Shown here piece by piece: positions 1 to 61,121 of a stretch of 61,121 nucleotides of DNA (within the stretch, counting starts at the first letter, position 1; every line of letters starts with the position of its first letter). The position numbers and the translations under genes are program-made. Where the stretch lies: contig JAJRQK010000034.1 of NCBI GenBank assembly GCA_024280295.1, positions 1 to 61,121 on the forward strand. Direction: 5' to 3'. The notes under the pieces are model-generated. The model ran no database searches and was not told the origin of the DNA. It saw only the letters and a program-made list of their open reading frames with translations. This DNA comes from Bacteroidota bacterium (lineage in GTDB: Bacteria > Bacteroidota > Bacteroidia > Flavobacteriales_D > Crocinitomicaceae).

Positions 1-246
1 AATATCTTGAATTGGTTTTGAATCACTCGATCGGTAGCGAGAAATGTAACGCTCTCCAGGATTCATGTCCAGTTTAATATTCGCAACACCAGCTCCATCT
101 TGACCACGATTATGTTGCTTCTCCATCAATAGGTGGAGTTTATTTAGCCCATAAAAAGCTGTTCCATACTTGTCAAAATAATACTGAAGTGGCTTCTTCA
201 GACGGAGTAGGGCAATGCCACACTCATGTTTAATCGGATCACTCAT
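1..246 (-). CDS. purF: Amidophosphoribosyltransferase-like protein, 5' part only
   Basis: The first 82 residues are visible; the gene runs off the left edge. The protein opens MSDPIKHECGIALLRLKKP, and the Cys in HECGIA is where class II (Ntn) glutamine amidotransferases of the PurF family have their catalytic cysteine after removal of a short N-terminal peptide. The segment QHNRGQDGAG is the conserved glutamine-site motif of the same family. In Bacteroidota a long PurF-like protein of this type is common and often annotated amidophosphoribosyltransferase, first step of purine synthesis (glutamine plus PRPP to phosphoribosylamine). The PRPP half is outside the window, so the exact reaction is inferred. 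Start is the ATG at 246, preceded by a very good promoter at 270-301. Confidence 0.8.
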   Translation of the reverse strand, partial: MSDPIKHECGIALLRLKKPLQYYFDKYGTAFYGLNKLHLLMEKQHNRGQDGAGVANIKLDMNPGERYISRYRSSDSKPIQDI

Positions 247-269
247 GGTTTAACGCTAAATATTCGCGA

Positions 270-301
270 CAAATTTACACATATAAACGAGTGTAGTCAA
301 A
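270..301 (-). promoter_or_regulatory. Bacteroidota promoter of the purF-like gene
   Basis: On the minus strand TTTG (298-301) is followed after 20 bases by TAAATTTG (270-277), a perfect match to the Bacteroidota consensus TTTG-N(about 19)-TAnnTTTG. The start codon is about 24 bases downstream of the -7 box. Confidence 0.75.
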
Positions 302-393
302 GATTCTCGGCTTAGTTTTTGTACTGTGATTTTGGCAACCATTTGAAAATTTAAACGATTTAGTAATAGATAACTGATTTAACTGTCCTGTTC

Positions 394-427
394 ATTGATT
401 CTGCGGCTAGAAGATGTCATAGATTTG
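394..427 (+). promoter_or_regulatory. Bacteroidota promoter of the first T9SS gene
   Basis: ATTG (394-397), a 22-base spacer and TAGATTTG (420-427), an exact TAnnTTTG box. It lies 18 bases before the ATG at 446, implying a very short leader. Confidence 0.6.
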
Positions 428-445
428 TTGTAATTTCCCATCTTG

Positions 446-3400
446 ATGAGAAACGTAATTATCACAGTATTAACACTTGCGCTATTTGGATTTATATCTT
501 ATGGCCAGGAAGTCTGGATGCACCCAAATGCAGGTCAATGGGATGAGCGTATTCTTTACAAGGTAGATTTAAGTCAAGGAGAAATGTACATCGAAAAGGA
601 TGGATTCATGTTTAACTTGCATGATGGCAAACAGAAAATGTCTCATTCACATGAAAGTGGTGAAAATCAGATAGATGAACACGCAGATGATGAAGATTTT
701 TTGGTTCATGCGATTAAATCAAAGTTCATAGGATCATCATGGGGAGGTAATATTGAACAAGGAGTACCTTCAAGTTTTTACAGAAATTACTTTATAGGAA
801 ACGATCAATCTAAATGGAAAAGTAAACAATACGCATATACTGATATTCGAATGAATGATTTCTATCCAGGAATTGACCTTCTGGTGGAAGGAAATGATGG
901 GAGTTTGAAGTATTCTTTAGTGGTTGAACCTGAGAAGTCTGCAGAGATTATCGTATTCGAATACAATGGACAATATGGTTTACGAATAGATGAAGATGGT
1001 AACCTGCGAATTAAAACACGTTTTGGTGAAATCATTGAAGAGCGCCCGGTTGCATGGGCAATTGGCCCAAATGGGAAGGAAGAGGTTGAAATCGAATTCG
1101 CGCTTGAAGGAACAAAGGTTCATTTTGAGTTTCCTGAGGGATATGATATTCAAAAAACACTTTTAATTGATCCAAGTTTGACGTTTTCGACCTTTTCGGG
1201 ATCAACGGCAGATAATTGGGGTTTTACAGCTGCACCAGATGCAAACGGAAATTTATTTGGTGGAGGTATCGTTTTTGGGACAGGATATCCACTAACTCCT
1301 GGTGCTTATGGCACTACATTTATTGGATTGATTGATCTTGGGATCACAAAATTTAACGCAGATGGTACGGCTTTGCTCTATTCAACATATATTGGCGGAT
1401 CAGGATCCGAAACACCAAACAGTATTGTAAGTTCACCAACTGGTGACTTGTATATTTTTGGAATAACTTCTTCACCGAATTTCCCAATGGCTGGTGCGCC
1501 ATATGATAATAGTTTTAATGGCGGACCGAGTATTCCTGGTGGAACTTCAAATGGTTTGGATTTCGGCAATGGATCTGATTTGTTTGTTGCGCGATTAAAT
1601 GCAACGGGAACTTCTTTACTTGCATCAACTTATGTAGGTGGTTCAGGTACTGATGGATTGAACACTTCTAGTCTTCGGTACAATTATGGAGATCAATTTA
1701 GAGGTGAAGTTATACTTGATGTTAATGGGGATGTATATATAACATCTACAACTCAGTCCTTTGATTTTCCAGTTGTACTCGGAACTCAACCTGCACTTTC
1801 AGGAACGCAAGATGCTGTGTTATTCAAGATGACTCCTGGGTTGAATACGATGATTTGGTCAACTTATTTTGGAGGAAGCGGCCAAGAAACTGGAAACGGA
1901 GTTCAAATTGCAAGTAATGGGGATGTTTATATCGCTGGTGGATCTAGTTCTGCATCAATGCCCATGTTCTCAGGAAATGATCTAACATTTAACGGCGGTC
2001 TATCTGATGGTTATGTGGCTCGTTTTAATGGAGCTAATGGATTGAATTTATCAGGAACATTTATGGGGATGAACGAATATGATCAAACGTATTTTGTTCA
2101 GTTGGATATTGACGATAAGGTCTATGTTTTAGGTCAATCTGAATCTGATTGGGGAGTTTCGCCAGGTCGTTGGGGTGTTGCTAATTCGGGGCAGTTTATT
2201 CGTAAATATGATGCTACCCTAACTACCATAGAATGGACGACCATGATTGGTGCAGGAACAGGAAGTGTTGAGATATCACCAACTGCATTCTTGGTTTCAG
2301 ATTGTTATGATATTTATCTCTCTGGATGGGGTGGAAATCTTAATCAAAATGGCCCCGCAAGTAATTCAACTACAAATGGATTCCCCGTAACTTTTGACGC
2401 TTTTCAGGCAACAACTAATGGCAGTAATTTCTATATCGCCGTGCTAGATCAAGATGCAACAGCATTGAAATATGGGACATTTATGGGCGGAGTAGCGAGT
2501 AGCTTCAACCATGTGGATGGGGGGACAAGTCGATTTGATAAATCTGGACGAATTTACCATGCTGTTTGTGGGGCTTGTAGCGGAAATCCGAATGGGTTTA
2601 CAACTACAGCAGGTGTTTGGTCTCCGCAGAATCAAAGTTCGAACTGTAATTTAGCAGCCTTTAAATTTGAATTGAGTTCAATCGATGCGATTGTGTCGAA
2701 TCCGAATCCAATTATCTGTATCCCGGATCCAGTGATATTTAATAATAATAGCGCAAATGGAAATCAATTCTTTTGGGACTTTGGAGATAACACAACATCA
2801 ACCGATGTGAATCCAACTCATTTTTATGCAAACCCTGGTGATTATACAGTTACGCTAGTAGTTTCGGATTCAAATGGTTGTTTTTCACCAGACTCTGTGA
2901 CATTTATAGTCACGATTGGTGATTTCCAAGGTGGAGTTATCCAACCTCCTAGTCCAATTTGCCCAGGTGATTCATACCAACTTGAAGCTTATGGAGGATC
3001 AACATATGAGTGGAGTCCTGCTCAGTTTTTAGATAACCCAACAATAGCAATGCCTACTGCTACGGTCAATCAAACCACGGATTTTACTGTAATAGTTTCT
3101 GACAGTTGTGGTATCGATACGGTATCTGTTACGCTTGTTGTTTATAATGATGGTGCTAATGCATCTAATGATACCAGTGTTTGTATAGGAAGCAGTGTGA
3201 ATCTTTTAGCTTCAGGCGGAGGAACGTATTCATGGAGTCCAGCTACTTATCTGAACGATCCTACAATAGCGAATCCATTGTGTACGCCACTAAATGACAT
3301 TACTTATATTATTGACATTATTTCTCCTAATGGTTGTCTATTGAGCGACACATTAGTAGTCGATGTTTTCTTTAATCCTCCTGTACCCATAATGCCTGAT

Positions 3401-4336
3401 ACTGTGCATTTTTGCACAGGTACAACTATGGATATTTCAGTGTCCGGAGGTGCTTACTATTATTGGTCTCCAAATATTAATATTACCCCAATCACTGGAC
3501 CAAATGTTACAATTTCTCCGACTTCTAATATGTACTATTATTGTGATTTTGTGAACGCTTGTGGATCAACTTTTGATAGTATGTTTGTACTCCTAGAAAC
3601 GGCTAATATTATTGCAGGAAATGATACGACTATTTGCCCAGATCAAACAGCAACTCTTTGGGTAAATAATGGATTGAGCTATAGTTGGAGTCCTTCTGCT
3701 TCATTAGATAACTCTACGGGTGAAATTGTTCATGCGACACCATCTAGCCCAACTGCTTATGTTGTTGTTGGAACGGATGAGTATGGTTGCATTGATTCTG
3801 ACACCGTTTTTGTTGACCTCTTTCCTGAGGCGTTTATTCAAACTGTTCCTGATATTATTGCAACTTATGGAAGTGTTTTGCAGCTAGGTGCTATAAGTAC
3901 AACTTCAGGCCCCTACATTTGGTCTCCTCCCGATTTTTTAAGTTGTGTTTATTGTGAGTCACCAACGGCAAAACCAAACCAAAATTACTTCTATTTTGTA
4001 ACTTACACGGATGAGAATGGATGCTCCGATTCTGATACTGTTAATATTCATTACGCTCCGATTTTATATGTCCCAAATGCATTTACACCAAATACTAACT
4101 TTAATGGATATAATACGGTGTTCCAAGCTGTCGGAGTTGATGTTACAAGTTTCAAAATGGAGATATTTAATCGTTGGGGTGAGTTAATTGTTACACTCAA
4201 TTCTTTAGATGAATCTTGGGATGGAAAATATCGGGGTGTTGAATGTCAAGACGGCACCTATACATGGAAAGTAGTATTGGGTGGCTATAGTGGTGAGAAA
4301 GAAGTTCATGTCGGTCACGTCAACCTTTTAAGGTAA
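446..4336 (+). CDS. Large secreted protein with SBBP beta-propeller repeats, PKD domain and T9SS type B sorting domain
   Basis: A 1296-residue exported protein. ATG 446 starts a signal peptide (MRNVIITVLTLALFGFISYG); an in-frame TTG three bases earlier is not preferred. After it comes an N-terminal domain usually found ahead of SBBP proteins (VWMHPNAGQWDERILYKVDL), then SBBP-type propeller repeats over roughly residues 250-740 (recurring STYxGGSGxExxN and GDVYIxGxTxSxxFP patterns), a PKD domain near 745-820 (FFWDFGDNTTSTDVNPTHFY), several Ig-like repeats with the phrase YxWSPxxxLDN, and a gliding-motility-type C-terminal domain from about 1207 (YVPNAFTPN, FNRWGELI, WDGKYRG, DGTYTW). That last domain is the type B signal for T9SS export and surface attachment. 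Likely a cell-surface adhesin or structural protein; ligand unknown. Confidence 0.88.
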   Translation: MRNVIITVLTLALFGFISYGQEVWMHPNAGQWDERILYKVDLSQGEMYIEKDGFMFNLHDGKQKMSHSHESGENQIDEHADDEDFLVHAIKSKFIGSSWGGNIEQGVPSSFYRNYFIGNDQSKWKSKQYAYTDIRMNDFYPGIDLLVEGNDGSLKYSLVVEPEKSAEIIVFEYNGQYGLRIDEDGNLRIKTRFGEIIEERPVAWAIGPNGKEEVEIEFALEGTKVHFEFPEGYDIQKTLLIDPSLTFSTFSGSTADNWGFTAAPDANGNLFGGGIVFGTGYPLTPGAYGTTFIGLIDLGITKFNADGTALLYSTYIGGSGSETPNSIVSSPTGDLYIFGITSSPNFPMAGAPYDNSFNGGPSIPGGTSNGLDFGNGSDLFVARLNATGTSLLASTYVGGSGTDGLNTSSLRYNYGDQFRGEVILDVNGDVYITSTTQSFDFPVVLGTQPALSGTQDAVLFKMTPGLNTMIWSTYFGGSGQETGNGVQIASNGDVYIAGGSSSASMPMFSGNDLTFNGGLSDGYVARFNGANGLNLSGTFMGMNEYDQTYFVQLDIDDKVYVLGQSESDWGVSPGRWGVANSGQFIRKYDATLTTIEWTTMIGAGTGSVEISPTAFLVSDCYDIYLSGWGGNLNQNGPASNSTTNGFPVTFDAFQATTNGSNFYIAVLDQDATALKYGTFMGGVASSFNHVDGGTSRFDKSGRIYHAVCGACSGNPNGFTTTAGVWSPQNQSSNCNLAAFKFELSSIDAIVSNPNPIICIPDPVIFNNNSANGNQFFWDFGDNTTSTDVNPTHFYANPGDYTVTLVVSDSNGCFSPDSVTFIVTIGDFQGGVIQPPSPICPGDSYQLEAYGGSTYEWSPAQFLDNPTIAMPTATVNQTTDFTVIVSDSCGIDTVSVTLVVYNDGANASNDTSVCIGSSVNLLASGGGTYSWSPATYLNDPTIANPLCTPLNDITYIIDIISPNGCLLSDTLVVDVFFNPPVPIMPDTVHFCTGTTMDISVSGGAYYYWSPNINITPITGPNVTISPTSNMYYYCDFVNACGSTFDSMFVLLETANIIAGNDTTICPDQTATLWVNNGLSYSWSPSASLDNSTGEIVHATPSSPTAYVVVGTDEYGCIDSDTVFVDLFPEAFIQTVPDIIATYGSVLQLGAISTTSGPYIWSPPDFLSCVYCESPTAKPNQNYFYFVTYTDENGCSDSDTVNIHYAPILYVPNAFTPNTNFNGYNTVFQAVGVDVTSFKMEIFNRWGELIVTLNSLDESWDGKYRGVECQDGTYTWKVVLGGYSGEKEVHVGHVNLLR

Positions 4337-4351
4337 TTCCATTATATTTTG

Positions 4352-4375
4352 AACAGACTTCATTAGTTCTGTTTA
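4352..4375 (+). terminator. Weak hairpin after the first T9SS gene
   Basis: AACAGACT and AGTTCTGTT can pair (one bulged T) and are followed by TTATT. The U-tract is poor, so this is only a possible terminator. Confidence 0.35.
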
Positions 4376-4440
4376 TTATCAATTATTATTAGTCGAATTT
4401 AGTTAAAATCAGTACCTTGTTATTGAACTATACTATACGC

Positions 4441-7400
4441 ATGCTCTCAAAAAACTACTACCTAAGAATTTTGGTATTTGTTACCAGTTTATTTACAATT
4501 CCTGTCGCAATTTCTCAAAATGCAATTTGGATTGAAGATTTCGATGATGGAGGCGGAACACGCTGGACGTTAGAAAATGCTCCAGGGTCTTTAACTAGTC
4601 CTACCCCTCTTGGAATTGTTGGATTAACCTATGGAACAAATGCGGTCGTTGCCCACGATAATTTCATCATTAATGATCAAAACACTCCTGAATTGGGTAG
4701 CGATATTGCAGTTGGTTTATCCTCAAATGCACAAGGTCAATTGGTTCAAGGTCGGCATTATGCATGTGCTCCTCCTAATAATTTACCGAATCCATTTATT
4801 AATACGCCTCAACCAGGACCAAATCAAAGTTTACATATTACTGCATATCCTACTTGTGCAACATTACTTTTTGGCGGGGTGGCACAATCAAACGATTGGA
4901 ATTGTATTTCTGACCCAGACAATGGTGACATACAAACTCAAACAGAACAAATTGCTTTTTTGAATAACAATATTGATGCAACAGGTTCTTGTAATTTAAT
5001 TTTTACAGCAGACTTCTTCCTAGGAGGTGATTCCGATGGTATTAAATCACATGGGACAGTTCTTTACAGCGTAGATGCTGGTGTTACTTGGCAAATCCTT
5101 GAAGATAATTTGAGAAGTTGTTCCCCATTCTTGGCTGGAACTTGTAATAACTGGTTTAGAAGATCTTTTGCAATTCCAGCAGATGCAAATAACCAAAATG
5201 ATTTACGGATTGCTTTTCGATGGTATGATGATGGGGACATTAACAATACAGGTGATTATGCTCTTGGAGCAAGTTTTAATGTTGATAACGTAGTGATTTC
5301 TGCTTGTGCAGTTCCTGCTGTAAATTTTATAGTAAGTCAAACTACTGGTTGTAAGGGTGATGCTTTCTATTTTACTGATCAAAGTACAGTTGGTGATGGC
5401 AATTTCTTTAACTGCTCTGATATTATCAGTGGTAATTGCTCCATCTCTGGATACTCATGGAACATCTCTCCTACTGGAGCTAATTTTATTGGTGGAACGA
5501 GTTCCTCAAGTCAAAATCCACAAGTTGAATTTACGGCAAATGGAACTTATACTGTGGAATTAACAGCGACTAATTGTGCTGGAAATGGAGTCTTAATTCA
5601 ATCTTTACTTATTGTTATTACTGACTGTCCACCGATAGCGAATTTTATTACTTCGCAAACTGCTGCATGCGCGGTACCATCAAGTGTTCAAGATACTGTA
5701 ACATTTACGGATTTAAGTACTTCTACAACATTTTCACCAATCACTGCATGGAATTGGGTATTTACTCCCGCAACGGTAACTTTTGTAAATGGAACGAATG
5801 CATCAATGCAAAATGTTGATGTAGTTTTTGATGCAATTGGAACTTACCAAGTGGCTTTGACTGTCACAAATGCCGAAGGAAATGATACGGAAACTAAAGT
5901 CGCTTACATCGAAGCTTTAGACTGTAATTGCGGTGGCGGAGGAGGAGGAGGTCCCGTAACTATTTTTGAGGAAGATTTCGATGGTAATGGTGGTGCTGGA
6001 AGTAATTGGGTTACAACTCCATTGAACAATGATGTGGGAGTTCAAGGCATCACAGCAAATCAGTGGTATATTAGTGATGTAGAAGCTGGGAATGCAGCAG
6101 GAGCTTGTGGTTCTGCTGGTGGTGGTGATCAATCATTACATGTTTCAGTTCACCCTAGTTTTGGTGGTGATGTAGGAGCAGCTTATGCAAATGATGTTGC
6201 ATGCTTACCTGGGTGTTTTAATTGTGATTTTTCCAGCTTTTGTTATGACATGACTGCGAACAAACGTAGTATGAGTCAGAATATTAATTCCGTTGGAGTA
6301 ACTGGCTTGACTTTGACTTTTAACTATATCGAAAATGGACAAGGAGCGTTTGATGATTGTATCTTCGAATATAGTATTGATGGGGGTGCAAATTGGTTGA
6401 CCTTGGCAAACCCGGTTAAACCTTCATTGGGAATTTGTGCACCGCAAGGTTTGTGGACGGGATATTCGATTGGTCTTCCAGTAACATGTGAAGGAATTAC
6501 CAACCTAAGAATTGCATATAGATGGCAGAATAATGCAGATGGCATCGGAACAGACCCATCTTTCGCAGTTGATGAAATTCTAATAATTGGCACTTCCTCA
6601 GGTGGTGGTGCAGCTAATACGTGGGAAGGCGATGTAAGCAGTGTATGGAATTTAGCTGCAAATTGGTCCACAAACGCAATACCAACTTCAGCAGATGATG
6701 CTTTAGTTCCTGCTACTGTATGTGCTACTTGTGTGATGCCACAAATTAATGCTGCAGCTGTAGCAAGAGATGTTTGTAATTTTGGAACGATAACAATCAA
6801 CGGCAATAATACACTTACTATTGATCGTGATTTATTGAATGAAGGAGCAATTGTAACTACTACCGTAAATCCAGCGGGTGATGTTGTTTTTGTAACTGGC
6901 CCTTCAATTTACAAAGGTAGCGGAACGTTAAACGATGTTGATGTGAGCGTAAGTTCAAGCGATTTAACTCTTGAGACGGACATGTCATCGCGATCTATGA
7001 ACATCGCAACGACTGGAACATTCAGCATTGCAACCTATCGATTATCGGTCAATCGGAATTTATCGAAATCATCTGGAATATTCACTGCGGTTGGTGGAAC
7101 AACTCAATTTATTGTTGCATGTGGCACTTGTCTTGATCAGACGAATATAACGGATGTCAGCATGAACGTAAATCAAGTATTCGGTGATGTATTTGTCAAC
7201 AAGACAACGGGAATTAAAGCATCCTTAGTAAGTGCAGTCAACTATACATTGAATGCCCCCAAAACATTGACGATACAAAGTGGAATTCTTGATGCGAACA
7301 CATTTACGCTAAACGGTACAGGAAAGCTTACCATGAATGGTGGAGAGCTTCAATTAGCGAAATGTGCAACGATTCTTCCAGAAATGACAGGGAATTACAC

Positions 7401-8703
7401 CCTTCCGGCTGGTAAAATTACATTTGATGGTGTTTGTGCTCAAATCGTGAAACAAACAAGTGTTGCCGGAACAAACTATTTTAAAGTCGAGTTTGCTGGT
7501 TCAGGTGTCAAAGCTTTAAGTGGTAACACAATTATTGATGATAGCTTGATTTTCTCGCTTCCAATTACGCTTGGAAACTACGTCAATGCAGGTTTAGATA
7601 CATTGTTTGTAACAAATAACTCAACGGGAATTGTTTCTCATACCGGTGGACATGTAGTTGGTAATTACAACCGTGCATTTACTCCAACGGGCGGACTTTA
7701 TACATTCCATTTAGGAAGTGATCATACTGATCTTGAAACTTATTATGAGCCTTTACGATTTACTCCAAACATTCTAACGGGAAATTCTCGTGTTACTGCA
7801 AGATTCTTAGATCTCACACCAAATCCAACAACAGTTGTTCCTGGAATTATTTTTGGAGGTCCACTTTCTGTGGATACAGTTGCAAATGTCGAAACAGAAG
7901 GGTATTGGCATTTGGGTGTAGAGAATCCAGTTATTGGAGGAAATTACACTGCTTCAGTAAGTCCAGATATTCGTTATTGGGCGTTTACCCAAGTATGGGG
8001 AAGTGACTCATATACTCTTCTGAAACAAGATATTGAAGGTGATAATTGGGATTATACCATTAATGGTGTTCGAGTGGATGACTCTACAACGATGACCTTC
8101 GCGAATTTCTCCAACTACGCATTGGCTTATACGAATAATGGCCCATTGCTATCAGCAACACTTGCAAATTACAGCATTAAATGTGATGATGGTGATACCT
8201 ATATTTCTTGGACGACTGTGTCCGAGCATAATTCACATAGTTTCATTATTCAACGATCACTTGAGGGATATTCATTTGAACAAATTGCGCAAATTCCATC
8301 AGCTGTGAATTCAACGAGTTTTCTCCAGTATAACTACTTAGATAATAATCGAGCAACATCGAGCGCGTATTATAGATTACTAGAATTGGATATGGATGGA
8401 GAAATTACAGTACATGGAACCATTTATGTTGATTGTACGGCTGATGATGATTTACAAGTTCTTGCTTCACCAAACCCAAGTGAAGGTGCATTTAACCTCA
8501 CTATCTTTTCTTCCAAAAATGGACTGGGTACAATTGAAATTCTTGATGTGACAGGAAAATTAGTCATGGTTGAAAAAAATATTCGAATCGAAAAAGGATT
8601 TAACCATGTTCATTATTCACCTGAATTGAGAATGGGTGTATATTTGATTTCTGTTGTGGTTGGTAGTGAGCGCGAAGTTATCAGAATGACAATTGCAAAG
8701 TAG
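4441..8703 (+). CDS. Large secreted multidomain protein with T9SS type A sorting domain
   Basis: A 1420-residue exported protein. I take the ATG at 4441 (MLSKNYYLRILVFVTSLF, a good signal peptide); the frame opens at a TTG at 4417. Two related jelly-roll-like modules begin with EDFDDGGG and EEDFDGNGG and each end in a segment about bases or residues with VDNVVI or VDEILI. Between them lie two PKD-like domains (about residues 291-390 and 397-490) and a glycine run at about 497-503. From about 720 the chain becomes a beta-helix-like repeat region (TWEGDVSSVWNLAANWST). The C-terminus (about 1340-1420: SPNPSEGAFNLTI, ILDVTGKLV, GVYLISVV) is the type A T9SS sorting domain. Same orientation as the preceding T9SS gene with a 104-base gap. 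Function unknown, surface-exposed or released. Confidence 0.87.
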   Translation: MLSKNYYLRILVFVTSLFTIPVAISQNAIWIEDFDDGGGTRWTLENAPGSLTSPTPLGIVGLTYGTNAVVAHDNFIINDQNTPELGSDIAVGLSSNAQGQLVQGRHYACAPPNNLPNPFINTPQPGPNQSLHITAYPTCATLLFGGVAQSNDWNCISDPDNGDIQTQTEQIAFLNNNIDATGSCNLIFTADFFLGGDSDGIKSHGTVLYSVDAGVTWQILEDNLRSCSPFLAGTCNNWFRRSFAIPADANNQNDLRIAFRWYDDGDINNTGDYALGASFNVDNVVISACAVPAVNFIVSQTTGCKGDAFYFTDQSTVGDGNFFNCSDIISGNCSISGYSWNISPTGANFIGGTSSSSQNPQVEFTANGTYTVELTATNCAGNGVLIQSLLIVITDCPPIANFITSQTAACAVPSSVQDTVTFTDLSTSTTFSPITAWNWVFTPATVTFVNGTNASMQNVDVVFDAIGTYQVALTVTNAEGNDTETKVAYIEALDCNCGGGGGGGPVTIFEEDFDGNGGAGSNWVTTPLNNDVGVQGITANQWYISDVEAGNAAGACGSAGGGDQSLHVSVHPSFGGDVGAAYANDVACLPGCFNCDFSSFCYDMTANKRSMSQNINSVGVTGLTLTFNYIENGQGAFDDCIFEYSIDGGANWLTLANPVKPSLGICAPQGLWTGYSIGLPVTCEGITNLRIAYRWQNNADGIGTDPSFAVDEILIIGTSSGGGAANTWEGDVSSVWNLAANWSTNAIPTSADDALVPATVCATCVMPQINAAAVARDVCNFGTITINGNNTLTIDRDLLNEGAIVTTTVNPAGDVVFVTGPSIYKGSGTLNDVDVSVSSSDLTLETDMSSRSMNIATTGTFSIATYRLSVNRNLSKSSGIFTAVGGTTQFIVACGTCLDQTNITDVSMNVNQVFGDVFVNKTTGIKASLVSAVNYTLNAPKTLTIQSGILDANTFTLNGTGKLTMNGGELQLAKCATILPEMTGNYTLPAGKITFDGVCAQIVKQTSVAGTNYFKVEFAGSGVKALSGNTIIDDSLIFSLPITLGNYVNAGLDTLFVTNNSTGIVSHTGGHVVGNYNRAFTPTGGLYTFHLGSDHTDLETYYEPLRFTPNILTGNSRVTARFLDLTPNPTTVVPGIIFGGPLSVDTVANVETEGYWHLGVENPVIGGNYTASVSPDIRYWAFTQVWGSDSYTLLKQDIEGDNWDYTINGVRVDDSTTMTFANFSNYALAYTNNGPLLSATLANYSIKCDDGDTYISWTTVSEHNSHSFIIQRSLEGYSFEQIAQIPSAVNSTSFLQYNYLDNNRATSSAYYRLLELDMDGEITVHGTIYVDCTADDDLQVLASPNPSEGAFNLTIFSSKNGLGTIEILDVTGKLVMVEKNIRIEKGFNHVHYSPELRMGVYLISVVVGSEREVIRMTIAK

Positions 8704-8727
8704 TATAGGTGAGCAGTTTCTAAGCGC

Positions 8728-8856
8728 TTATTTTCTTAAGTATTTATCTTCGAAATTCTTATTGTAGACTTTGCCATCCTTAGAAAATGTCCAACTGCCA
8801 GTGGATTCTTTAGGTAACGGATAACTTTCATCACCTTTTTGAGTTAGTTGTTTCGT
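8728..8856 (-). pseudogene. Possible gene remnant (C-terminal tail)
   Basis: On the minus strand 42 sense codons read through to a TAA at 8728-8730 and contain a protein-like stretch, KGDESYPLPKESTGSW then TFSKDGKVYNKNF. The frame is closed just upstream by a TAG at 8857-8859, with no start codon in the open part. It reads like the end of a small lipocalin-like or DUF protein whose 5' part has decayed. The family is not identified. Confidence 0.35.
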
Positions 8857-8968
8857 CTATACTTCCTGTTGGTAGCTTGTTTATCTTCTTTTTCGGACTT
8901 TACAGAGGTGTTTTCTTTTTAGAATTGCTCATTGACTATTTTTTAATAGTCTAAACTTTATCGATTTG

Positions 8969-9075
8969 AATATGGTGCGTTTGGCATTTCAACGCTACAA
9001 ATTTTCAGTTTCGCTCTATTTTTATTTATTGCTATCATCTTCATTTTTAGCACTATCTGCCAAATGCACTATATT
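8969..9075. repeat. Palindromic element, 18-bp arms
   Basis: The left arm at 8969-8986 and the right arm at 9058-9075 (TGCCAAATGCACTATATT) are inverted copies matching at 16 of 18 positions; both mismatches still allow G-T type pairing. The 71-base interior is T-rich. It ends 1 base before the inverted repeat that brackets the SDR gene, so the two may belong to one mobile or cassette-like unit. Confidence 0.5.
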
Positions 9076-9076
9076 T

Positions 9077-9089
9077 TTTGTTGGCAACC
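9077..9089. repeat. 13-bp inverted repeat, left copy
   Basis: TTTGTTGGCAACC. Its exact reverse complement lies at 9881-9893. The pair encloses only the SDR gene. Confidence 0.65.
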
Positions 9090-9092
9090 GTT

Positions 9093-9857
9093 TTACCTTT
9101 TAAATCCACCTTCTGAATGAATAATTTGTCCTGTAATCCATTCTGCATCTTCACTTGTTAAAAATCCAATTAATTTCGCTGTATCTTTCGGCTTTCCAAT
9201 TCTATTCATTGGAAATTGATTTAATAATTCTTTTTTTATTTTCTTATCCATCCAACCTGTATCATTTGGACCTGGATTAACCGCATTAATTGTAATTCCT
9301 TTTGGTGCAATTTCTTGGGATAAAGTATAAGTCAAAGTTTCAATCGCTCCTTTTGTAATCGCATAAGCTATTTCATTGGGCATTTGACCAAGTGACTGTC
9401 CTGACGATAAATTTACAATCCTACCATTTTTATTAAAATCAAATTGTTTAATAAAATCAATGGTCAATAAAGTTGTCGCCTTTAGATTAACTTCATAGTG
9501 TTTATCTAATTCTTTCGCTGTCAAATTGTCAATCGTTGTTTGGGTGCTATAAGTCGCATTATTTACCAGAACTAATGGACAACCCAATTTATTTTTTACT
9601 TCTCTAAATAAAATTTCGATTGCATTTTCGTTTGATAGGTCTAATTCAATTTTTTCACATTTTACGCCAAATCCTCTGATTTCTTTTTGAATTAATTCCG
9701 GTTCGTTTCTATTCACTTTCCAAGGCATTTGGTTATCATATTCAGTCCAATAAGTGAAGAATATGTCAAATTTTCTTTTTGCCAATTCACAGCAAATTGC
9801 TCGTCCAATTCCTTTCAATCGACTTACTCCTGTTATTATGGCAATTTTTCTATTCAT
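9093..9857 (-). CDS. Short-chain dehydrogenase/reductase
   Basis: A 254-residue NAD(P)-dependent oxidoreductase of the SDR superfamily. The Rossmann motif appears as TGVSRLKGIGRAI near the N-terminus, a spaced variant of TGxxxGxG known in Firmicutes-like SDRs. VNNA is the NNAG equivalent, and YAITK supplies the catalytic Tyr and Lys of YxxxK. The C-terminal GxxIHSEGGF is typical of the family. Substrate unknown. The gene stands alone between two 13-bp inverted repeats and beside a long palindrome; its AT-rich, Lys/Asn/Ile-rich composition is more extreme than that of the SDR at 10544. These points suggest recent acquisition, but nothing here proves it. Confidence 0.85.
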   Translation of the reverse strand: MNRKIAIITGVSRLKGIGRAICCELAKRKFDIFFTYWTEYDNQMPWKVNRNEPELIQKEIRGFGVKCEKIELDLSNENAIEILFREVKNKLGCPLVLVNNATYSTQTTIDNLTAKELDKHYEVNLKATTLLTIDFIKQFDFNKNGRIVNLSSGQSLGQMPNEIAYAITKGAIETLTYTLSQEIAPKGITINAVNPGPNDTGWMDKKIKKELLNQFPMNRIGKPKDTAKLIGFLTSEDAEWITGQIIHSEGGFKR

Positions 9858-9880
9858 ATAATATTTTCGTATTTTCTAAT

Positions 9881-9893
9881 GGTTGCCAACAAA
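9881..9893. repeat. 13-bp inverted repeat, right copy
   Basis: GGTTGCCAACAAA, exact reverse complement of 9077-9089. It lies just upstream of the SDR start (ATG at 9857). Confidence 0.65.
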
Positions 9894-9908
9894 TTCATTA
9901 AACCATAT

Positions 9909-10433
9909 CTAAACAAATCGCTCATCCATCTCCATCACATGTCCACACTCATCACAAGTCCGATTTTCTTCTGATCCATAAAATTCGCTAAATCTTGGAA
10001 GAAAATCTACCTCCACGTTTTTCAATGGAAACCTAAATTCGTGAAGTTTGTGGTTGCATTCATCACAAAACCACATTAATCCGTCTGTTAAATCAGTTCC
10101 TATTCGTACTCGCTCAATGACAAGTCCTACTGTATTTTTTTTCCGCATTGGCGAGTGTGGAATGTTTGATGGAAGAAGAAACATTTCACCTTCCTTTATA
10201 TCAATGTCCTTTGCCCTTCCTTCGTGCTGAATGCGAACTGTAATATCTCCTTCTAATTGATAAAACAATTCTTCGCTTTCATTAAAATGATAATCTTTTC
10301 GAGCATTTGGACCACCCACAATCATCACGATAAAATCTCCCGCTTCAACATACAAATTTTTATTACTTACAGGTGGTTTAAGCAAGTCGCGGTTATCATC
10401 GATCCACTTTTGGAGGTTGAACGGCATCATCAT
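9909..10433 (-). CDS. nbaC: 3-hydroxyanthranilate 3,4-dioxygenase
   Basis: A 174-residue cupin enzyme that opens the ring of 3-hydroxyanthranilate (EC 1.13.11.6), a step of the kynurenine route from tryptophan to quinolinate or to further degradation. The Fe(II) ligands of the family are visible as His49, Glu55 (YHFNESEELFYQ) and His93 (NIPHSP). The bacterial C-terminal rubredoxin-like metal site is also present as two CxxC pairs (CDECN and CDECGH). Length fits the bacterial enzyme. Three consecutive ATG codons begin at 10433, so the precise start is uncertain by two residues. No other kynurenine gene is next to it; the following minus-strand gene is an SDR with a 51-base gap. Cytoplasmic. 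Confidence 0.92.
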   Translation of the reverse strand: MMMPFNLQKWIDDNRDLLKPPVSNKNLYVEAGDFIVMIVGGPNARKDYHFNESEELFYQLEGDITVRIQHEGRAKDIDIKEGEMFLLPSNIPHSPMRKKNTVGLVIERVRIGTDLTDGLMWFCDECNHKLHEFRFPLKNVEVDFLPRFSEFYGSEENRTCDECGHVMEMDERFV

Positions 10434-10515
10434 AATTCTATCATTTTTATCGTTAAGCTAAGATATAAAAGATTGATGAATTTGCTTTAAAACATCAGTA
10501 TTTCCACCGTTATTC

Positions 10516-10523
10516 TATTTTTG
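10516..10523 (+). promoter_or_regulatory. Probable -7 box of the SDR gene
   Basis: TATTTTTG matches TAnnTTTG exactly and lies 20 bases before the ATG at 10544. I find no convincing -33 TTTG at the right distance. Confidence 0.45.
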
Positions 10524-10543
10524 TATCCTCAAACATTCAGAAG

Positions 10544-11326
10544 ATGGAATTACTCGGAAAGAAAGCACTCATTTGCGGAAGTACACAAGGAATTGGATTT
10601 GCAACAGCCAAATTGATGGCAGAACGTGGCGCATCAGTTACACTCGTCGCTCGAAATGAATCAAAACTCAACGATGCTAAAAGCCAATTGGACATCTCAA
10701 ATGGTCAACAACATTCCATTTTAGTTGCTGATTTCACTAATCCAGATCAATTAGAAAAGGTGATTGCTGGCTATGTTGCAGATGGAAATCAACCTACGAT
10801 TCTTGTAAATAATACTGGTGGACCGAAAGGCGGGCCAATTATCAAAGCTGAGGTTTCTGAATTTCACGCTGCGTTTACACAACATTTGATTTGTAATCAC
10901 ATTCTCGTTCAAGCTCTCTATCCGGGCATGACTGATCAAGGGGGAGGGAGAATCATTAACGTGATTTCTACGAGTGTTAAGCAACCGTTGAATGGGCTTG
11001 GTGTATCGAATACGATTCGTGGAGCTGTTGCTAATTGGAGTAAAACACTAGCAAATGAATTGGGTGAATTCAATATCACTGTAAATAATGTTTTACCTGG
11101 CGCAACGAACACGGGTCGATTAAATAGCATCGCTGAATCGAAAGCTGGAAAATCGGGTCAGTCTGTAGATGATGTTCTTGCAGCAATGGCTAAACTCTCT
11201 CCAATGCAACGAATTGCGGAGCCAAATGAGGTTGCTGAAGCAATTGCCTTTTTAGCATCTGATCGTGCATCTTATATCAATGGGATTAATGTTCCCGTTG
11301 ATGGCGGAAGAACAAAATCTTTGTAA
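10544..11326 (+). CDS. SDR family protein with atypical active site
   Basis: A 260-residue Rossmann-fold SDR: GSTQGIG (cofactor loop), NNTGGP (NNAG region) and a C-terminal INGINVPVDGG are clear. The usual catalytic YxxxK is replaced: the aligned segment reads GVSNTIRGAV, so Tyr becomes Ser and Lys becomes Arg. SDRs with this SNxxR pattern are a recurring subgroup in Bacteroidota and proteobacteria, usually annotated as 3-oxoacyl-ACP reductase-like, but reductase activity cannot be assumed. Transcribed divergently from the 3-hydroxyanthranilate dioxygenase, so a link to aromatic metabolism is possible but unproven. Ends close to the convergent T9SS gene. Confidence 0.85.
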   Translation: MELLGKKALICGSTQGIGFATAKLMAERGASVTLVARNESKLNDAKSQLDISNGQQHSILVADFTNPDQLEKVIAGYVADGNQPTILVNNTGGPKGGPIIKAEVSEFHAAFTQHLICNHILVQALYPGMTDQGGGRIINVISTSVKQPLNGLGVSNTIRGAVANWSKTLANELGEFNITVNNVLPGATNTGRLNSIAESKAGKSGQSVDDVLAAMAKLSPMQRIAEPNEVAEAIAFLASDRASYINGINVPVDGGRTKSL

Positions 11327-11347
11327 ATACTGAGAGTTGGGTGAATA

Positions 11348-11364
11348 AAAGTAGCTTCTACTTT
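11348..11364. terminator. Hairpin between convergent genes
   Basis: AAAGTAG and CTACTTT form a perfect 7-bp stem around a CTT loop between the ends of the SDR gene and the convergent T9SS gene. U-tracts are short in both directions, so it is at best a weak bidirectional terminator. Confidence 0.35.
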
Positions 11365-13727
11365 AGTAAATTCACGTGACCTAAAATGGTCTTCTGACGC
11401 TCCGAGTTCGTCAAGAAATTGATCTTGTAAGTATATGTTCCATCGGTGGACATTGTTCCATTGAAATTTCCATCCCAAACAAAATCAAGATCTTCGGACG
11501 TATAGACGACTTGTCCCCAACGATTGAAAATTGCAATACTGAGTCGTTGAATCCCAACAGTGCTTGCTCGGAAATCATTGTTGAATCGATTGCCATCAGG
11601 AGTAAATGTATTTGGGACATAGATATACCATTCTTCTTCAATCTCAATTGGTTTTGATATCGTATCTCCACAGCCTAAATAGTCATACGCGAATAGTGTA
11701 ACAGTATAGAATCCAGGATCTGTATAAGTGTTGCTGGGATGAATTTCTGTGGATGAATTGAAATCGCCAAAATCCCAAACGTATGTTATACCGTTTTGGG
11801 TTAAGTTTTGGAACTGAATGGGTAAATTATTAAAGACTGTTTCAGTCGTGATCGTGAAATCTGCAGTTGGTGCAATTACTGTGATTTCTGTGCCTCCATT
11901 AATTGTAAATGTCTGGCATTCATCTGAAATAATAACAATAAAGTTTGTCGTCAGACTTGGAGTTACCCATACAGATTGAGTTGTTTCTCCACTGTGTGGC
12001 CAGAGGTAGAAGTAATCTCCAAAGCCTCCTGATGGACTTGCTGTTAAAAGAACAGAATCGTACGCGCAAATTTCCAGTGGTGGCGTCATTGCAACAATTA
12101 AAGGCGGACTTGTAATCGTATAAATAATCGATTCTGTTGTGACATTCCCACAATCATCAGTAACGGAAACTGTGTACGTTGTTGTTGTAGATGGAGTAAC
12201 CGAAATAGTAGGTGTCGCTCCTAAATTTGATTCAAAATTAGATGACCACTGGTAGGTATAGTTTCCTGATCCTCCAACTGGATTAGCTTCCAATATAGCT
12301 GTAATGTAAGGACAAATCTCTGTAATATCTGGAGTTTCACTTAGAACCAGAGGTGGCAATATTGGGATAATTACTTCGAATGAATTACTCGCTGTTTCAT
12401 TTAGGCAATCATCTGTTACGGAAACCGTAAAAGTAGTTGTTACTGTTGGAGTAACAGTTATCGATTGCGTTGTTTCCCCTGTACTCCATAAGTATGTATA
12501 GGGTGGAGAACCTCCAGATGGATTTGCTGTAAGTGTTACTAATTCTCCAGGACAATTTACTACACCACCAGTTATATCTACGGCAACTGGTGGAATATCA
12601 TTGATAGAAATAGTGAGGTCTATCGGACTTGGATTTCCACATGGATCTATGAGCGGGAGTGTTATGATTATCGATTCTTGTCCTTCGGGAATTCCATCTT
12701 GAAATGCATCAATTGTAAATTGCATTTGTTGAACACCAACAGGGAAGGTTATCGAATTCGGAATATTAGAATAATCAACACCCTCTGTTGCAGTTCCTGA
12801 AATATTAATAGGAATTGTCATTGGAGTAGAAAGTGTATTCGGGTTACGTGTTAAAGTGACAGTTGTAGAGACACATCCTTCTGCCATAATATCTGGATCA
12901 TTGAAGACGTTTTGAGTCATCTGGTGCGAAATTTCTATAGGTATTTTTGATGAAAGGCTATTTGCCTCTATAAATATTCCTGAATCAAATATTCCATCTT
13001 GAACATCTGCAATTGCAATTACAAGATGATAGGTTTGTCCACATTGCACTTCAGATGACGCAGTGAGAACCTTGGTGAAACCATCATATTGAATATAGAA
13101 TGGTGATGAGTTTTCAGGCCCCACGCTACCATTTCCATTGTCCACGAAGAAAGGTGCATTTATTCCTGCATTCACATTATTAATAGTGACATCTGTTCCA
13201 TTCGGCAATTTTGCAATGTTTTGTAATCCAGCAATTCCAGGCCCCGATATGAAGAATGCAAAGACATCATTAAACGCTGTACCAACGTATTCAGGATACT
13301 CTTCTGATCCGAAAACGTAATTGAAACTCACAGTATCTGAGTATGGAACAAAATCAAATTCTAAAATTGCCGCATTGTGTGTCGGAGTATTACCGACAAT
13401 GTTAGACAATAATCCAAATCCTGGAGTTCCATTATCGAGTCCTGAGTTTTCTTGATTATTAGGGCCGTGTGGTCCGTTAGGGCCTGCTAGAACTGTCCCC
13501 GTAGTCATTATTATTCCAGATGCTAATCCAACATTGCAATTTGAGCCGTCAAACGAACCGATTGCTACTGCTGCTCCGTTATAAGAGATATTTGAAACTG
13601 TCACTCCAGGTCCTAACAAGACATTTTGCACTAATCCCGTAGGAGATTGTGCTGTGCTTGTCACCAAACCTTGACTGAAGGAAATCAGCGAGAGGCTTAG
13701 TAGGAATATGGTAGTGATAATTCTCAT
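11358..13727 (-). CDS. Choice-of-anchor L, PKD-rich secreted protein with T9SS type B sorting domain
   Basis: A 789-residue exported protein. Signal peptide MRIITTIFLLSLSLISFSQG. The next about 250 residues match the choice-of-anchor L architecture (VQNVLLGPGVTVSNISYNG, GLASGIIMTTG, FDFVPYSDTVSFNYVFGSEE, the last being a very characteristic phrase). A Calx-beta-like or cohesion domain follows, then three Ig/SprB-like repeats with YxWSxGETTQSxxVTP, one PKD domain (YVWDFGDFNSSTEIHPSNTY), and the gliding-type C-terminal domain (YVPNTFTPDGNRFNN, FNRWGQVVY, WDGNFNG, DGTYTYK), a type B T9SS signal. It shares the final HVNLLK with the protein at 446-4336 (HVNLLR). Probably a surface adhesin; ligand unknown. 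Confidence 0.88.
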   Translation of the reverse strand: MRIITTIFLLSLSLISFSQGLVTSTAQSPTGLVQNVLLGPGVTVSNISYNGAAVAIGSFDGSNCNVGLASGIIMTTGTVLAGPNGPHGPNNQENSGLDNGTPGFGLLSNIVGNTPTHNAAILEFDFVPYSDTVSFNYVFGSEEYPEYVGTAFNDVFAFFISGPGIAGLQNIAKLPNGTDVTINNVNAGINAPFFVDNGNGSVGPENSSPFYIQYDGFTKVLTASSEVQCGQTYHLVIAIADVQDGIFDSGIFIEANSLSSKIPIEISHQMTQNVFNDPDIMAEGCVSTTVTLTRNPNTLSTPMTIPINISGTATEGVDYSNIPNSITFPVGVQQMQFTIDAFQDGIPEGQESIIITLPLIDPCGNPSPIDLTISINDIPPVAVDITGGVVNCPGELVTLTANPSGGSPPYTYLWSTGETTQSITVTPTVTTTFTVSVTDDCLNETASNSFEVIIPILPPLVLSETPDITEICPYITAILEANPVGGSGNYTYQWSSNFESNLGATPTISVTPSTTTTYTVSVTDDCGNVTTESIIYTITSPPLIVAMTPPLEICAYDSVLLTASPSGGFGDYFYLWPHSGETTQSVWVTPSLTTNFIVIISDECQTFTINGGTEITVIAPTADFTITTETVFNNLPIQFQNLTQNGITYVWDFGDFNSSTEIHPSNTYTDPGFYTVTLFAYDYLGCGDTISKPIEIEEEWYIYVPNTFTPDGNRFNNDFRASTVGIQRLSIAIFNRWGQVVYTSEDLDFVWDGNFNGTMSTDGTYTYKINFLTNSERQKTILGHVNLLK

Positions 13728-13873
13728 TCGTATTATAATAGACGTAGAAAAATTAAAAACGTTTGCCTTTTGACTTGCAAAATTTAAGCCAACAATCGGA
13801 TTTATATATTCTTAACGATTGATTTTGCTGTTTATTTGCTGAAACCCTATAAAATAGTGAACTTTACAGTCGC

Positions 13874-14713
13874 ATGAATTGGTTCCGTAAAATTAGTAAT
13901 AGACTTCGAACTACCATCAAATACTCTGCTTCAAATCCAGAGAATTTTGAGGAGTCTTGGAGTTTTCAGAGTAACTCTATTCGATTGATCAGTTTGATTT
14001 TAATCGTTTTCATTCTAATTGGAGTGTTATCGGTGTATCTATTCTCAGGCCCTTTATCTGGTTTGGTTGGAGACAAGAAGATAGAAAGAAGCCAACTGGA
14101 AGATCAAAACATTCTTATTGAAGAACTTTCAGCAAAGCTCGAATCTCAAGAGATATACATTGAAAATATTCGGCTCATCCTTTCTGGTGAGGTGCCAATG
14201 CAAATTGAAAACGACTCAATTGTGGAGCTTATCGAGATTGACTTGGAAGAACTCAAGACAAGTGTTACAGGAGTAGAATCGAAACTATCAAAAGAGGTGC
14301 GAAATGACATTAGTACTCCAGCGGGGAAGAAAAATATTGGAATCACGTATTTCGGGAGTCCCATTGTTGGTGTAGTAAGTCAAGAGTTTGACCAAAAAAA
14401 TCATCTTGGGATTGATGTCGTTACAAGTAAAGATAAGACCGTTAAAGCTTGCCTTGGAGGAACCGTTATTTACTCAGGATACACAAGAAAAGATGGGCAC
14501 ATTTTAATCATGTCTCACGCAGGAAATTTTATGTCCGTTTACAAGCATAATAAAACAGTGTTGAAGAAGATGGGTACCAAAGTTCAGCTTGGTGATCCAA
14601 TTGCAATTGTTGGAAATACAGGAGAAAATACGGATGGACCACATCTTCATTTCGAATTATGGTACAAGCAAACTCCGGTTAATCCTGCAGATTATATTAA
14701 GTTTACTCGCTAA
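13874..14713 (+). CDS. M23 family metallopeptidase, membrane-anchored
   Basis: A 279-residue murein endopeptidase-type protein. A single N-terminal membrane segment (about residues 35-58, IRLISLILIVFILIGVLSVY) anchors it, followed by a coiled-coil-like linker (about 65-130). The C-terminal LytM/M23 domain has the zinc motifs HLGIDV (HxxxD) and HLHFEL (HxH), so it should be catalytically competent, cutting peptidoglycan cross-links in the periplasm. This layout resembles MepM- or EnvC-like proteins. The last 11 bases overlap the convergent ABC transporter gene, so the two transcripts are antisense at their ends and no terminator fits between them. Confidence 0.9.
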   Translation: MNWFRKISNRLRTTIKYSASNPENFEESWSFQSNSIRLISLILIVFILIGVLSVYLFSGPLSGLVGDKKIERSQLEDQNILIEELSAKLESQEIYIENIRLILSGEVPMQIENDSIVELIEIDLEELKTSVTGVESKLSKEVRNDISTPAGKKNIGITYFGSPIVGVVSQEFDQKNHLGIDVVTSKDKTVKACLGGTVIYSGYTRKDGHILIMSHAGNFMSVYKHNKTVLKKMGTKVQLGDPIAIVGNTGENTDGPHLHFELWYKQTPVNPADYIKFTR

Positions 14714-16547
14714 TCCCCTGGAGAGAAGAGAGCTTGTAATACATGCCCTTCGATTTCATTAATTCATCGTGATTTCCTTCTTCAATGATTTCTCCTTTGG
14801 ATAGAACTAAGATTTTATAAGCCTTACGAATAGTACTCAAGCGATGAGCAATCACTAAGCTTGTTCGGTCTTTCATTAACTTATTCAATGCTTCTTGAAC
14901 AAGATGTTCTGATTCAGTATCCAATGCAGAAGTTGCCTCATCTAATATAAGAATAGGTGGATTCTTTAAAATCGCTCGTGCAATACTGATGCGTTGTCGC
15001 TGGCCACCTGAAAGTTTATTTCCGCGCTCACCTATATTCGTATTGTAACCATTTTCAAGATTATCGATGAAGTCATGTGCATTTGCAATTTTTGCAGCTC
15101 GAATAATGTCTTCTTGACTTGATTCGAGCATTCCAAACGCAATATTTTCGTTTACTGTGGCATTAAATAAGATCGATTCCTGCGATACAATTCCAATTTG
15201 CTGTCGAAGGTTATGAGCGGAAACATTTTTGATGTTAACACCATCATAAGTGATCGAACCATCTTGAACATCATAAAAACGTGGAAGTAAATCTGCAATT
15301 GTTGATTTACCACTGCCAGATTCTCCAACCAAAGCAATTGTCTTTCCAAGTGGTATTTCGAACGAAACATTCTTCAAAACAAGTTCATCCTTGTATTTAA
15401 AATTAACATTATTGAAAGCGACTTTTTGCTTCAAATCATCAATATGTGTTGGGTTTTCTGGATCGTAAATCTTCTCATCAGCGTTAAGAACTTCGTTGAT
15501 ACGGTCAAGTGATGCATCAGCTTTGTTCATATTGGCCATAGACCTTGCAATTCCTTGAATTGGACGGAGCAATTGAGAAAAGACAATAATGAATGTTACA
15601 AACTGAGCACCATCAAAATCTGATTTGTTAGATGGATCAAGAATGAGAGAGCCTCCAAACCAAACAATGCAAAGCATGACAATTGCACCAACTGTTTCAT
15701 TCAGCGGTGAAGATAGATCTCTTTTTCGAAATGCTTTTGTGATTAACTTTTGATGTTTTAAGTTCTCGTGTTTAAATGATTTGGTTACTTGCTTTGAAGC
15801 ATTAAAAGCTTTTATAATTCTTATTCCTCCCAATGTTTCTTCAATCATGGAGAAAACCAAGCCCATTTGAGCTTGTCCCTGCTTGGCTGTCCTTTTAAGG
15901 CTTTTGCCAATGACCCAAATTATTAGAGCGGTGAATGGTAGGAGTATTAACGAAAATAATGTCAGTGAGGGACTCCAGTAGATCAGCAATGCGAGATGGA
16001 TAATAATTGATATAGGCTCTCTGAAAATCAATTCAAGTACAGAAATGACGGCAATTTCAATTTCGCCAACATCACTTTGCATTCGAGACATCAAGTCGCC
16101 TTTTCGTTCTTCCGTATAGTATGAAAGTGGAAGCTTAAGAGATTTTTGGTAAAGAGCATCGCGTAGGTCTCGTACCACCGACATACGCAGTTGGGACTGA
16201 AACCAGATCGCACCATAACGAAATAGATTTTTAAATAAAAATGCGATCGCAACAGAAAAGCAAACGAAAAGAAGAGCGTCCAGTGGATTTGACTCGGACA
16301 TTTCTTGCATTGTGTATTGGAATTTTTCTGCGGCATACGAGAAATAATTAAAAAACCCACCTTCATAAACAGGTTCTTTTAGAACTTCAGCTCCTTCTGT
16401 TTTTAGAAAAATAATCTGTAAAAACGGCACGAACAACGCGAGCGACAACAAGTTGAATATAATGTACAACAGGTTGCAAACTATCATGATGATAGCTGTC
16501 CCTCGGTACTTAAATGTGTACCTAAATATTTCGCGTAATCCTTTCAT
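14703..16547 (-). CDS. msbA: ABC exporter, MsbA-type permease fused to ATPase
   Basis: A 614-residue half-transporter: six membrane helices in the first about 330 residues, then a nucleotide-binding domain with Walker A GESGSGKST, Q-loop VSQESILFN, signature LSGGQRQRIS, Walker B ILILDEATSALD and the switch His in IAHRLST. Length and order fit MsbA-type exporters of lipid A or other hydrophobic compounds, which act as homodimers in the inner membrane. The substrate cannot be read from sequence, so the symbol is tentative. Start ATG 16547 follows a TATCTTTG box at 16556-16563. Divergent from rbfA. Confidence 0.85.
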   Translation of the reverse strand: MKGLREIFRYTFKYRGTAIIMIVCNLLYIIFNLLSLALFVPFLQIIFLKTEGAEVLKEPVYEGGFFNYFSYAAEKFQYTMQEMSESNPLDALLFVCFSVAIAFLFKNLFRYGAIWFQSQLRMSVVRDLRDALYQKSLKLPLSYYTEERKGDLMSRMQSDVGEIEIAVISVLELIFREPISIIIHLALLIYWSPSLTLFSLILLPFTALIIWVIGKSLKRTAKQGQAQMGLVFSMIEETLGGIRIIKAFNASKQVTKSFKHENLKHQKLITKAFRKRDLSSPLNETVGAIVMLCIVWFGGSLILDPSNKSDFDGAQFVTFIIVFSQLLRPIQGIARSMANMNKADASLDRINEVLNADEKIYDPENPTHIDDLKQKVAFNNVNFKYKDELVLKNVSFEIPLGKTIALVGESGSGKSTIADLLPRFYDVQDGSITYDGVNIKNVSAHNLRQQIGIVSQESILFNATVNENIAFGMLESSQEDIIRAAKIANAHDFIDNLENGYNTNIGERGNKLSGGQRQRISIARAILKNPPILILDEATSALDTESEHLVQEALNKLMKDRTSLVIAHRLSTIRKAYKILVLSKGEIIEEGNHDELMKSKGMYYKLSSLQGISE

Positions 16548-16555
16548 AAAGGTGA

Positions 16556-16563
16556 CAAAGATA
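16556..16563 (-). promoter_or_regulatory. -7 box for the ABC exporter
   Basis: TATCTTTG on the minus strand, an exact TAnnTTTG match 8 bases before the ATG. No clear -33 element. Transcription would start almost at the initiation codon. Confidence 0.5.
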
Positions 16564-16603
16564 AGTTTTGTTCTTTAGAAATGTAACGTGAGAATCAAAT
16601 CCG

Positions 16604-16611
16604 TATTTTTG
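16604..16611 (+). promoter_or_regulatory. -7 box for rbfA
   Basis: TATTTTTG, exact TAnnTTTG, ending 4 bases before the ATG at 16616. If used, the rbfA transcript would be nearly or fully leaderless. Confidence 0.5.
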
Positions 16612-16615
16612 CAAC

Positions 16616-16951
16616 ATGAGTTCAATCAGACAGAGCAGAATAGAGGAGGTAGTTAAAGAAGAATTATCGATGTTTTTTCAACGTCATGCACGTGACATTT
16701 GTTTAGGCGCAATGGTTACTGTGACGGTGGTAAGAGTAACTCCCGATCTTTCGTTGGCTCGTATTTACTTGAGTGTTTTTGCAGGTCCAGATAAAAATGA
16801 AGTCCTTGAGAACATCCAACGTAATTCATCTCGTATTCGTGGTGAGGTTGGAAGACGACTTAAAAACATGAAGAAAATTCCCAATTTGACCTTCCATATC
16901 GATGATTCATTAGATTATGCCTTGGAAATTGATAAATTATTAAAAAAATAG
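16616..16951 (+). CDS. rbfA: Ribosome-binding factor A
   Basis: A 111-residue KH-fold protein that assists maturation of the 30S subunit and 16S rRNA 5' end, notably in the cold. The family hallmarks are present: SIRQSRIEEVVKEELS near the N-terminus, VTVVRVTPDLSLARIYLSVF in the middle, and the end LTFHIDDSLDYALEIDKLL (the F-x-x-D-x-S segment is diagnostic). Length is normal. The 3' end contains an A7 run (16942-16948) just before the TAG. The downstream permease gene appears to begin in another frame within about 20 bases, so the two are probably co-transcribed. Confidence 0.95.
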   Translation: MSSIRQSRIEEVVKEELSMFFQRHARDICLGAMVTVTVVRVTPDLSLARIYLSVFAGPDKNEVLENIQRNSSRIRGEVGRRLKNMKKIPNLTFHIDDSLDYALEIDKLLKK

Positions 16952-17024
16952 AAATTCAACTACCAAAATCAACGTTCCCTTTTATATAGCGCGTCGTTAT
17001 CTATCCTCTAAGCGGAAGAAGAAT

Positions 17025-18197
17025 GTGATCAATTGGATTACACGAATCTCGGTGATCGGTATTGCTGCAATTACCGCTGCTTTGATCATACTACTATCTG
17101 CGTTTAATGGAATCGAAAAAATGATCGAAGACTTGTATTCCGAGTACGATACTGATATCACAATCCGTGCTTCGGAAAGTAAAACGTTTAACGAAATCCG
17201 CATTGATTACGAAAAACTTAAGAAAATTGAAGGAGTTGCTGCCTATTCTAAAGTAGTCGAAGAAGTCATTATCCTCAAGCACGAGAAAAAATGGGTCAAT
17301 ACGAAATTAGTCGGAGTTGAGGATAGCTTTTTGGAAATGACCAAGATGGATCAGCATTTAATACCAAAGGGAAAAGCGTTCTTGCATGATGATAGCACGA
17401 ACTATGGAATTATCGGAGCGACTTTGCTTGACAAATTAGGAGGTTATCTTCCTGAGAATGTCGGGTATGAATCGGTGATTTGTTATGTCCCTAAGCGTAA
17501 AATTAAAGTTGGTTTCGGGAGGAATCCGTTTACGGCAAAACTAGTTTCTATTTCAGGGCGAATGAACTTTAATAGAGAGGTAAATGCAGAAATATTTATT
17601 GTCCCGTTGGAACTTTCTAAGGAATTAATGGATTATAGCAGTCAAATTTCAGGTGTTTACCTTGATGTTAAGGAAGGTTATGAGAATGAGGACATAAAAA
17701 CTGAAATTAAAAAACAACTGGGTAAAGATTTCATAGTAAAGACAAACTTCGAGAAAAATGAATTGATTTATAAGACAAGTAAGTCGGAGAAATTAATCGT
17801 TCTATTTATTTTGGTCTTCATTTTCATCCTTGCAGCATTTAATCTTGTTGCATCCTTGACAATGCTCTTTGTTGAAAAACTTGGAAATATCAAAACCATG
17901 CAAAGCTTTGGCGCGAACAAGCAATTTATCTTCAAAATCTTCTTTTTAGAAGGATTGTTGATAGCTGGAAAAGGCATTTTGTTCGGAACGATTATAGGGT
18001 ATTCGGTTTGTTTTTTGCAACTTCAATTTGATTTACTTACGATGCCTAATTCGGGCGGTGAACCGTTTCCTATCGCCTTTTCTTTCATGGATGGAGTCGT
18101 GATAATTTCTTTAGTTTCTTTGTTGAGCGTTCTATTTTCGTATTTCCCAGTGAAATATCTGATTTACAAAAATGTAACCTTAAATGCAAAATCTTAA
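17025..18197 (+). CDS. FtsX-like/LolC-E-type ABC permease; real N-terminus probably upstream
   Basis: With the GTG at 17025 the protein is 390 residues: a first membrane helix (ITRISVIGIAAITAALIILLSAF), a periplasmic domain (about 45-255), and three C-terminal helices of the FtsX fold. It resembles the permease of lipoprotein-releasing LolCDE systems. However, the frame stays open back to 16944 and reads FYIARRYLSSKRKKN directly before the GTG, which is the conserved cytoplasmic N-terminal helix of this family. No ATG, GTG or TTG exists in that stretch. The best candidate start is the ATC at 16968, giving 409 residues, the usual length. The coordinates given are the conservative call. Follows rbfA closely; no ATPase gene is adjacent. 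Confidence 0.82.
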   Translation: MINWITRISVIGIAAITAALIILLSAFNGIEKMIEDLYSEYDTDITIRASESKTFNEIRIDYEKLKKIEGVAAYSKVVEEVIILKHEKKWVNTKLVGVEDSFLEMTKMDQHLIPKGKAFLHDDSTNYGIIGATLLDKLGGYLPENVGYESVICYVPKRKIKVGFGRNPFTAKLVSISGRMNFNREVNAEIFIVPLELSKELMDYSSQISGVYLDVKEGYENEDIKTEIKKQLGKDFIVKTNFEKNELIYKTSKSEKLIVLFILVFIFILAAFNLVASLTMLFVEKLGNIKTMQSFGANKQFIFKIFFLEGLLIAGKGILFGTIIGYSVCFLQLQFDLLTMPNSGGEPFPIAFSFMDGVVIISLVSLLSVLFSYFPVKYLIYKNVTLNAKS

Positions 18198-18224
18198 ATT
18201 TGCTTGGTATTAGGGTCATAGAGA

Positions 18225-19982
18225 ATGAGAAGTCAAATTGAAAATGTTTTGTATAGCTTGTTGGAACGGCGATTAATCTCCCTTCTCTTTATAGCCATAT
18301 ATTGCTACCTAATCTTCCGAGCAGTTTCCGTTTTCTATATTCACGATGAACTCGTCACCAAATGGTCGTATATGATCAATTGGAATCCTCTCCCCTCACA
18401 AGGATATGTTGATGCTAATAATCATTTCTTGCTCAGTTTTCTTGGTGGACTATTCATACGAATCTTTCATTCTGATTCTATGCTGGTTGTACGTCTTGCC
18501 AGTCTTTTAGCGTTTCCAATTTATTTCTGGTCGATTTATAGTTTGAAGGGACTTTTCCGGCAGAAAGCAAATTTTTATGGTTTGCTCATCGGGTTGGTTT
18601 GCATCTCGTTTATTCTCGAATATTTCGCTTTGGCAAGAGGGTATGGTCTTTCGTTTGCTTTCATGCTACTTGCTTTGCAACAAACTACCTCGCTTTATTC
18701 TAATCCAAAAGGACGCACACTCATACTAATTGTTTTCGCTTGGGTTCTTGCCATCACCTCAAATCTCACATTGATTCCTTTTGGACTGGTCGGCATTGTA
18801 TTTGCCTTTCTTTTTTCATGGAAACACTTGTCAAAATGGTGGTTGATTGTCCCAAGTGTGGGGATTGCTCCGCTAATCTTCTTGATTAGTTATTCATTCA
18901 CATTAAAGGGTTTAGGTAAGTTGTACTATGGCGGAAATGAAGGTTTTTTTGAAACAACGATCCATACGATAACTCCTTATATTTGGAACGTGAAACATAT
19001 CGTTCTTGATTTGTTTTTATCCTTAATTTGTCTTCTCATTGGAGCCTTTCTTTTGCGCCATTTTTGGAAAGAAAGAACTATTTTTAATCCAAAGTACACG
19101 TTTGCACTATTCCTGTTTTTGGCGATTGGGAATATACTTGGTCAGCATTGGGTTTTAGGGATTAATTACCCCGGAGATAGAACAGCATTGTACCTGGTCA
19201 TCTTTTTTATTGGAGCATTCTTCATGACTATCGATGAGGTCTCAAAGTCTAGGGTGTATTCTGTTGTTTACTGCGTGATTACGATTGTGTTTTTTGGAAT
19301 CCATCTAAACTTTAATTATTCTATCCTCCATAAAGGAGAGCATATAGATGGCAATCTTGTCCGCTTAATTTCTCGCGAAGTAATAGGGACTCCTCCTAGC
19401 ACTGGTGGTAGATGGGCAATGGAAAATGAAATGAATAGATCTCTAAATATACCAATGCGTATGTTTCAGTTAACGGATAGGGAGTCAGACACTCTTGTAG
19501 ACTATATGGTGTACACTATTGCTAGGAGACCTAACCTTTACAAATGGTATCACCCTATTTATAAGGATCAAATTTCTGGACAAACTCTATTCGAAAGGAA
19601 TCACTTTTTAAGTCGCGTAAAAACGAATAAGGTTGAACATGTTTTATTTGGTAAAAGTGAATTTTTTAATTTATTTGCAACTGATTTTTCGTCACCAAAG
19701 CTTATACGAATAACAGGGCAGATTAATGAACTAAACCTTGATAGAGAGATACACATTGTGTTTTCATCAAAAGACTCAATCTCTGGCGAGACAATCAATT
19801 ATGAAGCGATTTCCATAGTTCAAAACATGAAAATTAGAGAGGATAGAAGTATTCAGTTTGATTTTTCCTATGCGCTGAAGAAAACGTCAAAATCAAACCA
19901 ATTTGCTGTTTATCTTTGGAATAAAGAAGGGGGCAATTTGAGTGGCATAATTAACGTTCAAGTTTACCAACTAGGGGATTAA
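18225..19982 (+). CDS. Polytopic membrane protein, GT-C-like, function unknown
   Basis: A 585-residue protein. About ten hydrophobic segments fill the first 385 residues (for example LISLLFIAIYCYLIFRAV, FYGLLIGLVCISFILEYF, ALYLVIFFIGAFFMTI), and the last about 200 residues are soluble. An acidic loop after the first helix (IHDELVTKW) recalls the DE or DD motif in the first extracytoplasmic loop of GT-C glycosyltransferases such as PMT- or ArnT-like enzymes, so lipid-linked sugar transfer is a fair guess but not demonstrated. It follows the LolC/E-like permease with a 27-base gap and is probably co-transcribed. No recognised family name. Confidence 0.7.
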   Translation: MRSQIENVLYSLLERRLISLLFIAIYCYLIFRAVSVFYIHDELVTKWSYMINWNPLPSQGYVDANNHFLLSFLGGLFIRIFHSDSMLVVRLASLLAFPIYFWSIYSLKGLFRQKANFYGLLIGLVCISFILEYFALARGYGLSFAFMLLALQQTTSLYSNPKGRTLILIVFAWVLAITSNLTLIPFGLVGIVFAFLFSWKHLSKWWLIVPSVGIAPLIFLISYSFTLKGLGKLYYGGNEGFFETTIHTITPYIWNVKHIVLDLFLSLICLLIGAFLLRHFWKERTIFNPKYTFALFLFLAIGNILGQHWVLGINYPGDRTALYLVIFFIGAFFMTIDEVSKSRVYSVVYCVITIVFFGIHLNFNYSILHKGEHIDGNLVRLISREVIGTPPSTGGRWAMENEMNRSLNIPMRMFQLTDRESDTLVDYMVYTIARRPNLYKWYHPIYKDQISGQTLFERNHFLSRVKTNKVEHVLFGKSEFFNLFATDFSSPKLIRITGQINELNLDREIHIVFSSKDSISGETINYEAISIVQNMKIREDRSIQFDFSYALKKTSKSNQFAVYLWNKEGGNLSGIINVQVYQLGD

Positions 19983-20039
19983 TACTCGAAATACCTCAAC
20001 TCATCTAAAATCAGCTAAATATTTATTGCTATTCCATCA

Positions 20040-20066
20040 TTGGTTTGGAGAAAAGGCGTATATTTG
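20040..20066 (+). promoter_or_regulatory. Promoter of atpDC
   Basis: TATATTTG (20059-20066) is an exact TAnnTTTG box, with TTG at 20040-20042 sixteen bases upstream. It gives an atpD leader of about 60 bases containing a small CCG/CGG hairpin and the perfect palindrome AGATTTAAATCT (20104-20115). Confidence 0.65.
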
Positions 20067-20120
20067 CACCCAAATTCCGGGAAATCGGAGTTGAACAAAT
20101 AGAAGATTTAAATCTCATAA

Positions 20121-21638
<1,518 letters not shown>

Positions 21639-21651
21639 TATAAGAAAGCAC

Positions 21652-21942
21652 ATGCAATTAGAAATCATCACGCCAGAAGCACAAATTTTCTTAGGGGAAG
21701 CAGAAGCAGTTCAATTTCCTGGATTAAATGGTGGGTTTCAGGTATTGTCGAATCACGCGCCAATTATCTCTGCATTGAGTGCAGGAGTTGTTAAGGTTAA
21801 TCTTGATAAAGCCTTTGATGTAACAGGGAAAATAAGCGAACTGATTCAAGTAGATAAATCGAATAAAAATGTCATTCATATTGACATTAAAGGTGGTGTT
21901 ATGGAGATGCTGAACAATAAAATTATTGTTCTTGCTGAGTAA
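21652..21942 (+). CDS. atpC: F-type ATP synthase subunit epsilon, short form
   Basis: A 96-residue protein forming the N-terminal beta-sandwich of F1 epsilon (MQLEIITPEAQIFLGEAEAV, FPGLNGGFQVLSNHAPIISAL). The C-terminal two-helix inhibitory domain of E. coli-type epsilon (about 40-45 residues) is missing, which is usual in this phylum. So it should connect the rotor to gamma but cannot inhibit ATP hydrolysis through that helix. Operon with atpD, then a strong terminator. Confidence 0.95.
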   Translation: MQLEIITPEAQIFLGEAEAVQFPGLNGGFQVLSNHAPIISALSAGVVKVNLDKAFDVTGKISELIQVDKSNKNVIHIDIKGGVMEMLNNKIIVLAE

Positions 21943-21961
21943 CATTATATCGCATAAATTT

Positions 21962-21996
21962 AAAGAGGGATTTGGAAAACCATTTCCCTCTTTTTT
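21962..21996 (+). terminator. Rho-independent terminator of atpDC
   Basis: AAAGAGGGA and TCCCTCTTT pair around a loop that itself contains TGG-AAAA-CCA, followed by a run of six T. Confidence 0.85.
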
Positions 21997-22077
21997 GTTA
22001 AACTACGTTAAGCTCTGCCCTTGTATAGCAGGCATATACTAATGTTTGTTTATTTTCGTTATCAATTCTCAGAATAG

Positions 22078-22827
22078 ATGAGTCTTTTAGAAAAAATAAA
22101 TCGAGATACTACTCCAAAACACATTGCTGTGATCATGGATGGAAATGGCCGTTGGGCTCAACAACAGGGCGAAGAACGCTTGTTTGGTCATAATTTCGGT
22201 GTGGAGGCAGTTCGAGAAACACTAAAGGCTGCACAAGACATGGATGTTGAATATCTGACGCTCTATGCTTTCTCTACTGAAAATTGGAATCGACCGAAAG
22301 AAGAAGTCGATGGATTAATGGACTTACTCGTGAAAACGATTGGTAACGAAGTTGAAGAATTACATAAAAGTAATGTTGTAATTACCACTATTGGGAACAC
22401 AATCGGACTTCCTGCATCCTGTCAAGATGAATTACGAGATGCCTACGAAACAACGAAAAACAATACTGGAATCAATTTAATTTTAGCATTGAACTATAGT
22501 GCTAAATGGGAATTGGTGAATGCTACGCGCGAAATTGCACGACAAGTATCCACAGGAGAAATAGATCTGGAAGATGTAAATGATGATTTGATCTCTGATC
22601 ATTTGTCAACTAAAGGAATCCCAGATCCAGAATTATTGATTCGGACAAGTGGTGAACACAGAGTAAGTAACTTCTTACTTTGGCAAATTGCTTATTCAGA
22701 GCTTCATTTTACCAATGTACTCTGGCCAGATTTTGGAAGAGAAGACTTATATAAAGCAGTACTTGACTATCAATCGCGAGAACGAAGATTTGGAATGGTA
22801 TCTGCCCAAATAGAAAAGAATTTATGA
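22078..22827 (+). CDS. uppS: Isoprenyl transferase (undecaprenyl diphosphate synthase)
   Basis: A 249-residue cis-prenyltransferase that condenses isopentenyl diphosphate onto farnesyl diphosphate to make the C55 carrier for peptidoglycan and other surface polymers. Catalytic Asp21 lies in HIAVIMDGNGRWA; other family blocks visible are YLTLYAFSTENWNRP, INLILALNYSAKWE, PDPELLIRTSGEHRVSNFL and the C-terminal WPDFGREDLYKAVLDYQSRERRFG. Length is normal. Cytoplasmic. It overlaps bamA by 4 bases (ATGA), so the two are translationally coupled. Confidence 0.97.
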   Translation: MSLLEKINRDTTPKHIAVIMDGNGRWAQQQGEERLFGHNFGVEAVRETLKAAQDMDVEYLTLYAFSTENWNRPKEEVDGLMDLLVKTIGNEVEELHKSNVVITTIGNTIGLPASCQDELRDAYETTKNNTGINLILALNYSAKWELVNATREIARQVSTGEIDLEDVNDDLISDHLSTKGIPDPELLIRTSGEHRVSNFLLWQIAYSELHFTNVLWPDFGREDLYKAVLDYQSRERRFGMVSAQIEKNL

Positions 22828-25412
22828 TGTTGAAACAATTATTCACTTTGCTTGGAATTCTCTGCTTGACTTTAACCGTTAACGCACAAGAACCAACAGA
22901 TACGATCGCTGATGGCGCAACAATGATCGGTGAGATTACTATCAATTATCTAAATCCGCAACAATATGAAATTGGACCAATCCGAGTTGAAGGTGCTAAA
23001 AACTTTGACCATAATGCTATCAAACTAATTGCAGGACTCCGTCCAGGATCAACAATAACACTGCCAGGGGAGAAAATTTCAAAAGCAATCACTAATCTTT
23101 GGGATGAAGGATTGTTTTCTGATGTTGAAATATTAGCGGAGAAAGAAATTGCGGGTGTGATTTACTTGGTGATTAAACTCCAACCTCGGCCTAAACTTTC
23201 TAGATTTAGATTTGAAGGAGTTACGAAAAGAGAAGCTGATAAGATCCGTGAAGAAATCAACCTGTTTTCTGGAAAAACAATTACAGAAAACTTAATTTTT
23301 GCAACTGAAAGTAGAATTAAAGGCTTCTATCGAGAGAAGGGGTATTACTCGATCGGTGTTAATATTACTCGATCTGAGGATCCACTAATGAATAACTCAG
23401 AAGTTTTTACGATTAATGTTGAGAAAAACTCACGAGTGAAAATTGGAAAAATTGAAATTACAAGTCAAGAGTCGATAAAAGATTGGAAACTCCGATCAGC
23501 CATGAAGGATACCAAACAAAAAGCATGGTGGAGATTCTTCAAACGTTCGAAGTTTTCTCAATCAGCGTATGATCGTGATAAAGTAACATTGATTGATAAA
23601 TATAATGCAATTGGATTGCGTGATGCAGTTGTAAGTTCTGACACTGTATATCTTGCGGATAGTAAAAACTTACAAATTGACATCAATATAGATGAGGGTC
23701 AAACATATTATTTTGGTGATATTGAATGGATTGGAAACACTAAATTTAGGTCAAGTCTCCTGGATACTGTTTTAGGAATAACAAGGGGTGATGTTTTCAA
23801 TAAATCGTTACTTGAACAACGACTTTTTATGAGTCCAGATTCACGTGATGTTTCTTCTCTTTATATGGATCGAGGATATTTGTTTTTTCAAATCATCCCT
23901 GTAGAAACATCTGTAATTGATAATCATATTAGCTACCAGATGCGAATTATTGAAGGAAAGCAAGCTCGAATACGACGAATTATCATCAAAGGGAATACAA
24001 AGACGAACGATTACGTAATTCGTCGCGAAATTAGAACGAAGCCTGGTGATTTATTTAATCGTAATGACATCATTCGTACGCAGCGAGAATTAGCACAACT
24101 AGGTTATTTCAATGAGCAAGCATTTCAAGTCAACCCAATTCCAAACCCACAAGATGGAACGGTTGATATTGAATATATTGTTGAAGAGAAATCATCGGAT
24201 CAAATTGAATTATCAGGAGGCTATGGTGGTGCTGGCGTAAATGGTTCTGGCGGGCGATTAATTGGAACGCTTGGATTGACGTTCAATAATTTCAGTATTA
24301 AAAACATATTTAAGAAGGGTGCATGGACTCCTCTACCTGGCGGTGACGGACAGCGACTTTCAATTCGTGCTCAAACAAATGGTAAGTTTTATCAAGGGTA
24401 TAACTTTTCATTTTCCGAACCATGGATGGGAGGTAAGAAGCCAAATTCATTTTCAATGTGGGTGAACCATACAGCACTATCTCAAAACGGTCTAGCAAAA
24501 ACAAACCCTGATTACAAAGGATTGGCAATTACAGGGGTTGGCGTTGGACTAGGGCGTCGTAAGAAATGGCCGGATGATTATTTCCAAGCATACTACGAGT
24601 TAAGCTATAAGTATTACGATGTTGTTGATGATGCTAGATTCGGAATTTTCACAGATGGTTATGCAAACGACATCAGTTTGAGGTATGTCTTGCAACGTAG
24701 TTCTGTGAGTTCTCCAATCTATCCTCAAGGGGGATCTAGTCTTAAGTTTACAGCTAACGGAACATTACCTTATTCATATTTTGATGGTGTTGATGACTAT
24801 TCGGATTACACTCCACAAGAGCGCTATAAGTACTTAGAGTATTATAAAATCAAGTTAACAGGAGAGTGGTATTTACCTTTGACGGCTGACAAAAAGTTGG
24901 TTTTAATGCCACGATTTGGTTTTGGTTTTATGGGAGCATACAGTACATCTAAAGGTTTAACTCCATTCGATAGATTTTACATGGGTGGAAGTGGATTAAC
25001 AGGAGTGAATCAAATTGGTGGTAGAGAAATTATAGCAATGCGAGGGTATGAAGATAATGCCTTGAGTTCAGTGAATGGAGATCCGCTGATAGCTAAGTAC
25101 ACACTTGAATTACGCTACCCGATTTCACTTAACCCATCAGCGACATTCTATGTCTTAGCTTTTGCCGAAGCAGGGAATACTTATCCATCATTTGAGAAAT
25201 TTAATCCGTTTAATGTAAAACGTACTGCGGGAATCGGAATTAGAGTATTCCTGCCAATGTTTGGAATGTTAGGTTTGGATTATGGACTTGGATTTGACAA
25301 CTTCGATTCGTGGTCTTCAGGATTTGGAAGCGCAGCTGATCAGCAAGTAACTCGTGATGGCTTCTATCCTAAGCTGAACTTTACTATTGGAATGAATCTT
25401 GGAGAACTCTAA
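22824..25412 (+). CDS. bamA: Outer membrane assembly protein BamA
   Basis: An 862-residue Omp85 protein, the core of the machine that inserts beta-barrels into the outer membrane. Signal peptide at the N-terminus (KQLFTLLGILCLTLTVNAQ), five POTRA repeats over roughly residues 40-450, and a C-terminal barrel from about 470 with the conserved RGY-type lid motif as MRGYEDN. Two adjacent ATGs (22824, 22827) could start it; the first overlaps the uppS stop. The downstream pair of ompH genes encodes periplasmic chaperones that deliver barrels to BamA, so this is an envelope biogenesis cluster: uppS-bamA-ompH-ompH. Confidence 0.96.
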   Translation: MMLKQLFTLLGILCLTLTVNAQEPTDTIADGATMIGEITINYLNPQQYEIGPIRVEGAKNFDHNAIKLIAGLRPGSTITLPGEKISKAITNLWDEGLFSDVEILAEKEIAGVIYLVIKLQPRPKLSRFRFEGVTKREADKIREEINLFSGKTITENLIFATESRIKGFYREKGYYSIGVNITRSEDPLMNNSEVFTINVEKNSRVKIGKIEITSQESIKDWKLRSAMKDTKQKAWWRFFKRSKFSQSAYDRDKVTLIDKYNAIGLRDAVVSSDTVYLADSKNLQIDINIDEGQTYYFGDIEWIGNTKFRSSLLDTVLGITRGDVFNKSLLEQRLFMSPDSRDVSSLYMDRGYLFFQIIPVETSVIDNHISYQMRIIEGKQARIRRIIIKGNTKTNDYVIRREIRTKPGDLFNRNDIIRTQRELAQLGYFNEQAFQVNPIPNPQDGTVDIEYIVEEKSSDQIELSGGYGGAGVNGSGGRLIGTLGLTFNNFSIKNIFKKGAWTPLPGGDGQRLSIRAQTNGKFYQGYNFSFSEPWMGGKKPNSFSMWVNHTALSQNGLAKTNPDYKGLAITGVGVGLGRRKKWPDDYFQAYYELSYKYYDVVDDARFGIFTDGYANDISLRYVLQRSSVSSPIYPQGGSSLKFTANGTLPYSYFDGVDDYSDYTPQERYKYLEYYKIKLTGEWYLPLTADKKLVLMPRFGFGFMGAYSTSKGLTPFDRFYMGGSGLTGVNQIGGREIIAMRGYEDNALSSVNGDPLIAKYTLELRYPISLNPSATFYVLAFAEAGNTYPSFEKFNPFNVKRTAGIGIRVFLPMFGMLGLDYGLGFDNFDSWSSGFGSAADQQVTRDGFYPKLNFTIGMNLGEL

Positions 25413-25475
25413 AATATAATCGTCGTTCACAATAAATGTGTTAAATTCGCCGTTCGGCTGAAAAAGAAATAAGTC

Positions 25476-25985
25476 ATGAAAGCATTAATTCTCTCTCTTA
25501 CATTGATTCTTGGCACAGGGTTTGCCTATAGTCAGAAGTATGCATACATAGATTCAGATTTTATTCTGAATGAAATGCCCGAATATGCAGCTGCGAAAGA
25601 AAAGTTGGATAAATTAGCAGACCGTTGGACAAAGGATATCGAACAACGGTACGACCTACTTCGCCAAAAGAAAGAGAACTTCGCAAGAGAAGAAGTTTTA
25701 CTTCCAATAGAGGAAAAAAAGAAGCGATTAGAGGAGATTGACAAATTAGAAACGGAAGCAATGCAAATGCAAAAATTACGCTTTGGGGTGAAAGGTGATT
25801 ATTTCAATAAACGAAAAGAATTGATCAAGCCAATCCAAGATCGAATATACGATGCCATGCAAACAATTGCTTCAAAAAGATCTTACGCAATGGTATTCGA
25901 CAAGGCAAATCAAAGTAATTTGATCTATGCTGATGCAAAATACGATATCAGTAAGATGGTACTAAAGGAGGTTAAAAAAAAGTAG
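25476..25985 (+). CDS. OmpH/Skp family periplasmic chaperone (first copy)
   Basis: A 169-residue exported protein. Signal peptide MKALILSLTLILGTGFAYSQ, then KYAYIDSDFILNEMPEYAAA, the standard OmpH opening, a long charged alpha-helical hairpin (about 45-125) forming the Skp tentacles, and a short beta end (YADAKYDISKMVLKEV). It should hold unfolded outer membrane proteins in the periplasm as a trimer. Located 63 bases after bamA; the second copy follows after 72 bases. Confidence 0.92.
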   Translation: MKALILSLTLILGTGFAYSQKYAYIDSDFILNEMPEYAAAKEKLDKLADRWTKDIEQRYDLLRQKKENFAREEVLLPIEEKKKRLEEIDKLETEAMQMQKLRFGVKGDYFNKRKELIKPIQDRIYDAMQTIASKRSYAMVFDKANQSNLIYADAKYDISKMVLKEVKKK

Positions 25986-26057
25986 GTAACTACGCATAAA
26001 TTACCAAGTTAAACTAGAAATAAATGCTCGATTAATTCGAGTTGATTAAAAAAAAAC

Positions 26058-26576
26058 ATGAGAAGATTATTACTAATAGTTTGTTTAGTTGTAGGCGCAG
26101 GATCTGCAATGGCACAGTCGTCAATTGGTCACGTAAATTCACAAGCATTGTTGGATACGTTGCCATCTCGCAAAGCTGCACTAAAAGATTTTCAGGAATT
26201 TGAATATGCTGGGATGCTAGAACTTCAAGAAATGGAAACAGATTTGAATAACGCAATTCAAGTTTACCAAGGAAAAGAGAACACACTTTCTCCCGTTATG
26301 ATGAAAATCGAACAAGAGAAGTTGCAAAAGAAACAAGCTGCGTTAGTTGCTAGAGATGAGTCCTTTCAACAAGAACTCCAAGCTTATTCTCAAGAGTTAA
26401 ACGGTCCAATCTTGGCGATGGTTCAAGAAGCAGTTCAAAGCGTTGCAGATAAGAACAAATTAGACTATGTCTTGGATGCGACCACAGTTCTTGTAGCAAA
26501 TGGAAAAGACATCACGGATGAGGTTATCACAGAATTATTGAAGTTAGACGCTGCATCTTCAGCATCATCTAATTAA
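26058..26576 (+). CDS. OmpH/Skp family periplasmic chaperone (second copy)
   Basis: A 172-residue paralogue of the preceding gene with the same layout: signal peptide (MRRLLLIVCLVVGAGSAMAQ), SSIGHVNSQALLDTLPSRKAAL, coiled helices, and the typical C-terminal LDYVLDATTVLVANGKDIT. The two copies differ strongly in sequence, so the duplication is old and the roles are probably distinct. A strong terminator follows. Confidence 0.92.
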   Translation: MRRLLLIVCLVVGAGSAMAQSSIGHVNSQALLDTLPSRKAALKDFQEFEYAGMLELQEMETDLNNAIQVYQGKENTLSPVMMKIEQEKLQKKQAALVARDESFQQELQAYSQELNGPILAMVQEAVQSVADKNKLDYVLDATTVLVANGKDITDEVITELLKLDAASSASSN

Positions 26577-26598
26577 GAACATCATCATATAGAATTAC

Positions 26599-26627
26599 AG
26601 GCACTTGAGAAATCAAGTGCCTTTTTT
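26599..26627 (+). terminator. Terminator of the uppS-bamA-ompH cluster
   Basis: AGGCACTTGA pairs with TCAAGTGCCT around GAAA, followed by six T. A textbook intrinsic terminator with a GNRA tetraloop. Confidence 0.9.
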
Positions 26628-26665
26628 AGTGACTTCATTTTATGCTAAGTTATTTTCTTTTCGAA

Positions 26666-26711
26666 GTCGCTTTTATGCAATAAAAGATATAGTAAATAGC
26701 CCGTAAAGCGC
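26666..26711 (-). repeat. Dispersed palindromic repeat, copy A (partial)
   Basis: On the minus strand it reads GGGCTATTTACTATATC followed by CTTTTATTGCATAAAAG. The 7-bp stem CTTTTAT/ATAAAAG and the upstream part match copy B at 41199-41255 over about 33 bases with two differences. It sits between convergent genes. Confidence 0.6.
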
Positions 26712-26723
26712 TAAAGGAAAAAA

Positions 26724-27767
26724 TCACTTCTTGCCTTTATCTATACTGAATGTAAATGTACTTCCTACTCCTGGGGTACTACGAACTGTGATTGTTTGAC
26801 CGTGTGACTCAATTATATGTTTCGCAATTGCCAAACCGAGTCCAGATCCACCTTCATTCCTATTCCGACTCTTCTCAACGCGATAGAATCGTTCAAATAG
26901 TCTTGGTAAATGGGCTTCATCAATGCCTAATCCATTATCAGAAACTTCTACAGTAATAATATCATTAAAGATGTAAAAGCGAACGTTGGTTTCACCATTC
27001 TCAGAACCATAGGAGATTGAGTTTATAATTAAATTGGTGAGTACTTGACCAATTTTTCCGCGATCACCTTTTACCATTATCGGATCAAAATCACGAGCAA
27101 ATTTCATGGAAATATGTTTTTTCTCAGCTTTTACTTCAGCATCCTCGAATATCTCTTCGGTTAATTTCTTAATGTCAAAGTCAGTGATTTCCATCTGAAT
27201 TGCATTCACTTCATATTTCATTAGTTGATCAAGATCATCCAAAATACTAGACATTCTATCTGTAGCTTTCGAAGCTCTTTCTAAGAAGTTGCGATTAACG
27301 TTTTCATCTTCTAATCCACCATCCAAAAGTGTTAGAATATATCCTTGAACGGAAAATACAGGCGTTTTTAATTCATGCGCTAAATTCCCTAGGAATTCTC
27401 GACGAAACTTGGCTTGCTCCTTTAGTTGTAGGATTTCATCATTTTTCTCATTTGTCCATTGAACTGTATCATCCTCTGCGGTGGTCATAACATCTGCTGT
27501 CATGCTAAATTGTTTGTATTCTTCGCGATTAAATTTCCCTTTCCGAATAGATCGATAGAGTAGATTTAGCCGTTGAGTTAGGAAACGTCGAATAAAAAAG
27601 TAGAAGATCAAGTACGTTACCAGTCCAATTATTAGTGGAAAAATGACCATACTAATCAAACTAAGCTCAGTTCCAGTGAGGTTAAATATTAGTAAAATTA
27701 CAAATGCAAGAAACCCAACAAGAGAACTTCCAGCAAGTAAAATTTGATAAGGTCTTAGGTTTCTCAT
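26724..27767 (-). CDS. Sensor histidine kinase, PhoR-like
   Basis: A 347-residue membrane kinase. Two membrane helices fill residues about 10-60 with almost no periplasmic loop, as in PhoR, which senses phosphate through the transporter and PhoU rather than by its own sensor domain. The H-box NLAHELKTPVFSVQGY is near residue 130; the ATP-binding domain has N-box LTNLIINSISYGS, G1 VSDNGLGID, F-box LFERFYRVEKSRNR and G2 GGSGLGLAIAKHI. It follows the PhoB-like regulator gene with a 100-base gap in the same direction. The PhoR assignment rests on this pairing and on the nearby phosphate transport genes. Confidence 0.87.
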   Translation of the reverse strand: MRNLRPYQILLAGSSLVGFLAFVILLIFNLTGTELSLISMVIFPLIIGLVTYLIFYFFIRRFLTQRLNLLYRSIRKGKFNREEYKQFSMTADVMTTAEDDTVQWTNEKNDEILQLKEQAKFRREFLGNLAHELKTPVFSVQGYILTLLDGGLEDENVNRNFLERASKATDRMSSILDDLDQLMKYEVNAIQMEITDFDIKKLTEEIFEDAEVKAEKKHISMKFARDFDPIMVKGDRGKIGQVLTNLIINSISYGSENGETNVRFYIFNDIITVEVSDNGLGIDEAHLPRLFERFYRVEKSRNRNEGGSGLGLAIAKHIIESHGQTITVRSTPGVGSTFTFSIDKGKK

Positions 27768-27867
27768 TTTTCGTTGTATGTATTGCCAACTTCTTTGATA
27801 GTGCGAATATAGTCAATCTACAATAGTAGGTGAAATACTTTTCAGGAGGTGTAATGGATTGTAGAGT

Positions 27868-28545
27868 TTACCTAACATATTTATATCCAATACCTTTTAC
27901 GGTTTTTATGCAGTTGTCTCCAATTTTCTCTCTTAGTTTTCTAATATGAACGTCAATTGTTCTAGATCCGACGATGGTATCATCTCCCCAAACCAATGAT
28001 AGTATTTTGTCTCTATCAAACACTTTTTCAGGTTTACTTGCTAGAAGTTCAAGAATTTCAAATTCTTTTTTTGGGAGATCTATTTTCTTTTCATTTAGAA
28101 TTATGCAAAATTGCTCACGATCAATAACTAGACCATGTCCAAGCCAGTCGTTACTCTTTTCAGCGGCCCGTCTTAATAAAGAACCTACTTTACTAATCAG
28201 TAATCTTGGTCTGACAGGTTTCGTAATGTAGTCATCTGCTCCAGCATCTAAAGCAGCGACTTGCGAATAATCTTCGGAGCGAGATGTTAGAAAAGCTATT
28301 ATAGGCTGATTTATTGAGTTATCATTTCGAATTGCTTGACAGGTTTCGATTCCATCCATTTCTGGCATCATAAGATCTAACAACACCAATGAAGGTTGAA
28401 GTTCGATTGTCTTATTCAACCCCTCAAGACCATTTACTGCCGAAAAGACTTTGTAGCCGCCGATTTTTAGGTTGTAGGAGAGGAACTCAATAACATCTGG
28501 GTCATCATCCACTAACAAAACTGTTTCAATTGGCTGTCCTACCAT
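27868..28545 (-). CDS. OmpR/PhoB-family response regulator (first of two paralogues)
   Basis: A 225-residue transcription factor: receiver domain with acidic pocket DDD (13-15), phosphoacceptor Asp57 (LVLLDLMMPEMDG) and Lys in ITKPVRP, then a winged-helix DNA-binding domain ending SRTIDVHIRKLREKIGDN and VKGIGYKYVR. Adjacent to the kinase gene, so the pair is a two-component system, most likely controlling the phosphate response. It is clearly paralogous to the regulator at 33131-33808, with the lipoprotein and TonB receptor genes between the two. Confidence 0.92.
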   Translation of the reverse strand: MVGQPIETVLLVDDDPDVIEFLSYNLKIGGYKVFSAVNGLEGLNKTIELQPSLVLLDLMMPEMDGIETCQAIRNDNSINQPIIAFLTSRSEDYSQVAALDAGADDYITKPVRPRLLISKVGSLLRRAAEKSNDWLGHGLVIDREQFCIILNEKKIDLPKKEFEILELLASKPEKVFDRDKILSLVWGDDTIVGSRTIDVHIRKLREKIGDNCIKTVKGIGYKYVR

Positions 28546-28766
28546 TTTTTTAAATTAAATATAGCTCAAATTCGAGGTACAGTTTAAAAGTAGTTGATGA
28601 GTTTGACTTTTAGTTTACAAGAGCATTACGCTTAGGTTAAATTTAGCATAGGCTGTATTAAGTAATGGTGAAATTTCATAACATGAAAATAACACAGAAA
28701 TAAAACTGAGGAAATCACGGATTCGTAAATAGTCATGAAATTTGTGATGAACAAAAAGATAATATT

Positions 28767-30071
28767 ATGAAAACAAAAAAAATGAAAATAGGTATTGCAG
28801 CAATGATTGCAACTATTGCCTTAGGAACATTATCATGTAAGAAAGGATGCACCGACCCATCAGCAATTAATTACGATGAGAAGGCAAAAAAAGAAAACAG
28901 TACATGTGTTTATGAACAAGTCTCATCAAATGTTAAAAAGTCGGGTTCTATTTCAGTGGATGAAACGTGGACAGCAGATACTATTTATGAAATAGTGGGT
29001 AAGGTTGTAGTTAGAGATGGAGCGACATTAACTATCGAACCTGGTACTATTATTAAAGGTCAAGAAGGAACAGGAACATTAGCTTCAGCGTTAGTGATTG
29101 CACAGGGAGCAAAATTAAATGCAGTTGGAACACCAGCTCAACCAATTATTTTTACTTCTGTACTTGACAACATAGCAGTCGGTGAAATGACAGGAACGAA
29201 CTTGTCAGAAGTTGACAAAGGTCTTTGGGGAGGGGTTATTGTTTTAGGTTATGCCCCAATTTCTGCGGCAGATGGAGATATTCTGTCACAGATAGAAGGT
29301 ATTCCAGTATCTAGTACTTACGGAGCTTTTGGAGGGAGTGTTGTTACAGATAACTCTGGAATGATCTCGTATGTTTCAATTCGTCATGGAGGAGCTCTAA
29401 TAGGAGCTGGTAATGAAATTAACGGACTTACGCTTGGGGGTGTTGGTAACGGAACGATGATATCAAATATTGAGATTGTATCCAACTTAGATGATGGTAT
29501 TGAATTTTTCGGAGGAACAGTTAATGTTTCTAATATTATTGTAGGGTTTCAAGGTGATGACGGGATTGATATTGATATGAATTATGCGGGAAGTATATCT
29601 AACTTCCTTGTAATTAGTGGCTCTACGTCTGATGAAGCTCTTGAGGTTGACGGGCCAGAAGGAATTACAAATACTACAGGATTATTCACGCTTCTAAATG
29701 GTACGACCTATACTTATGGAGGAACAGAAGCAACAGGTGATTTTAAATCTAAAGCGCAAGGGACTGTTACAAATGTTAAGATCGGGTTGATTAAAATTAG
29801 AGCATCCTATCAAAACAATTGTGTAGACCCTAAAACGGATGCATTTACTCATCTAACGGGTATCTCACCATTATTATCTTTTTCTAGTATGGAATTTACA
29901 GGAGTGAATGTTTATACAACTTCTCAAGATAATTCAGGGCTAAACGGCTGTACCGTCTCCTCAGCAGATCAAACGGCAGCGAATAACGCGATGACAACTA
30001 CAACAGCATCTGGTGCGACACTTACAGTGTTTAATGGTTGGACGTGGCTCTCAATACAAAACAAACTCTAG
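28767..30071 (+). CDS. Lipoprotein with beta-helix-like body
   Basis: A 434-residue lipoprotein. The signal sequence ends in the lipobox LSC at Cys24 (MKTKKMKIGIAAMIATIAL then GTLSC). A Bacteroidota-type cysteine motif follows (GCTDPSAINYDEKAKKENS, then C). The body has repeated short beta-strand phrases (GATLTIEPGTIIKGQEG, VSIRHGGALIG, IEIVSNLDDGIEFFGG, VGFQGDDGIDIDMNY) suggesting a right-handed beta-helix. It has no named family that I recognise. A weak terminator separates it from the TonB receptor gene, so the two are probably co-regulated partners, with the lipoprotein as a surface substrate-binding subunit. The 221-base upstream gap contains the likely control region. Confidence 0.75.
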   Translation: MKTKKMKIGIAAMIATIALGTLSCKKGCTDPSAINYDEKAKKENSTCVYEQVSSNVKKSGSISVDETWTADTIYEIVGKVVVRDGATLTIEPGTIIKGQEGTGTLASALVIAQGAKLNAVGTPAQPIIFTSVLDNIAVGEMTGTNLSEVDKGLWGGVIVLGYAPISAADGDILSQIEGIPVSSTYGAFGGSVVTDNSGMISYVSIRHGGALIGAGNEINGLTLGGVGNGTMISNIEIVSNLDDGIEFFGGTVNVSNIIVGFQGDDGIDIDMNYAGSISNFLVISGSTSDEALEVDGPEGITNTTGLFTLLNGTTYTYGGTEATGDFKSKAQGTVTNVKIGLIKIRASYQNNCVDPKTDAFTHLTGISPLLSFSSMEFTGVNVYTTSQDNSGLNGCTVSSADQTAANNAMTTTTASGATLTVFNGWTWLSIQNKL

Positions 30072-30088
30072 ATAATAAATCATTTAAT

Positions 30089-30122
30089 GACTGTCATCAC
30101 TTTTTAGTGGCAGTCAATTTTT
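30089..30122 (+). terminator. Imperfect terminator between lipoprotein and TonB receptor genes
   Basis: GACTG and CAGTC, plus inner CACT and AGTG, form a hairpin around TTTT, followed by AATTTTT. It ends 12 bases before the receptor start and could reduce, rather than stop, transcription into the receptor gene. Confidence 0.5.
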
Positions 30123-30134
30123 CAAACTCTTGTT

Positions 30135-33092
30135 ATGAAAGTAAAACAATTGATTATTCTCACAGTCAATTTGTTTGTTGCAATTTTTGCCAACGCACAG
30201 CAGATCGTAGAAGGAACAATACTTGATAGTATTTCTGGGGAATTCATTTATGGGGTTGTTGTTAAAGTAGATGGGCAGGGTAAAGCACGATCAGATTTTG
30301 ATGGTGCTTTTACACTTAAACTTACCCAAGGAAAGCATGAATTACTGTTTATTAATAGTAATGAAGGGTACATTGACTCAAGACGCTTCATTTACATCAC
30401 AGACGATAGCCTTGTAAGTCTTCGTATAATGATGAGTAAAACGAAGGCTATTCAAAAGTTGGATGCAATTGAGGTCATAGGCATTAACACGAAAGGAGCT
30501 CCAAAAACTGAGCTTGCTGGTGATATGGCCAGATTGGAAGGTAACAGTAGCTCTGAACAGTTGACTCAAGAAGCCATAAGGCGAACAGGGGTGTCAGATG
30601 CTGCTGCTGCTATTGGAAAAACCCCAGGAGCATCAGTTGAAGATGGCAAGAAAATTTATATACGTGGATTAGGCGATAGATATATAAAAACCACACTAAA
30701 TGCAATGGAAATTCCAGGCTTAGACCCGGATAATAATTCGGTGCAATTAGATATATTTCCTGCAATTTTACTTGAAAACATCACGATATATAAGACGTTT
30801 ACGCCGAATCTCATGGCAGACTTTACAGGAGGACTTGTGAATATTACGACGAAAGATTTTCCCATAAAAAAAACGATCTATTTTAAAGCTGGATTGGGAT
30901 ATAATATGAATGCCTCATTTAATCCTAATTTTATCTCTTATCAAGGGGGCAAGTTGGATTTTCTTGGTATGGATGATGGCACTAGAGGTCTACCTTTAAA
31001 TCCAGATCAACCAATACCAAACCCAGTTAATTCCTCATCTCTCACTGAAACGTATACGCGAAGTTTTAATCAAACGATGGCTACTAAAAAATCGTTCAGT
31101 TTCTTAAATCAGAGTTATGCATTTGCTTATGGAAATCAACGTTCCTTTAAGAGAAAGAATACTAAATCGATAAAATATGGTTATAATTTTGTGCTTAATT
31201 ACCGTGCAGCAAATACCTATTTTAAGGATGTTGAATATAATGAGTTTCTTAAAGACACAGACCCAAATGAAACTAATCTATTTCGAGACAGAACCTCTAG
31301 AGGAGAACAGGCACAGCGTGATGTACTTTGGACTGCGTTAGTAAGCCAATCGATTAAGAAAGGTCGAAACAAATTGTCTTTAATTCTTTTCCATACGCAA
31401 AATGGAACTTCTTACGCAGCGAATTTATTAGAGACTAATTATGATAGTAATCAAGCAACTCTTACAAAACAAGGACTTCAGTATACAGAGCGATCAGTTT
31501 CTACTGCAAACCTCTCAGGAATTCACTTTTTAGAGACTTCTGGCAGATGGAAGTTAACTTGGAGAATGAGTCCAACACTCTCTAAAATCTCTGACCCTGA
31601 CATTCGTTCAACAGTGTTAGAGGTTGTTAAAAACACATCAACTGGTGAGACGCAATATTTGTGGGAGGAATCTGTTGGAGCCGAAGTTCGTAGAATATTT
31701 AGAAGTCTAAAGGAGTTTAATATAAGTAGCCGATTTGATATTGATTATACATTTAAACAATGGGATTCTTTGGATGCTGTTTTTTCGTTTGGTGGATTGT
31801 CTACGTTTAAAGCAAGAACTTTTGATGTTTCCGAATATATCTTTCGTTTATATAATACATCTAATGGTGTACCAAATGACCCAGATTGGTTTTTCCAAGA
31901 TGATAATATTTGGACGCCACAATCGGGCAATGGAACGTATGCAACTGGACAACAAGAAAGAGCTAATATTTACAGTGCTAATCAATTGATTAATTCGGCA
32001 TATATAATGAATGTACTTCCAATTTCAAAAAAAATCAGCGCAACCTATGGAGCACGGATGGAGCATAATACTAATAAATACACAGGGCAATCCTCTAATG
32101 CTGAGTTTGATTCTTCTGAACCTAGATATAATAATGAAGTGGTACTAAATTCATTAGGGATTTACCCTTCTATTAATATGGTGTATAAGCTTAGGAAACA
32201 GGAAGATTCCTTACACTATTCTCGATCAACTAATATTAGAGCTGCATACACACAGACTGTTGCTAGACCTTCTTTTCGTGAAATTTCTATATCGCAAATA
32301 TATGATCCAATTCAAGGAAGAAGGTATTTAGGAAACATCAATCTAAAGCAAACGTTAATCCATAATTTAGACCTAAGATGGGAACGTTTCTTTGGGAGGA
32401 CTGAATTAATTTCGACAAGTGTATTCTATAAGAAGTTCATCGACCCTATTGAGGTTGTTGCTAATGTTGCTGCACCAAATGAATTTATGCCTATCAATAC
32501 TGATGAAGCTCAATTATATGGAGCAGAACTTGAAGTTAGAAAAGTCATTGGTTTCGACAAACCATCGAGCCAACATATTCGTTTTGTTATAGGTGCAAAT
32601 TTCACGTATGTTAAGTCACTGATTAACATGAATAAGGTTCGTACTCAAGTAGGAGGCGTAACTATGAGTGAAAAGGAGGTGCGAATAGCAAATGCACGTA
32701 CCGGGCAAATAATCGGAAATTACAGAGCGATGTATGGTCAATCACCCTATGTAGTGAATGCATTTTTGAATTTTTCAAATGATTCTTTGTATTTGGGCTG
32801 CAATATTTCATACAATGTCCAAGGGAAAAAATTAGCCGTTATTGGAGTTGGATCAGTTCCAGACGTATATGAACAGCCATTTCACAATTTGTCATTTAAG
32901 ATTACAAAAGGGTTTGGTAAGATTCACGATCAAGAGAAGACGCCTAGATGGAATACTAGTATAAGAGGATCTAACTTATTGAATTTTGCACGTAAAAAAT
33001 ATTATGAATCCTATGGTTCAGTGCCTCAAATATTTGAATACCTTCATCAAGGAATGACTATCACAGGATCAATTGCATATACAATAAAGTAG
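30135..33092 (+). CDS. TonB-dependent receptor with N-terminal carboxypeptidase-like domain
   Basis: A 985-residue outer membrane transporter. Signal peptide MKVKQLIILTVNLFVAIFANA, an N-terminal extension of the CarboxypepD-reg type (VEGTILDSISGEFIYGVVV), a plug domain (about 125-240; AIGKTPGASVEDGKKIYIRG and FTPNLMADFTGGLVNI), then a 22-strand barrel ending ITGSIAYTIK. Such receptors take up large or scarce nutrients with energy from TonB. Its place between two PhoB-like regulators and near Na/Pi and porin genes suggests phosphate or organophosphate as cargo. This is inference. Confidence 0.9.
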   Translation: MKVKQLIILTVNLFVAIFANAQQIVEGTILDSISGEFIYGVVVKVDGQGKARSDFDGAFTLKLTQGKHELLFINSNEGYIDSRRFIYITDDSLVSLRIMMSKTKAIQKLDAIEVIGINTKGAPKTELAGDMARLEGNSSSEQLTQEAIRRTGVSDAAAAIGKTPGASVEDGKKIYIRGLGDRYIKTTLNAMEIPGLDPDNNSVQLDIFPAILLENITIYKTFTPNLMADFTGGLVNITTKDFPIKKTIYFKAGLGYNMNASFNPNFISYQGGKLDFLGMDDGTRGLPLNPDQPIPNPVNSSSLTETYTRSFNQTMATKKSFSFLNQSYAFAYGNQRSFKRKNTKSIKYGYNFVLNYRAANTYFKDVEYNEFLKDTDPNETNLFRDRTSRGEQAQRDVLWTALVSQSIKKGRNKLSLILFHTQNGTSYAANLLETNYDSNQATLTKQGLQYTERSVSTANLSGIHFLETSGRWKLTWRMSPTLSKISDPDIRSTVLEVVKNTSTGETQYLWEESVGAEVRRIFRSLKEFNISSRFDIDYTFKQWDSLDAVFSFGGLSTFKARTFDVSEYIFRLYNTSNGVPNDPDWFFQDDNIWTPQSGNGTYATGQQERANIYSANQLINSAYIMNVLPISKKISATYGARMEHNTNKYTGQSSNAEFDSSEPRYNNEVVLNSLGIYPSINMVYKLRKQEDSLHYSRSTNIRAAYTQTVARPSFREISISQIYDPIQGRRYLGNINLKQTLIHNLDLRWERFFGRTELISTSVFYKKFIDPIEVVANVAAPNEFMPINTDEAQLYGAELEVRKVIGFDKPSSQHIRFVIGANFTYVKSLINMNKVRTQVGGVTMSEKEVRIANARTGQIIGNYRAMYGQSPYVVNAFLNFSNDSLYLGCNISYNVQGKKLAVIGVGSVPDVYEQPFHNLSFKITKGFGKIHDQEKTPRWNTSIRGSNLLNFARKKYYESYGSVPQIFEYLHQGMTITGSIAYTIK

Positions 33093-33130
33093 TTGATATC
33101 TTTACTAAGGTTGAAGGGAGATACTTGATC

Positions 33131-33808
33131 CTAGCTTTTATGTTTTGGTGTAAACTTATATCCAATCCCTTTTATGGTTTTAATATAATCATCACCAATT
33201 TTCCCTCGAAGTTTGCGGATGTGAACATCAATTGTACGATCACCTACCACAACATCACTTCCCCACACAGTTTCAAGAATCACATCTCGATCGAAGACTT
33301 TTCCAGGTTTGGAAGCTAGCAATTCAAGAAGATTAAATTCTTTTCGTGGAAGATGAATGGGTTCACCATTTTTAATGACACTAAATTTTTCACGATCAAT
33401 TATTAAATCTGATGATTCAGATTGAGGTAACGACGATGATTGATTTCTACGTAGAATTGCTTTTAGTCGACTGATTAAAACTCGTGGCTTTATTGGTTTT
33501 GCAACGTAGTCATCAGCTCCAGCATCGAGTCCGGCAATTTGACTATAATCTTCGCTTCTGGCTGTTAGAAAACAAATTAGAATGTCTTTGGTCGATTGGT
33601 CTGATCTCAATATTTGGCAAACCTCGATACCATCCATTTCTGGCATCATTACATCAAGAATGATAATGTCAGGTTTATGCATCTTTGCAGATTCAATTCC
33701 AGCTTGACCATTCTCTGCAGTAAGTACATTGAAGCCTTCTTTTTTCAGACTATAGGCTAAAATATCTCGAATATCGGCTTCATCGTCGATAATTAGAACT
33801 GATTTCAT
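33131..33808 (-). CDS. OmpR/PhoB-family response regulator (second paralogue)
   Basis: A 225-residue regulator: receiver with DDE (8-10), phosphoacceptor Asp52 (IIILDVMMPEMDG) and KPIKP, then winged helix with DRTIDVHIRKLRGKIGDD and IKGIGYKFTPK. Long shared stretches with the regulator at 27868 (MMPEMDGIE, ARSEDYSQ or SRSEDYSQ, LDAGADDY, ELLASKPxKVFDRD) show a duplication. No kinase gene adjoins it, so it may share the kinase at 26724 or have a partner elsewhere. Convergent with the TonB receptor gene. Confidence 0.9.
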   Translation of the reverse strand: MKSVLIIDDEADIRDILAYSLKKEGFNVLTAENGQAGIESAKMHKPDIIILDVMMPEMDGIEVCQILRSDQSTKDILICFLTARSEDYSQIAGLDAGADDYVAKPIKPRVLISRLKAILRRNQSSSLPQSESSDLIIDREKFSVIKNGEPIHLPRKEFNLLELLASKPGKVFDRDVILETVWGSDVVVGDRTIDVHIRKLRGKIGDDYIKTIKGIGYKFTPKHKS

Positions 33809-33892
33809 GCTTCAATATTAAGATTGTTCTTCAAATCTTCATTGTAAAGATAGACGGATTATTGGAATCTTAATTACAAATAGAAGGATGTT

Positions 33893-33910
33893 TTTTAGTG
33901 TTCACTAAAA
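33893..33910. promoter_or_regulatory. 18-bp operator-like palindrome
   Basis: TTTTAGTG-TT-CACTAAAA, perfect arms, about 85 bases upstream of the regulator start at 33808. It lacks a T-run on either side, so it is more like a protein binding site than a terminator. Confidence 0.45.
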
Positions 33911-33926
33911 CGGTTTACTGAAAAAA

Positions 33927-33948
33927 AGTACTCATAGCGTAGTACTCA
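33927..33948. repeat. Direct repeat AGTACTCA, twice
   Basis: AGTACTCA at 33927-33934 and 33941-33948, 14 bases apart. Possibly part of the same control region as the palindrome beside it. Confidence 0.35.
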
Positions 33949-34051
33949 GTTGCGATTCATCGCTATCAAATCTAAATCATACTCTATTTCCGATGGTTGA
34001 AATCATTTCATGGCTAAAAAATAGGTTCCTAAAAAAAACTTCAATTTGCCC

Positions 34052-34081
34052 TTTGTTATGTCAATCCATCCATTAACTTTG
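34052..34081 (+). promoter_or_regulatory. Perfect Bacteroidota promoter with no protein gene behind it
   Basis: TTTG (34052-34055), an 18-base spacer, and TAACTTTG (34074-34081). Both boxes match consensus exactly. The next plus-strand gene is almost 4 kb away, so the promoter must serve a non-coding transcript. Confidence 0.7.
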
Positions 34082-34087
34082 TCATGT

Positions 34088-34152
34088 AGTAGTAGGTTAG
34101 GTTGATTAGTGTAATGAGAGCTCGGACTCCCGTCTTGGGCTCTCGTTCTTTT
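34088..34152 (+). ncRNA. Candidate small RNA of about 65 nt
   Basis: Starts a few bases after the promoter at 34052-34081 and ends in a strong intrinsic terminator at 34116-34152. The about 28-nt single-stranded 5' part contains TAGGTTAGGTTG, a possible base-pairing region. There is no reading frame with a start codon and useful length. Lies between a PhoB-like regulator and chrA inside the phosphate-related region. The exact 5' end is inferred from promoter geometry. Confidence 0.6.
34116..34152 (+). terminator. Terminator of the candidate small RNA
   Basis: GAGAGCTC pairs with GGGCTCTC (one G-U pair); inside, GGAC pairs with GTCT around a TCCC tetraloop with one bulged base, giving a 12-bp stem followed by GTTCTTTT. 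Confidence 0.65.
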
Positions 34153-34209
34153 ATAAGCTATTTCCCATCGAATATTTCATAAATTAGAAATAATAGCATT
34201 TCAAGCATT

Positions 34210-35361
34210 TTAGCCAATTTGATGAAGTAAATAACCAAGCCCTGCACCTCCTAAAACAACCCACATAACACTAATTTTTTTCCATCCAAAGGTAACTATG
34301 AAACTTACTAAAGCGATCACAATTGTTCGCCAATCTACCAGTGATTCTTTTCCAATTTCGAACAATACGGTGACCATTATGGCAACTGCCGCAATATTGA
34401 CTGCATTTAAGAATTGTCCAAGAATTTTTGACTTCCTCATTTTTGGAATTAATGGGTTGAGAATCAGTACAAAGATGAATGAGGGTAGAAATATTCCAGC
34501 ACTTGCAGCAGCGGCTCCCCAGAATCCCCCAAGTTGATATCCTATGAAAGTTGCAGTTGAAAGAACTGGCCCTGGTGTAAACTGTCCAATCGCAATTGCG
34601 TCTATTAACTCTTGACGAGATAGCCAACCAGTTGTAACCAATTCTGCATCCAAATAGGCGAATAGAACATAGCCACTGCCGTAGAGAATAGCTCCAATTT
34701 TAAGAAAGCTGAAGAATATTTTGAGTGTCGAAATTTTTGCGCTAATTGCTAGTGGAGCCTTCAAAAGAATTAAGGGAAGAAGCCCTTTTTTGGTTTTGTT
34801 GTCTTCACTACTAGGCTTAATCCCTGTTTTGACTTGATAGAACAACATCCATAGTATTCCTGCGCCCAACAAAGCCATAATTTCATTCACTCCTAGTAGT
34901 GTAATGATGACAACTAAAACTCCCAAAATTCCTAATTCAACGCTTTTCAACGCCTTCTTCCCCAGTTTATATATAGCTCCAGCGATAATAGCCAAAACAG
35001 TTGGTTTGATCCCTGCAATGAAAGGCTCAACTTCTGGCATAGTGCCGTATTCTCCGTAAAGCCATGCTAAAAATCCAGTAATGATTACCGCTGGAATGAT
35101 AAATGAAATCCCAGCAACGAATAAGCCCGCAATTCCTGCCCTCTCATGGCCACAATGCATGGTCATTTCAGTTGAATTTGGTCCAGGAATAAGATTCGTA
35201 GCTCCCATTAAGTCTAGAAAATGCTGTCGATCCATCCATTTGCGCTTCGTGATGATTTCACTTTCCATCATCGCGATATGTGCAGCAGGTCCACCAAATG
35301 CAATTGCTCCCATTCGAAAAAAAACACTGGCAACTTCTAAAAGACTTCCTTTTTTGGACAT
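34210..35361 (-). CDS. chrA: Chromate transporter, ChrA family
   Basis: A 383-residue inner membrane protein of the CHR family. Two homologous halves are visible: the first has FFRMGAIAFGGPAAHIAMME and GPNSTEMTMHCGHERAGIAG, the second FLKIGAILYGSGYVLFAYLDAE and AIGQFTPGPVLSTATFIGYQLGG. The paired FGGP/GPxST motifs are diagnostic for the long two-domain form. Known members expel chromate, but many family members have unknown substrates, and the setting among phosphate genes leaves another anion possible. Stands alone on the minus strand, ending near the candidate small RNA. Confidence 0.9.
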   Translation of the reverse strand: MSKKGSLLEVASVFFRMGAIAFGGPAAHIAMMESEIITKRKWMDRQHFLDLMGATNLIPGPNSTEMTMHCGHERAGIAGLFVAGISFIIPAVIITGFLAWLYGEYGTMPEVEPFIAGIKPTVLAIIAGAIYKLGKKALKSVELGILGVLVVIITLLGVNEIMALLGAGILWMLFYQVKTGIKPSSEDNKTKKGLLPLILLKAPLAISAKISTLKIFFSFLKIGAILYGSGYVLFAYLDAELVTTGWLSRQELIDAIAIGQFTPGPVLSTATFIGYQLGGFWGAAAASAGIFLPSFIFVLILNPLIPKMRKSKILGQFLNAVNIAAVAIMVTVLFEIGKESLVDWRTIVIALVSFIVTFGWKKISVMWVVLGGAGLGYLLHQIG

Positions 35362-35426
35362 GATTGTATGGCATTTTAATGCAAAAAAAAAGGAGCCGAG
35401 GCTCCTTTCTTCTCAAAAATAATAAA

Positions 35427-37862
35427 TTAATCGATGTTTTCAAAAGCCACTTGCTCAGAAACATTGATGATATGATCTCCAACTTTTTCAAGAGATGAGA
35501 ATAAGTTGCTGTAAGCTAGTGAGTTATCAATATTAGTGCCAGTACCTATGTTTGAAAGGTGTTCTTCTCTTAACTGATCTCTCATTTGATTGATTTCTCG
35601 CTCGCATGAGATTGCTTTGTCCATTGAAATTGTTCCATACTCTGCATTTAAGTTGTCATTCATAACTTCAAAGGCTGTATCAACGCATTTAAGCATATCA
35701 TTTAAACCATTTCTTTGTTCTGGAGTGAAATATACTTTATCGCTATCTTTCTTTTCGAGTGTTTTACTCATTTGGAAGAAAATATCACCTATGCGTTCTA
35801 AATCTGTTGTAATATTAAGCATTCCTCTCATATTTGCAGATGCTTCATTGCTCATTTCTAATTGAGCAGTCTTCCCTAAAAACTCGGCTATTTCTATTTC
35901 TACTCTATCTGTTATTTCTTCATATTTTTCAATCTTTCGAAGCATTTTATTTTTCTCTTTACGATCTGAAGAATTGACGAAAATTTCAACAAAACCATTC
36001 ATTTTCCCTGTTATATGACCAAACTTGGCAACTTCTTTTTTTGCTTCAAGAATGCAAAGTTCAGCAGTTGACCCCAGGGGCCCACTAATAAAGTCAAGTT
36101 TAAATTCTTCATCGGAATCACCTTTTGATTTTACCGTTCGCTCTGCTAGTCTAACTAATTGAGGCACAAACCAAATAAGTAAAAACACATTGATAGAATT
36201 AAATGCGGTATGAAATAGTGCAATAGCCGTTGCTGCAACAGCTACATCTGTATAGGGGTCTCCAGTTACAATCCATGCAAGACCATCAAGGAAGAAGTGA
36301 AATATGAGGAGCATCCATAAAACACCAACGATGTTAAACATAGAGTGGATCCTCGCTGATCGTTTCGCGTGAACATTTGCAATTAACGATGCCAACTCTG
36401 CGGTAATTGTTGTACCGATATTTTCTCCTAGAACCATAGCACAAGCAACATCAAACGGAATTGTTCCTGAAGCAACCATTGCCAAAGTCAGTGCCATAGC
36501 AGCTGAAGAAGATTGTATTACAATAGTAACTAATGCACCAAGCATTACAAACATGACTGGTCCATACCAAGCCTCTTTAAATTCAACGAAGAATTGAACT
36601 ATTGCTGAGTCTGCATCCAAAGAAGGAACTGCATCTTTAAGTACACCAAGACCAAGAAACAAGATACAAAAACCAAAGATAGCTGTTACCCAAGCTTTTG
36701 ACTTTCCCTTAGAAATGAACAAAAGCGGAGCCGCAAGTGCAATCATCATGTAAGCGTAATCACCAATACTTAGTTTAAATCCGAGAAAGACGATTATCCA
36801 TGCGGTAATAGTTGTTCCAATATTAGCACCCATCATTACTCCCGCAGATTGACGTAGAGACATCAAGCCAGCATTTACAAAACTAACAGTCATCACTGTT
36901 GTAACTGATGATGATTGGACAATTGAAGTAATACCAAAACCAGTAAACACACCTTTGACGCGATTAGATGTCATTGAACTAAGCATTCCTCGAAGTTTAC
37001 TACCTGCTGCCTGTTGAAGTCCTTCACTCATCAATTTCATTCCGAAAATAAAGAATGCCAATGCTCCAATTAAGATTAATAATTTCGACAAGCCCCAACC
37101 TCGTTTTGTCTTTTGTTTTACCTTTTTAGACCAGATCATCTGGCTCTTATCACTTTTTACATCATCAATATTCGCGAATGGAGCAAAACCAATTTTGAAC
37201 TCGTACTTGTCATGCCCATTAAGGTTGTCAATCTCAATCTTTTTGTCAAGAATTGAAAAGGGTTCTGTATAATTCCAGCCACCTCCTTCGAGACCCTTTT
37301 TGGCTCTTCTCTTGGCAATGTCATTTTGATATTCAATGATTGCCATAACATTTCGATTCTTCAATTTCGCAGCAATGTCATAATCGATACTCCAGGTAAG
37401 TTTCATGCTTTCAGCTCCTGCTTTTGCACTAAAGTTTTCGAATAAATGGAGACCTAAGGAATGAAATTCTTGAGGAGATGTCCAGCTGCCATTGTATCCA
37501 ATTGACCACTCGAAAAATTTGTTTTCATCCAGCCCTCCAATAGTATAGCTTGTAGAGTCTGATGAGAATAGTTTTGAGTCAATCCAATTTTCATCCCCTT
37601 CAACTCTGTAACGAAGTTTTAATTTTTTATCAGAAATTGAACTTGTCCAGTGCAACTTTACCGAACCTACTTTTAATTTCTCAGTTTGATCTTCCTCATC
37701 TTTGTCATTTACAAATAGATCTGAATAAAAATCGAAAAATTCACTATCTAAAACTACTTCCGTTATCACTACTTGTTCATCTGGATACTGCGATAGACTT
37801 GTAAACCCAAACGCTACTGTTGCGAGGATTAATAAATTTAATTTCTTTAATAGTATAGACAT
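35427..37862 (-). CDS. Na/Pi cotransporter with extracytoplasmic N-terminal domains and PhoU-like tail
   Basis: An 811-residue three-part protein from the ATG at 37862 (the frame opens at a TTG at 37907). Residues 1-25 are a signal peptide (MSILLKKLNLLILATVAFGF). About 30-255 looks like two fibronectin III-type domains (KLRYRVEGDENWI, FFEWS-like phrases). A membrane transporter of the NptA/PNaS family follows (GLSKLLILIGALAFFIFGMK, SVTTVMTVSFVNAGLMS, QSSSAAMALTLAMV; the paired QSSS motifs are the substrate signature). The last about 230 residues are PhoU-like helical bundles. It should import phosphate with sodium at the inner membrane. The extracytoplasmic domains at the front are unusual. 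Confidence 0.88.
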   Translation of the reverse strand: MSILLKKLNLLILATVAFGFTSLSQYPDEQVVITEVVLDSEFFDFYSDLFVNDKDEEDQTEKLKVGSVKLHWTSSISDKKLKLRYRVEGDENWIDSKLFSSDSTSYTIGGLDENKFFEWSIGYNGSWTSPQEFHSLGLHLFENFSAKAGAESMKLTWSIDYDIAAKLKNRNVMAIIEYQNDIAKRRAKKGLEGGGWNYTEPFSILDKKIEIDNLNGHDKYEFKIGFAPFANIDDVKSDKSQMIWSKKVKQKTKRGWGLSKLLILIGALAFFIFGMKLMSEGLQQAAGSKLRGMLSSMTSNRVKGVFTGFGITSIVQSSSVTTVMTVSFVNAGLMSLRQSAGVMMGANIGTTITAWIIVFLGFKLSIGDYAYMMIALAAPLLFISKGKSKAWVTAIFGFCILFLGLGVLKDAVPSLDADSAIVQFFVEFKEAWYGPVMFVMLGALVTIVIQSSSAAMALTLAMVASGTIPFDVACAMVLGENIGTTITAELASLIANVHAKRSARIHSMFNIVGVLWMLLIFHFFLDGLAWIVTGDPYTDVAVAATAIALFHTAFNSINVFLLIWFVPQLVRLAERTVKSKGDSDEEFKLDFISGPLGSTAELCILEAKKEVAKFGHITGKMNGFVEIFVNSSDRKEKNKMLRKIEKYEEITDRVEIEIAEFLGKTAQLEMSNEASANMRGMLNITTDLERIGDIFFQMSKTLEKKDSDKVYFTPEQRNGLNDMLKCVDTAFEVMNDNLNAEYGTISMDKAISCEREINQMRDQLREEHLSNIGTGTNIDNSLAYSNLFSSLEKVGDHIINVSEQVAFENID

Positions 37863-38009
37863 AGTTTGTGTATCAATTATGGAGCGAAGGTATTTCAATG
37901 CTTTCAATATTCTGGAAATTTAATATTAAGGAAATGTTACCAATCTCGTCCAACTTTAAGTTTTCATTAAGGATGAACTGAGTATTATGAAATGTAAATG
38001 TAATTCCGT

Positions 38010-38017
38010 CATCTTTG
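38010..38017 (+). promoter_or_regulatory. Probable -7 box of the porin gene
   Basis: CATCTTTG followed by CA, one base off TAnnTTTG. It lies downstream of the in-frame ATG at 37987, so it supports translation from 38041. Confidence 0.4.
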
Positions 38018-38040
38018 CACAACAACAATATGAATTAATT

Positions 38041-39270
38041 ATGAATAGAATATTAATAACATCGCTACTCGTCCTATTTACGAGCTTTGGATTTTCTCAA
38101 CGAAAAATTGATTCTAAATTTGGGAAAGGAATCTACAATGTCATTGCTGCTGATAGCTCTTGGAGTATGAAATTTGGGATACGATTTCAGTCCCTTTTCG
38201 TTGCGAATTGGAATGTAAATGATTCCACCGGATTTGGACAAGCAACTACAAATTCGATGATTCGAAGAGCTCGGTTGAAATTTGGAGGATTTGCATGGTC
38301 TCCAAAATTAAAGTATAAAATAGAATTAGGACTCTCAAATAAGGACCTTGGTAAAGTGAGCGATCGAACAAATTTTGCTCCAAGAATGATTCTGGATGCC
38401 GTTTTGAAATGGAACTTCTACCAAAATTTTGAACTATGGACTGGACAAACAAAAATCCCAAGTAACAGAGAGCGTGTTGTATCCTCTGCCAATTTACAAC
38501 TTGTTGATCGCTCTCACTTGAATAAAGTATTTAACCTCGATCGTGATATTGGACTACAATTGCATCATCACTTTAAATTGGGAAAACAATTTGTTGTTAA
38601 AGAAGCTTTTGCTTTTTCTCAAGGAGAAGGAAGAAACCTAGTTCAAGATAACCTAGGAGGATACAAATACACAGGCCGAATTGAGTTCTTGCCTTTTGGG
38701 AATTTTGCGAGTAAAGGAGATTATGTGGGTGCAGATTTGAAGCGAGAGCCAAAACCTAAGTTGGCAGTTACTGCTATTTATGATTGGCAGGATCGTGCAG
38801 TGAAAGATAAAGCAAGTCAAGGAACATACATGAGCTATGATACAAACGATGATGGAGATATTGATGGCTATTTTGAGTCAAATGTGAGTGCTTTGTTTGT
38901 AGACTTAATGTTCAAGTTTAAAGGCTTCTCATTTATGGGAGAGTATGCAATGCGTGATGCAGATAAGATTCAACAATCTATAGTCAATGATGACCTTTCT
39001 GTAACAACGCGAACTGTTTATGTTGGTGATGGTTTCAACGCCCAAGCTGGATATTTATTCAAAAATAACTGGGAGATTGCAGGAAGATATACCCAAATTA
39101 ATCCTAAAACAATTACAGGGAAAAGTGCTTTTCAGCAATACACATTAGGACTTTCAAAGTATATCGTTGGGCATAAATTGAAAATTCAGACGGATGTTAG
39201 TTATTTGACAACTGATGGTTCTGCAAATAGTGGATTAATGTATAGAATGCAAGTTGATCTTCATTTTTAG
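38041..39270 (+). CDS. Porin of the phosphate-selective O/P family
   Basis: A 409-residue outer membrane beta-barrel. I choose ATG 38041 because it begins a proper signal peptide (MNRILITSLLVLFTSFGFSQ); an in-frame ATG at 37987 would put 18 polar residues in front. The mature part shows alternating strands (MKFGIRFQSLFVANWN, IRRARLKFGGFAW, YKIELGLSNKDLG, AQAGYLFKNNWEIAGRYTQI) ending in a C-terminal aromatic (QVDLHF). This matches porin O/P proteins (OprO/OprP-like) as found next to Na/Pi transporters in Bacteroidota. It is divergent from the Na/Pi gene, so the pair would move phosphate across both membranes. Confidence 0.85.
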   Translation: MNRILITSLLVLFTSFGFSQRKIDSKFGKGIYNVIAADSSWSMKFGIRFQSLFVANWNVNDSTGFGQATTNSMIRRARLKFGGFAWSPKLKYKIELGLSNKDLGKVSDRTNFAPRMILDAVLKWNFYQNFELWTGQTKIPSNRERVVSSANLQLVDRSHLNKVFNLDRDIGLQLHHHFKLGKQFVVKEAFAFSQGEGRNLVQDNLGGYKYTGRIEFLPFGNFASKGDYVGADLKREPKPKLAVTAIYDWQDRAVKDKASQGTYMSYDTNDDGDIDGYFESNVSALFVDLMFKFKGFSFMGEYAMRDADKIQQSIVNDDLSVTTRTVYVGDGFNAQAGYLFKNNWEIAGRYTQINPKTITGKSAFQQYTLGLSKYIVGHKLKIQTDVSYLTTDGSANSGLMYRMQVDLHF

Positions 39271-39293
39271 AAGTTAACGATTCTTAGAATGTG

Positions 39294-39327
39294 CGCCCAT
39301 TTTCAAAATTGAAGATGGGCGTTTTTT
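39294..39327 (+). terminator. Terminator of the porin gene
   Basis: CGCCCAT and ATGGGCG pair, with inner TTTCAA/TTGAAG pairing, followed by six T. Confidence 0.9.
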
Positions 39328-39427
39328 ATTGCTAAACTCTTAAATTCCTGTTAAATCCGATGTTAGAGTTTGTTTCCAGTTAGTTCATGTTACTAAATCA
39401 CTTATATTAGTACCCCAAGCAGGAACG

Positions 39428-40117
39428 ATGAAAATAAAAATTTTACTTGTTGAAGATAACATTAGCCTAGGTTTTATTATCTCGGATCAATTGAAATCAG
39501 ACGGCTATGATGTCACTCTTTGTTCTGATGGGGCTGAAGGCTTTACACGGTTCAATAACGAGAAATTCCACCTTTGCATATTCGATGTGATGATGCCAAA
39601 AAAGGATGGCTTCACATTAGCAAGAGACGTTCGAAAAGTGAACACGGAGATTCCTATCTTATTTTTAACAGCTAAATCTGCAGATGAAGATAAAGTTGAA
39701 GGATTCAAAGCGGGCGGAGATGACTATCTAACGAAGCCATTCAATGTGGAGGAATTACAACTTCGAGTGGCAGCTTTATTACGACGAGTGAATATTCACG
39801 CTGAAACGGCAGAAAAAGATACGTATGAAATTGGTTCATATAATTTCGATACGATAAATTATCAACTGAACCACACGAATTTTGAGAAGACCCTCACTAA
39901 AAAGGAATCGCAAATCTTGAAAATTTTGTGCAAGTTCATAAATCAGGTAGTGGCACGCGAAGTTGTTCTAAATGCTGTTTGGGGACAAGATGATTATTTT
40001 GTTGGTAGAAGTTTAGATGTTTTTATTACGAAGTTGAGAAAGTATTTGAAAGAAGACAAACGAATTCAAATTACCAACGTTCATGGAATAGGTTTTAAAT
40101 TAGAGGTGAGCGAATGA
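39428..40117 (+). CDS. OmpR-family response regulator without adjacent kinase
   Basis: A 229-residue regulator: receiver with ED (9-10), phosphoacceptor Asp53 (LCIFDVMMPKKDGF) and Lys in LTKPFNVEEL; winged helix ending GRSLDVFITKLRKYLKED and NVHGIGFKLEVSE. It is of the RprY/KdpE-like branch rather than the PhoB pair at 27868 and 33131. No histidine kinase lies next to it. It overlaps the following small exported-protein gene by 4 bases. Confidence 0.9.
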   Translation: MKIKILLVEDNISLGFIISDQLKSDGYDVTLCSDGAEGFTRFNNEKFHLCIFDVMMPKKDGFTLARDVRKVNTEIPILFLTAKSADEDKVEGFKAGGDDYLTKPFNVEELQLRVAALLRRVNIHAETAEKDTYEIGSYNFDTINYQLNHTNFEKTLTKKESQILKILCKFINQVVAREVVLNAVWGQDDYFVGRSLDVFITKLRKYLKEDKRIQITNVHGIGFKLEVSE

Positions 40118-40518
40118 AAGTGATCATAACAATTATCAGTCTTTGGATATGTTCGTTCTCCTATGCTGATCAACTTGCCTATATTTCTCAGCATGAAGCT
40201 AATTTGGCGATTATCAAAATATCTAAAATGAAGTCGGTTTACCTCTTCTGCGGATGTTGTAGTATGAGAAAACCAACCAAAGTTAAACCAATTAGAGTTT
40301 ATTCAAAGTACACAAGTTATGAGTCCTACTATGAAGTTTACGTAGATTACCTTGATGAGGATGGTATCACTCGAACAACATCTTTGGATCTTGCCTATGT
40401 TTGGAAAAAGGGACTGTTCAAATACAAAACAATTGGTAAAATTTTAGGACTAGAGCATGATCAATGCGTTTACATAAAGGACTGGGATAATCCGAAGAAC
40501 ACCGAAAGGGACATATAG
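40114..40518 (+). CDS. Small exported protein of unknown function
   Basis: A 134-residue protein with a signal peptide (MKVIITIISLWICSFSYADQ). The mature part has a Cys cluster (FCGCC) and is otherwise polar and beta-rich (YYEVYVDYLDEDG), ending with another Cys (HDQC). No family recognised. The ATGA overlap with the regulator gene upstream and the 1-base gap to tsaB downstream indicate a three-gene operon; whether function is shared is unknown. Confidence 0.75.
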   Translation: MKVIITIISLWICSFSYADQLAYISQHEANLAIIKISKMKSVYLFCGCCSMRKPTKVKPIRVYSKYTSYESYYEVYVDYLDEDGITRTTSLDLAYVWKKGLFKYKTIGKILGLEHDQCVYIKDWDNPKNTERDI

Positions 40519-40519
40519 A

Positions 40520-41188
40520 ATGACGTACATTTTACACCTAGAAACAGCAACTAAAGTATGTTCTGTTGCACTTTCAAAAGGTGGTGAACTCTGCGCGTTG
40601 AAAGAACTTCAAGAAGACGGCTATTCTCACGGTGAAAATTTAACATTGTTCGTCGAGAATGTTCTCAATCAAGAAGGGATTTCCTCTAAAGAATTATCGG
40701 CTATTTCAGTGGCGTCTGGTCCTGGATCATACACAGGATTGAGAATTGGGGTTGCAACTGCAAAAGGGTTTTGTTTTGCGCATGACATCCCGTTAATCGC
40801 CATTGATTCCCTTACTGCTCTTTCTGAACAAGCTAAATTAAAGCACCCAAACAATAATTTATGCTCGGTGATTGATGCACGGCGCATGGAAGTTTACAAC
40901 TTGTTCATTGATCCTAGTGGTGATCGTTTAAAAGAAATTTCTGCAGATATTATTGAGGCAGATTCGTACCGTAAATTCGAGCCATTCGTCTATTTTGGAG
41001 ATGGTGCTGAGAAATTGCGAGAAATTTGGACAGATAGAAATTGCATGATCGATACATCAATTCTATCTTCCGCTAAAGGACAAGTCTCACTGGCATTTGA
41101 GAAGTTTACAAATGCAGATTTTGTTGATGTTGCCTATTTCGAACCGTTTTATTTGAAAGATTTTATTGCTGGTAAAAAGGTTAAATAG
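40520..41188 (+). CDS. tsaB: tRNA threonylcarbamoyladenosine synthesis subunit TsaB
   Basis: A 222-residue ASKHA-fold protein, the dimerisation partner of TsaD in adding threonylcarbamoyl to A37 of ANN-decoding tRNAs. It opens ILHLETATKVCSVALSKGGE and has the family block VASGPGSYTGLRIGVATAKG and IDSLTALSEQA, then DARRMEVYNLF. Length fits the normal about 220-230. It is the last gene of the operon starting at 39428, and convergent with trpA across a repeat. Confidence 0.95.
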   Translation: MTYILHLETATKVCSVALSKGGELCALKELQEDGYSHGENLTLFVENVLNQEGISSKELSAISVASGPGSYTGLRIGVATAKGFCFAHDIPLIAIDSLTALSEQAKLKHPNNNLCSVIDARRMEVYNLFIDPSGDRLKEISADIIEADSYRKFEPFVYFGDGAEKLREIWTDRNCMIDTSILSSAKGQVSLAFEKFTNADFVDVAYFEPFYLKDFIAGKKVK

Positions 41189-41198
41189 TTGTTTTAAC

Positions 41199-41255
41199 AG
41201 GCTATTCACTCTATCTTTTATTGCATAAAAGGATGCCACTGCTATCTTTAACGCA
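41199..41255 (+). repeat. Dispersed palindromic repeat, copy B
   Basis: GGCTATTCACTCTATC then CTTTTATTGCATAAAAG then GATGCCACTGC and TAACGCAA. The stem is CTTTTAT/ATAAAAG. The right end reaches into the trpA stop codon. It sits between the convergent tsaB and trpA genes and may serve as their shared terminator or RNA end. Confidence 0.65.
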
Positions 41256-41985
41256 ACTCATTCAAATATTCAATTTCTTCTCCCTTCCCTACTGCCTTCA
41301 AATATGCAGATCCAATAATTGCTCCATCAGATACTGATTGAACTTTCTCTACATCTTCACTTGATTGTATTCCGAATCCTATAAACATAGGGGTGTTTCC
41401 GCAGATCTCTTTAATCTTAGCGTAACGCTTTAATCTATCATTGCTAAAATTGCTTTGCCCTCCAGTGGTTGCATTTGAAGAGACCAGGTAAACAAAACTA
41501 TTTTTGCATAATTCAGCAGTTTTCAGAATACGCTCGTTAGATGATTCGGGAGTGATTAGAAAACTGGGAAAGACTCCTTTTGACTCGAATTTTGCCTGAT
41601 AATACCGTTCGTAAATTTCGATACTAAGATCTGGAAGGATGACTGTGCTTATTCCCAATAATTGACATTCGTTTAGGAAATTATCGATTCCGAAGCTAAT
41701 AATCGGATTGAAATAGCCCATTAAAACAATTGTTAGCGTCGATTTTCGATCGTGGAGTTGCTCAAAGAGTAACGGTAGGTTCATCCCGTTGTTAATCGCA
41801 ATTTCACTTGTCGCTTGAATCGTTGGTCCATCTGCCAATGGATCCGAAAATGGAATTCCAACTTCAACAAAATCGATTCCATTCGATTCAAGCAACTCGA
41901 GTTGTTCGTTTAAGCTATCCAGTTTTGGGTATCCAGCAGTAACGAAGATGCTGATTTGCTTTTTATCTTTTTTGAATACGTTCAT
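41248..41985 (-). CDS. trpA: Tryptophan synthase alpha chain
   Basis: A 245-residue TIM barrel that splits indole-3-glycerol phosphate into indole and glyceraldehyde 3-phosphate. FVTAGYP, the catalytic Glu in [16 protein letters not shown] and its Asp are present; [10 protein letters not shown] binds phosphate near the end. About 20 residues shorter than E. coli TrpA, mainly at the N-terminus. Last gene of trpEGDCFBA; its start overlaps trpB by 4 bases, which suits the tight alpha2beta2 complex. Confidence 0.97.
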
Positions 41986-43172
41986 TTCGATTCGATATAA
42001 TGTTTCATGTCCTTATCACCTCTTCCAGAAAGATTGATGACAATAATATCATTTGATTTAATTTCGATATGCTGTAAAGCAGCTAGAGCGTGTGCACTTT
42101 CTAATGCCGGAATTATCCCTTCATTTTGCGAGAGTGATTTTGCTGCTGACAATGCTTCTTTATCAGTTACAGAAACAGTCTTTGTTCGTCCTTCTTCAAT
42201 TGAATGGGCATGCAACGGACCAATTCCAGGGTAATCTAGTCCAGCAGAAATGGAGTAGGGCTCAGTAACTTGTCCAAACTCACCTTGCATTAGTAGTGTC
42301 ATGCTTCCATGAAGAACCCCCGGAGATCCTAGAAATGATGTCGCTGCGGACTTTCCACTTTTTAATCCCAATCCTGATGCCTCAACAGCAATTAATTCAA
42401 CAGATTCTTCTTGATAGTAATGATAGAAAGCCCCCGCTGCATTGCTTCCACCACCGACACATGCAACTACTTTTGTTGGAAATTCCGATCCTGTTTTCTC
42501 TAATAGTTGACTTCTCATTTCTTGTGAAATTACCGACTGAAATAGTGCTACCATTTCTGGATAAGGGTGTGGCCCAACAACACTTCCTATTAAATAATAA
42601 GCATCAGGATGATTGATCCAATATCGAATTGCTTCGTTGGTCGCATCTTTTAGTGTCTTACTTCCACTTGTTGCAGGAATGACAGTTGCTCCTAAAAACT
42701 CCATTCGCTTCACATTTGGGGCTTGTCTTTTCATGTCAATTTCTCCCATAAAAACAACACATTCCATGTCCATTAATGCACATGCTGTTGCCGTTGCTAC
42801 TCCATGCTGACCCGCGCCTGTTTCTGCAATAATGGTTTTCTTGCCCATTTTCTTCGCCAAAAGAATCTGCCCAAGAGCATTGTTGATTTTATGTGCACCT
42901 GTGTGATTCAAATCTTCTCGTTTCAAATAGACAGTGCATTTATATTTCTTACTTAACTTCTTGGAATGATAGAGTGGAGTTGGTCTGCCCACATAATCTT
43001 TCAGTAAACAAATGAACTCTAATTTAAAGTCATCTTGTGAACAATACTGCCTAAATGCTGAATCTAATTCCTCAACATTTGGGCGCAGCAATTCTGGAAT
43101 GAATGCCCCTCCAAATTCTCCATAGAAGCCTAAGTCATCAGGTTGAGTGTACGGTTGTGCTTTTAATTGCAT
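41982..43172 (-). CDS. trpB: Tryptophan synthase beta chain
   Basis: A 396-residue PLP enzyme joining indole and serine. The PLP lysine lies in [10 protein letters not shown]; the phosphate loop is [10 protein letters not shown]; the opening [22 protein letters not shown] is typical of TrpB1. The only upstream start, ATG 43172, makes it overlap trpF by 35 bases, more than the usual 4-base coupling in this operon. Confidence 0.98.
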
Positions 43173-43752
43173 CTATAAATGTTTTTAATTCATCAATGTT
43201 TTTATCTGCTGGACTAATCTCAAACCCACTATTGAGATCTACCCCTACAAGTTTTGGGTGGTGTAATTCTTTAATCGCTTGTAGTGAGTTTGAATTGATT
43301 CCGCCACTTAAAAGAAAGGGTATTTTTCCTTTATAGAAACTTAGAATTTCCCAGTTGAACTGCTTACCAGACCCGCCATGTTGTTCCGTTTTAGTATTAA
43401 AGAGAAAGAGATCAACAAACTCTTCATAGAATGTGGTATCCGTAATTTGATCCTCTGTTTCAATTCCAAATGCTTTAATAACCTTCACATAATTCGAGAC
43501 CGATCGGCAATATTCGGGCGACTCATTTCCATGTAATTGTACATAATCGAGTGAATGCTTTACACTAAGTTTTTTCACGTTATCAAGTGGTGAATTGACA
43601 AATACACCTACTTTTTGTGCATGTCTAGTTGCAGGTGTCTTTTCAACATACCTTGGTGATTTATCATAGAGGATGAAGCCGATAAAATCAACATACTTTT
43701 CAACTTCTCGTATTTGCTGGGAATCTTTCATTCCACATACTTTTACAATCAT
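43138..43752 (-). CDS. trpF: Phosphoribosylanthranilate isomerase
   Basis: A 204-residue TIM barrel that converts phosphoribosylanthranilate to the carboxyphenylamino-deoxyribulose phosphate. KVCGM holds the catalytic Cys; YVQLHGNES and PFLLSGGIN (catalytic Asp region near [10 protein letters not shown]) are conserved. It overlaps trpC by 4 bases at its start and trpB by 35 at its end. Confidence 0.96.
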
Positions 43753-44537
43753 GCAGCATTGATTTTAGTGTGTAACGATTCGATAAATTCTTTTGGATTT
43801 TGCTGCTTAAGTATGCTCTGGCCAATCAATGCTCCGTGAAATCCACATTTTTGTAGTGCACGTAATTCGTAACCAGTTTTAATTCCCGACTCAGAGATGA
43901 ATGTCCCGTCTTTTGGTAAAAACTTGAAGAGATCGAAAGAGTTTTGAACATCTGTTTTCTGTGCATGTAGATCGCGGTTGTTAATGCCAATTACGTCAAC
44001 AAACACATTGAGTTTATAGAGTTCAGACTGACTGTGGAATTCCATGACAACTTCCATTCCTAAGCTTTGAGCAATTATGGTGAGATGTAGTGCCTCCTCT
44101 TTTGTGAGTACTTCAGCAATTAATAGAATAGCATCTGCACCAATTGCTTTTGATTCGAAGAGTTGGAACTCGTCAATAATAAACTCTTTTCGCAGAACTG
44201 GTAGAGAAGAGACTTCCTTAATGTTTAATAGGTCATCGTTTGATCCTCCGAAATAAGTAAAGTCAGTTAAACAGGAGATCGCTGATGCACCAGCTACTTC
44301 ATAATTTTTTGCCTGTTTCGCAACATCTAAATTCTCGTTAATGATTCCCGCGCTTGGTGATTTCCGTTTTATCTCAGCGATAATTCCAAATTTATTTCTC
44401 TTCAATGCCTCTTTGAGTGATTTACAACTTTTCGAGAAATACTCTGCCTGCTCTAAATCTTGATATGTGAATTTCGTTTTCAACGACTTTATCTCCTCTT
44501 TTTTTGTTGCAATAATTCTATCTAATATGGTACTCAT
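43749..44537 (-). CDS. trpC: Indole-3-glycerol-phosphate synthase
   Basis: A 262-residue TIM barrel that closes the indole ring. Catalytic residues are in IIAEIKRKSPSAG (Lys and the Ser-Pro-Ser loop), LRKEFIIDEFQ (Lys, Glu) and VIGINNRDL, with SESGIKT near the end. Not fused to trpF, unlike enterics. Six bases separate it from trpD. Confidence 0.97.
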   Translation of the reverse strand: MSTILDRIIATKKEEIKSLKTKFTYQDLEQAEYFSKSCKSLKEALKRNKFGIIAEIKRKSPSAGIINENLDVAKQAKNYEVAGASAISCLTDFTYFGGSNDDLLNIKEVSSLPVLRKEFIIDEFQLFESKAIGADAILLIAEVLTKEEALHLTIIAQSLGMEVVMEFHSQSELYKLNVFVDVIGINNRDLHAQKTDVQNSFDLFKFLPKDGTFISESGIKTGYELRALQKCGFHGALIGQSILKQQNPKEFIESLHTKINAA

Positions 44538-44543
44538 AATGTT

Positions 44544-45521
44544 CTAGTTTGAAAGTGTTTTAATCCCGTGTCCTGAATGAATGAATCCTAATGCTTCGTT
44601 ATATAGTTCTATGATTGGAGTTTCTGGATGATATAATCGTAAACCCACAGAAACATTTGCTGCTGTTACTTCATTTTGTTCTTTTGTTCCTTCTCCTTTA
44701 AGAATAGATGTTAGAATATGAGCAGCATTTTTAATACTCTTCCCTGAATTAAGTGTGGATTGATGTACTCTTTCGGTTGAGAATGAAGCCGCATTAATAA
44801 GTTCATCTCCCTGCTTACCTAAAAGTCGTGTGTCATTAGTGAGTGTGATTTCATCGTAGCCATCCATACCATAAGTGATGGTGAAATTTGTGCGGCCTTG
44901 CTGAAGAATATGTTGATATACCTTCGCTAATTCGAGTGAATAGGTTCCTGTTAATTGATAGTTGGGCTGAACTGGGTTTACCAACGGACCAAGGCAATTA
45001 AATACACTTCTAATTCCCAGGTTTCGTCTTACAGTCGCAACTTTTTTCATTGTTGGATGAAACAATGGTGCATGGAGGAAGCAGATATTTTTATCCGCTA
45101 GATTTTTTTCCAAAATCTGATTATCTGAAGTGAACTCAATCCCAATTTCTTCCAGGACATTTGATGATCCGCAAAGTGAACTAACACCATAATTCCCATG
45201 CTTGATCACTTTCTTCCCCATACCAGCAAGAACGAAAGCTGTGGTCGTCGAAATATTGAATGTGTCTTTTCCATCTCCACCTGTACCACAAAGATCAACT
45301 GCGTTTTCAGCGTCAAGTTCCACAGGTGCACAAAGTTCTAGGAGTGCAACACGCAATCCTCTTAACTCCTCCAGTTGCACTCCTCGCATTTGCATTCCAA
45401 CGAGTATTCCACTTATGGCTTCTTTTGTGTACTTCTCATCATCTATATCATAAATAAAACGTTTGGCCTCTTCGAATGATAGGTGTTCATGTGCTATTAT
45501 TTTTGAAAGTATTAACGACAT
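44544..45521 (-). CDS. trpD: Anthranilate phosphoribosyltransferase
   Basis: A 325-residue enzyme transferring phosphoribose from PRPP to anthranilate. The PRPP loop is DLCGTGGDGKDTFNIST; KHGNYGVSS and the metal/pyrophosphate region YGMDGYDEITL follow. Normal length, not fused to trpG. One base separates it from the trpG stop codon. Confidence 0.97.
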   Translation of the reverse strand: MSLILSKIIAHEHLSFEEAKRFIYDIDDEKYTKEAISGILVGMQMRGVQLEELRGLRVALLELCAPVELDAENAVDLCGTGGDGKDTFNISTTTAFVLAGMGKKVIKHGNYGVSSLCGSSNVLEEIGIEFTSDNQILEKNLADKNICFLHAPLFHPTMKKVATVRRNLGIRSVFNCLGPLVNPVQPNYQLTGTYSLELAKVYQHILQQGRTNFTITYGMDGYDEITLTNDTRLLGKQGDELINAASFSTERVHQSTLNSGKSIKNAAHILTSILKGEGTKEQNEVTAANVSVGLRLYHPETPIIELYNEALGFIHSGHGIKTLSN

Positions 45522-45522
45522 A

Positions 45523-46083
45523 TTATATGTTTATCCAGTTCGTAATTAGTGTTCTCCCTTCTGGAGTTAGGATCGATTCAGGATGAAATTGAACTCCATA
45601 GATTGGTAATTCATTGTGTTCCATCGCCATACTTTCTCCATCCAAAGTATGTGCTGTTACACGGAAATCTTTAGGTGTGTTTCCAACATGCCAGCTATGA
45701 TATCTTCCTGCTTCAAATTCAACTGGAATACCATTAAAAAGTATTGATGAGTTTGTGTGTTTTAAAGTGGAAGCCTTTCCATGGACTGCTTTTTTAGATT
45801 GCTTAATTGTTCCACCAAAAGTTTCTGCAATTGCTTGATGCCCAAGACAGACTCCTAGAATTTTTTTATTGCGGGCGAATTGTTTGATTACCTCTGTTAA
45901 TTGTCCTGCTTCTGATGGTATTCCTGGTCCTGGGGAGAGTAAAATTCCGTCTGAATCATCTATTATCGCAAAATTCAATTGATTATTTCGTTGCACATTG
46001 ATTTCGCAACCACTTTCACGCAAGTAACGAACAAGGTTGTACACAAATGAATCATAATTATCTATAACCGTTATTCGTTTCAT
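45523..46083 (-). CDS. trpG: Anthranilate synthase glutamine amidotransferase component
   Basis: A 186-residue class I glutaminase that supplies ammonia to TrpE. Nucleophile Cys79 lies in GVCLGHQAIAE; the oxyanion segment LLSPGPG and the His-Glu pair in GVQFHPESILT complete the triad. It overlaps trpE by 4 bases. In some bacteria this subunit is shared with PabB; no pabB is seen here. Confidence 0.97.
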   Translation of the reverse strand: MKRITVIDNYDSFVYNLVRYLRESGCEINVQRNNQLNFAIIDDSDGILLSPGPGIPSEAGQLTEVIKQFARNKKILGVCLGHQAIAETFGGTIKQSKKAVHGKASTLKHTNSSILFNGIPVEFEAGRYHSWHVGNTPKDFRVTAHTLDGESMAMEHNELPIYGVQFHPESILTPEGRTLITNWINI

Positions 46084-47477
46084 ACTGTTGTTACTTTTTC
46101 CGATGAAAATTGCTGATGAGTCTTCGTCATTGCTGTTCGAAGTGCGCGTAATTTATGATGTACTTCTTGTGTTTCTTTTTCCGGAATTGAATCTAAAACA
46201 ATACCTGCACCAGCTCTAAAGTGAAGTACATTATTTTTGCTTAAAAAGCTTCTGATTATGATCGCTGTGTTGATGTCTCCGTTTGCACTAATAAGGCCCA
46301 ATGCTCCTCCATAAAAATCACGTGTTGTGTCTTCATAGTGATGAATTAATTCTAATGCTTTCGGTTTTGGAGTCCCTGATAGAGTTCCTGCTGGAAAAGA
46401 ATGACTTAAGGCCTCAAATGCATTTGTTTTGTCGAGTTGTCCAGTAACTTTAGAAACGAGATGTGTTACATGACTGAAGTGTTGCACTTCCTTATACTTT
46501 TCAATTTGCACGCTTTTACAATCACGACTGAGATCATTTCTTGCCAAATCAACCAGCATTGTATGTTCTGCATTCTCTTTTGCATCATTCTTTAGAAAGT
46601 CTAGTTGGATAGCGTCTTCTTGTTCATTTCCAGTCTTTGGAATAGTTCCCGCAATTGGATGTATTTCTGCTTTGCCTGATTTAACGATGAGTTGTGCTTC
46701 TGGTGATGACCCAAATAATCGGTAAGATTCGAAATCGAAGTAGAACAAATAAGGAGAAGGATTCAATCTACGCAATTGACGGTAAACTTGAAAATCATCT
46801 CCAAAAAATGCTTGCTGAAAGGCGTTTGAAAGAACAAGCTGAAATACATCTCCTCGTTTACAATGCTCAATCCCCTTTTTCACTAATTCTGCGAATTGTT
46901 CATCAGTATATTCAGCAGTTTCTTTACCGCAAACCTCGAAAGGGAGCTCCATCAAACTATTTCGCTGAAACAAATCGTTGATTGTTTTAGACTCAAATGA
47001 TTTAGCTAAACTATTTTCTATTACTAATCCTTCATTTGTAAAGTGATCGATGATAATGATGTATTTAAAGATGAAAAGATGTAAGCTTGGAATTTCTTGA
47101 TCAGAATGAACAGAGTTGATGTGTGTTTCGTCTCTAATGTTAAATTCAAAACTAAGTCGTCCAAAGAAACCGTTCAGTTCCTCTTGTTGGAATTGAAATC
47201 CATTTAGTATTTCTTGAACCTGATCTGCGATTGGAACGTTTTCGTTTAATTGAACAGTTTGGTCACCTTTGGAAGATGAGATGGATAGGATGCCGTCGTT
47301 CAGTTGAATCTCAACAATGGGATCAAAACCAAGAATGGATTTACTGTCTTGCCGAGAATGATAATCATTGGCTTCAAGTAAACAGGCTTTCCGATAATTA
47401 TTCCGCAGCGATAAGTACAATTCTACTGGAGTGTAAATATCTGCGTTAAAGACAGTTTTTTGTGAGTATATATACAT
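46080..47477 (-). CDS. trpE: Anthranilate synthase component I
   Basis: A 465-residue chorismate-using enzyme that makes anthranilate, the first step toward tryptophan. The C-terminal catalytic part has GDVFQLVLSNAFQ, HPIAGTIPKTGNE, LVDLARNDLSR, FPAGTLSGTPKPKA and YGGALG. The N-terminal feedback site normally reads LLES; here it is LLEAND with Ala36 where Ser40 of the enteric enzyme contacts tryptophan. Start ATG 47477 lies 22 bases after the attenuator terminator, so transcription of the operon depends on read-through. Confidence 0.97.
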   Translation of the reverse strand: MYIYSQKTVFNADIYTPVELYLSLRNNYRKACLLEANDYHSRQDSKSILGFDPIVEIQLNDGILSISSSKGDQTVQLNENVPIADQVQEILNGFQFQQEELNGFFGRLSFEFNIRDETHINSVHSDQEIPSLHLFIFKYIIIIDHFTNEGLVIENSLAKSFESKTINDLFQRNSLMELPFEVCGKETAEYTDEQFAELVKKGIEHCKRGDVFQLVLSNAFQQAFFGDDFQVYRQLRRLNPSPYLFYFDFESYRLFGSSPEAQLIVKSGKAEIHPIAGTIPKTGNEQEDAIQLDFLKNDAKENAEHTMLVDLARNDLSRDCKSVQIEKYKEVQHFSHVTHLVSKVTGQLDKTNAFEALSHSFPAGTLSGTPKPKALELIHHYEDTTRDFYGGALGLISANGDINTAIIIRSFLSKNNVLHFRAGAGIVLDSIPEKETQEVHHKLRALRTAMTKTHQQFSSEKVTTV

Positions 47478-47498
47478 GATGATTGAAAAAAATGAGAC

Positions 47499-47532
47499 AA
47501 AAAAAACGACCTGTCTGATATGACAAGTCGTT
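47499..47532 (-). terminator. Attenuator terminator of the trp operon
   Basis: On the minus strand AACGACTTGTC pairs with GACAGGTCGTT around ATATCA (11 bp, one U-G pair), followed by a run of at least six further T. It lies between the leader peptide gene and trpE, in the direction of transcription. Confidence 0.9.
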
Positions 47533-47558
47533 TTAAAAATATGTGAGATAATTACATT

Positions 47559-47627
47559 TTAACGCCAGGCATACCAACTTTTTGTCGATTGCCATTGCCA
47601 GCTTGTAATATGTGTTGTTCTAAACAT
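47559..47627 (-). CDS. trpL: trp operon leader peptide, four Trp in 22 residues
   Basis: ATG 47627 to TAA 47559. The peptide starts MFRTTHITS, then Trp10-Gln-Trp12, and ends SWYAWR with Trp18 and Trp21. Tryptophan is the rarest amino acid, so four codons in 22 are a clear sensor signature. The codons for residues 14-18 contain GACAA and GTTG, which can pair with TTGTC and CGAC of the terminator 5' arm. A ribosome stalled at Trp10-Trp12 would leave that segment free to form an antiterminator; a ribosome that reaches the stop would cover it and let the terminator form. This is classical ribosome-mediated attenuation. About 25 bases of leader precede it if the TAGGTTTT box (47657-47664) is the promoter. 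Confidence 0.85.
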   Translation of the reverse strand: MFRTTHITSWQWQSTKSWYAWR

Positions 47628-47639
47628 CTCTACAAATAT

Positions 47640-47683
47640 TTCAATTATTTTTCCATAAAACCTACGATTATTCAATTATTTTT
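47640..47683. promoter_or_regulatory. Divergent promoter region with a 13-base direct repeat
   Basis: TTCAATTATTTTT occurs at 47640-47652 and again at 47671-47683, 31 bases apart (about three helical turns). On the minus strand TAGGTTTT at 47657-47664 is one base off TAnnTTTG and is my best candidate -7 box for trpL. For the plus strand, TCCCTTTG at 47686-47693 is one base off. Confidence 0.4.
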
Positions 47684-47701
47684 TTTCCCTTTGTACTTCA
47701 A

Positions 47702-47749
47702 ATGATGATAATCGAAATATATAATTGGCAATGGAACAACTTAAATTAA
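47702..47749 (+). CDS. Leader peptide of the DAHP synthase operon, two Trp in 15 residues
   Basis: ATG 47702 to TAA 47747-47749 encodes MMIIEIYNWQWNNLN. The Trp-Gln-Trp core is the same as in trpL on the other strand. A strong terminator follows 36 bases after the stop and 25 bases before the DAHP synthase gene. The parallel layout makes it a Trp-sensing attenuator leader. I could not find a convincing antiterminator pairing by eye. Confidence 0.75.
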   Translation: MMIIEIYNWQWNNLN

Positions 47750-47785
47750 GTGCGTTCGGATCAATTGTGAAAACAAAATAAATGG

Positions 47786-47816
47786 AAGTCCTGGCGTTAT
47801 TGTCAGGACTTTTTTT
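47786..47816 (+). terminator. Attenuator terminator before the DAHP synthase gene
   Basis: AAGTCCTGGC pairs with GTCAGGACTT (one G-U pair) around GTTATT, followed by a run of T. It lies upstream of the structural gene in the direction of transcription, so it is an attenuator, not the end of an operon. Confidence 0.88.
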
Positions 47817-47841
47817 GTGAATTAATAGTAGATTTAGAAAG

Positions 47842-48939
47842 ATGAGTTTTGCCCAAAAAATAAAGAACGGAAATCGACCATTTACGGTTGCTGGACCGTG
47901 CAGTGCTGAGAGTGAAGAACAGGTATTGAAAATTTGTAAACAGATTGCAACTAACGAGTCTGTTCAATTATTACGCGCTGGAATTTGGAAACCTCGAACT
48001 CGACCGAATAGTTTTGAAGGGTTGGGAGCAATCGCGCTTCCTTGGCTTGTTCGCGCAGGTAAAGAAAATAACCTTCCTGTTACAACTGAGGTTGCAAATA
48101 AGAAGCATGTTGAATTGGCATTAGCAGCTGGTGTTGATGTATTGTGGATTGGAGCAAGAACCACAGTAAACCCATTTGCGGTTCAAGAAATTGCGGATGC
48201 TGTTAAAGGAATTGACATCCCCGTGATGATTAAAAATCCAGTGAATCCTGATTTGCAATTATGGCTTGGAGCATTTGAACGATTTGAGAACGTTGGAATA
48301 ACTGATTTGACAGCAATTCACCGAGGTTTTTCAGTGTATAATCATCCGAGATACAGAAATGTTCCAAGTTGGGAGATCCCAATTGCATTGAATGAAAACC
48401 GTCCTGATTTACCAATAATATGCGATCCAAGTCATATCACTGGCAATCGTGGTCTATTGCTAGAAGTGAGTCAAAAAGCAATGGATTTGAATTTTGATGG
48501 ATTGATGATTGAAACACATCCAAATCCAAATGAAGCATGGTCGGATGCAGCTCAACAAGTTACTGCTGACGGATTAAAAAGTATTCTTGATCAACTTGTT
48601 TTGAGATCAAAAGAAGTCTCTCGTGAAGTTGAAATTGTGCTGGAAGAATTGAGGTCAGATGTGAAACTTCTCGATGATCAACTGTTTGATTTGCTAGGAG
48701 CTCGCATGAAATTGAGCGAAGATGTTGGTCGATTAAAACGAGAGAATAACATTACGATTTTACAACAAGAACATTGGACAAAAGTAATTGCCGAGCGTAT
48801 CGCAAGTCGAGGTGATTATAGGCTCACACAAAATTTCGTACGACAATTTATGGATGCAATTCACTTAGAGTCAATCCGTCATCAAACTAAAGTAATGAAC
48901 CCAGAAACTGGATCAAAAGAGAATGGAAAAAAGAGTTAA
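47842..48939 (+). CDS. aroG: Bifunctional DAHP synthase / chorismate mutase
   Basis: A 365-residue fusion. Residues about 1-260 are a type I-beta (KDO8P-like) 3-deoxy-7-phosphoheptulonate synthase: FTVAGPCSAES, LLRAGIWKPRTRPNSFEG, IGARTTVNPFAVQEI and ICDPSHITGNR, the entry step to the shikimate pathway. About 270-355 is an AroQ-class chorismate mutase (LRSDVKLLDDQLFDLLGARM, then EDVGRLKRENN), which makes prephenate and may also serve as an allosteric domain. This order (DAHP synthase first) is common in Bacteroidota. Expression is predicted to be attenuated by tryptophan. The end overlaps aroA by 17 bases. Confidence 0.95.
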   Translation: MSFAQKIKNGNRPFTVAGPCSAESEEQVLKICKQIATNESVQLLRAGIWKPRTRPNSFEGLGAIALPWLVRAGKENNLPVTTEVANKKHVELALAAGVDVLWIGARTTVNPFAVQEIADAVKGIDIPVMIKNPVNPDLQLWLGAFERFENVGITDLTAIHRGFSVYNHPRYRNVPSWEIPIALNENRPDLPIICDPSHITGNRGLLLEVSQKAMDLNFDGLMIETHPNPNEAWSDAAQQVTADGLKSILDQLVLRSKEVSREVEIVLEELRSDVKLLDDQLFDLLGARMKLSEDVGRLKRENNITILQQEHWTKVIAERIASRGDYRLTQNFVRQFMDAIHLESIRHQTKVMNPETGSKENGKKS

Positions 48940-50170
48940 ACAAGGTGAATATTCGGGTGTTATTACCATTCCTTCTTCTAAAAGTGATGGTCAACGTGCA
49001 ATTCTTGCAGCTTCATTAAGTTGTGTTGAAACTGAACTAGTTGGAATTGGTAACAGTAATGATGAGCATAGAATGCTCGAAAATATTCAGAAACTTGGTG
49101 CAACAATTCAATTTATTACGGGAGAGATCACGATCATTAAAGGAGTCGAAAAATTTCCTTCAGAATTAGCTTTAAATGTTGGTGAAAGTGGACTTGGTGT
49201 TCGGCTGATCACTACTATCTGTGCAGCGCATAAAGGAATATTCAACATAAATGGGGAAGGTTCATTACTTCTTCGACCGCAGAATTTTTTTGAAGAACAT
49301 TTACCCAAATTAGGGGCAGAAATAACCTCCAATCAAGGGCGATTACCACTTGAGATTGTAGGACCAATGACAGGAGGAGCGATTGATGTTGATGGAAGTA
49401 TGTCATCTCAGTTTTTATCTGGTTTATTGATGTCGTTGCCATTGATTGATCAAGATACAATGCTCAACGTTAAGGATCTGAAGAGTATCCCTTATGTGGA
49501 AATGACGCTCAATACACTTCAACTTTTCGGGATTGAAATCGAACATGATAATTTTGAACGCTTTGAAATTAAGGGAGGTCAGAAATATCAATGTCATTCC
49601 TATGAAATTGAACGCGATTGGAGTTCGGCTAGTTATTGGCTCGTTGCTGCGGCACTTGATCAGCCAATAGTTGTTCAAGGATTGAGTTTATCGAGCTTGC
49701 AAGCTGATGTCGCATTATTGGATGCGTTGAATGTCGCAGGATGCATGATTTCTTATGACGAAGGTGTCTTATTAATTGATGGTGAAAATCGGAAGGCATT
49801 TGAATTTGATGCTACTCACTGTCCTGATTTATTCCCTGCATTGGTCACCTTTGCGACTTTTTGTAATGGAATTACGGCAATTTCTGGAGTTCATCGATTG
49901 GCAAACAAAGAAAGTGATCGTGGAATTGCGTTGCAGATGGAATTCGGAAAGTTAGGGGTGAGTATTGAGTTGAATGGTAACATCATGCGTGTACATGGAG
50001 GTTCAACTTTGAAGTCAGTTTCAGTAGATGCCCATAACGATCATAGAATTGCGATGTGTTTGGCAATTGCAGGAACATTAATCGAAGGAGGTCTGACAAT
50101 TACGGGTGCGGAATCAGTTGCAAAGAGTTATCCTGCTTTCTGGGATGATCTCGAAGGACTCATTTCCTAA
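48923..50170 (+). CDS. aroA: 3-phosphoshikimate 1-carboxyvinyltransferase (EPSP synthase)
   Basis: A 415-residue enzyme joining shikimate 3-phosphate and PEP, the sixth shikimate step. ITIPSSKSDGQRAILAASL is the N-terminal active-site segment, ALNVGESGLGVRLITTICAA corresponds to the usual NAGTA/GT region, and DHRIAMCLAIAG is the C-terminal signature. The NAGTAMR block is altered to NVGESGLGVR, a divergent form that is seen in Flavobacteriia. Translationally coupled to the DAHP synthase-chorismate mutase gene by a 17-base overlap. Confidence 0.95.
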   Translation: MEKRVKQGEYSGVITIPSSKSDGQRAILAASLSCVETELVGIGNSNDEHRMLENIQKLGATIQFITGEITIIKGVEKFPSELALNVGESGLGVRLITTICAAHKGIFNINGEGSLLLRPQNFFEEHLPKLGAEITSNQGRLPLEIVGPMTGGAIDVDGSMSSQFLSGLLMSLPLIDQDTMLNVKDLKSIPYVEMTLNTLQLFGIEIEHDNFERFEIKGGQKYQCHSYEIERDWSSASYWLVAAALDQPIVVQGLSLSSLQADVALLDALNVAGCMISYDEGVLLIDGENRKAFEFDATHCPDLFPALVTFATFCNGITAISGVHRLANKESDRGIALQMEFGKLGVSIELNGNIMRVHGGSTLKSVSVDAHNDHRIAMCLAIAGTLIEGGLTITGAESVAKSYPAFWDDLEGLIS

Positions 50171-50179
50171 TAATTAGTT

Positions 50180-50398
50180 TCAACCTTCAAGTTCAGCGCT
50201 ATAAAATCCATTTAGCTGGATTAATTTTATAATTTCACTTTCATCGATTAATTCGTTTGTTTCAATTCTCAAGACATTGTCAACATCTTCCAAGTCAATA
50301 GACCACTGATGTATTGCATGATGACTATCAAAAACAGGACGCATTATCTGCACCCCGTTTTCTGATTCAATATTTGTGCGTAGAATAACTAAGTTCAT
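50180..50398 (-). CDS. Small conserved protein, possibly HMA/ferredoxin-like fold
   Basis: A 72-residue protein (MNLVILRTNIESENGVQIMR start). Its pattern of two short beta-alpha-beta units (VLRIETNELIDESEIIKLIQ, then NGFYSAEL) resembles heavy-metal-associated-like domains, but the CxxC metal motif is absent. The start overlaps the preceding membrane protein gene by 4 bases, so it is the third gene of an ECF sigma operon. Function unknown. Confidence 0.7.
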   Translation of the reverse strand: MNLVILRTNIESENGVQIMRPVFDSHHAIHQWSIDLEDVDNVLRIETNELIDESEIIKLIQLNGFYSAELEG

Positions 50399-50844
50399 TC
50401 TTGGTGTTTTTCTTCGGTAGAACTTTCAATTTTTTTCTGAATTTCACTTTCTGAAGAATCAGAGTTCATACGATCAACATACTCGTCGTAAGCTTTATCG
50501 CCTTCTTCTTTCCAAAACTTATCGTAGTGTTCCCATTTTGAGAAGTCCTTATTTTTATTCTTGTCATTACTGCATGACCCACCGTCTTTGTGAGAATGTG
50601 AACCTTTTCCTCTGCCACCACATCCTCCAATCAATATTTTGAGAAGAATAAATAGACCAATTGCTTGCCAATAGGTAAGTGTTGGAAGGTCAAATAACTC
50701 AGGCATCAACCAATTCCATAGCCACATAATTACAAATCCGAAAAGGATTGCTAAACCTATTATTGCTATAACTCCGAATAGGATCATACCAAAAATAGCG
50801 ACTGGGCTTTTTCCTCTCATCTGATGTTTGAAATAATTTTTCAT
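50395..50844 (-). CDS. Membrane protein of the ECF sigma operon
   Basis: A 149-residue protein with two hydrophobic helices (about 15-40, VAIFGMILFGVIAIIGLAIL; about 55-75) joined to a Cys-Gly-His segment (GGCGGRGKGSHSHKDGGSC) and a charged C-terminal tail. It lies 18 bases after the sigma factor gene. By position it could be the anti-sigma or a signal-sensing partner; no anti-sigma domain is recognisable. The His/Cys segment could bind metal (inference). Confidence 0.72.
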   Translation of the reverse strand: MKNYFKHQMRGKSPVAIFGMILFGVIAIIGLAILFGFVIMWLWNWLMPELFDLPTLTYWQAIGLFILLKILIGGCGGRGKGSHSHKDGGSCSNDKNKNKDFSKWEHYDKFWKEEGDKAYDEYVDRMNSDSSESEIQKKIESSTEEKHQE

Positions 50845-50862
50845 AGTTTATAATTTTAAATT

Positions 50863-51396
50863 CTAGTTCTTTTTTAGTTTCAATTCTTTATGCAACTGAG
50901 CTATAGCTCTGTGTCGTTGAGACATTAATGTACCTTTCGGAATTCCCGTTTCAAGAGATATTTCATTGTAGGAATAACCTTCAAAGTCAACGGCAATAAT
51001 AATGTCTCGGTAAGACGCTTTCAGTTCAAGTATTGTTTGCTTCAGAATTTCCATCATCTCGTCAGAGTAGGAATTGTCGGAAGTTCCATACAGAAGTTCG
51101 GTAAATTCAATGAGCTTGAGGTCGTCTTCGTTTTGCTCAATAGAATTACTTTTTCCTTTTCGCATCACGTCAATGATTTTGTTTTTAATCGATCTGTAAA
51201 CAAAACCAGCTACATTAGTAATGGGAGAGTACCTATCTGCTCCCGAAAACAAGTTGAGTGCAACATCTTGAATAATGTCCTCTGGATCACGATCCGTTCC
51301 AACTTTAATGCGTGACTTGACATAAGCCTTCAGCGAATGATATTCCTTCTCAAAAAAGGTTTCCAGTTTCTTTTTATTTTCTTTCTTCGAGGTCAT
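50863..51396 (-). CDS. ECF-type RNA polymerase sigma factor
   Basis: A 177-residue sigma-70 of the extracytoplasmic-function class: region 2 (YHSLKAYVKSRI, DPEDIIQDVALNLF, FVYRSIKNKIIDVMRKGKS) and region 4 (LKASYRDIIIAVDFEGYSYN, ETGIPKGTLMSQRHRAI). First gene of a three-gene unit with the two small proteins downstream. A TACTATTG box shortly upstream (one base off TAnnTTTG) may be a housekeeping promoter. Confidence 0.92.
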   Translation of the reverse strand: MTSKKENKKKLETFFEKEYHSLKAYVKSRIKVGTDRDPEDIIQDVALNLFSGADRYSPITNVAGFVYRSIKNKIIDVMRKGKSNSIEQNEDDLKLIEFTELLYGTSDNSYSDEMMEILKQTILELKASYRDIIIAVDFEGYSYNEISLETGIPKGTLMSQRHRAIAQLHKELKLKKN

Positions 51397-51540
51397 TCAG
51401 TTTATTAGCGCCTTTCAATAGTAAAGACGGAACATTTCAATTCTATTGCACTTTTAGGTGAAAAATAGTTGTAATAATGATTCATAGGATAAACAATGTC
51501 CTTAATAATTGATCACTGATCTAAAAGTGTTTTTGGGCGT

Positions 51541-51660
51541 TCCTACCCGATAAGCATCGGGAGGTCAGGCTTTCCTCTATATCTTTAACCAACTTGTGGT
51601 TTTCGAGGACCTCTGTTCCTCGTAGGTTAAAGGATGTCGCTGCAATCCCTAGCGCAAAAC
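51541..51660 (+). repeat. Dispersed palindromic repeat, copy C (long form)
   Basis: CCCGAT-AAGC-ATCGGG hairpin (51546-51561), then GGCTTTCCTCTATATC, then CTTTAACC/GGTTAAAG (51583-51590, 51625-51632) enclosing CGAGGA/TCCTCG, then GATGTCGCTGCAATCCC and AGCGCAA. The order of blocks is the same as in copy B, with a different, longer central hairpin. Confidence 0.65.
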
Positions 51661-51682
51661 CGTTTGAATGGTCTTCGAGTCT

Positions 51683-51748
51683 CCTTGTCTTTCTCGATAC
51701 AATTCTACTTCTTCGTTCCTCAAGGTAGAATTACTCAAAATGACAAGG
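51683..51748. repeat. Second nested palindrome
   Basis: CCTTGTC and GACAAGG (outer arms) enclose AATTCTAC and GTAGAATT (inner arms). The loop contains CTTCTTCGTTCCTCAAG. It looks like an intergenic repeat of its own; no second copy is visible here. Confidence 0.45.
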
Positions 51749-51820
51749 TTTTGTAGATCTTAAGATCTTTTCTGTTTAGTGCGTCAGTCTTTTGTCTTCG
51801 AGCCTTAACATCTTAGATGC

Positions 51821-52678
51821 CTATAAACCGTCCGTCAAATATTCCCAATCTTCCACTTCTTTAAATCGCTCTCTAGCTTCAGTATTAGAGGGATGTTGCA
51901 ATAAAGAATCAACGGAGACTTCTGGAACTTCATCTTGAAGAAGGTCGTTTCTAAGGTAAATGAAATTAAAGCCAAGATCGTTCGAACCAACCAATCGATA
52001 GCCTTTATGTTTTGCTAGTTTAGTCATTGCAATAGGTGAAGCACCATGATAAGTTGGATGTTTCCCAGGATAGATGTATTCTGAATCGTAAGGAACTACA
52101 ATATCATACATGCCAAATTCGTTGTGTGTTTCAATGATGACAACTTGTGGTTGAACAACATCCATTGCTTTCCATATCCAGTAATCGTTGCCATCAATAT
52201 CGATAGAAAGCAAACCAATTTCGCCTTCCATTCCAGTGTCCTTGATCAATTGATTGATATTATCAACCTTGATATGCGCTTCTTTGAAAATGACTGGCTT
52301 TGGATTCACATTTTTATGTCGACTGAAAAAATGTTTCCCTCGATCAATCGCATCTGGATTTCCATCCATGAACAACCCAGTAAACATGTGATGATAGTAA
52401 AGGTTTGCAGAGTTGCTATTGATTCCATCATCAGAACCAAATTCAATGAACGTTCGATTACTCATCTCCAGAAGACTAAATAAATAGAGCAGTTTTCCAT
52501 CTTCTTCAAATTGAGAGAAAATTTTCAAGCCTGTATCATCAATCGAAGGCAGTGAGTTTTCTTCACGCAATGCTTGATAATGCTCTACAAGTCTTAGTTG
52601 CTGGAAGTTAACCTTCAAGCTGATTTTGCCTTTGACTTTGTAATATTTTAAGTACTTCTTTAGATAATGTTTGATCAT
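51821..52678 (-). CDS. FkbM-like methyltransferase-fold protein
   Basis: A 285-residue protein. FIEFGSDDGINSNS (about residues 75-90) resembles the SAM-binding glycine-rich motif I of FkbM methyltransferases (usually VDVGAxxGxxS), MDGNPDAIDRG resembles motif II, and LLSIDIDGNDYWIW is the typical D-D segment. FkbM proteins methylate sugars or surface polymers, but the substrate cannot be inferred here. Stands alone with gaps on both sides. Confidence 0.72.
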   Translation of the reverse strand: MIKHYLKKYLKYYKVKGKISLKVNFQQLRLVEHYQALREENSLPSIDDTGLKIFSQFEEDGKLLYLFSLLEMSNRTFIEFGSDDGINSNSANLYYHHMFTGLFMDGNPDAIDRGKHFFSRHKNVNPKPVIFKEAHIKVDNINQLIKDTGMEGEIGLLSIDIDGNDYWIWKAMDVVQPQVVIIETHNEFGMYDIVVPYDSEYIYPGKHPTYHGASPIAMTKLAKHKGYRLVGSNDLGFNFIYLRNDLLQDEVPEVSVDSLLQHPSNTEARERFKEVEDWEYLTDGL

Positions 52679-52780
52679 TTGTTCTGATTCTGGGACGTAA
52701 AGCTAATCATTCTCTACTAGAAAATTCTCAATGTTCTCAGCCTACTAAGTTGAATTCAAGAAACCTATATTTAATTTAAA

Positions 52781-55027
52781 TCAACGATATGTTGCGTAAA
52801 TTCGCTCAAATGAAGTACATTTTCCAATCATTGTCTTGTAATTGTCCTTGAAGTCACGTTTCAATCGATTATAGGATTGATTTTCGGGCATATCATAACC
52901 TATGTAACTGTATTCTTCCAACAATTGATACTGCTCGCAACGACCTGCCATTCGAAGACATAGTGCCTTTTGATCTTCTGTATTTGCAAAGTCCATTGCC
53001 TTCAAGTAATATTCTTTAGCTCGATTACAGTTGAAATAATTTCCATCATCTTCCAATTTGGAATAGATGTCTCGGCCAGACCAATAATAACGCGTCATCA
53101 TCCATGAATTCCCATGATGTGTCATGTTAAAGTAACAATTTGCTGCTTGAAAATAATAGTATGATTTGTTTTTAGTAGATGGATATTCTGCCCGTTTAAT
53201 ATAGGATTGAAGCTGTGTTGCAATTTCTAATTTTGTATAGGTTATAGTATCTCCAGGAGTCCTTGTATGCTCAGAGTTGAAATCCGTATAGAATGGATTT
53301 GCATCTAAATAATCCATGTATGGGTAGCTGTCAGAATCCCATAAACCTGATTCAACTTGTCGAAAAGATGCAATTGCGAGATAGAGTTCATCACTACGCA
53401 TATACTTTGTCCCTAGAAGGTCGTGTAAATGGCTGACATTTGGTTGGACATAACGCATGAGCCACTTGTCAAATTTAGTTTCATTAGACCGTTCTGTTAC
53501 GAATTGAATCACCTTTATCACTTCTTCTGCTGTATAATGTCCATCCATATAAAAGAACCAATCAGAGTAGAAATCGGCATATAAAGTACCTATATGATTT
53601 GATCCCTTCCAAACTATACCATTATCCCAAAAGGAATTTTCGTTTTGATTTAGTTGACTAAAGAAAAGAGCAGCAAGTGTTTTTGCTCCATTGTATTCAA
53701 GTTCACGACCAACCGCAAAAAGAAAATCGGGATCTGCATTTTCTGTCATGAAGTAATTTTGTGTTGACTCTAAATAGCTATAGGATTTGCCACTACGCAA
53801 TGCAAAGACGATTGATGTTTTTTTGTGGAGAGAAACAAATTCTTTTTTTGATCGAAAAGTGGTTAAAAGTTCATTTGCTTGAGAAACATCACCACTTATT
53901 CCAACTAAATAAGCCACGCCAAGATTCCCAAGGATATGATCTTTTAATTCTGAAATCGACCCTATCCATTCTGCCAACCTTTTAGCGTATTCTTGGTCTG
54001 ACTGAATTCGTTTTTGCAACAATTCTTGATTCGAACGGTCATAAAATTCATCAGCATTCATTGATGGTGGAAACATGCTGTACCGAGGAGTTAGCACCCA
54101 ATCTTCTATCTTGTTTATTTCGCGAACAACTAAAAAACTGAGCAATTCAGAATTTGGATCAAGCTGGTAAATTTGGACTAAGTGTTTAATAGATTTCCCA
54201 GGATTCCGAAGTGCGTACATGGCGTAAACATTCGCTCTTTCAGTGTTCGTTTTAGCTTGAGCAATTACATCAGAAATCACAACCTTTCTATTAAAGGCCA
54301 AGCTTGCAGCAAAGCGTTTACTTGGTGCGTGAGCAAATACTTGAGCAAGTTGAAAGTTTGATACAGCATCTGAAGGGGACATTACCGCGAAATAATGAAG
54401 TGCCCAGTAATCAATGACATTCTTGTCATCTCTTGATTTGAAATAGTCGCTATAAATCTCCCCTAATTTTTGATTGTCGTTGTTATAAAATGCCAACCGA
54501 AGTGCTAAAAATTGATAACGCTGAACCAATTGGGTATCCATTAGTTTTTTCGATTTTTTCAGCGCAAATTTAATTTTCTTGTTGCGCATAGTGAAGGCAT
54601 TGTCATCTTCTGACTCCCACGCGCTGTTTATGGAATTTAGCCCAGAACAACTTTTAGCAAAAACGATGTAATCAATAACCTCGTTGAGTTTGTTCTTTAC
54701 CAAGTAGGTAATCATTGGATTGGAAGTGTTCTTTTTTTCAAAATCTTCCGTGGAAGTTGTGTAGATAGCATTGAAAATATCAGCTAAAGCAACATTGCCC
54801 TTGCAGTAGTTGAACCAAAGTTTTGTGTTCAAATCATTCTCAGCAGTTGATTTATAAGAGCTTCCAAACTGATCCGCTGTATAGTAGAATGGTGAAAATG
54901 AGCCATCATCAAAACTCTCAGGATTAAAAAGCGAGAAACGCACTTCATCCCCATAAGGATACCAAGGCCCACATGCAAAAGTTTGACTAGCGGCTAAAAG
55001 CGCTGTAAATAGAATCCAATGTTTCAT
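52781..55027 (-). CDS. Exported protein, Bacteroidota family of unknown function
   Basis: A 748-residue protein from ATG 55027 (the frame opens upstream at 55084). The start gives a signal peptide (MKHWILFTALLAASQTFA) followed immediately by CGPWYPYGDEVRFSLFNPES, a phrase typical of a family found widely in Bacteroidota but not characterised. The rest is mostly alpha-helical with TPR- or alpha-solenoid-like repeats (for example LYLAIASFRQVESGLWDSD, AKEYYLKAMDFANTEDQKAL). The first 41 bases overlap the end of the lipoprotein gene upstream, so the two are co-translated and probably partners. Confidence 0.75.
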   Translation of the reverse strand: MKHWILFTALLAASQTFACGPWYPYGDEVRFSLFNPESFDDGSFSPFYYTADQFGSSYKSTAENDLNTKLWFNYCKGNVALADIFNAIYTTSTEDFEKKNTSNPMITYLVKNKLNEVIDYIVFAKSCSGLNSINSAWESEDDNAFTMRNKKIKFALKKSKKLMDTQLVQRYQFLALRLAFYNNDNQKLGEIYSDYFKSRDDKNVIDYWALHYFAVMSPSDAVSNFQLAQVFAHAPSKRFAASLAFNRKVVISDVIAQAKTNTERANVYAMYALRNPGKSIKHLVQIYQLDPNSELLSFLVVREINKIEDWVLTPRYSMFPPSMNADEFYDRSNQELLQKRIQSDQEYAKRLAEWIGSISELKDHILGNLGVAYLVGISGDVSQANELLTTFRSKKEFVSLHKKTSIVFALRSGKSYSYLESTQNYFMTENADPDFLFAVGRELEYNGAKTLAALFFSQLNQNENSFWDNGIVWKGSNHIGTLYADFYSDWFFYMDGHYTAEEVIKVIQFVTERSNETKFDKWLMRYVQPNVSHLHDLLGTKYMRSDELYLAIASFRQVESGLWDSDSYPYMDYLDANPFYTDFNSEHTRTPGDTITYTKLEIATQLQSYIKRAEYPSTKNKSYYYFQAANCYFNMTHHGNSWMMTRYYWSGRDIYSKLEDDGNYFNCNRAKEYYLKAMDFANTEDQKALCLRMAGRCEQYQLLEEYSYIGYDMPENQSYNRLKRDFKDNYKTMIGKCTSFERIYATYR

Positions 55028-56021
55028 ATTGATAGTTATTAATTTCCTTGCTCTCAAGATGGAAAAGAGACACCACTGTTTCATTTTTTAGTACACTTGA
55101 GCCTTGAATTAGCTCAATTGCTTTGTTAAGTTGCGTTTTAGTTATTCGCTCTACTTTTACACGATCTCCCATCCGCATATAGACACCACTCACAACTGTA
55201 TCCCTCTCCATTGTGTACCATAAATCGTTCTTGGAAGACATATATGAGAGCAATTTCTCATCGACACCATGAATCACACCACGAAATCGTTCATTTTCAT
55301 AACAAAGCATCCATGAATAGATCGGTAAGGCGATATCAATATGAATAGGGTAATCTATGTCAGTATCTAAATATTTACTCATCTCGTCAGTGTCGAGAAT
55401 TGAATTTTTATTAGCGTTATTCAATGGATTTAGGAGGTTGTAACACATCAGCATAACTTTATCACAAGGAGGAATCCCCATAACCTCGTGAAACTTATAT
55501 GGATAAAGGCGAAGTGTACAACTTATTTCTTTCTTAGATTCTTCTTTCATTCGTTTAAGGAAATAGAAGTACATTTTCTTACTCGACTCTGTCCAATCAC
55601 AATCAATTTGTATTTCATTATATAAGAAATTGCTATTTCCCATTCCAATGTTCTCAACAATGTATTTCTTAGCTAGAAAGGCAATATTCTCAGCAAGTTC
55701 TTTGATTTGGTTTTTTGAAGCCTTCACAAAAACATCGTCTTGAATGTAAATACATGGAATTAGTTCCTTTAAGACTTTGTTATGAGGCAAATCTAACTTG
55801 AGCGAAGATTTGGCAATTGGCGTTATCACACCATCAATTCGCTCTACTTCAAAAACCTTTACATAGAGTTTTTCAATTTTCAGTTTCTCAAGAGTTGACT
55901 CCTCATCTTCATTGATAAATTGTGTATCGTTCTCCCAAAAATAAAACGCACGACTAATTTCAATTTTTGGCTCAGAACAACCAATGAGTAGAAATAGTAA
56001 TAAGAAAAATGGATTGCGCAT
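54987..56021 (-). CDS. Lipoprotein with TIM-barrel-like body
   Basis: A 344-residue lipoprotein from ATG 56021 (MRNPFFLLLFLLIGCSEPK, lipobox with Cys15); the frame opens 36 bases earlier. Strand-helix phrases such as EIQIDCDWTESSKKMYFYFL, ISCTLRLYPYKF, DKVMLMCYNLLNP and IHIDIALPIYSW resemble DUF3142 or glycoside-hydrolase-like TIM barrels: the DxDW segment and the MCYN strand are like those families. The family assignment is tentative. Overlaps the next gene by 41 bases, forming a two-gene operon. Confidence 0.7.
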   Translation of the reverse strand: MRNPFFLLLFLLIGCSEPKIEISRAFYFWENDTQFINEDEESTLEKLKIEKLYVKVFEVERIDGVITPIAKSSLKLDLPHNKVLKELIPCIYIQDDVFVKASKNQIKELAENIAFLAKKYIVENIGMGNSNFLYNEIQIDCDWTESSKKMYFYFLKRMKEESKKEISCTLRLYPYKFHEVMGIPPCDKVMLMCYNLLNPLNNANKNSILDTDEMSKYLDTDIDYPIHIDIALPIYSWMLCYENERFRGVIHGVDEKLLSYMSSKNDLWYTMERDTVVSGVYMRMGDRVKVERITKTQLNKAIELIQGSSVLKNETVVSLFHLESKEINNYQYETLDSIYSAFSR

Positions 56022-56148
56022 TTCACGAATGAATTTGTCCTCAAAAATAGAAAACATTGATGGGGGAGTGGTTAATTTATTGACTATTTATTTTGCGTAA
56101 CCATTAATTGATAATTCGTTATCTAATCGAATCTTAAATCACAAACTC

Positions 56149-57054
56149 GTGCATAAAACACAACTTCTATTTTTAGCGATATTTTTTGGAATAGTAACTA
56201 TGAGCGTTACGACGAAGAAAAAACCAAATGCAAAAACAGCATTAAAAACATTGAATGGATTTTGCGCCTATATTCCTGGCGGAGAAGTCGAAATTGATGG
56301 AGAATCATTCACTGTTCAATCGTTCTATATGAGTCAAGGAGAAATCACAAATTTCCAGTACATGGAATTTCTTTATTTTCTCAAGGAAAATGGTGAGACT
56401 GAAAAATACGCAATTGCAGCAGTTGATACCAATCACTGGAACACCATATTTAATAATTCAGATCTTGAATCAATGGCGAGTTTCTATCACAATCATCCAG
56501 CGTATCATAATTACCCAGTAGTAAATGTGAGCAGAGAAGCTGCTGATCTTTATTGTAAATGGTTAACGGATATTTATCAAGAATTGTCAGGAGGTGAACT
56601 TACTCTGTTGTTTCGTATTCCAACACGTGCAGAATGGTTAAGTGCAGCAAATGGTGGTATGAAAAAACCTGTTTATAGTTGGGATGCTTCTACATTGAGA
56701 AATACTAAAGGGCTGTCACTTGCTAATTATTTGCAATTAAGTGGAGAAAATATATCGCGGGATGAAGAGACAGGAGAATTAAAAGTGATTAAAACTGCAC
56801 AAGTTCCAATAGGAGATTATAGTCCAACTGCTCCTTCAGAATCTTACTTTAAAACTGAGTATGGTCTTTATAATATGAACGGTAACGTCTCTGAGATGAT
56901 TTCAGATGGAAATTTTGCTGTTGGAGGAGATTGGAACTCTCCAGGATATGATATTCGTAATCAAAGTATTAAGAAATTCGAAGGAACGCATCCTACTGTT
57001 GGGTTTAGAGTTGTTGCAACCTATTTTCCACTTGAAGACAATGAACGAAATTAA
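56149..57054 (+). CDS. SUMF1/FGE-fold exported protein
   Basis: A 301-residue protein starting at GTG 56149 (no ATG fits the signal peptide MHKTQLLFLAIFFGIVTM). Family blocks: AYIPGGEVEIDGESFTVQSF, MSQGEITNFQYMEFLYFL, YPVVNVSREAADLYCKWLTD, FRIPTRAEWLSAA, YGLYNMNGNVSEMI, GGDWNS and PTVGFRVV. The cysteines that bind copper in true formylglycine-generating enzymes are not in place, so it is a non-catalytic type like GldK of the T9SS/gliding machinery rather than a sulfatase activator. Divergent from the lipoprotein at 56021. A second SUMF1 protein lies at 58106. Confidence 0.85.
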   Translation: MHKTQLLFLAIFFGIVTMSVTTKKKPNAKTALKTLNGFCAYIPGGEVEIDGESFTVQSFYMSQGEITNFQYMEFLYFLKENGETEKYAIAAVDTNHWNTIFNNSDLESMASFYHNHPAYHNYPVVNVSREAADLYCKWLTDIYQELSGGELTLLFRIPTRAEWLSAANGGMKKPVYSWDASTLRNTKGLSLANYLQLSGENISRDEETGELKVIKTAQVPIGDYSPTAPSESYFKTEYGLYNMNGNVSEMISDGNFAVGGDWNSPGYDIRNQSIKKFEGTHPTVGFRVVATYFPLEDNERN

Positions 57055-57088
57055 GGTTTCCTTTCAGGTTGAATAAACCTGGTTTCAT

Positions 57089-57118
57089 GGGTCGGATTCT
57101 CTGAATTCGGCCCTTTTT
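57089..57118 (+). terminator. Terminator after the SUMF1 gene
   Basis: GGGTCGGATT pairs with AATTCGGCCC (two G-U pairs) around CTCTG, followed by TTTTT. Confidence 0.85.
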
Positions 57119-57213
57119 GATTCTTAAATAATGACTATCAGATTCTCGCTTAAAGGTAAGCCGAGCGAAGTTGAAGTGCAATATTTAACGATCGAATGAT
57201 TCAAAAATCCAAT

Positions 57214-57221
57214 TATCTTTG
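57214..57221 (+). promoter_or_regulatory. -7 box for the MazG-Nudix operon
   Basis: TATCTTTG, exact TAnnTTTG, 15 bases before the ATG at 57237. It rules out the upstream TTG at 57219 as a start. Confidence 0.55.
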
Positions 57222-57236
57222 TTTGAAAGAACAGAT

Positions 57237-57629
57237 ATGACTATCCAAGATACTATAGGAGCAGTAGAAATATTCCATGATGCGTTTGGGATTTCGAACA
57301 ATCAAGCACCTACTACTGAGCTGTCCGATAATGATATTGAACTCCGACATCGCTTGATGCAAGAGGAGAATGATGAGTATTTAGAGGCAGCTAAAAACAA
57401 AGACCTAATAGAAGTTGCGGACGCTCTTGGTGATCAATTATACATCCTCTGTGGAACAATTCTCAAACATGGAATGCAGCACAAAATTGCAGAAGTTTTT
57501 GAAGAAATTCAACGATCTAATATGAGTAAACTCGATGCAGATGGAAAACCAATTTACCGTGAGGATGGTAAGGTGTTGAAGTCAGAATTGTACTTTAAGC
57601 CGAATATTAAATCCATACTTGAAAAATAA
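57237..57629 (+). CDS. MazG-like nucleotide pyrophosphohydrolase
   Basis: A 130-residue all-alpha NTP pyrophosphatase. The metal-binding motifs are EENDE (ExxxE form) and EVADALGDQ (ExxD), as in MazG and HisE-like enzymes that remove pyrophosphate from NTPs. ATG 57237 is chosen because the promoter overlaps the earlier TTG. The C-terminal SNMSKLDADGKPIYREDGKV is typical of the phage-like MazG subgroup. It abuts the Nudix gene with no gap (TAA-ATG), so the two form a housecleaning pair for unwanted nucleotides. Confidence 0.9.
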   Translation: MTIQDTIGAVEIFHDAFGISNNQAPTTELSDNDIELRHRLMQEENDEYLEAAKNKDLIEVADALGDQLYILCGTILKHGMQHKIAEVFEEIQRSNMSKLDADGKPIYREDGKVLKSELYFKPNIKSILEK

Positions 57630-58070
57630 ATGTCGGCTCAGAATCGGTTTAACATTCGTGTGTATGCTATTATCATTAATGAAAACGATGAGGTATTGTT
57701 TTCAGATGAACGTCGAAATGGACATTCGTTTACTAAATTTCCAGGGGGTGGACTCGAATTTGGAGAAGGTACTAAAGAGTGTCTCGAACGTGAACTTATG
57801 GAAGAATTACATCTTGATTCAATCATTGGAGATTTATTCTACGTTAACGATTCTTATCAAGAATCGGCTTTTAGGAAGACAGATCAATTAATAAGTTTCT
57901 ATTATCTATTGAATGAAATCGACTTCGAAGCGATAGTTTGTAAAGTGCATCCAATTCCAATGACTGAAGAAGGTGAAGCATTTCGTTGGGTCAATTGTTC
58001 GGATATATCACCTGAATTATTCACGTTCCCAATTGATAAAGTAGTAGCAAAATTGTTAAGGCAAAGTTGA
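57630..58070 (+). CDS. Nudix hydrolase
   Basis: A 146-residue enzyme with a full Nudix box: GGGLEFGEGTKECLERELME, continuing ELHL, which fits GX5EX7REUXEEXGU except for the last glycine (H in its place). It hydrolyses nucleoside diphosphate derivatives; substrate unknown. The ATG follows the MazG stop codon directly. An overlapping frame from 57619 to 57891 is a shadow. Confidence 0.92.
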   Translation: MSAQNRFNIRVYAIIINENDEVLFSDERRNGHSFTKFPGGGLEFGEGTKECLERELMEELHLDSIIGDLFYVNDSYQESAFRKTDQLISFYYLLNEIDFEAIVCKVHPIPMTEEGEAFRWVNCSDISPELFTFPIDKVVAKLLRQS

Positions 58071-58099
58071 TTCCCGGAAGCTTAACTTCCTGGAATCAA
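58067..58099. terminator. Hairpin between convergent genes
   Basis: TTGATTCCCGGAAG pairs with CTTCCTGGAATCAA (one mismatch) around CTTAA, between the Nudix gene and the convergent SUMF1-anti-sigma gene. It includes the Nudix stop codon. No good T-run, so it may act as a barrier or RNA end-protector. Confidence 0.5.
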
Positions 58100-58105
58100 C
58101 ATATC

Positions 58106-59512
58106 TTAATTGAATCTACCAGTATGAGTGACTACAATTCTAAAACCAATGGAAGGATGGCCATTAACATGATTGGAGTAATTTTCATTGAAGATCTGTA
58201 AATCTTCAATTGAACTCATCCAGCTTCCACCACATGTTACTAGTTGATTTTCATCTGGCTGGATCATTTCAATAAAACCTGGAATAAGTTTAGTCGAAAC
58301 CATTTCTGCTACGTTGCCACTCATGTGATATAAACCTTGCCCGCTTGGTTTGTAAGATCGAGTTTGAGCAATCAAAAGACCATTCGTGTATTCGAATGTT
58401 GTTCTTCCAGTGTCTTTTGATTTTGTCTTCCGTTTTATCTCATCTAAGTTGTCATTGTATTCTGATAGTTTGAAATTGGCTTTGAATGTTCCTTCTTCTG
58501 CAAGTTTTTCACCATTCCAGGGGAACATTTGGTTAGTACCTAAACCTGATGCTGCATAGGTCCACTCTAAAAGTTCAGGAATCCTTGCATCATTTATCGG
58601 GTCTGTTCCGCGTGTTTTATTTGTCTCGATTGTAATCCAATCACAATACATTTTTGCTCCTTCTTGCGTAATATTTACAACAGGATGTTGATTGTAAAGT
58701 GGATCAGAAAAATAGTCGTCTTGTAAATACTTAAGTGAGTCATCTAATTCTGTTGTCCAAAGTGTTTGATTAGGTGCAGCAAGAAGGAATTCCTTTTTCC
58801 TTCCCTGAATAAGAAGATCAAAAATAAAGGTTCGATACTCTAAGTTTGTTACTTCATCTTGTTGGATGAAAAATGCTTGGACAGAAACGGGTGTGCTTTT
58901 GTATGTATAAGACCCCGATGGGACATAAGCGTATTTTTTTCGATCAAACTTAGAAAGTGCCTTAATCATTTTCTTCTTTTGCTTGTGATTGGCTGCAATT
59001 TCTTTGTCCGTAAGCTTAGGGAAACGTGAGTTATTATCGTGCCGAGGTTGATTTTGTCTTGAAGTAAAACTAATAGTCTGTTCACTTCGATTCATTAGTC
59101 TTTTGTCATGAGTTTCACCTATTGAGCTTATTGGAATGAGTTTCATTCTTGAGATCTCTTGCATTAATTTTCTGATCTCTTGAGACTCATAAGTGTTTGT
59201 AGCTTCAAGTTTTTGTATTGATTTATTCTTCTCCAATGTCACTTTTTCTGTTTCCAGCGCAGTTGATTTTGATGTAGGAGTTGAATTATTTTCTGATGTA
59301 ATTGAGAGGGTGATTACCAAACTCAAAATGCTTACTATACCTATCATAATTAGAATATTTTTAAAATTGAAAAAAAGAACCTTTCCGGTTGAAACAGTTT
59401 TACCTGTCTCCAAAGTTGTTATGAAAAGATCTTTGGTTTCAGTGAAAGGAATTGAGACTGGAACAAGCTTTGCCTTCGTGAAAATCGCGTCTATTTTATG
59501 CTGTCTATCCAT
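58106..59512 (-). CDS. Membrane protein: probable anti-sigma N-terminus fused to SUMF1-fold domain
   Basis: A 468-residue protein. Residues 1-45 (MDRQHKIDAIFTKAKLVPVS start) are cytoplasmic, followed by a single membrane helix at about 50-70 (ILIMIGIVSILSLVITLSI), a linker rich in charged residues, and a SUMF1/FGE-like domain from about 190 (YAYVPSGSYTYKS, QQDEVTNLEYRTFIF, HPVVNITQEGAKMYCDWI, LYHMSGNVAEMV, CGGSWMSS, HPSIGFRIVV). It is three bases downstream of an ECF sigma gene, the classic position of an anti-sigma factor. If so, the exported SUMF1 domain would sense an envelope signal. The anti-sigma role is inferred from position and topology. Confidence 0.78.
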   Translation of the reverse strand: MDRQHKIDAIFTKAKLVPVSIPFTETKDLFITTLETGKTVSTGKVLFFNFKNILIMIGIVSILSLVITLSITSENNSTPTSKSTALETEKVTLEKNKSIQKLEATNTYESQEIRKLMQEISRMKLIPISSIGETHDKRLMNRSEQTISFTSRQNQPRHDNNSRFPKLTDKEIAANHKQKKKMIKALSKFDRKKYAYVPSGSYTYKSTPVSVQAFFIQQDEVTNLEYRTFIFDLLIQGRKKEFLLAAPNQTLWTTELDDSLKYLQDDYFSDPLYNQHPVVNITQEGAKMYCDWITIETNKTRGTDPINDARIPELLEWTYAASGLGTNQMFPWNGEKLAEEGTFKANFKLSEYNDNLDEIKRKTKSKDTGRTTFEYTNGLLIAQTRSYKPSGQGLYHMSGNVAEMVSTKLIPGFIEMIQPDENQLVTCGGSWMSSIEDLQIFNENYSNHVNGHPSIGFRIVVTHTGRFN

Positions 59513-59515
59513 AAT

Positions 59516-60031
59516 TCACTCCCCTGTTTTTAATTCTGATTCGAATGTCATAATTTCCGACAATCGTTTTCTACCTCGTTTCAACCGTTGTTTAATGGCA
59601 TCTTCTGTTGCGTTTTGAATTTTGGCTATTTCCTTGATCCTGAAACCTGAAATTTCAAATAAGATCAAGCATTCTCGATGGCTTTCTGGTAATTCAGATA
59701 GAGCTTTGTACAGAAAGTGTATTTCAGCGTCCAGCTCTGTCCTATTAGAAGAGTGCATAGAATCTGACTCACTTTGATTAGTTGTGAGATAACTTTCGCT
59801 CATTTTCTTATTATTATTCGAAAGAATTCGAACACTAATCCCAAATAAAAAGCCCAAGAATGCATCTTTGGATTTTAGCGTGTCTAACTTTTCAAAAGCC
59901 ACAAGAAGCGTCTCGTTGATTAAATCTCCGTATTCCATATTTCCATAAACTCGCGCTCTGCAGAATCGCTCGAACTTATCATGAATTGGTTCGTAAAGCT
60001 TTAGAAAAAGTTCTTGTTTTGATTTAGTCAT
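59516..60031 (-). CDS. ECF-type RNA polymerase sigma factor
   Basis: A 171-residue sigma factor: region 2 (YEPIHDKFERFCRARVYGN, GDLINETLLVAFEKL, FGISVRILSNNNKK) and region 4 (LPESHRECLILFEISGFRIK, QNATEDAIKQRLKRGRKRL). It precedes the SUMF1-anti-sigma gene with a 3-base gap, so sigma and partner are in one operon. Confidence 0.92.
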   Translation of the reverse strand: MTKSKQELFLKLYEPIHDKFERFCRARVYGNMEYGDLINETLLVAFEKLDTLKSKDAFLGFLFGISVRILSNNNKKMSESYLTTNQSESDSMHSSNRTELDAEIHFLYKALSELPESHRECLILFEISGFRIKEIAKIQNATEDAIKQRLKRGRKRLSEIMTFESELKTGE

Positions 60032-60148
60032 TGAGATGAAACTCGGTTTTTATTAAGTAAGTAGGATGAAACTAGAAAAAGTGACAAATCAATTCAATTA
60101 GTTGAATCTGCATTTTATTTTTTATGAGTTTTTCAACTGGTGTCAACC

Positions 60149-60178
60149 TTTGAATACTTGATTTTGGTCTAATATTTG
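60149..60178 (+). promoter_or_regulatory. Probable promoter of the TPR gene
   Basis: TTTG (60149-60152), a 17-base spacer and TAATATTTG (60170-60178), the latter with one extra base relative to TAnnTTTG. It gives a leader of about 40 bases before the ATG at 60221. Confidence 0.5.
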
Positions 60179-60220
60179 TACATTGTTAAATGTAATAATC
60201 GGAAATTTATCACTTCAGAT

Positions 60221-61121
60221 ATGAGAAAATCATTTTTATTCCTAATTGTTTTAATTGAATCATTTACGACCTTTGCCCAGTTAAATAATGTTGCTAAAGC
60301 TCAACTCCTCTATGAAGATGGGGAATTGATCGAGGCTATGGATGCAATTGATCGAGCAATTCTACACGAAAAGACAAAAGGAACTGCTAAAACTTGGAAG
60401 CTGAGAGGAGATATCTACAGTAAGGTTGGATCAAAACGCGTTGAATTAGGTATCAAATTGGCGCCTACGGTTATTTATGAACGAATTTCAGAATCTTATT
60501 CTAAAGTCCTCGAGCTTGATTCGCATAATCGCTATAAAAAAGACTGTAAGCTGAAAGCTAGAATAGCTGGGAATCATGCTTTGAACGATGGTGTTGAAAG
60601 CTTTAATGCAAATGACTTTACAAGTGCTCAATCATTGTTCCGATCTTCATTATCTCTTGCAACAACAGCAAACTATATAGATACACTTGCAACTTACAAC
60701 CTTGCTTTGGCTTCTGAAAAATTGAAAGATTATCCAACGGCTATTGTTTACTTTAAAAAGTGTATAGAATTCAATTATCGAACTCAATCTATGTACGCAT
60801 TTTTAATTTTTGCTTACGGTGAAAATGGGGATGAGGCGAAAAAATCTGTAACACTTGATAAAGCATTGATTCTATTTCCAAATGACGAAGGTTTGCAAAT
60901 CACAGCTATGAATGATGCCTTGACGATAGGTGAAAATACTAAAGCACTTGAACATCTTGAAAAGTTAATTGAAATCCAACCATATAATCTCCAATATTTA
61001 TTTTCTCTTGGAACAATGTTAGATAATCTAGGAGATGTTATCGGTGCCGAATCTGCCTACAATAAAGCATTAAAAATTTCACCAAATTATTTCGATGTAC
61101 TGTTTAATTTAGGGGTGCTGT
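60221..61121 (+). CDS. Exported TPR protein, 5' part
   Basis: 300 residues are visible; the gene continues past the right edge. Signal peptide MRKSFLFLIVLIESFTTFAQ, then tetratricopeptide-like repeats: for example AKAQLLYEDGELIEAMDAID (start), ATYNLALASEKLKDYPTAIV, EHLEKLIEIQPYNLQYLFSL and GDVIGAESAYNKALKISPNY. TPR proteins act as protein-binding scaffolds; partner unknown. Divergent from the ECF sigma gene at 59516. Confidence 0.85.
   Translation, partial: MRKSFLFLIVLIESFTTFAQLNNVAKAQLLYEDGELIEAMDAIDRAILHEKTKGTAKTWKLRGDIYSKVGSKRVELGIKLAPTVIYERISESYSKVLELDSHNRYKKDCKLKARIAGNHALNDGVESFNANDFTSAQSLFRSSLSLATTANYIDTLATYNLALASEKLKDYPTAIVYFKKCIEFNYRTQSMYAFLIFAYGENGDEAKKSVTLDKALILFPNDEGLQITAMNDALTIGENTKALEHLEKLIEIQPYNLQYLFSLGTMLDNLGDVIGAESAYNKALKISPNYFDVLFNLGVL

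Follow-up and report, generated by a model that had tools for sequence, protein, structure and literature searches.

Two divergent leader-terminator units between trpE and a DAHP synthase gene of a Bacteroidota genome: a very probable tryptophan attenuator and a probable second one

The trp leader of Escherichia coli combines Trp codons, alternative 1:2, 2:3 and 3:4 pairings and an intrinsic terminator with a Shine-Dalgarno site and a comparatively long 5' UTR. Attenuators from Bacteroidetes are reportedly among those that may be included in the comparative studies of Vitreschak et al. 2004 and Lopatovskaya et al. 2010. In this phylum, an element located before trpE is catalogued in Rfam as RF01692 (“Bacteroid-trp, Bacteroidete tryptophan peptide leader RNA”). 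It is listed by Weinberg et al. 2010 (PMC2864571), and the discussion of a paper on Flavobacterium psychrophilum likens it to the attenuator of E. coli (PMC6414381); a further paper on this species mentions clues for leader-peptide attenuation ahead of amino-acid operons (PMC9723704). For DAHP synthase the nearest precedent comes from Corynebacterium glutamicum, in which, as summarized in PMC11802643, the aromatic-codon leader of the AroR-aroF attenuator (Neshat et al. 2014) controls the DAHP synthase operon.

The DNA analysed here, referred to as the window, is a stretch of 61,121 nucleotides from a member of the Crocinitomicaceae (contig JAJRQK010000034.1). On its minus strand, 47477-47640 is very probably a ribosome-mediated trp attenuator, and on its plus strand 47686-47812 is probably a second one of the same design, acting on an operon of DAHP synthase/chorismate mutase and aroA.

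The trp operon leader and its relation to catalogued elements

The trp side of the locus contains the following features:
47559..47627, minus strand: trpE leader open reading frame, 22 codons, MFRTTHITSWQWQSTKSWYAWR and stop, with Trp at positions 10, 12, 18 and 21
47600-47598, 47594-47592, 47576-47574 and 47567-47565, minus strand: the four leader Trp codons
47503..47534, minus strand: intrinsic terminator of the trp operon, with 13 pairs, a 6-nt loop and then a T run
46080..47477, minus strand: trpE, gene 1 of the putatively attenuated operon (Pfam Anth_synt_I_N and Chorismate_bind)
41248..46083, minus strand: trpG, trpD, trpC, trpF, trpB and trpA, in the same direction as trpE

A sequence-only reading of this region had proposed a 22-residue leader with four Trp residues, an intrinsic terminator and then trpE. 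Both parts are found where it placed them: the frame is read from 47627 to 47559, and the hairpin at 47534-47503 lies between it and the trpE start at 47477. The same reading knew of no attenuation described for this group and was mistaken in this, as the element is that of RF01692. The trpE unit is therefore not new, having been catalogued under this accession and present in the literature since 2010.

The RF01692 model matches the window over its full length (1-131) with 27.4 bits, the cut-off being 49; on account of this score the window is not formally filed under the family. Among 13 same-genus loci, three (L090, L092 and L091; 58.2, 51.9 and 51.8 bits as a set) exceed the cut-off, four lie below it (46.0, 45.3, 34.8 and 32.0 bits) and six have no match up to E 10; elsewhere the model attained its cut-off for 2 of 20 loci in one set and for 6 of 20 regions in another. 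The window unit shares with RF01692 its site before trpE at the head of the trp operon, its short Trp leader followed by a terminator and its phylum, and can be aligned with the three accepted relatives; it differs in having WQW rather than WWW and in scoring below the cut-off. Judged by position and by this alignment, it is a diverged counterpart of RF01692, that is, the same element. The enteric model RF00513 (Trp_leader) has no match in the window up to E 10, and L091 is the only relative with a listed match (22.4 bits, cut-off 41). With the E. coli attenuator itself, the unit shares the Trp codons, the 1:2, 2:3 and 3:4 alternatives and the intrinsic terminator.

Conservation and alternative pairings of the trpE unit

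Upstream regions of trpE were searched with a caller that requires an open reading frame containing W-W or W-x-W, then a terminator. Of 148 genomes in a phylum sample, 111, among them that of the window itself, matched the window trpE with E 1e-60 or lower, and the upstream regions of 100 of the 110 other trpE places were taken; seven C-terminal-only matches together with G172, G179 and G103 were left out. The unit was called in 71 of the 100: in all 32 regions of the same class, which represent seven families, and in 39 of 68 from other classes, where seven further regions hold a W-run frame for which no terminator was called. One of the 71 (G162) is doubtful, as its terminator overlaps the leader. 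No unit was called before trpE in any of the 21 regions from families f26 (0/10), f21 (0/4), f37 (0/4) and f27 (0/3). The trp terminator alone is not above chance, a simple scan finding one in 46800-48200 against a mean of 0.9 in shuffles. The combination of leader and terminator is beyond chance, since the stricter caller, which gave the 71 real units, gave none in 500 dinucleotide shuffles (43 of them with the frame alone) and none in 100 reverse strands. This distribution suggests that the trpE switch occurs generally within the class and that its range exceeds the one given by the Rfam model.

A set of 86 regions, biased towards relatives and composed of the best 80 of 362 relatives, the window and five more trpE loci, yielded the unit in 77. 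Among the misses, L018, L034 and L073 have only 18, 56 and 182 nt upstream; L062, L064, L079 and L082 have no unit within 450 nt; L039 has a leader and no terminator; and L066 has both parts, its terminator being cut off by the stretch used. L101 and L102, which were left out of the 86, both proved to have leader and terminator when checked, and the counts are unchanged. A search of 33 same-genus genomes showed the unit in 14 of the 14 that hold a window-type trpE. Close relatives that keep the terminator and lose the Trp frame, the case which the earlier reading held would speak against attenuation, were sought and none was found in these 14. Alignment of the gap in relatives, a check that it had proposed, shows conserved Trp codons and, in the terminator, compensatory change.

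Several of the same-genus genomes in which a window-type trpE is absent are listed as 98-99% complete, and Trp synthesis has likely been lost repeatedly within the genus. Five Marivirga loci (L042, L043, L044, L045 and L053, one of them from a Marivirga MAG) carry two Trp leader-terminator units in tandem before trpE; TAnnTTTG is absent before the second leader in all five, which suggests that a single transcript is checked twice in succession. Another MAG has a SAM riboswitch close to its trp locus (L077, 2550-2656, minus strand, 74.5 bits), and a His-codon pattern has 72 matches in the window's own genome.

The alternative pairings are predicted to involve two further elements:
47568..47594, minus strand: 1:2 (protector) hairpin, codons 12-20, −9.5 kcal/mol, with 79.3% of cells paired over 14 sequences
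47561..47576, minus strand: antiterminator 5' strand, from codon 18 to the stop, with the terminator 5' arm and loop (47532-47516) as partner

Folding of the window RNA, under an assumed ribosome footprint of 13 nt from the A-site codon, gave an antiterminator of −10.5 kcal/mol with the ribosome at Trp10 or Trp12, and nothing stable with the ribosome at Trp18, Trp21 or the stop codon (−0.5, 0 and 0). The untranslated RNA forms both the 1:2 hairpin and the terminator. For the complete transcript, stability favours the terminator (−17.4) over the antiterminator state (−14.2 with its 3' arm left single), so that timing must decide the outcome and the switch has to be a kinetic one. Across the loci, the median distance from the first Trp codon to the beginning of the pairing segment is 24 nt; the segment stops a median of 3 nt short of the last base of the stop codon, and the median spacer to the terminator is 25 nt. 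Attenuation needs a geometry of this kind.

Covariation within the genus was assessed on an alignment of 14 sequences (the window, 12 same-genus relatives and L016). In the terminator, 6 of 13 pairs have changed on both sides and 96.1% of cells are paired. The score of the codon 18-22 pairing is reached by 4 of 500 shuffles, and it contains only two pairs with two-sided change, a figure that 234 of 500 shuffles reach; this pairing is weakly supported within the genus. The earlier reading had assigned the competing strand to codons 14-18, pairing GACAA with TTGTC and GTTG with CGAC. These pairings are indeed present, forming in 85.7% of cells, but they show no covariation, their score being reached by 176 of 500 shuffles. 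The idea, taken from the sister locus L004, that GACAA:TTGTC is lost in relatives is ruled out by the same percentage.

A clearer signal was obtained across lineages. Among 25 cluster representatives, the leader 3' segment pairs with the terminator 5' arm and loop at a native mean of −11.3 kcal/mol, compared with −8.3 for permuted partners, and none of 10,000 permutations reaches the native value. Control segments show no match, with 3904 (reversed), 5671 (shuffled) and 2009 (pre-Trp) of 10,000 permutations reaching theirs. In the phylum sample (36 clusters, G162 being dropped for its short segment) native pairing also beats all permutations; the reversed control there is likewise below its permutations (0/10,000), so that part of the signal from this sample is not specific pairing. 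Once composition is removed, real segments remain at 0 of 10,000 in both sets, and reversed segments at 3194 (25 clusters) and 247 (phylum sample) of 10,000. For the window taken alone, native pairing of arm and loop is no better than swapped ones (rank 0.51; whole hairpin, 0.067). The 3' part of the leader and the terminator are thus matched to each other across lineages. Folding and this cross-lineage covariation, the within-genus signal being weak, point to an antiterminator that would be freed by stalling at the Trp codons and masked at the stop.

A divergent leader and terminator before the DAHP synthase gene

The 364-bp intergenic region between trpE and the DAHP gene contains, in addition to the trp unit, a second one that the sequence-only reading had not included. 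Its features are:
47702..47749, plus strand: second leader open reading frame, MMIIEIYNWQWNNLN and stop, with Tyr7 at 47720-47722, Trp9 at 47726-47728 and Trp11 at 47732-47734
47752..47761, plus strand: candidate antiterminator 5' strand, directly after the leader stop, with its partner at 47788-47797
47785..47812, plus strand: second intrinsic terminator, its T run partly within the stem
47842..48939, plus strand: fusion of DAHP synthase and chorismate mutase, head-to-head with trpE
48923..50170, plus strand: aroA (EPSP synthase), overlapping the preceding gene

Thirty DAHP loci from the genus and from relatives were screened by script for a W-x-W leader. It was identified in 11, the window included, and all 11 belong to genomes where the DAHP gene faces trpE; the other 19 loci have none. 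A looser script added a W-W leader in G003, so that paired Trp codons precede the DAHP gene in 12 of 15 head-to-head genomes. The remaining three have weaker mixed-aromatic candidates, each with a terminator: FFYWY within SSFFYWYGS in G004 (L133) and FDFW within SNFDFWCS in G009 (L132), both about 300-420 nt before DAHP synthase and the former with a small ORF between unit and gene, and in G006 a candidate seen by eye with one Phe, one Trp and one Tyr. In the 11 script-called leaders the middle residue of W-x-W varies (Q, L, F or S) and both Trp are kept, a Tyr stands one or two residues ahead of the Trp pair in 8, and TTTG occurs 8-12 nt before the start used in all 11. The script called a terminator in 9 of these units, and G025 and G020 have an imperfect one, seen by eye only. 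The window hairpin is found by our own caller and is unlisted in the simple terminator scan, we suppose because part of the T run is taken up in its longest stem.

Of 40 DAHP regions from other members of the order and class, none has a Trp-run leader with a terminator; from one list of 51 DAHP places, 20 were taken for analysis. The segment just past the leader stop fits the hairpin arm, with 677 of 10,000 permutations reaching the native pairing, which is not significant; hairpin and pairing segment differ between relatives, and it is for the trpE unit that complementarity matched by lineage is shown. At the DAHP leader, Rfam gave chance-level matches only, of which Phe_leader, with 23.1 bits (E 0.16; cut-off 55), is the most similar in type, and RF01692 was not listed. 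In the papers searched, we found no description of a DAHP attenuator in Bacteroidota. Like AroR, the plus-strand unit is an aromatic-codon leader with a terminator before DAHP synthase, and the two would work alike, with homology not claimed. AroR, as its description gives it, has Phe-Tyr-Phe, whereas the window leader has Tyr-x-Trp-x-Trp, belongs to another phylum and stands head-to-head with a trp attenuator.

The two window leaders share Trp-Gln-Trp (TGG CAA TGG), at 47592-47600 on the minus strand and 47726-47734 on the plus strand. The tripeptide is also present in both leaders of the sister genome G016 (L004/L114), and among other relatives WW or WWW predominates in the trpE leader and W-L/F/S-W in that of DAHP synthase. 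The shared WQW reflects either conversion between the leaders or coincidence. In another family of the class, a short frame, MNWHKAYFFYYSPSRD, followed by a terminator precedes DAHP synthase in L265 (G225) and is possibly an independent Phe/Tyr attenuator of this gene.

Promoters, alternative explanations and proposed mechanism

Promoters were sought as TAHHTTTG, the −7 element of the phylum, and each unit has a candidate:
47633..47640, minus strand: −7-like element of the trp unit, AATATTTG, whose first base differs from TAHHTTTG
47686..47693, plus strand: −7-like element of the second unit, TCCCTTTG, without the A of TAHHTTTG; predicted 5' UTR 3-4 nt

The trp element lies 5 nt from the leader ATG and would place the transcript start at 47628-47627, which, unlike the E. 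coli leader, leaves a predicted 5' UTR of 0-1 nt. Among the called leaders, 37 of 77 (relatives) and 23 of 71 (phylum sample) have TAHHTTTG ending 3-12 nt ahead of a start codon in frame, compared with 0.3% and 0.1% of random upstream positions; for the relaxed NAHHTTTG the figures are 57 of 77 and 25 of 71, compared with 1.5% and 1.1%. Most leaders of the phylum sample thus show no −7 motif of this type. In Flavobacterium johnsoniae, transcription begins 4-5 nt past the −7 element, with a mean 5' UTR of 33 nt (PMC6847099). Leaders with a visible promoter element are accordingly predicted to have 5' UTRs of about 0-6 nt. A sigma-70 scan was uninformative, since it returned a shuffle-level count (6 sites; shuffles, 4.5) and is built on a consensus other than that of this phylum.

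That trpE of this Bacteroidota genome is under ribosome-mediated attenuation, the central proposal of the earlier reading, is well supported by conservation, covariation and geometry. Its terminator-antiterminator architecture, taken alone, would also fit a tryptophan-binding riboswitch, a TRAP site or a T-box with an incidental reading frame. Rfam matches in the window all stay below the gathering scores of their families, 47400-47900 has no riboswitch or T-box match up to E 10, and Trp runs recur in frame although the flanking RNA diverges; we regard this explanation as the most improbable of those considered. It is hardly more probable that the leader peptide acts in its own right, as a stable small protein, and attenuation is secondary, as has been proposed for peTrpL of Sinorhizobium (PMC7298713). 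The residues beyond Trp that are common to the genus and the wide recurrence of NTNWWW agree with such a role, but the codons that follow the Trp run form the pairing segment, this segment and the terminator are matched across lineages, and outside the genus the peptide varies in both length and sequence.

For the plus strand the question is whether only the trpE unit attenuates, the Trp-x-Trp frame being a chance or decayed ORF and the hairpin belonging to something else. The non-significant covariation, the hairpin missed by the simple scan, the variation of hairpin and pairing segment among relatives, and the scarcity of such leaders (0 of 40 DAHP genes of order and class; 19 of 30 loci without W-x-W) all favour this. 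Yet the frame is kept in the head-to-head same-genus genomes, by both scripts, TTTG keeps its place before all 11 starts, both Trp remain as the residue between them changes, and G004, G009 and G006 still have mixed-aromatic candidates with terminators. We therefore consider a lone trpE attenuator unlikely, if clearly less so than the two explanations above, and favour two attenuators of the same design.

From these sequences we infer stalling, control of termination and the behaviour of the second unit as follows. A ribosome would load on the transcript at its 5' end, or close to it, and translate the trp leader. When charged tRNA-Trp is scarce, it would stall at Trp10/Trp12, leaving codons 18-22 free to pair with the emerging 5' arm and loop of the terminator; this antiterminator would pre-empt the terminator hairpin, and trpEGDCFBA would be transcribed. 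When Trp is plentiful, the ribosome would reach the stop codon and cover codons 18-22, so that the terminator forms. Without translation, the 1:2 hairpin would hold the codon 18-22 segment, and transcription would stop as well. The second unit would read mainly Trp codons, probably also Tyr or Phe codons, and pathway entry and the Trp branch could thereby be matched to aminoacyl-tRNA supply from one intergenic region.

The trpE unit is ordinary in kind and already catalogued; what is noteworthy is the second unit, together with the predicted near-leaderless geometry and the wide distribution. A broader interpretation, for and against which the arguments seem to us evenly poised, is that two divergent attenuators within 364 bp tie the first aromatic step and the Trp branch to aminoacyl-tRNA supply, that lineages re-tune the DAHP codons (Y-x-W-x-W, FFYWY, FDFW), that both leaders are near-leaderless and that several classes of the phylum, at the least, inherited the trpE unit from a common ancestor. 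If the DAHP unit works as proposed, it provides a second aromatic control point, so far only where the DAHP gene faces trpE. If the trpE switch acts as proposed, stalled-ribosome attenuation takes place in a phylum whose translation starts without Shine-Dalgarno pairing, often from almost leaderless leaders; on the broader interpretation, near-leaderless translation would help explain tight ribosome-polymerase coupling in a phylum without Shine-Dalgarno sites.
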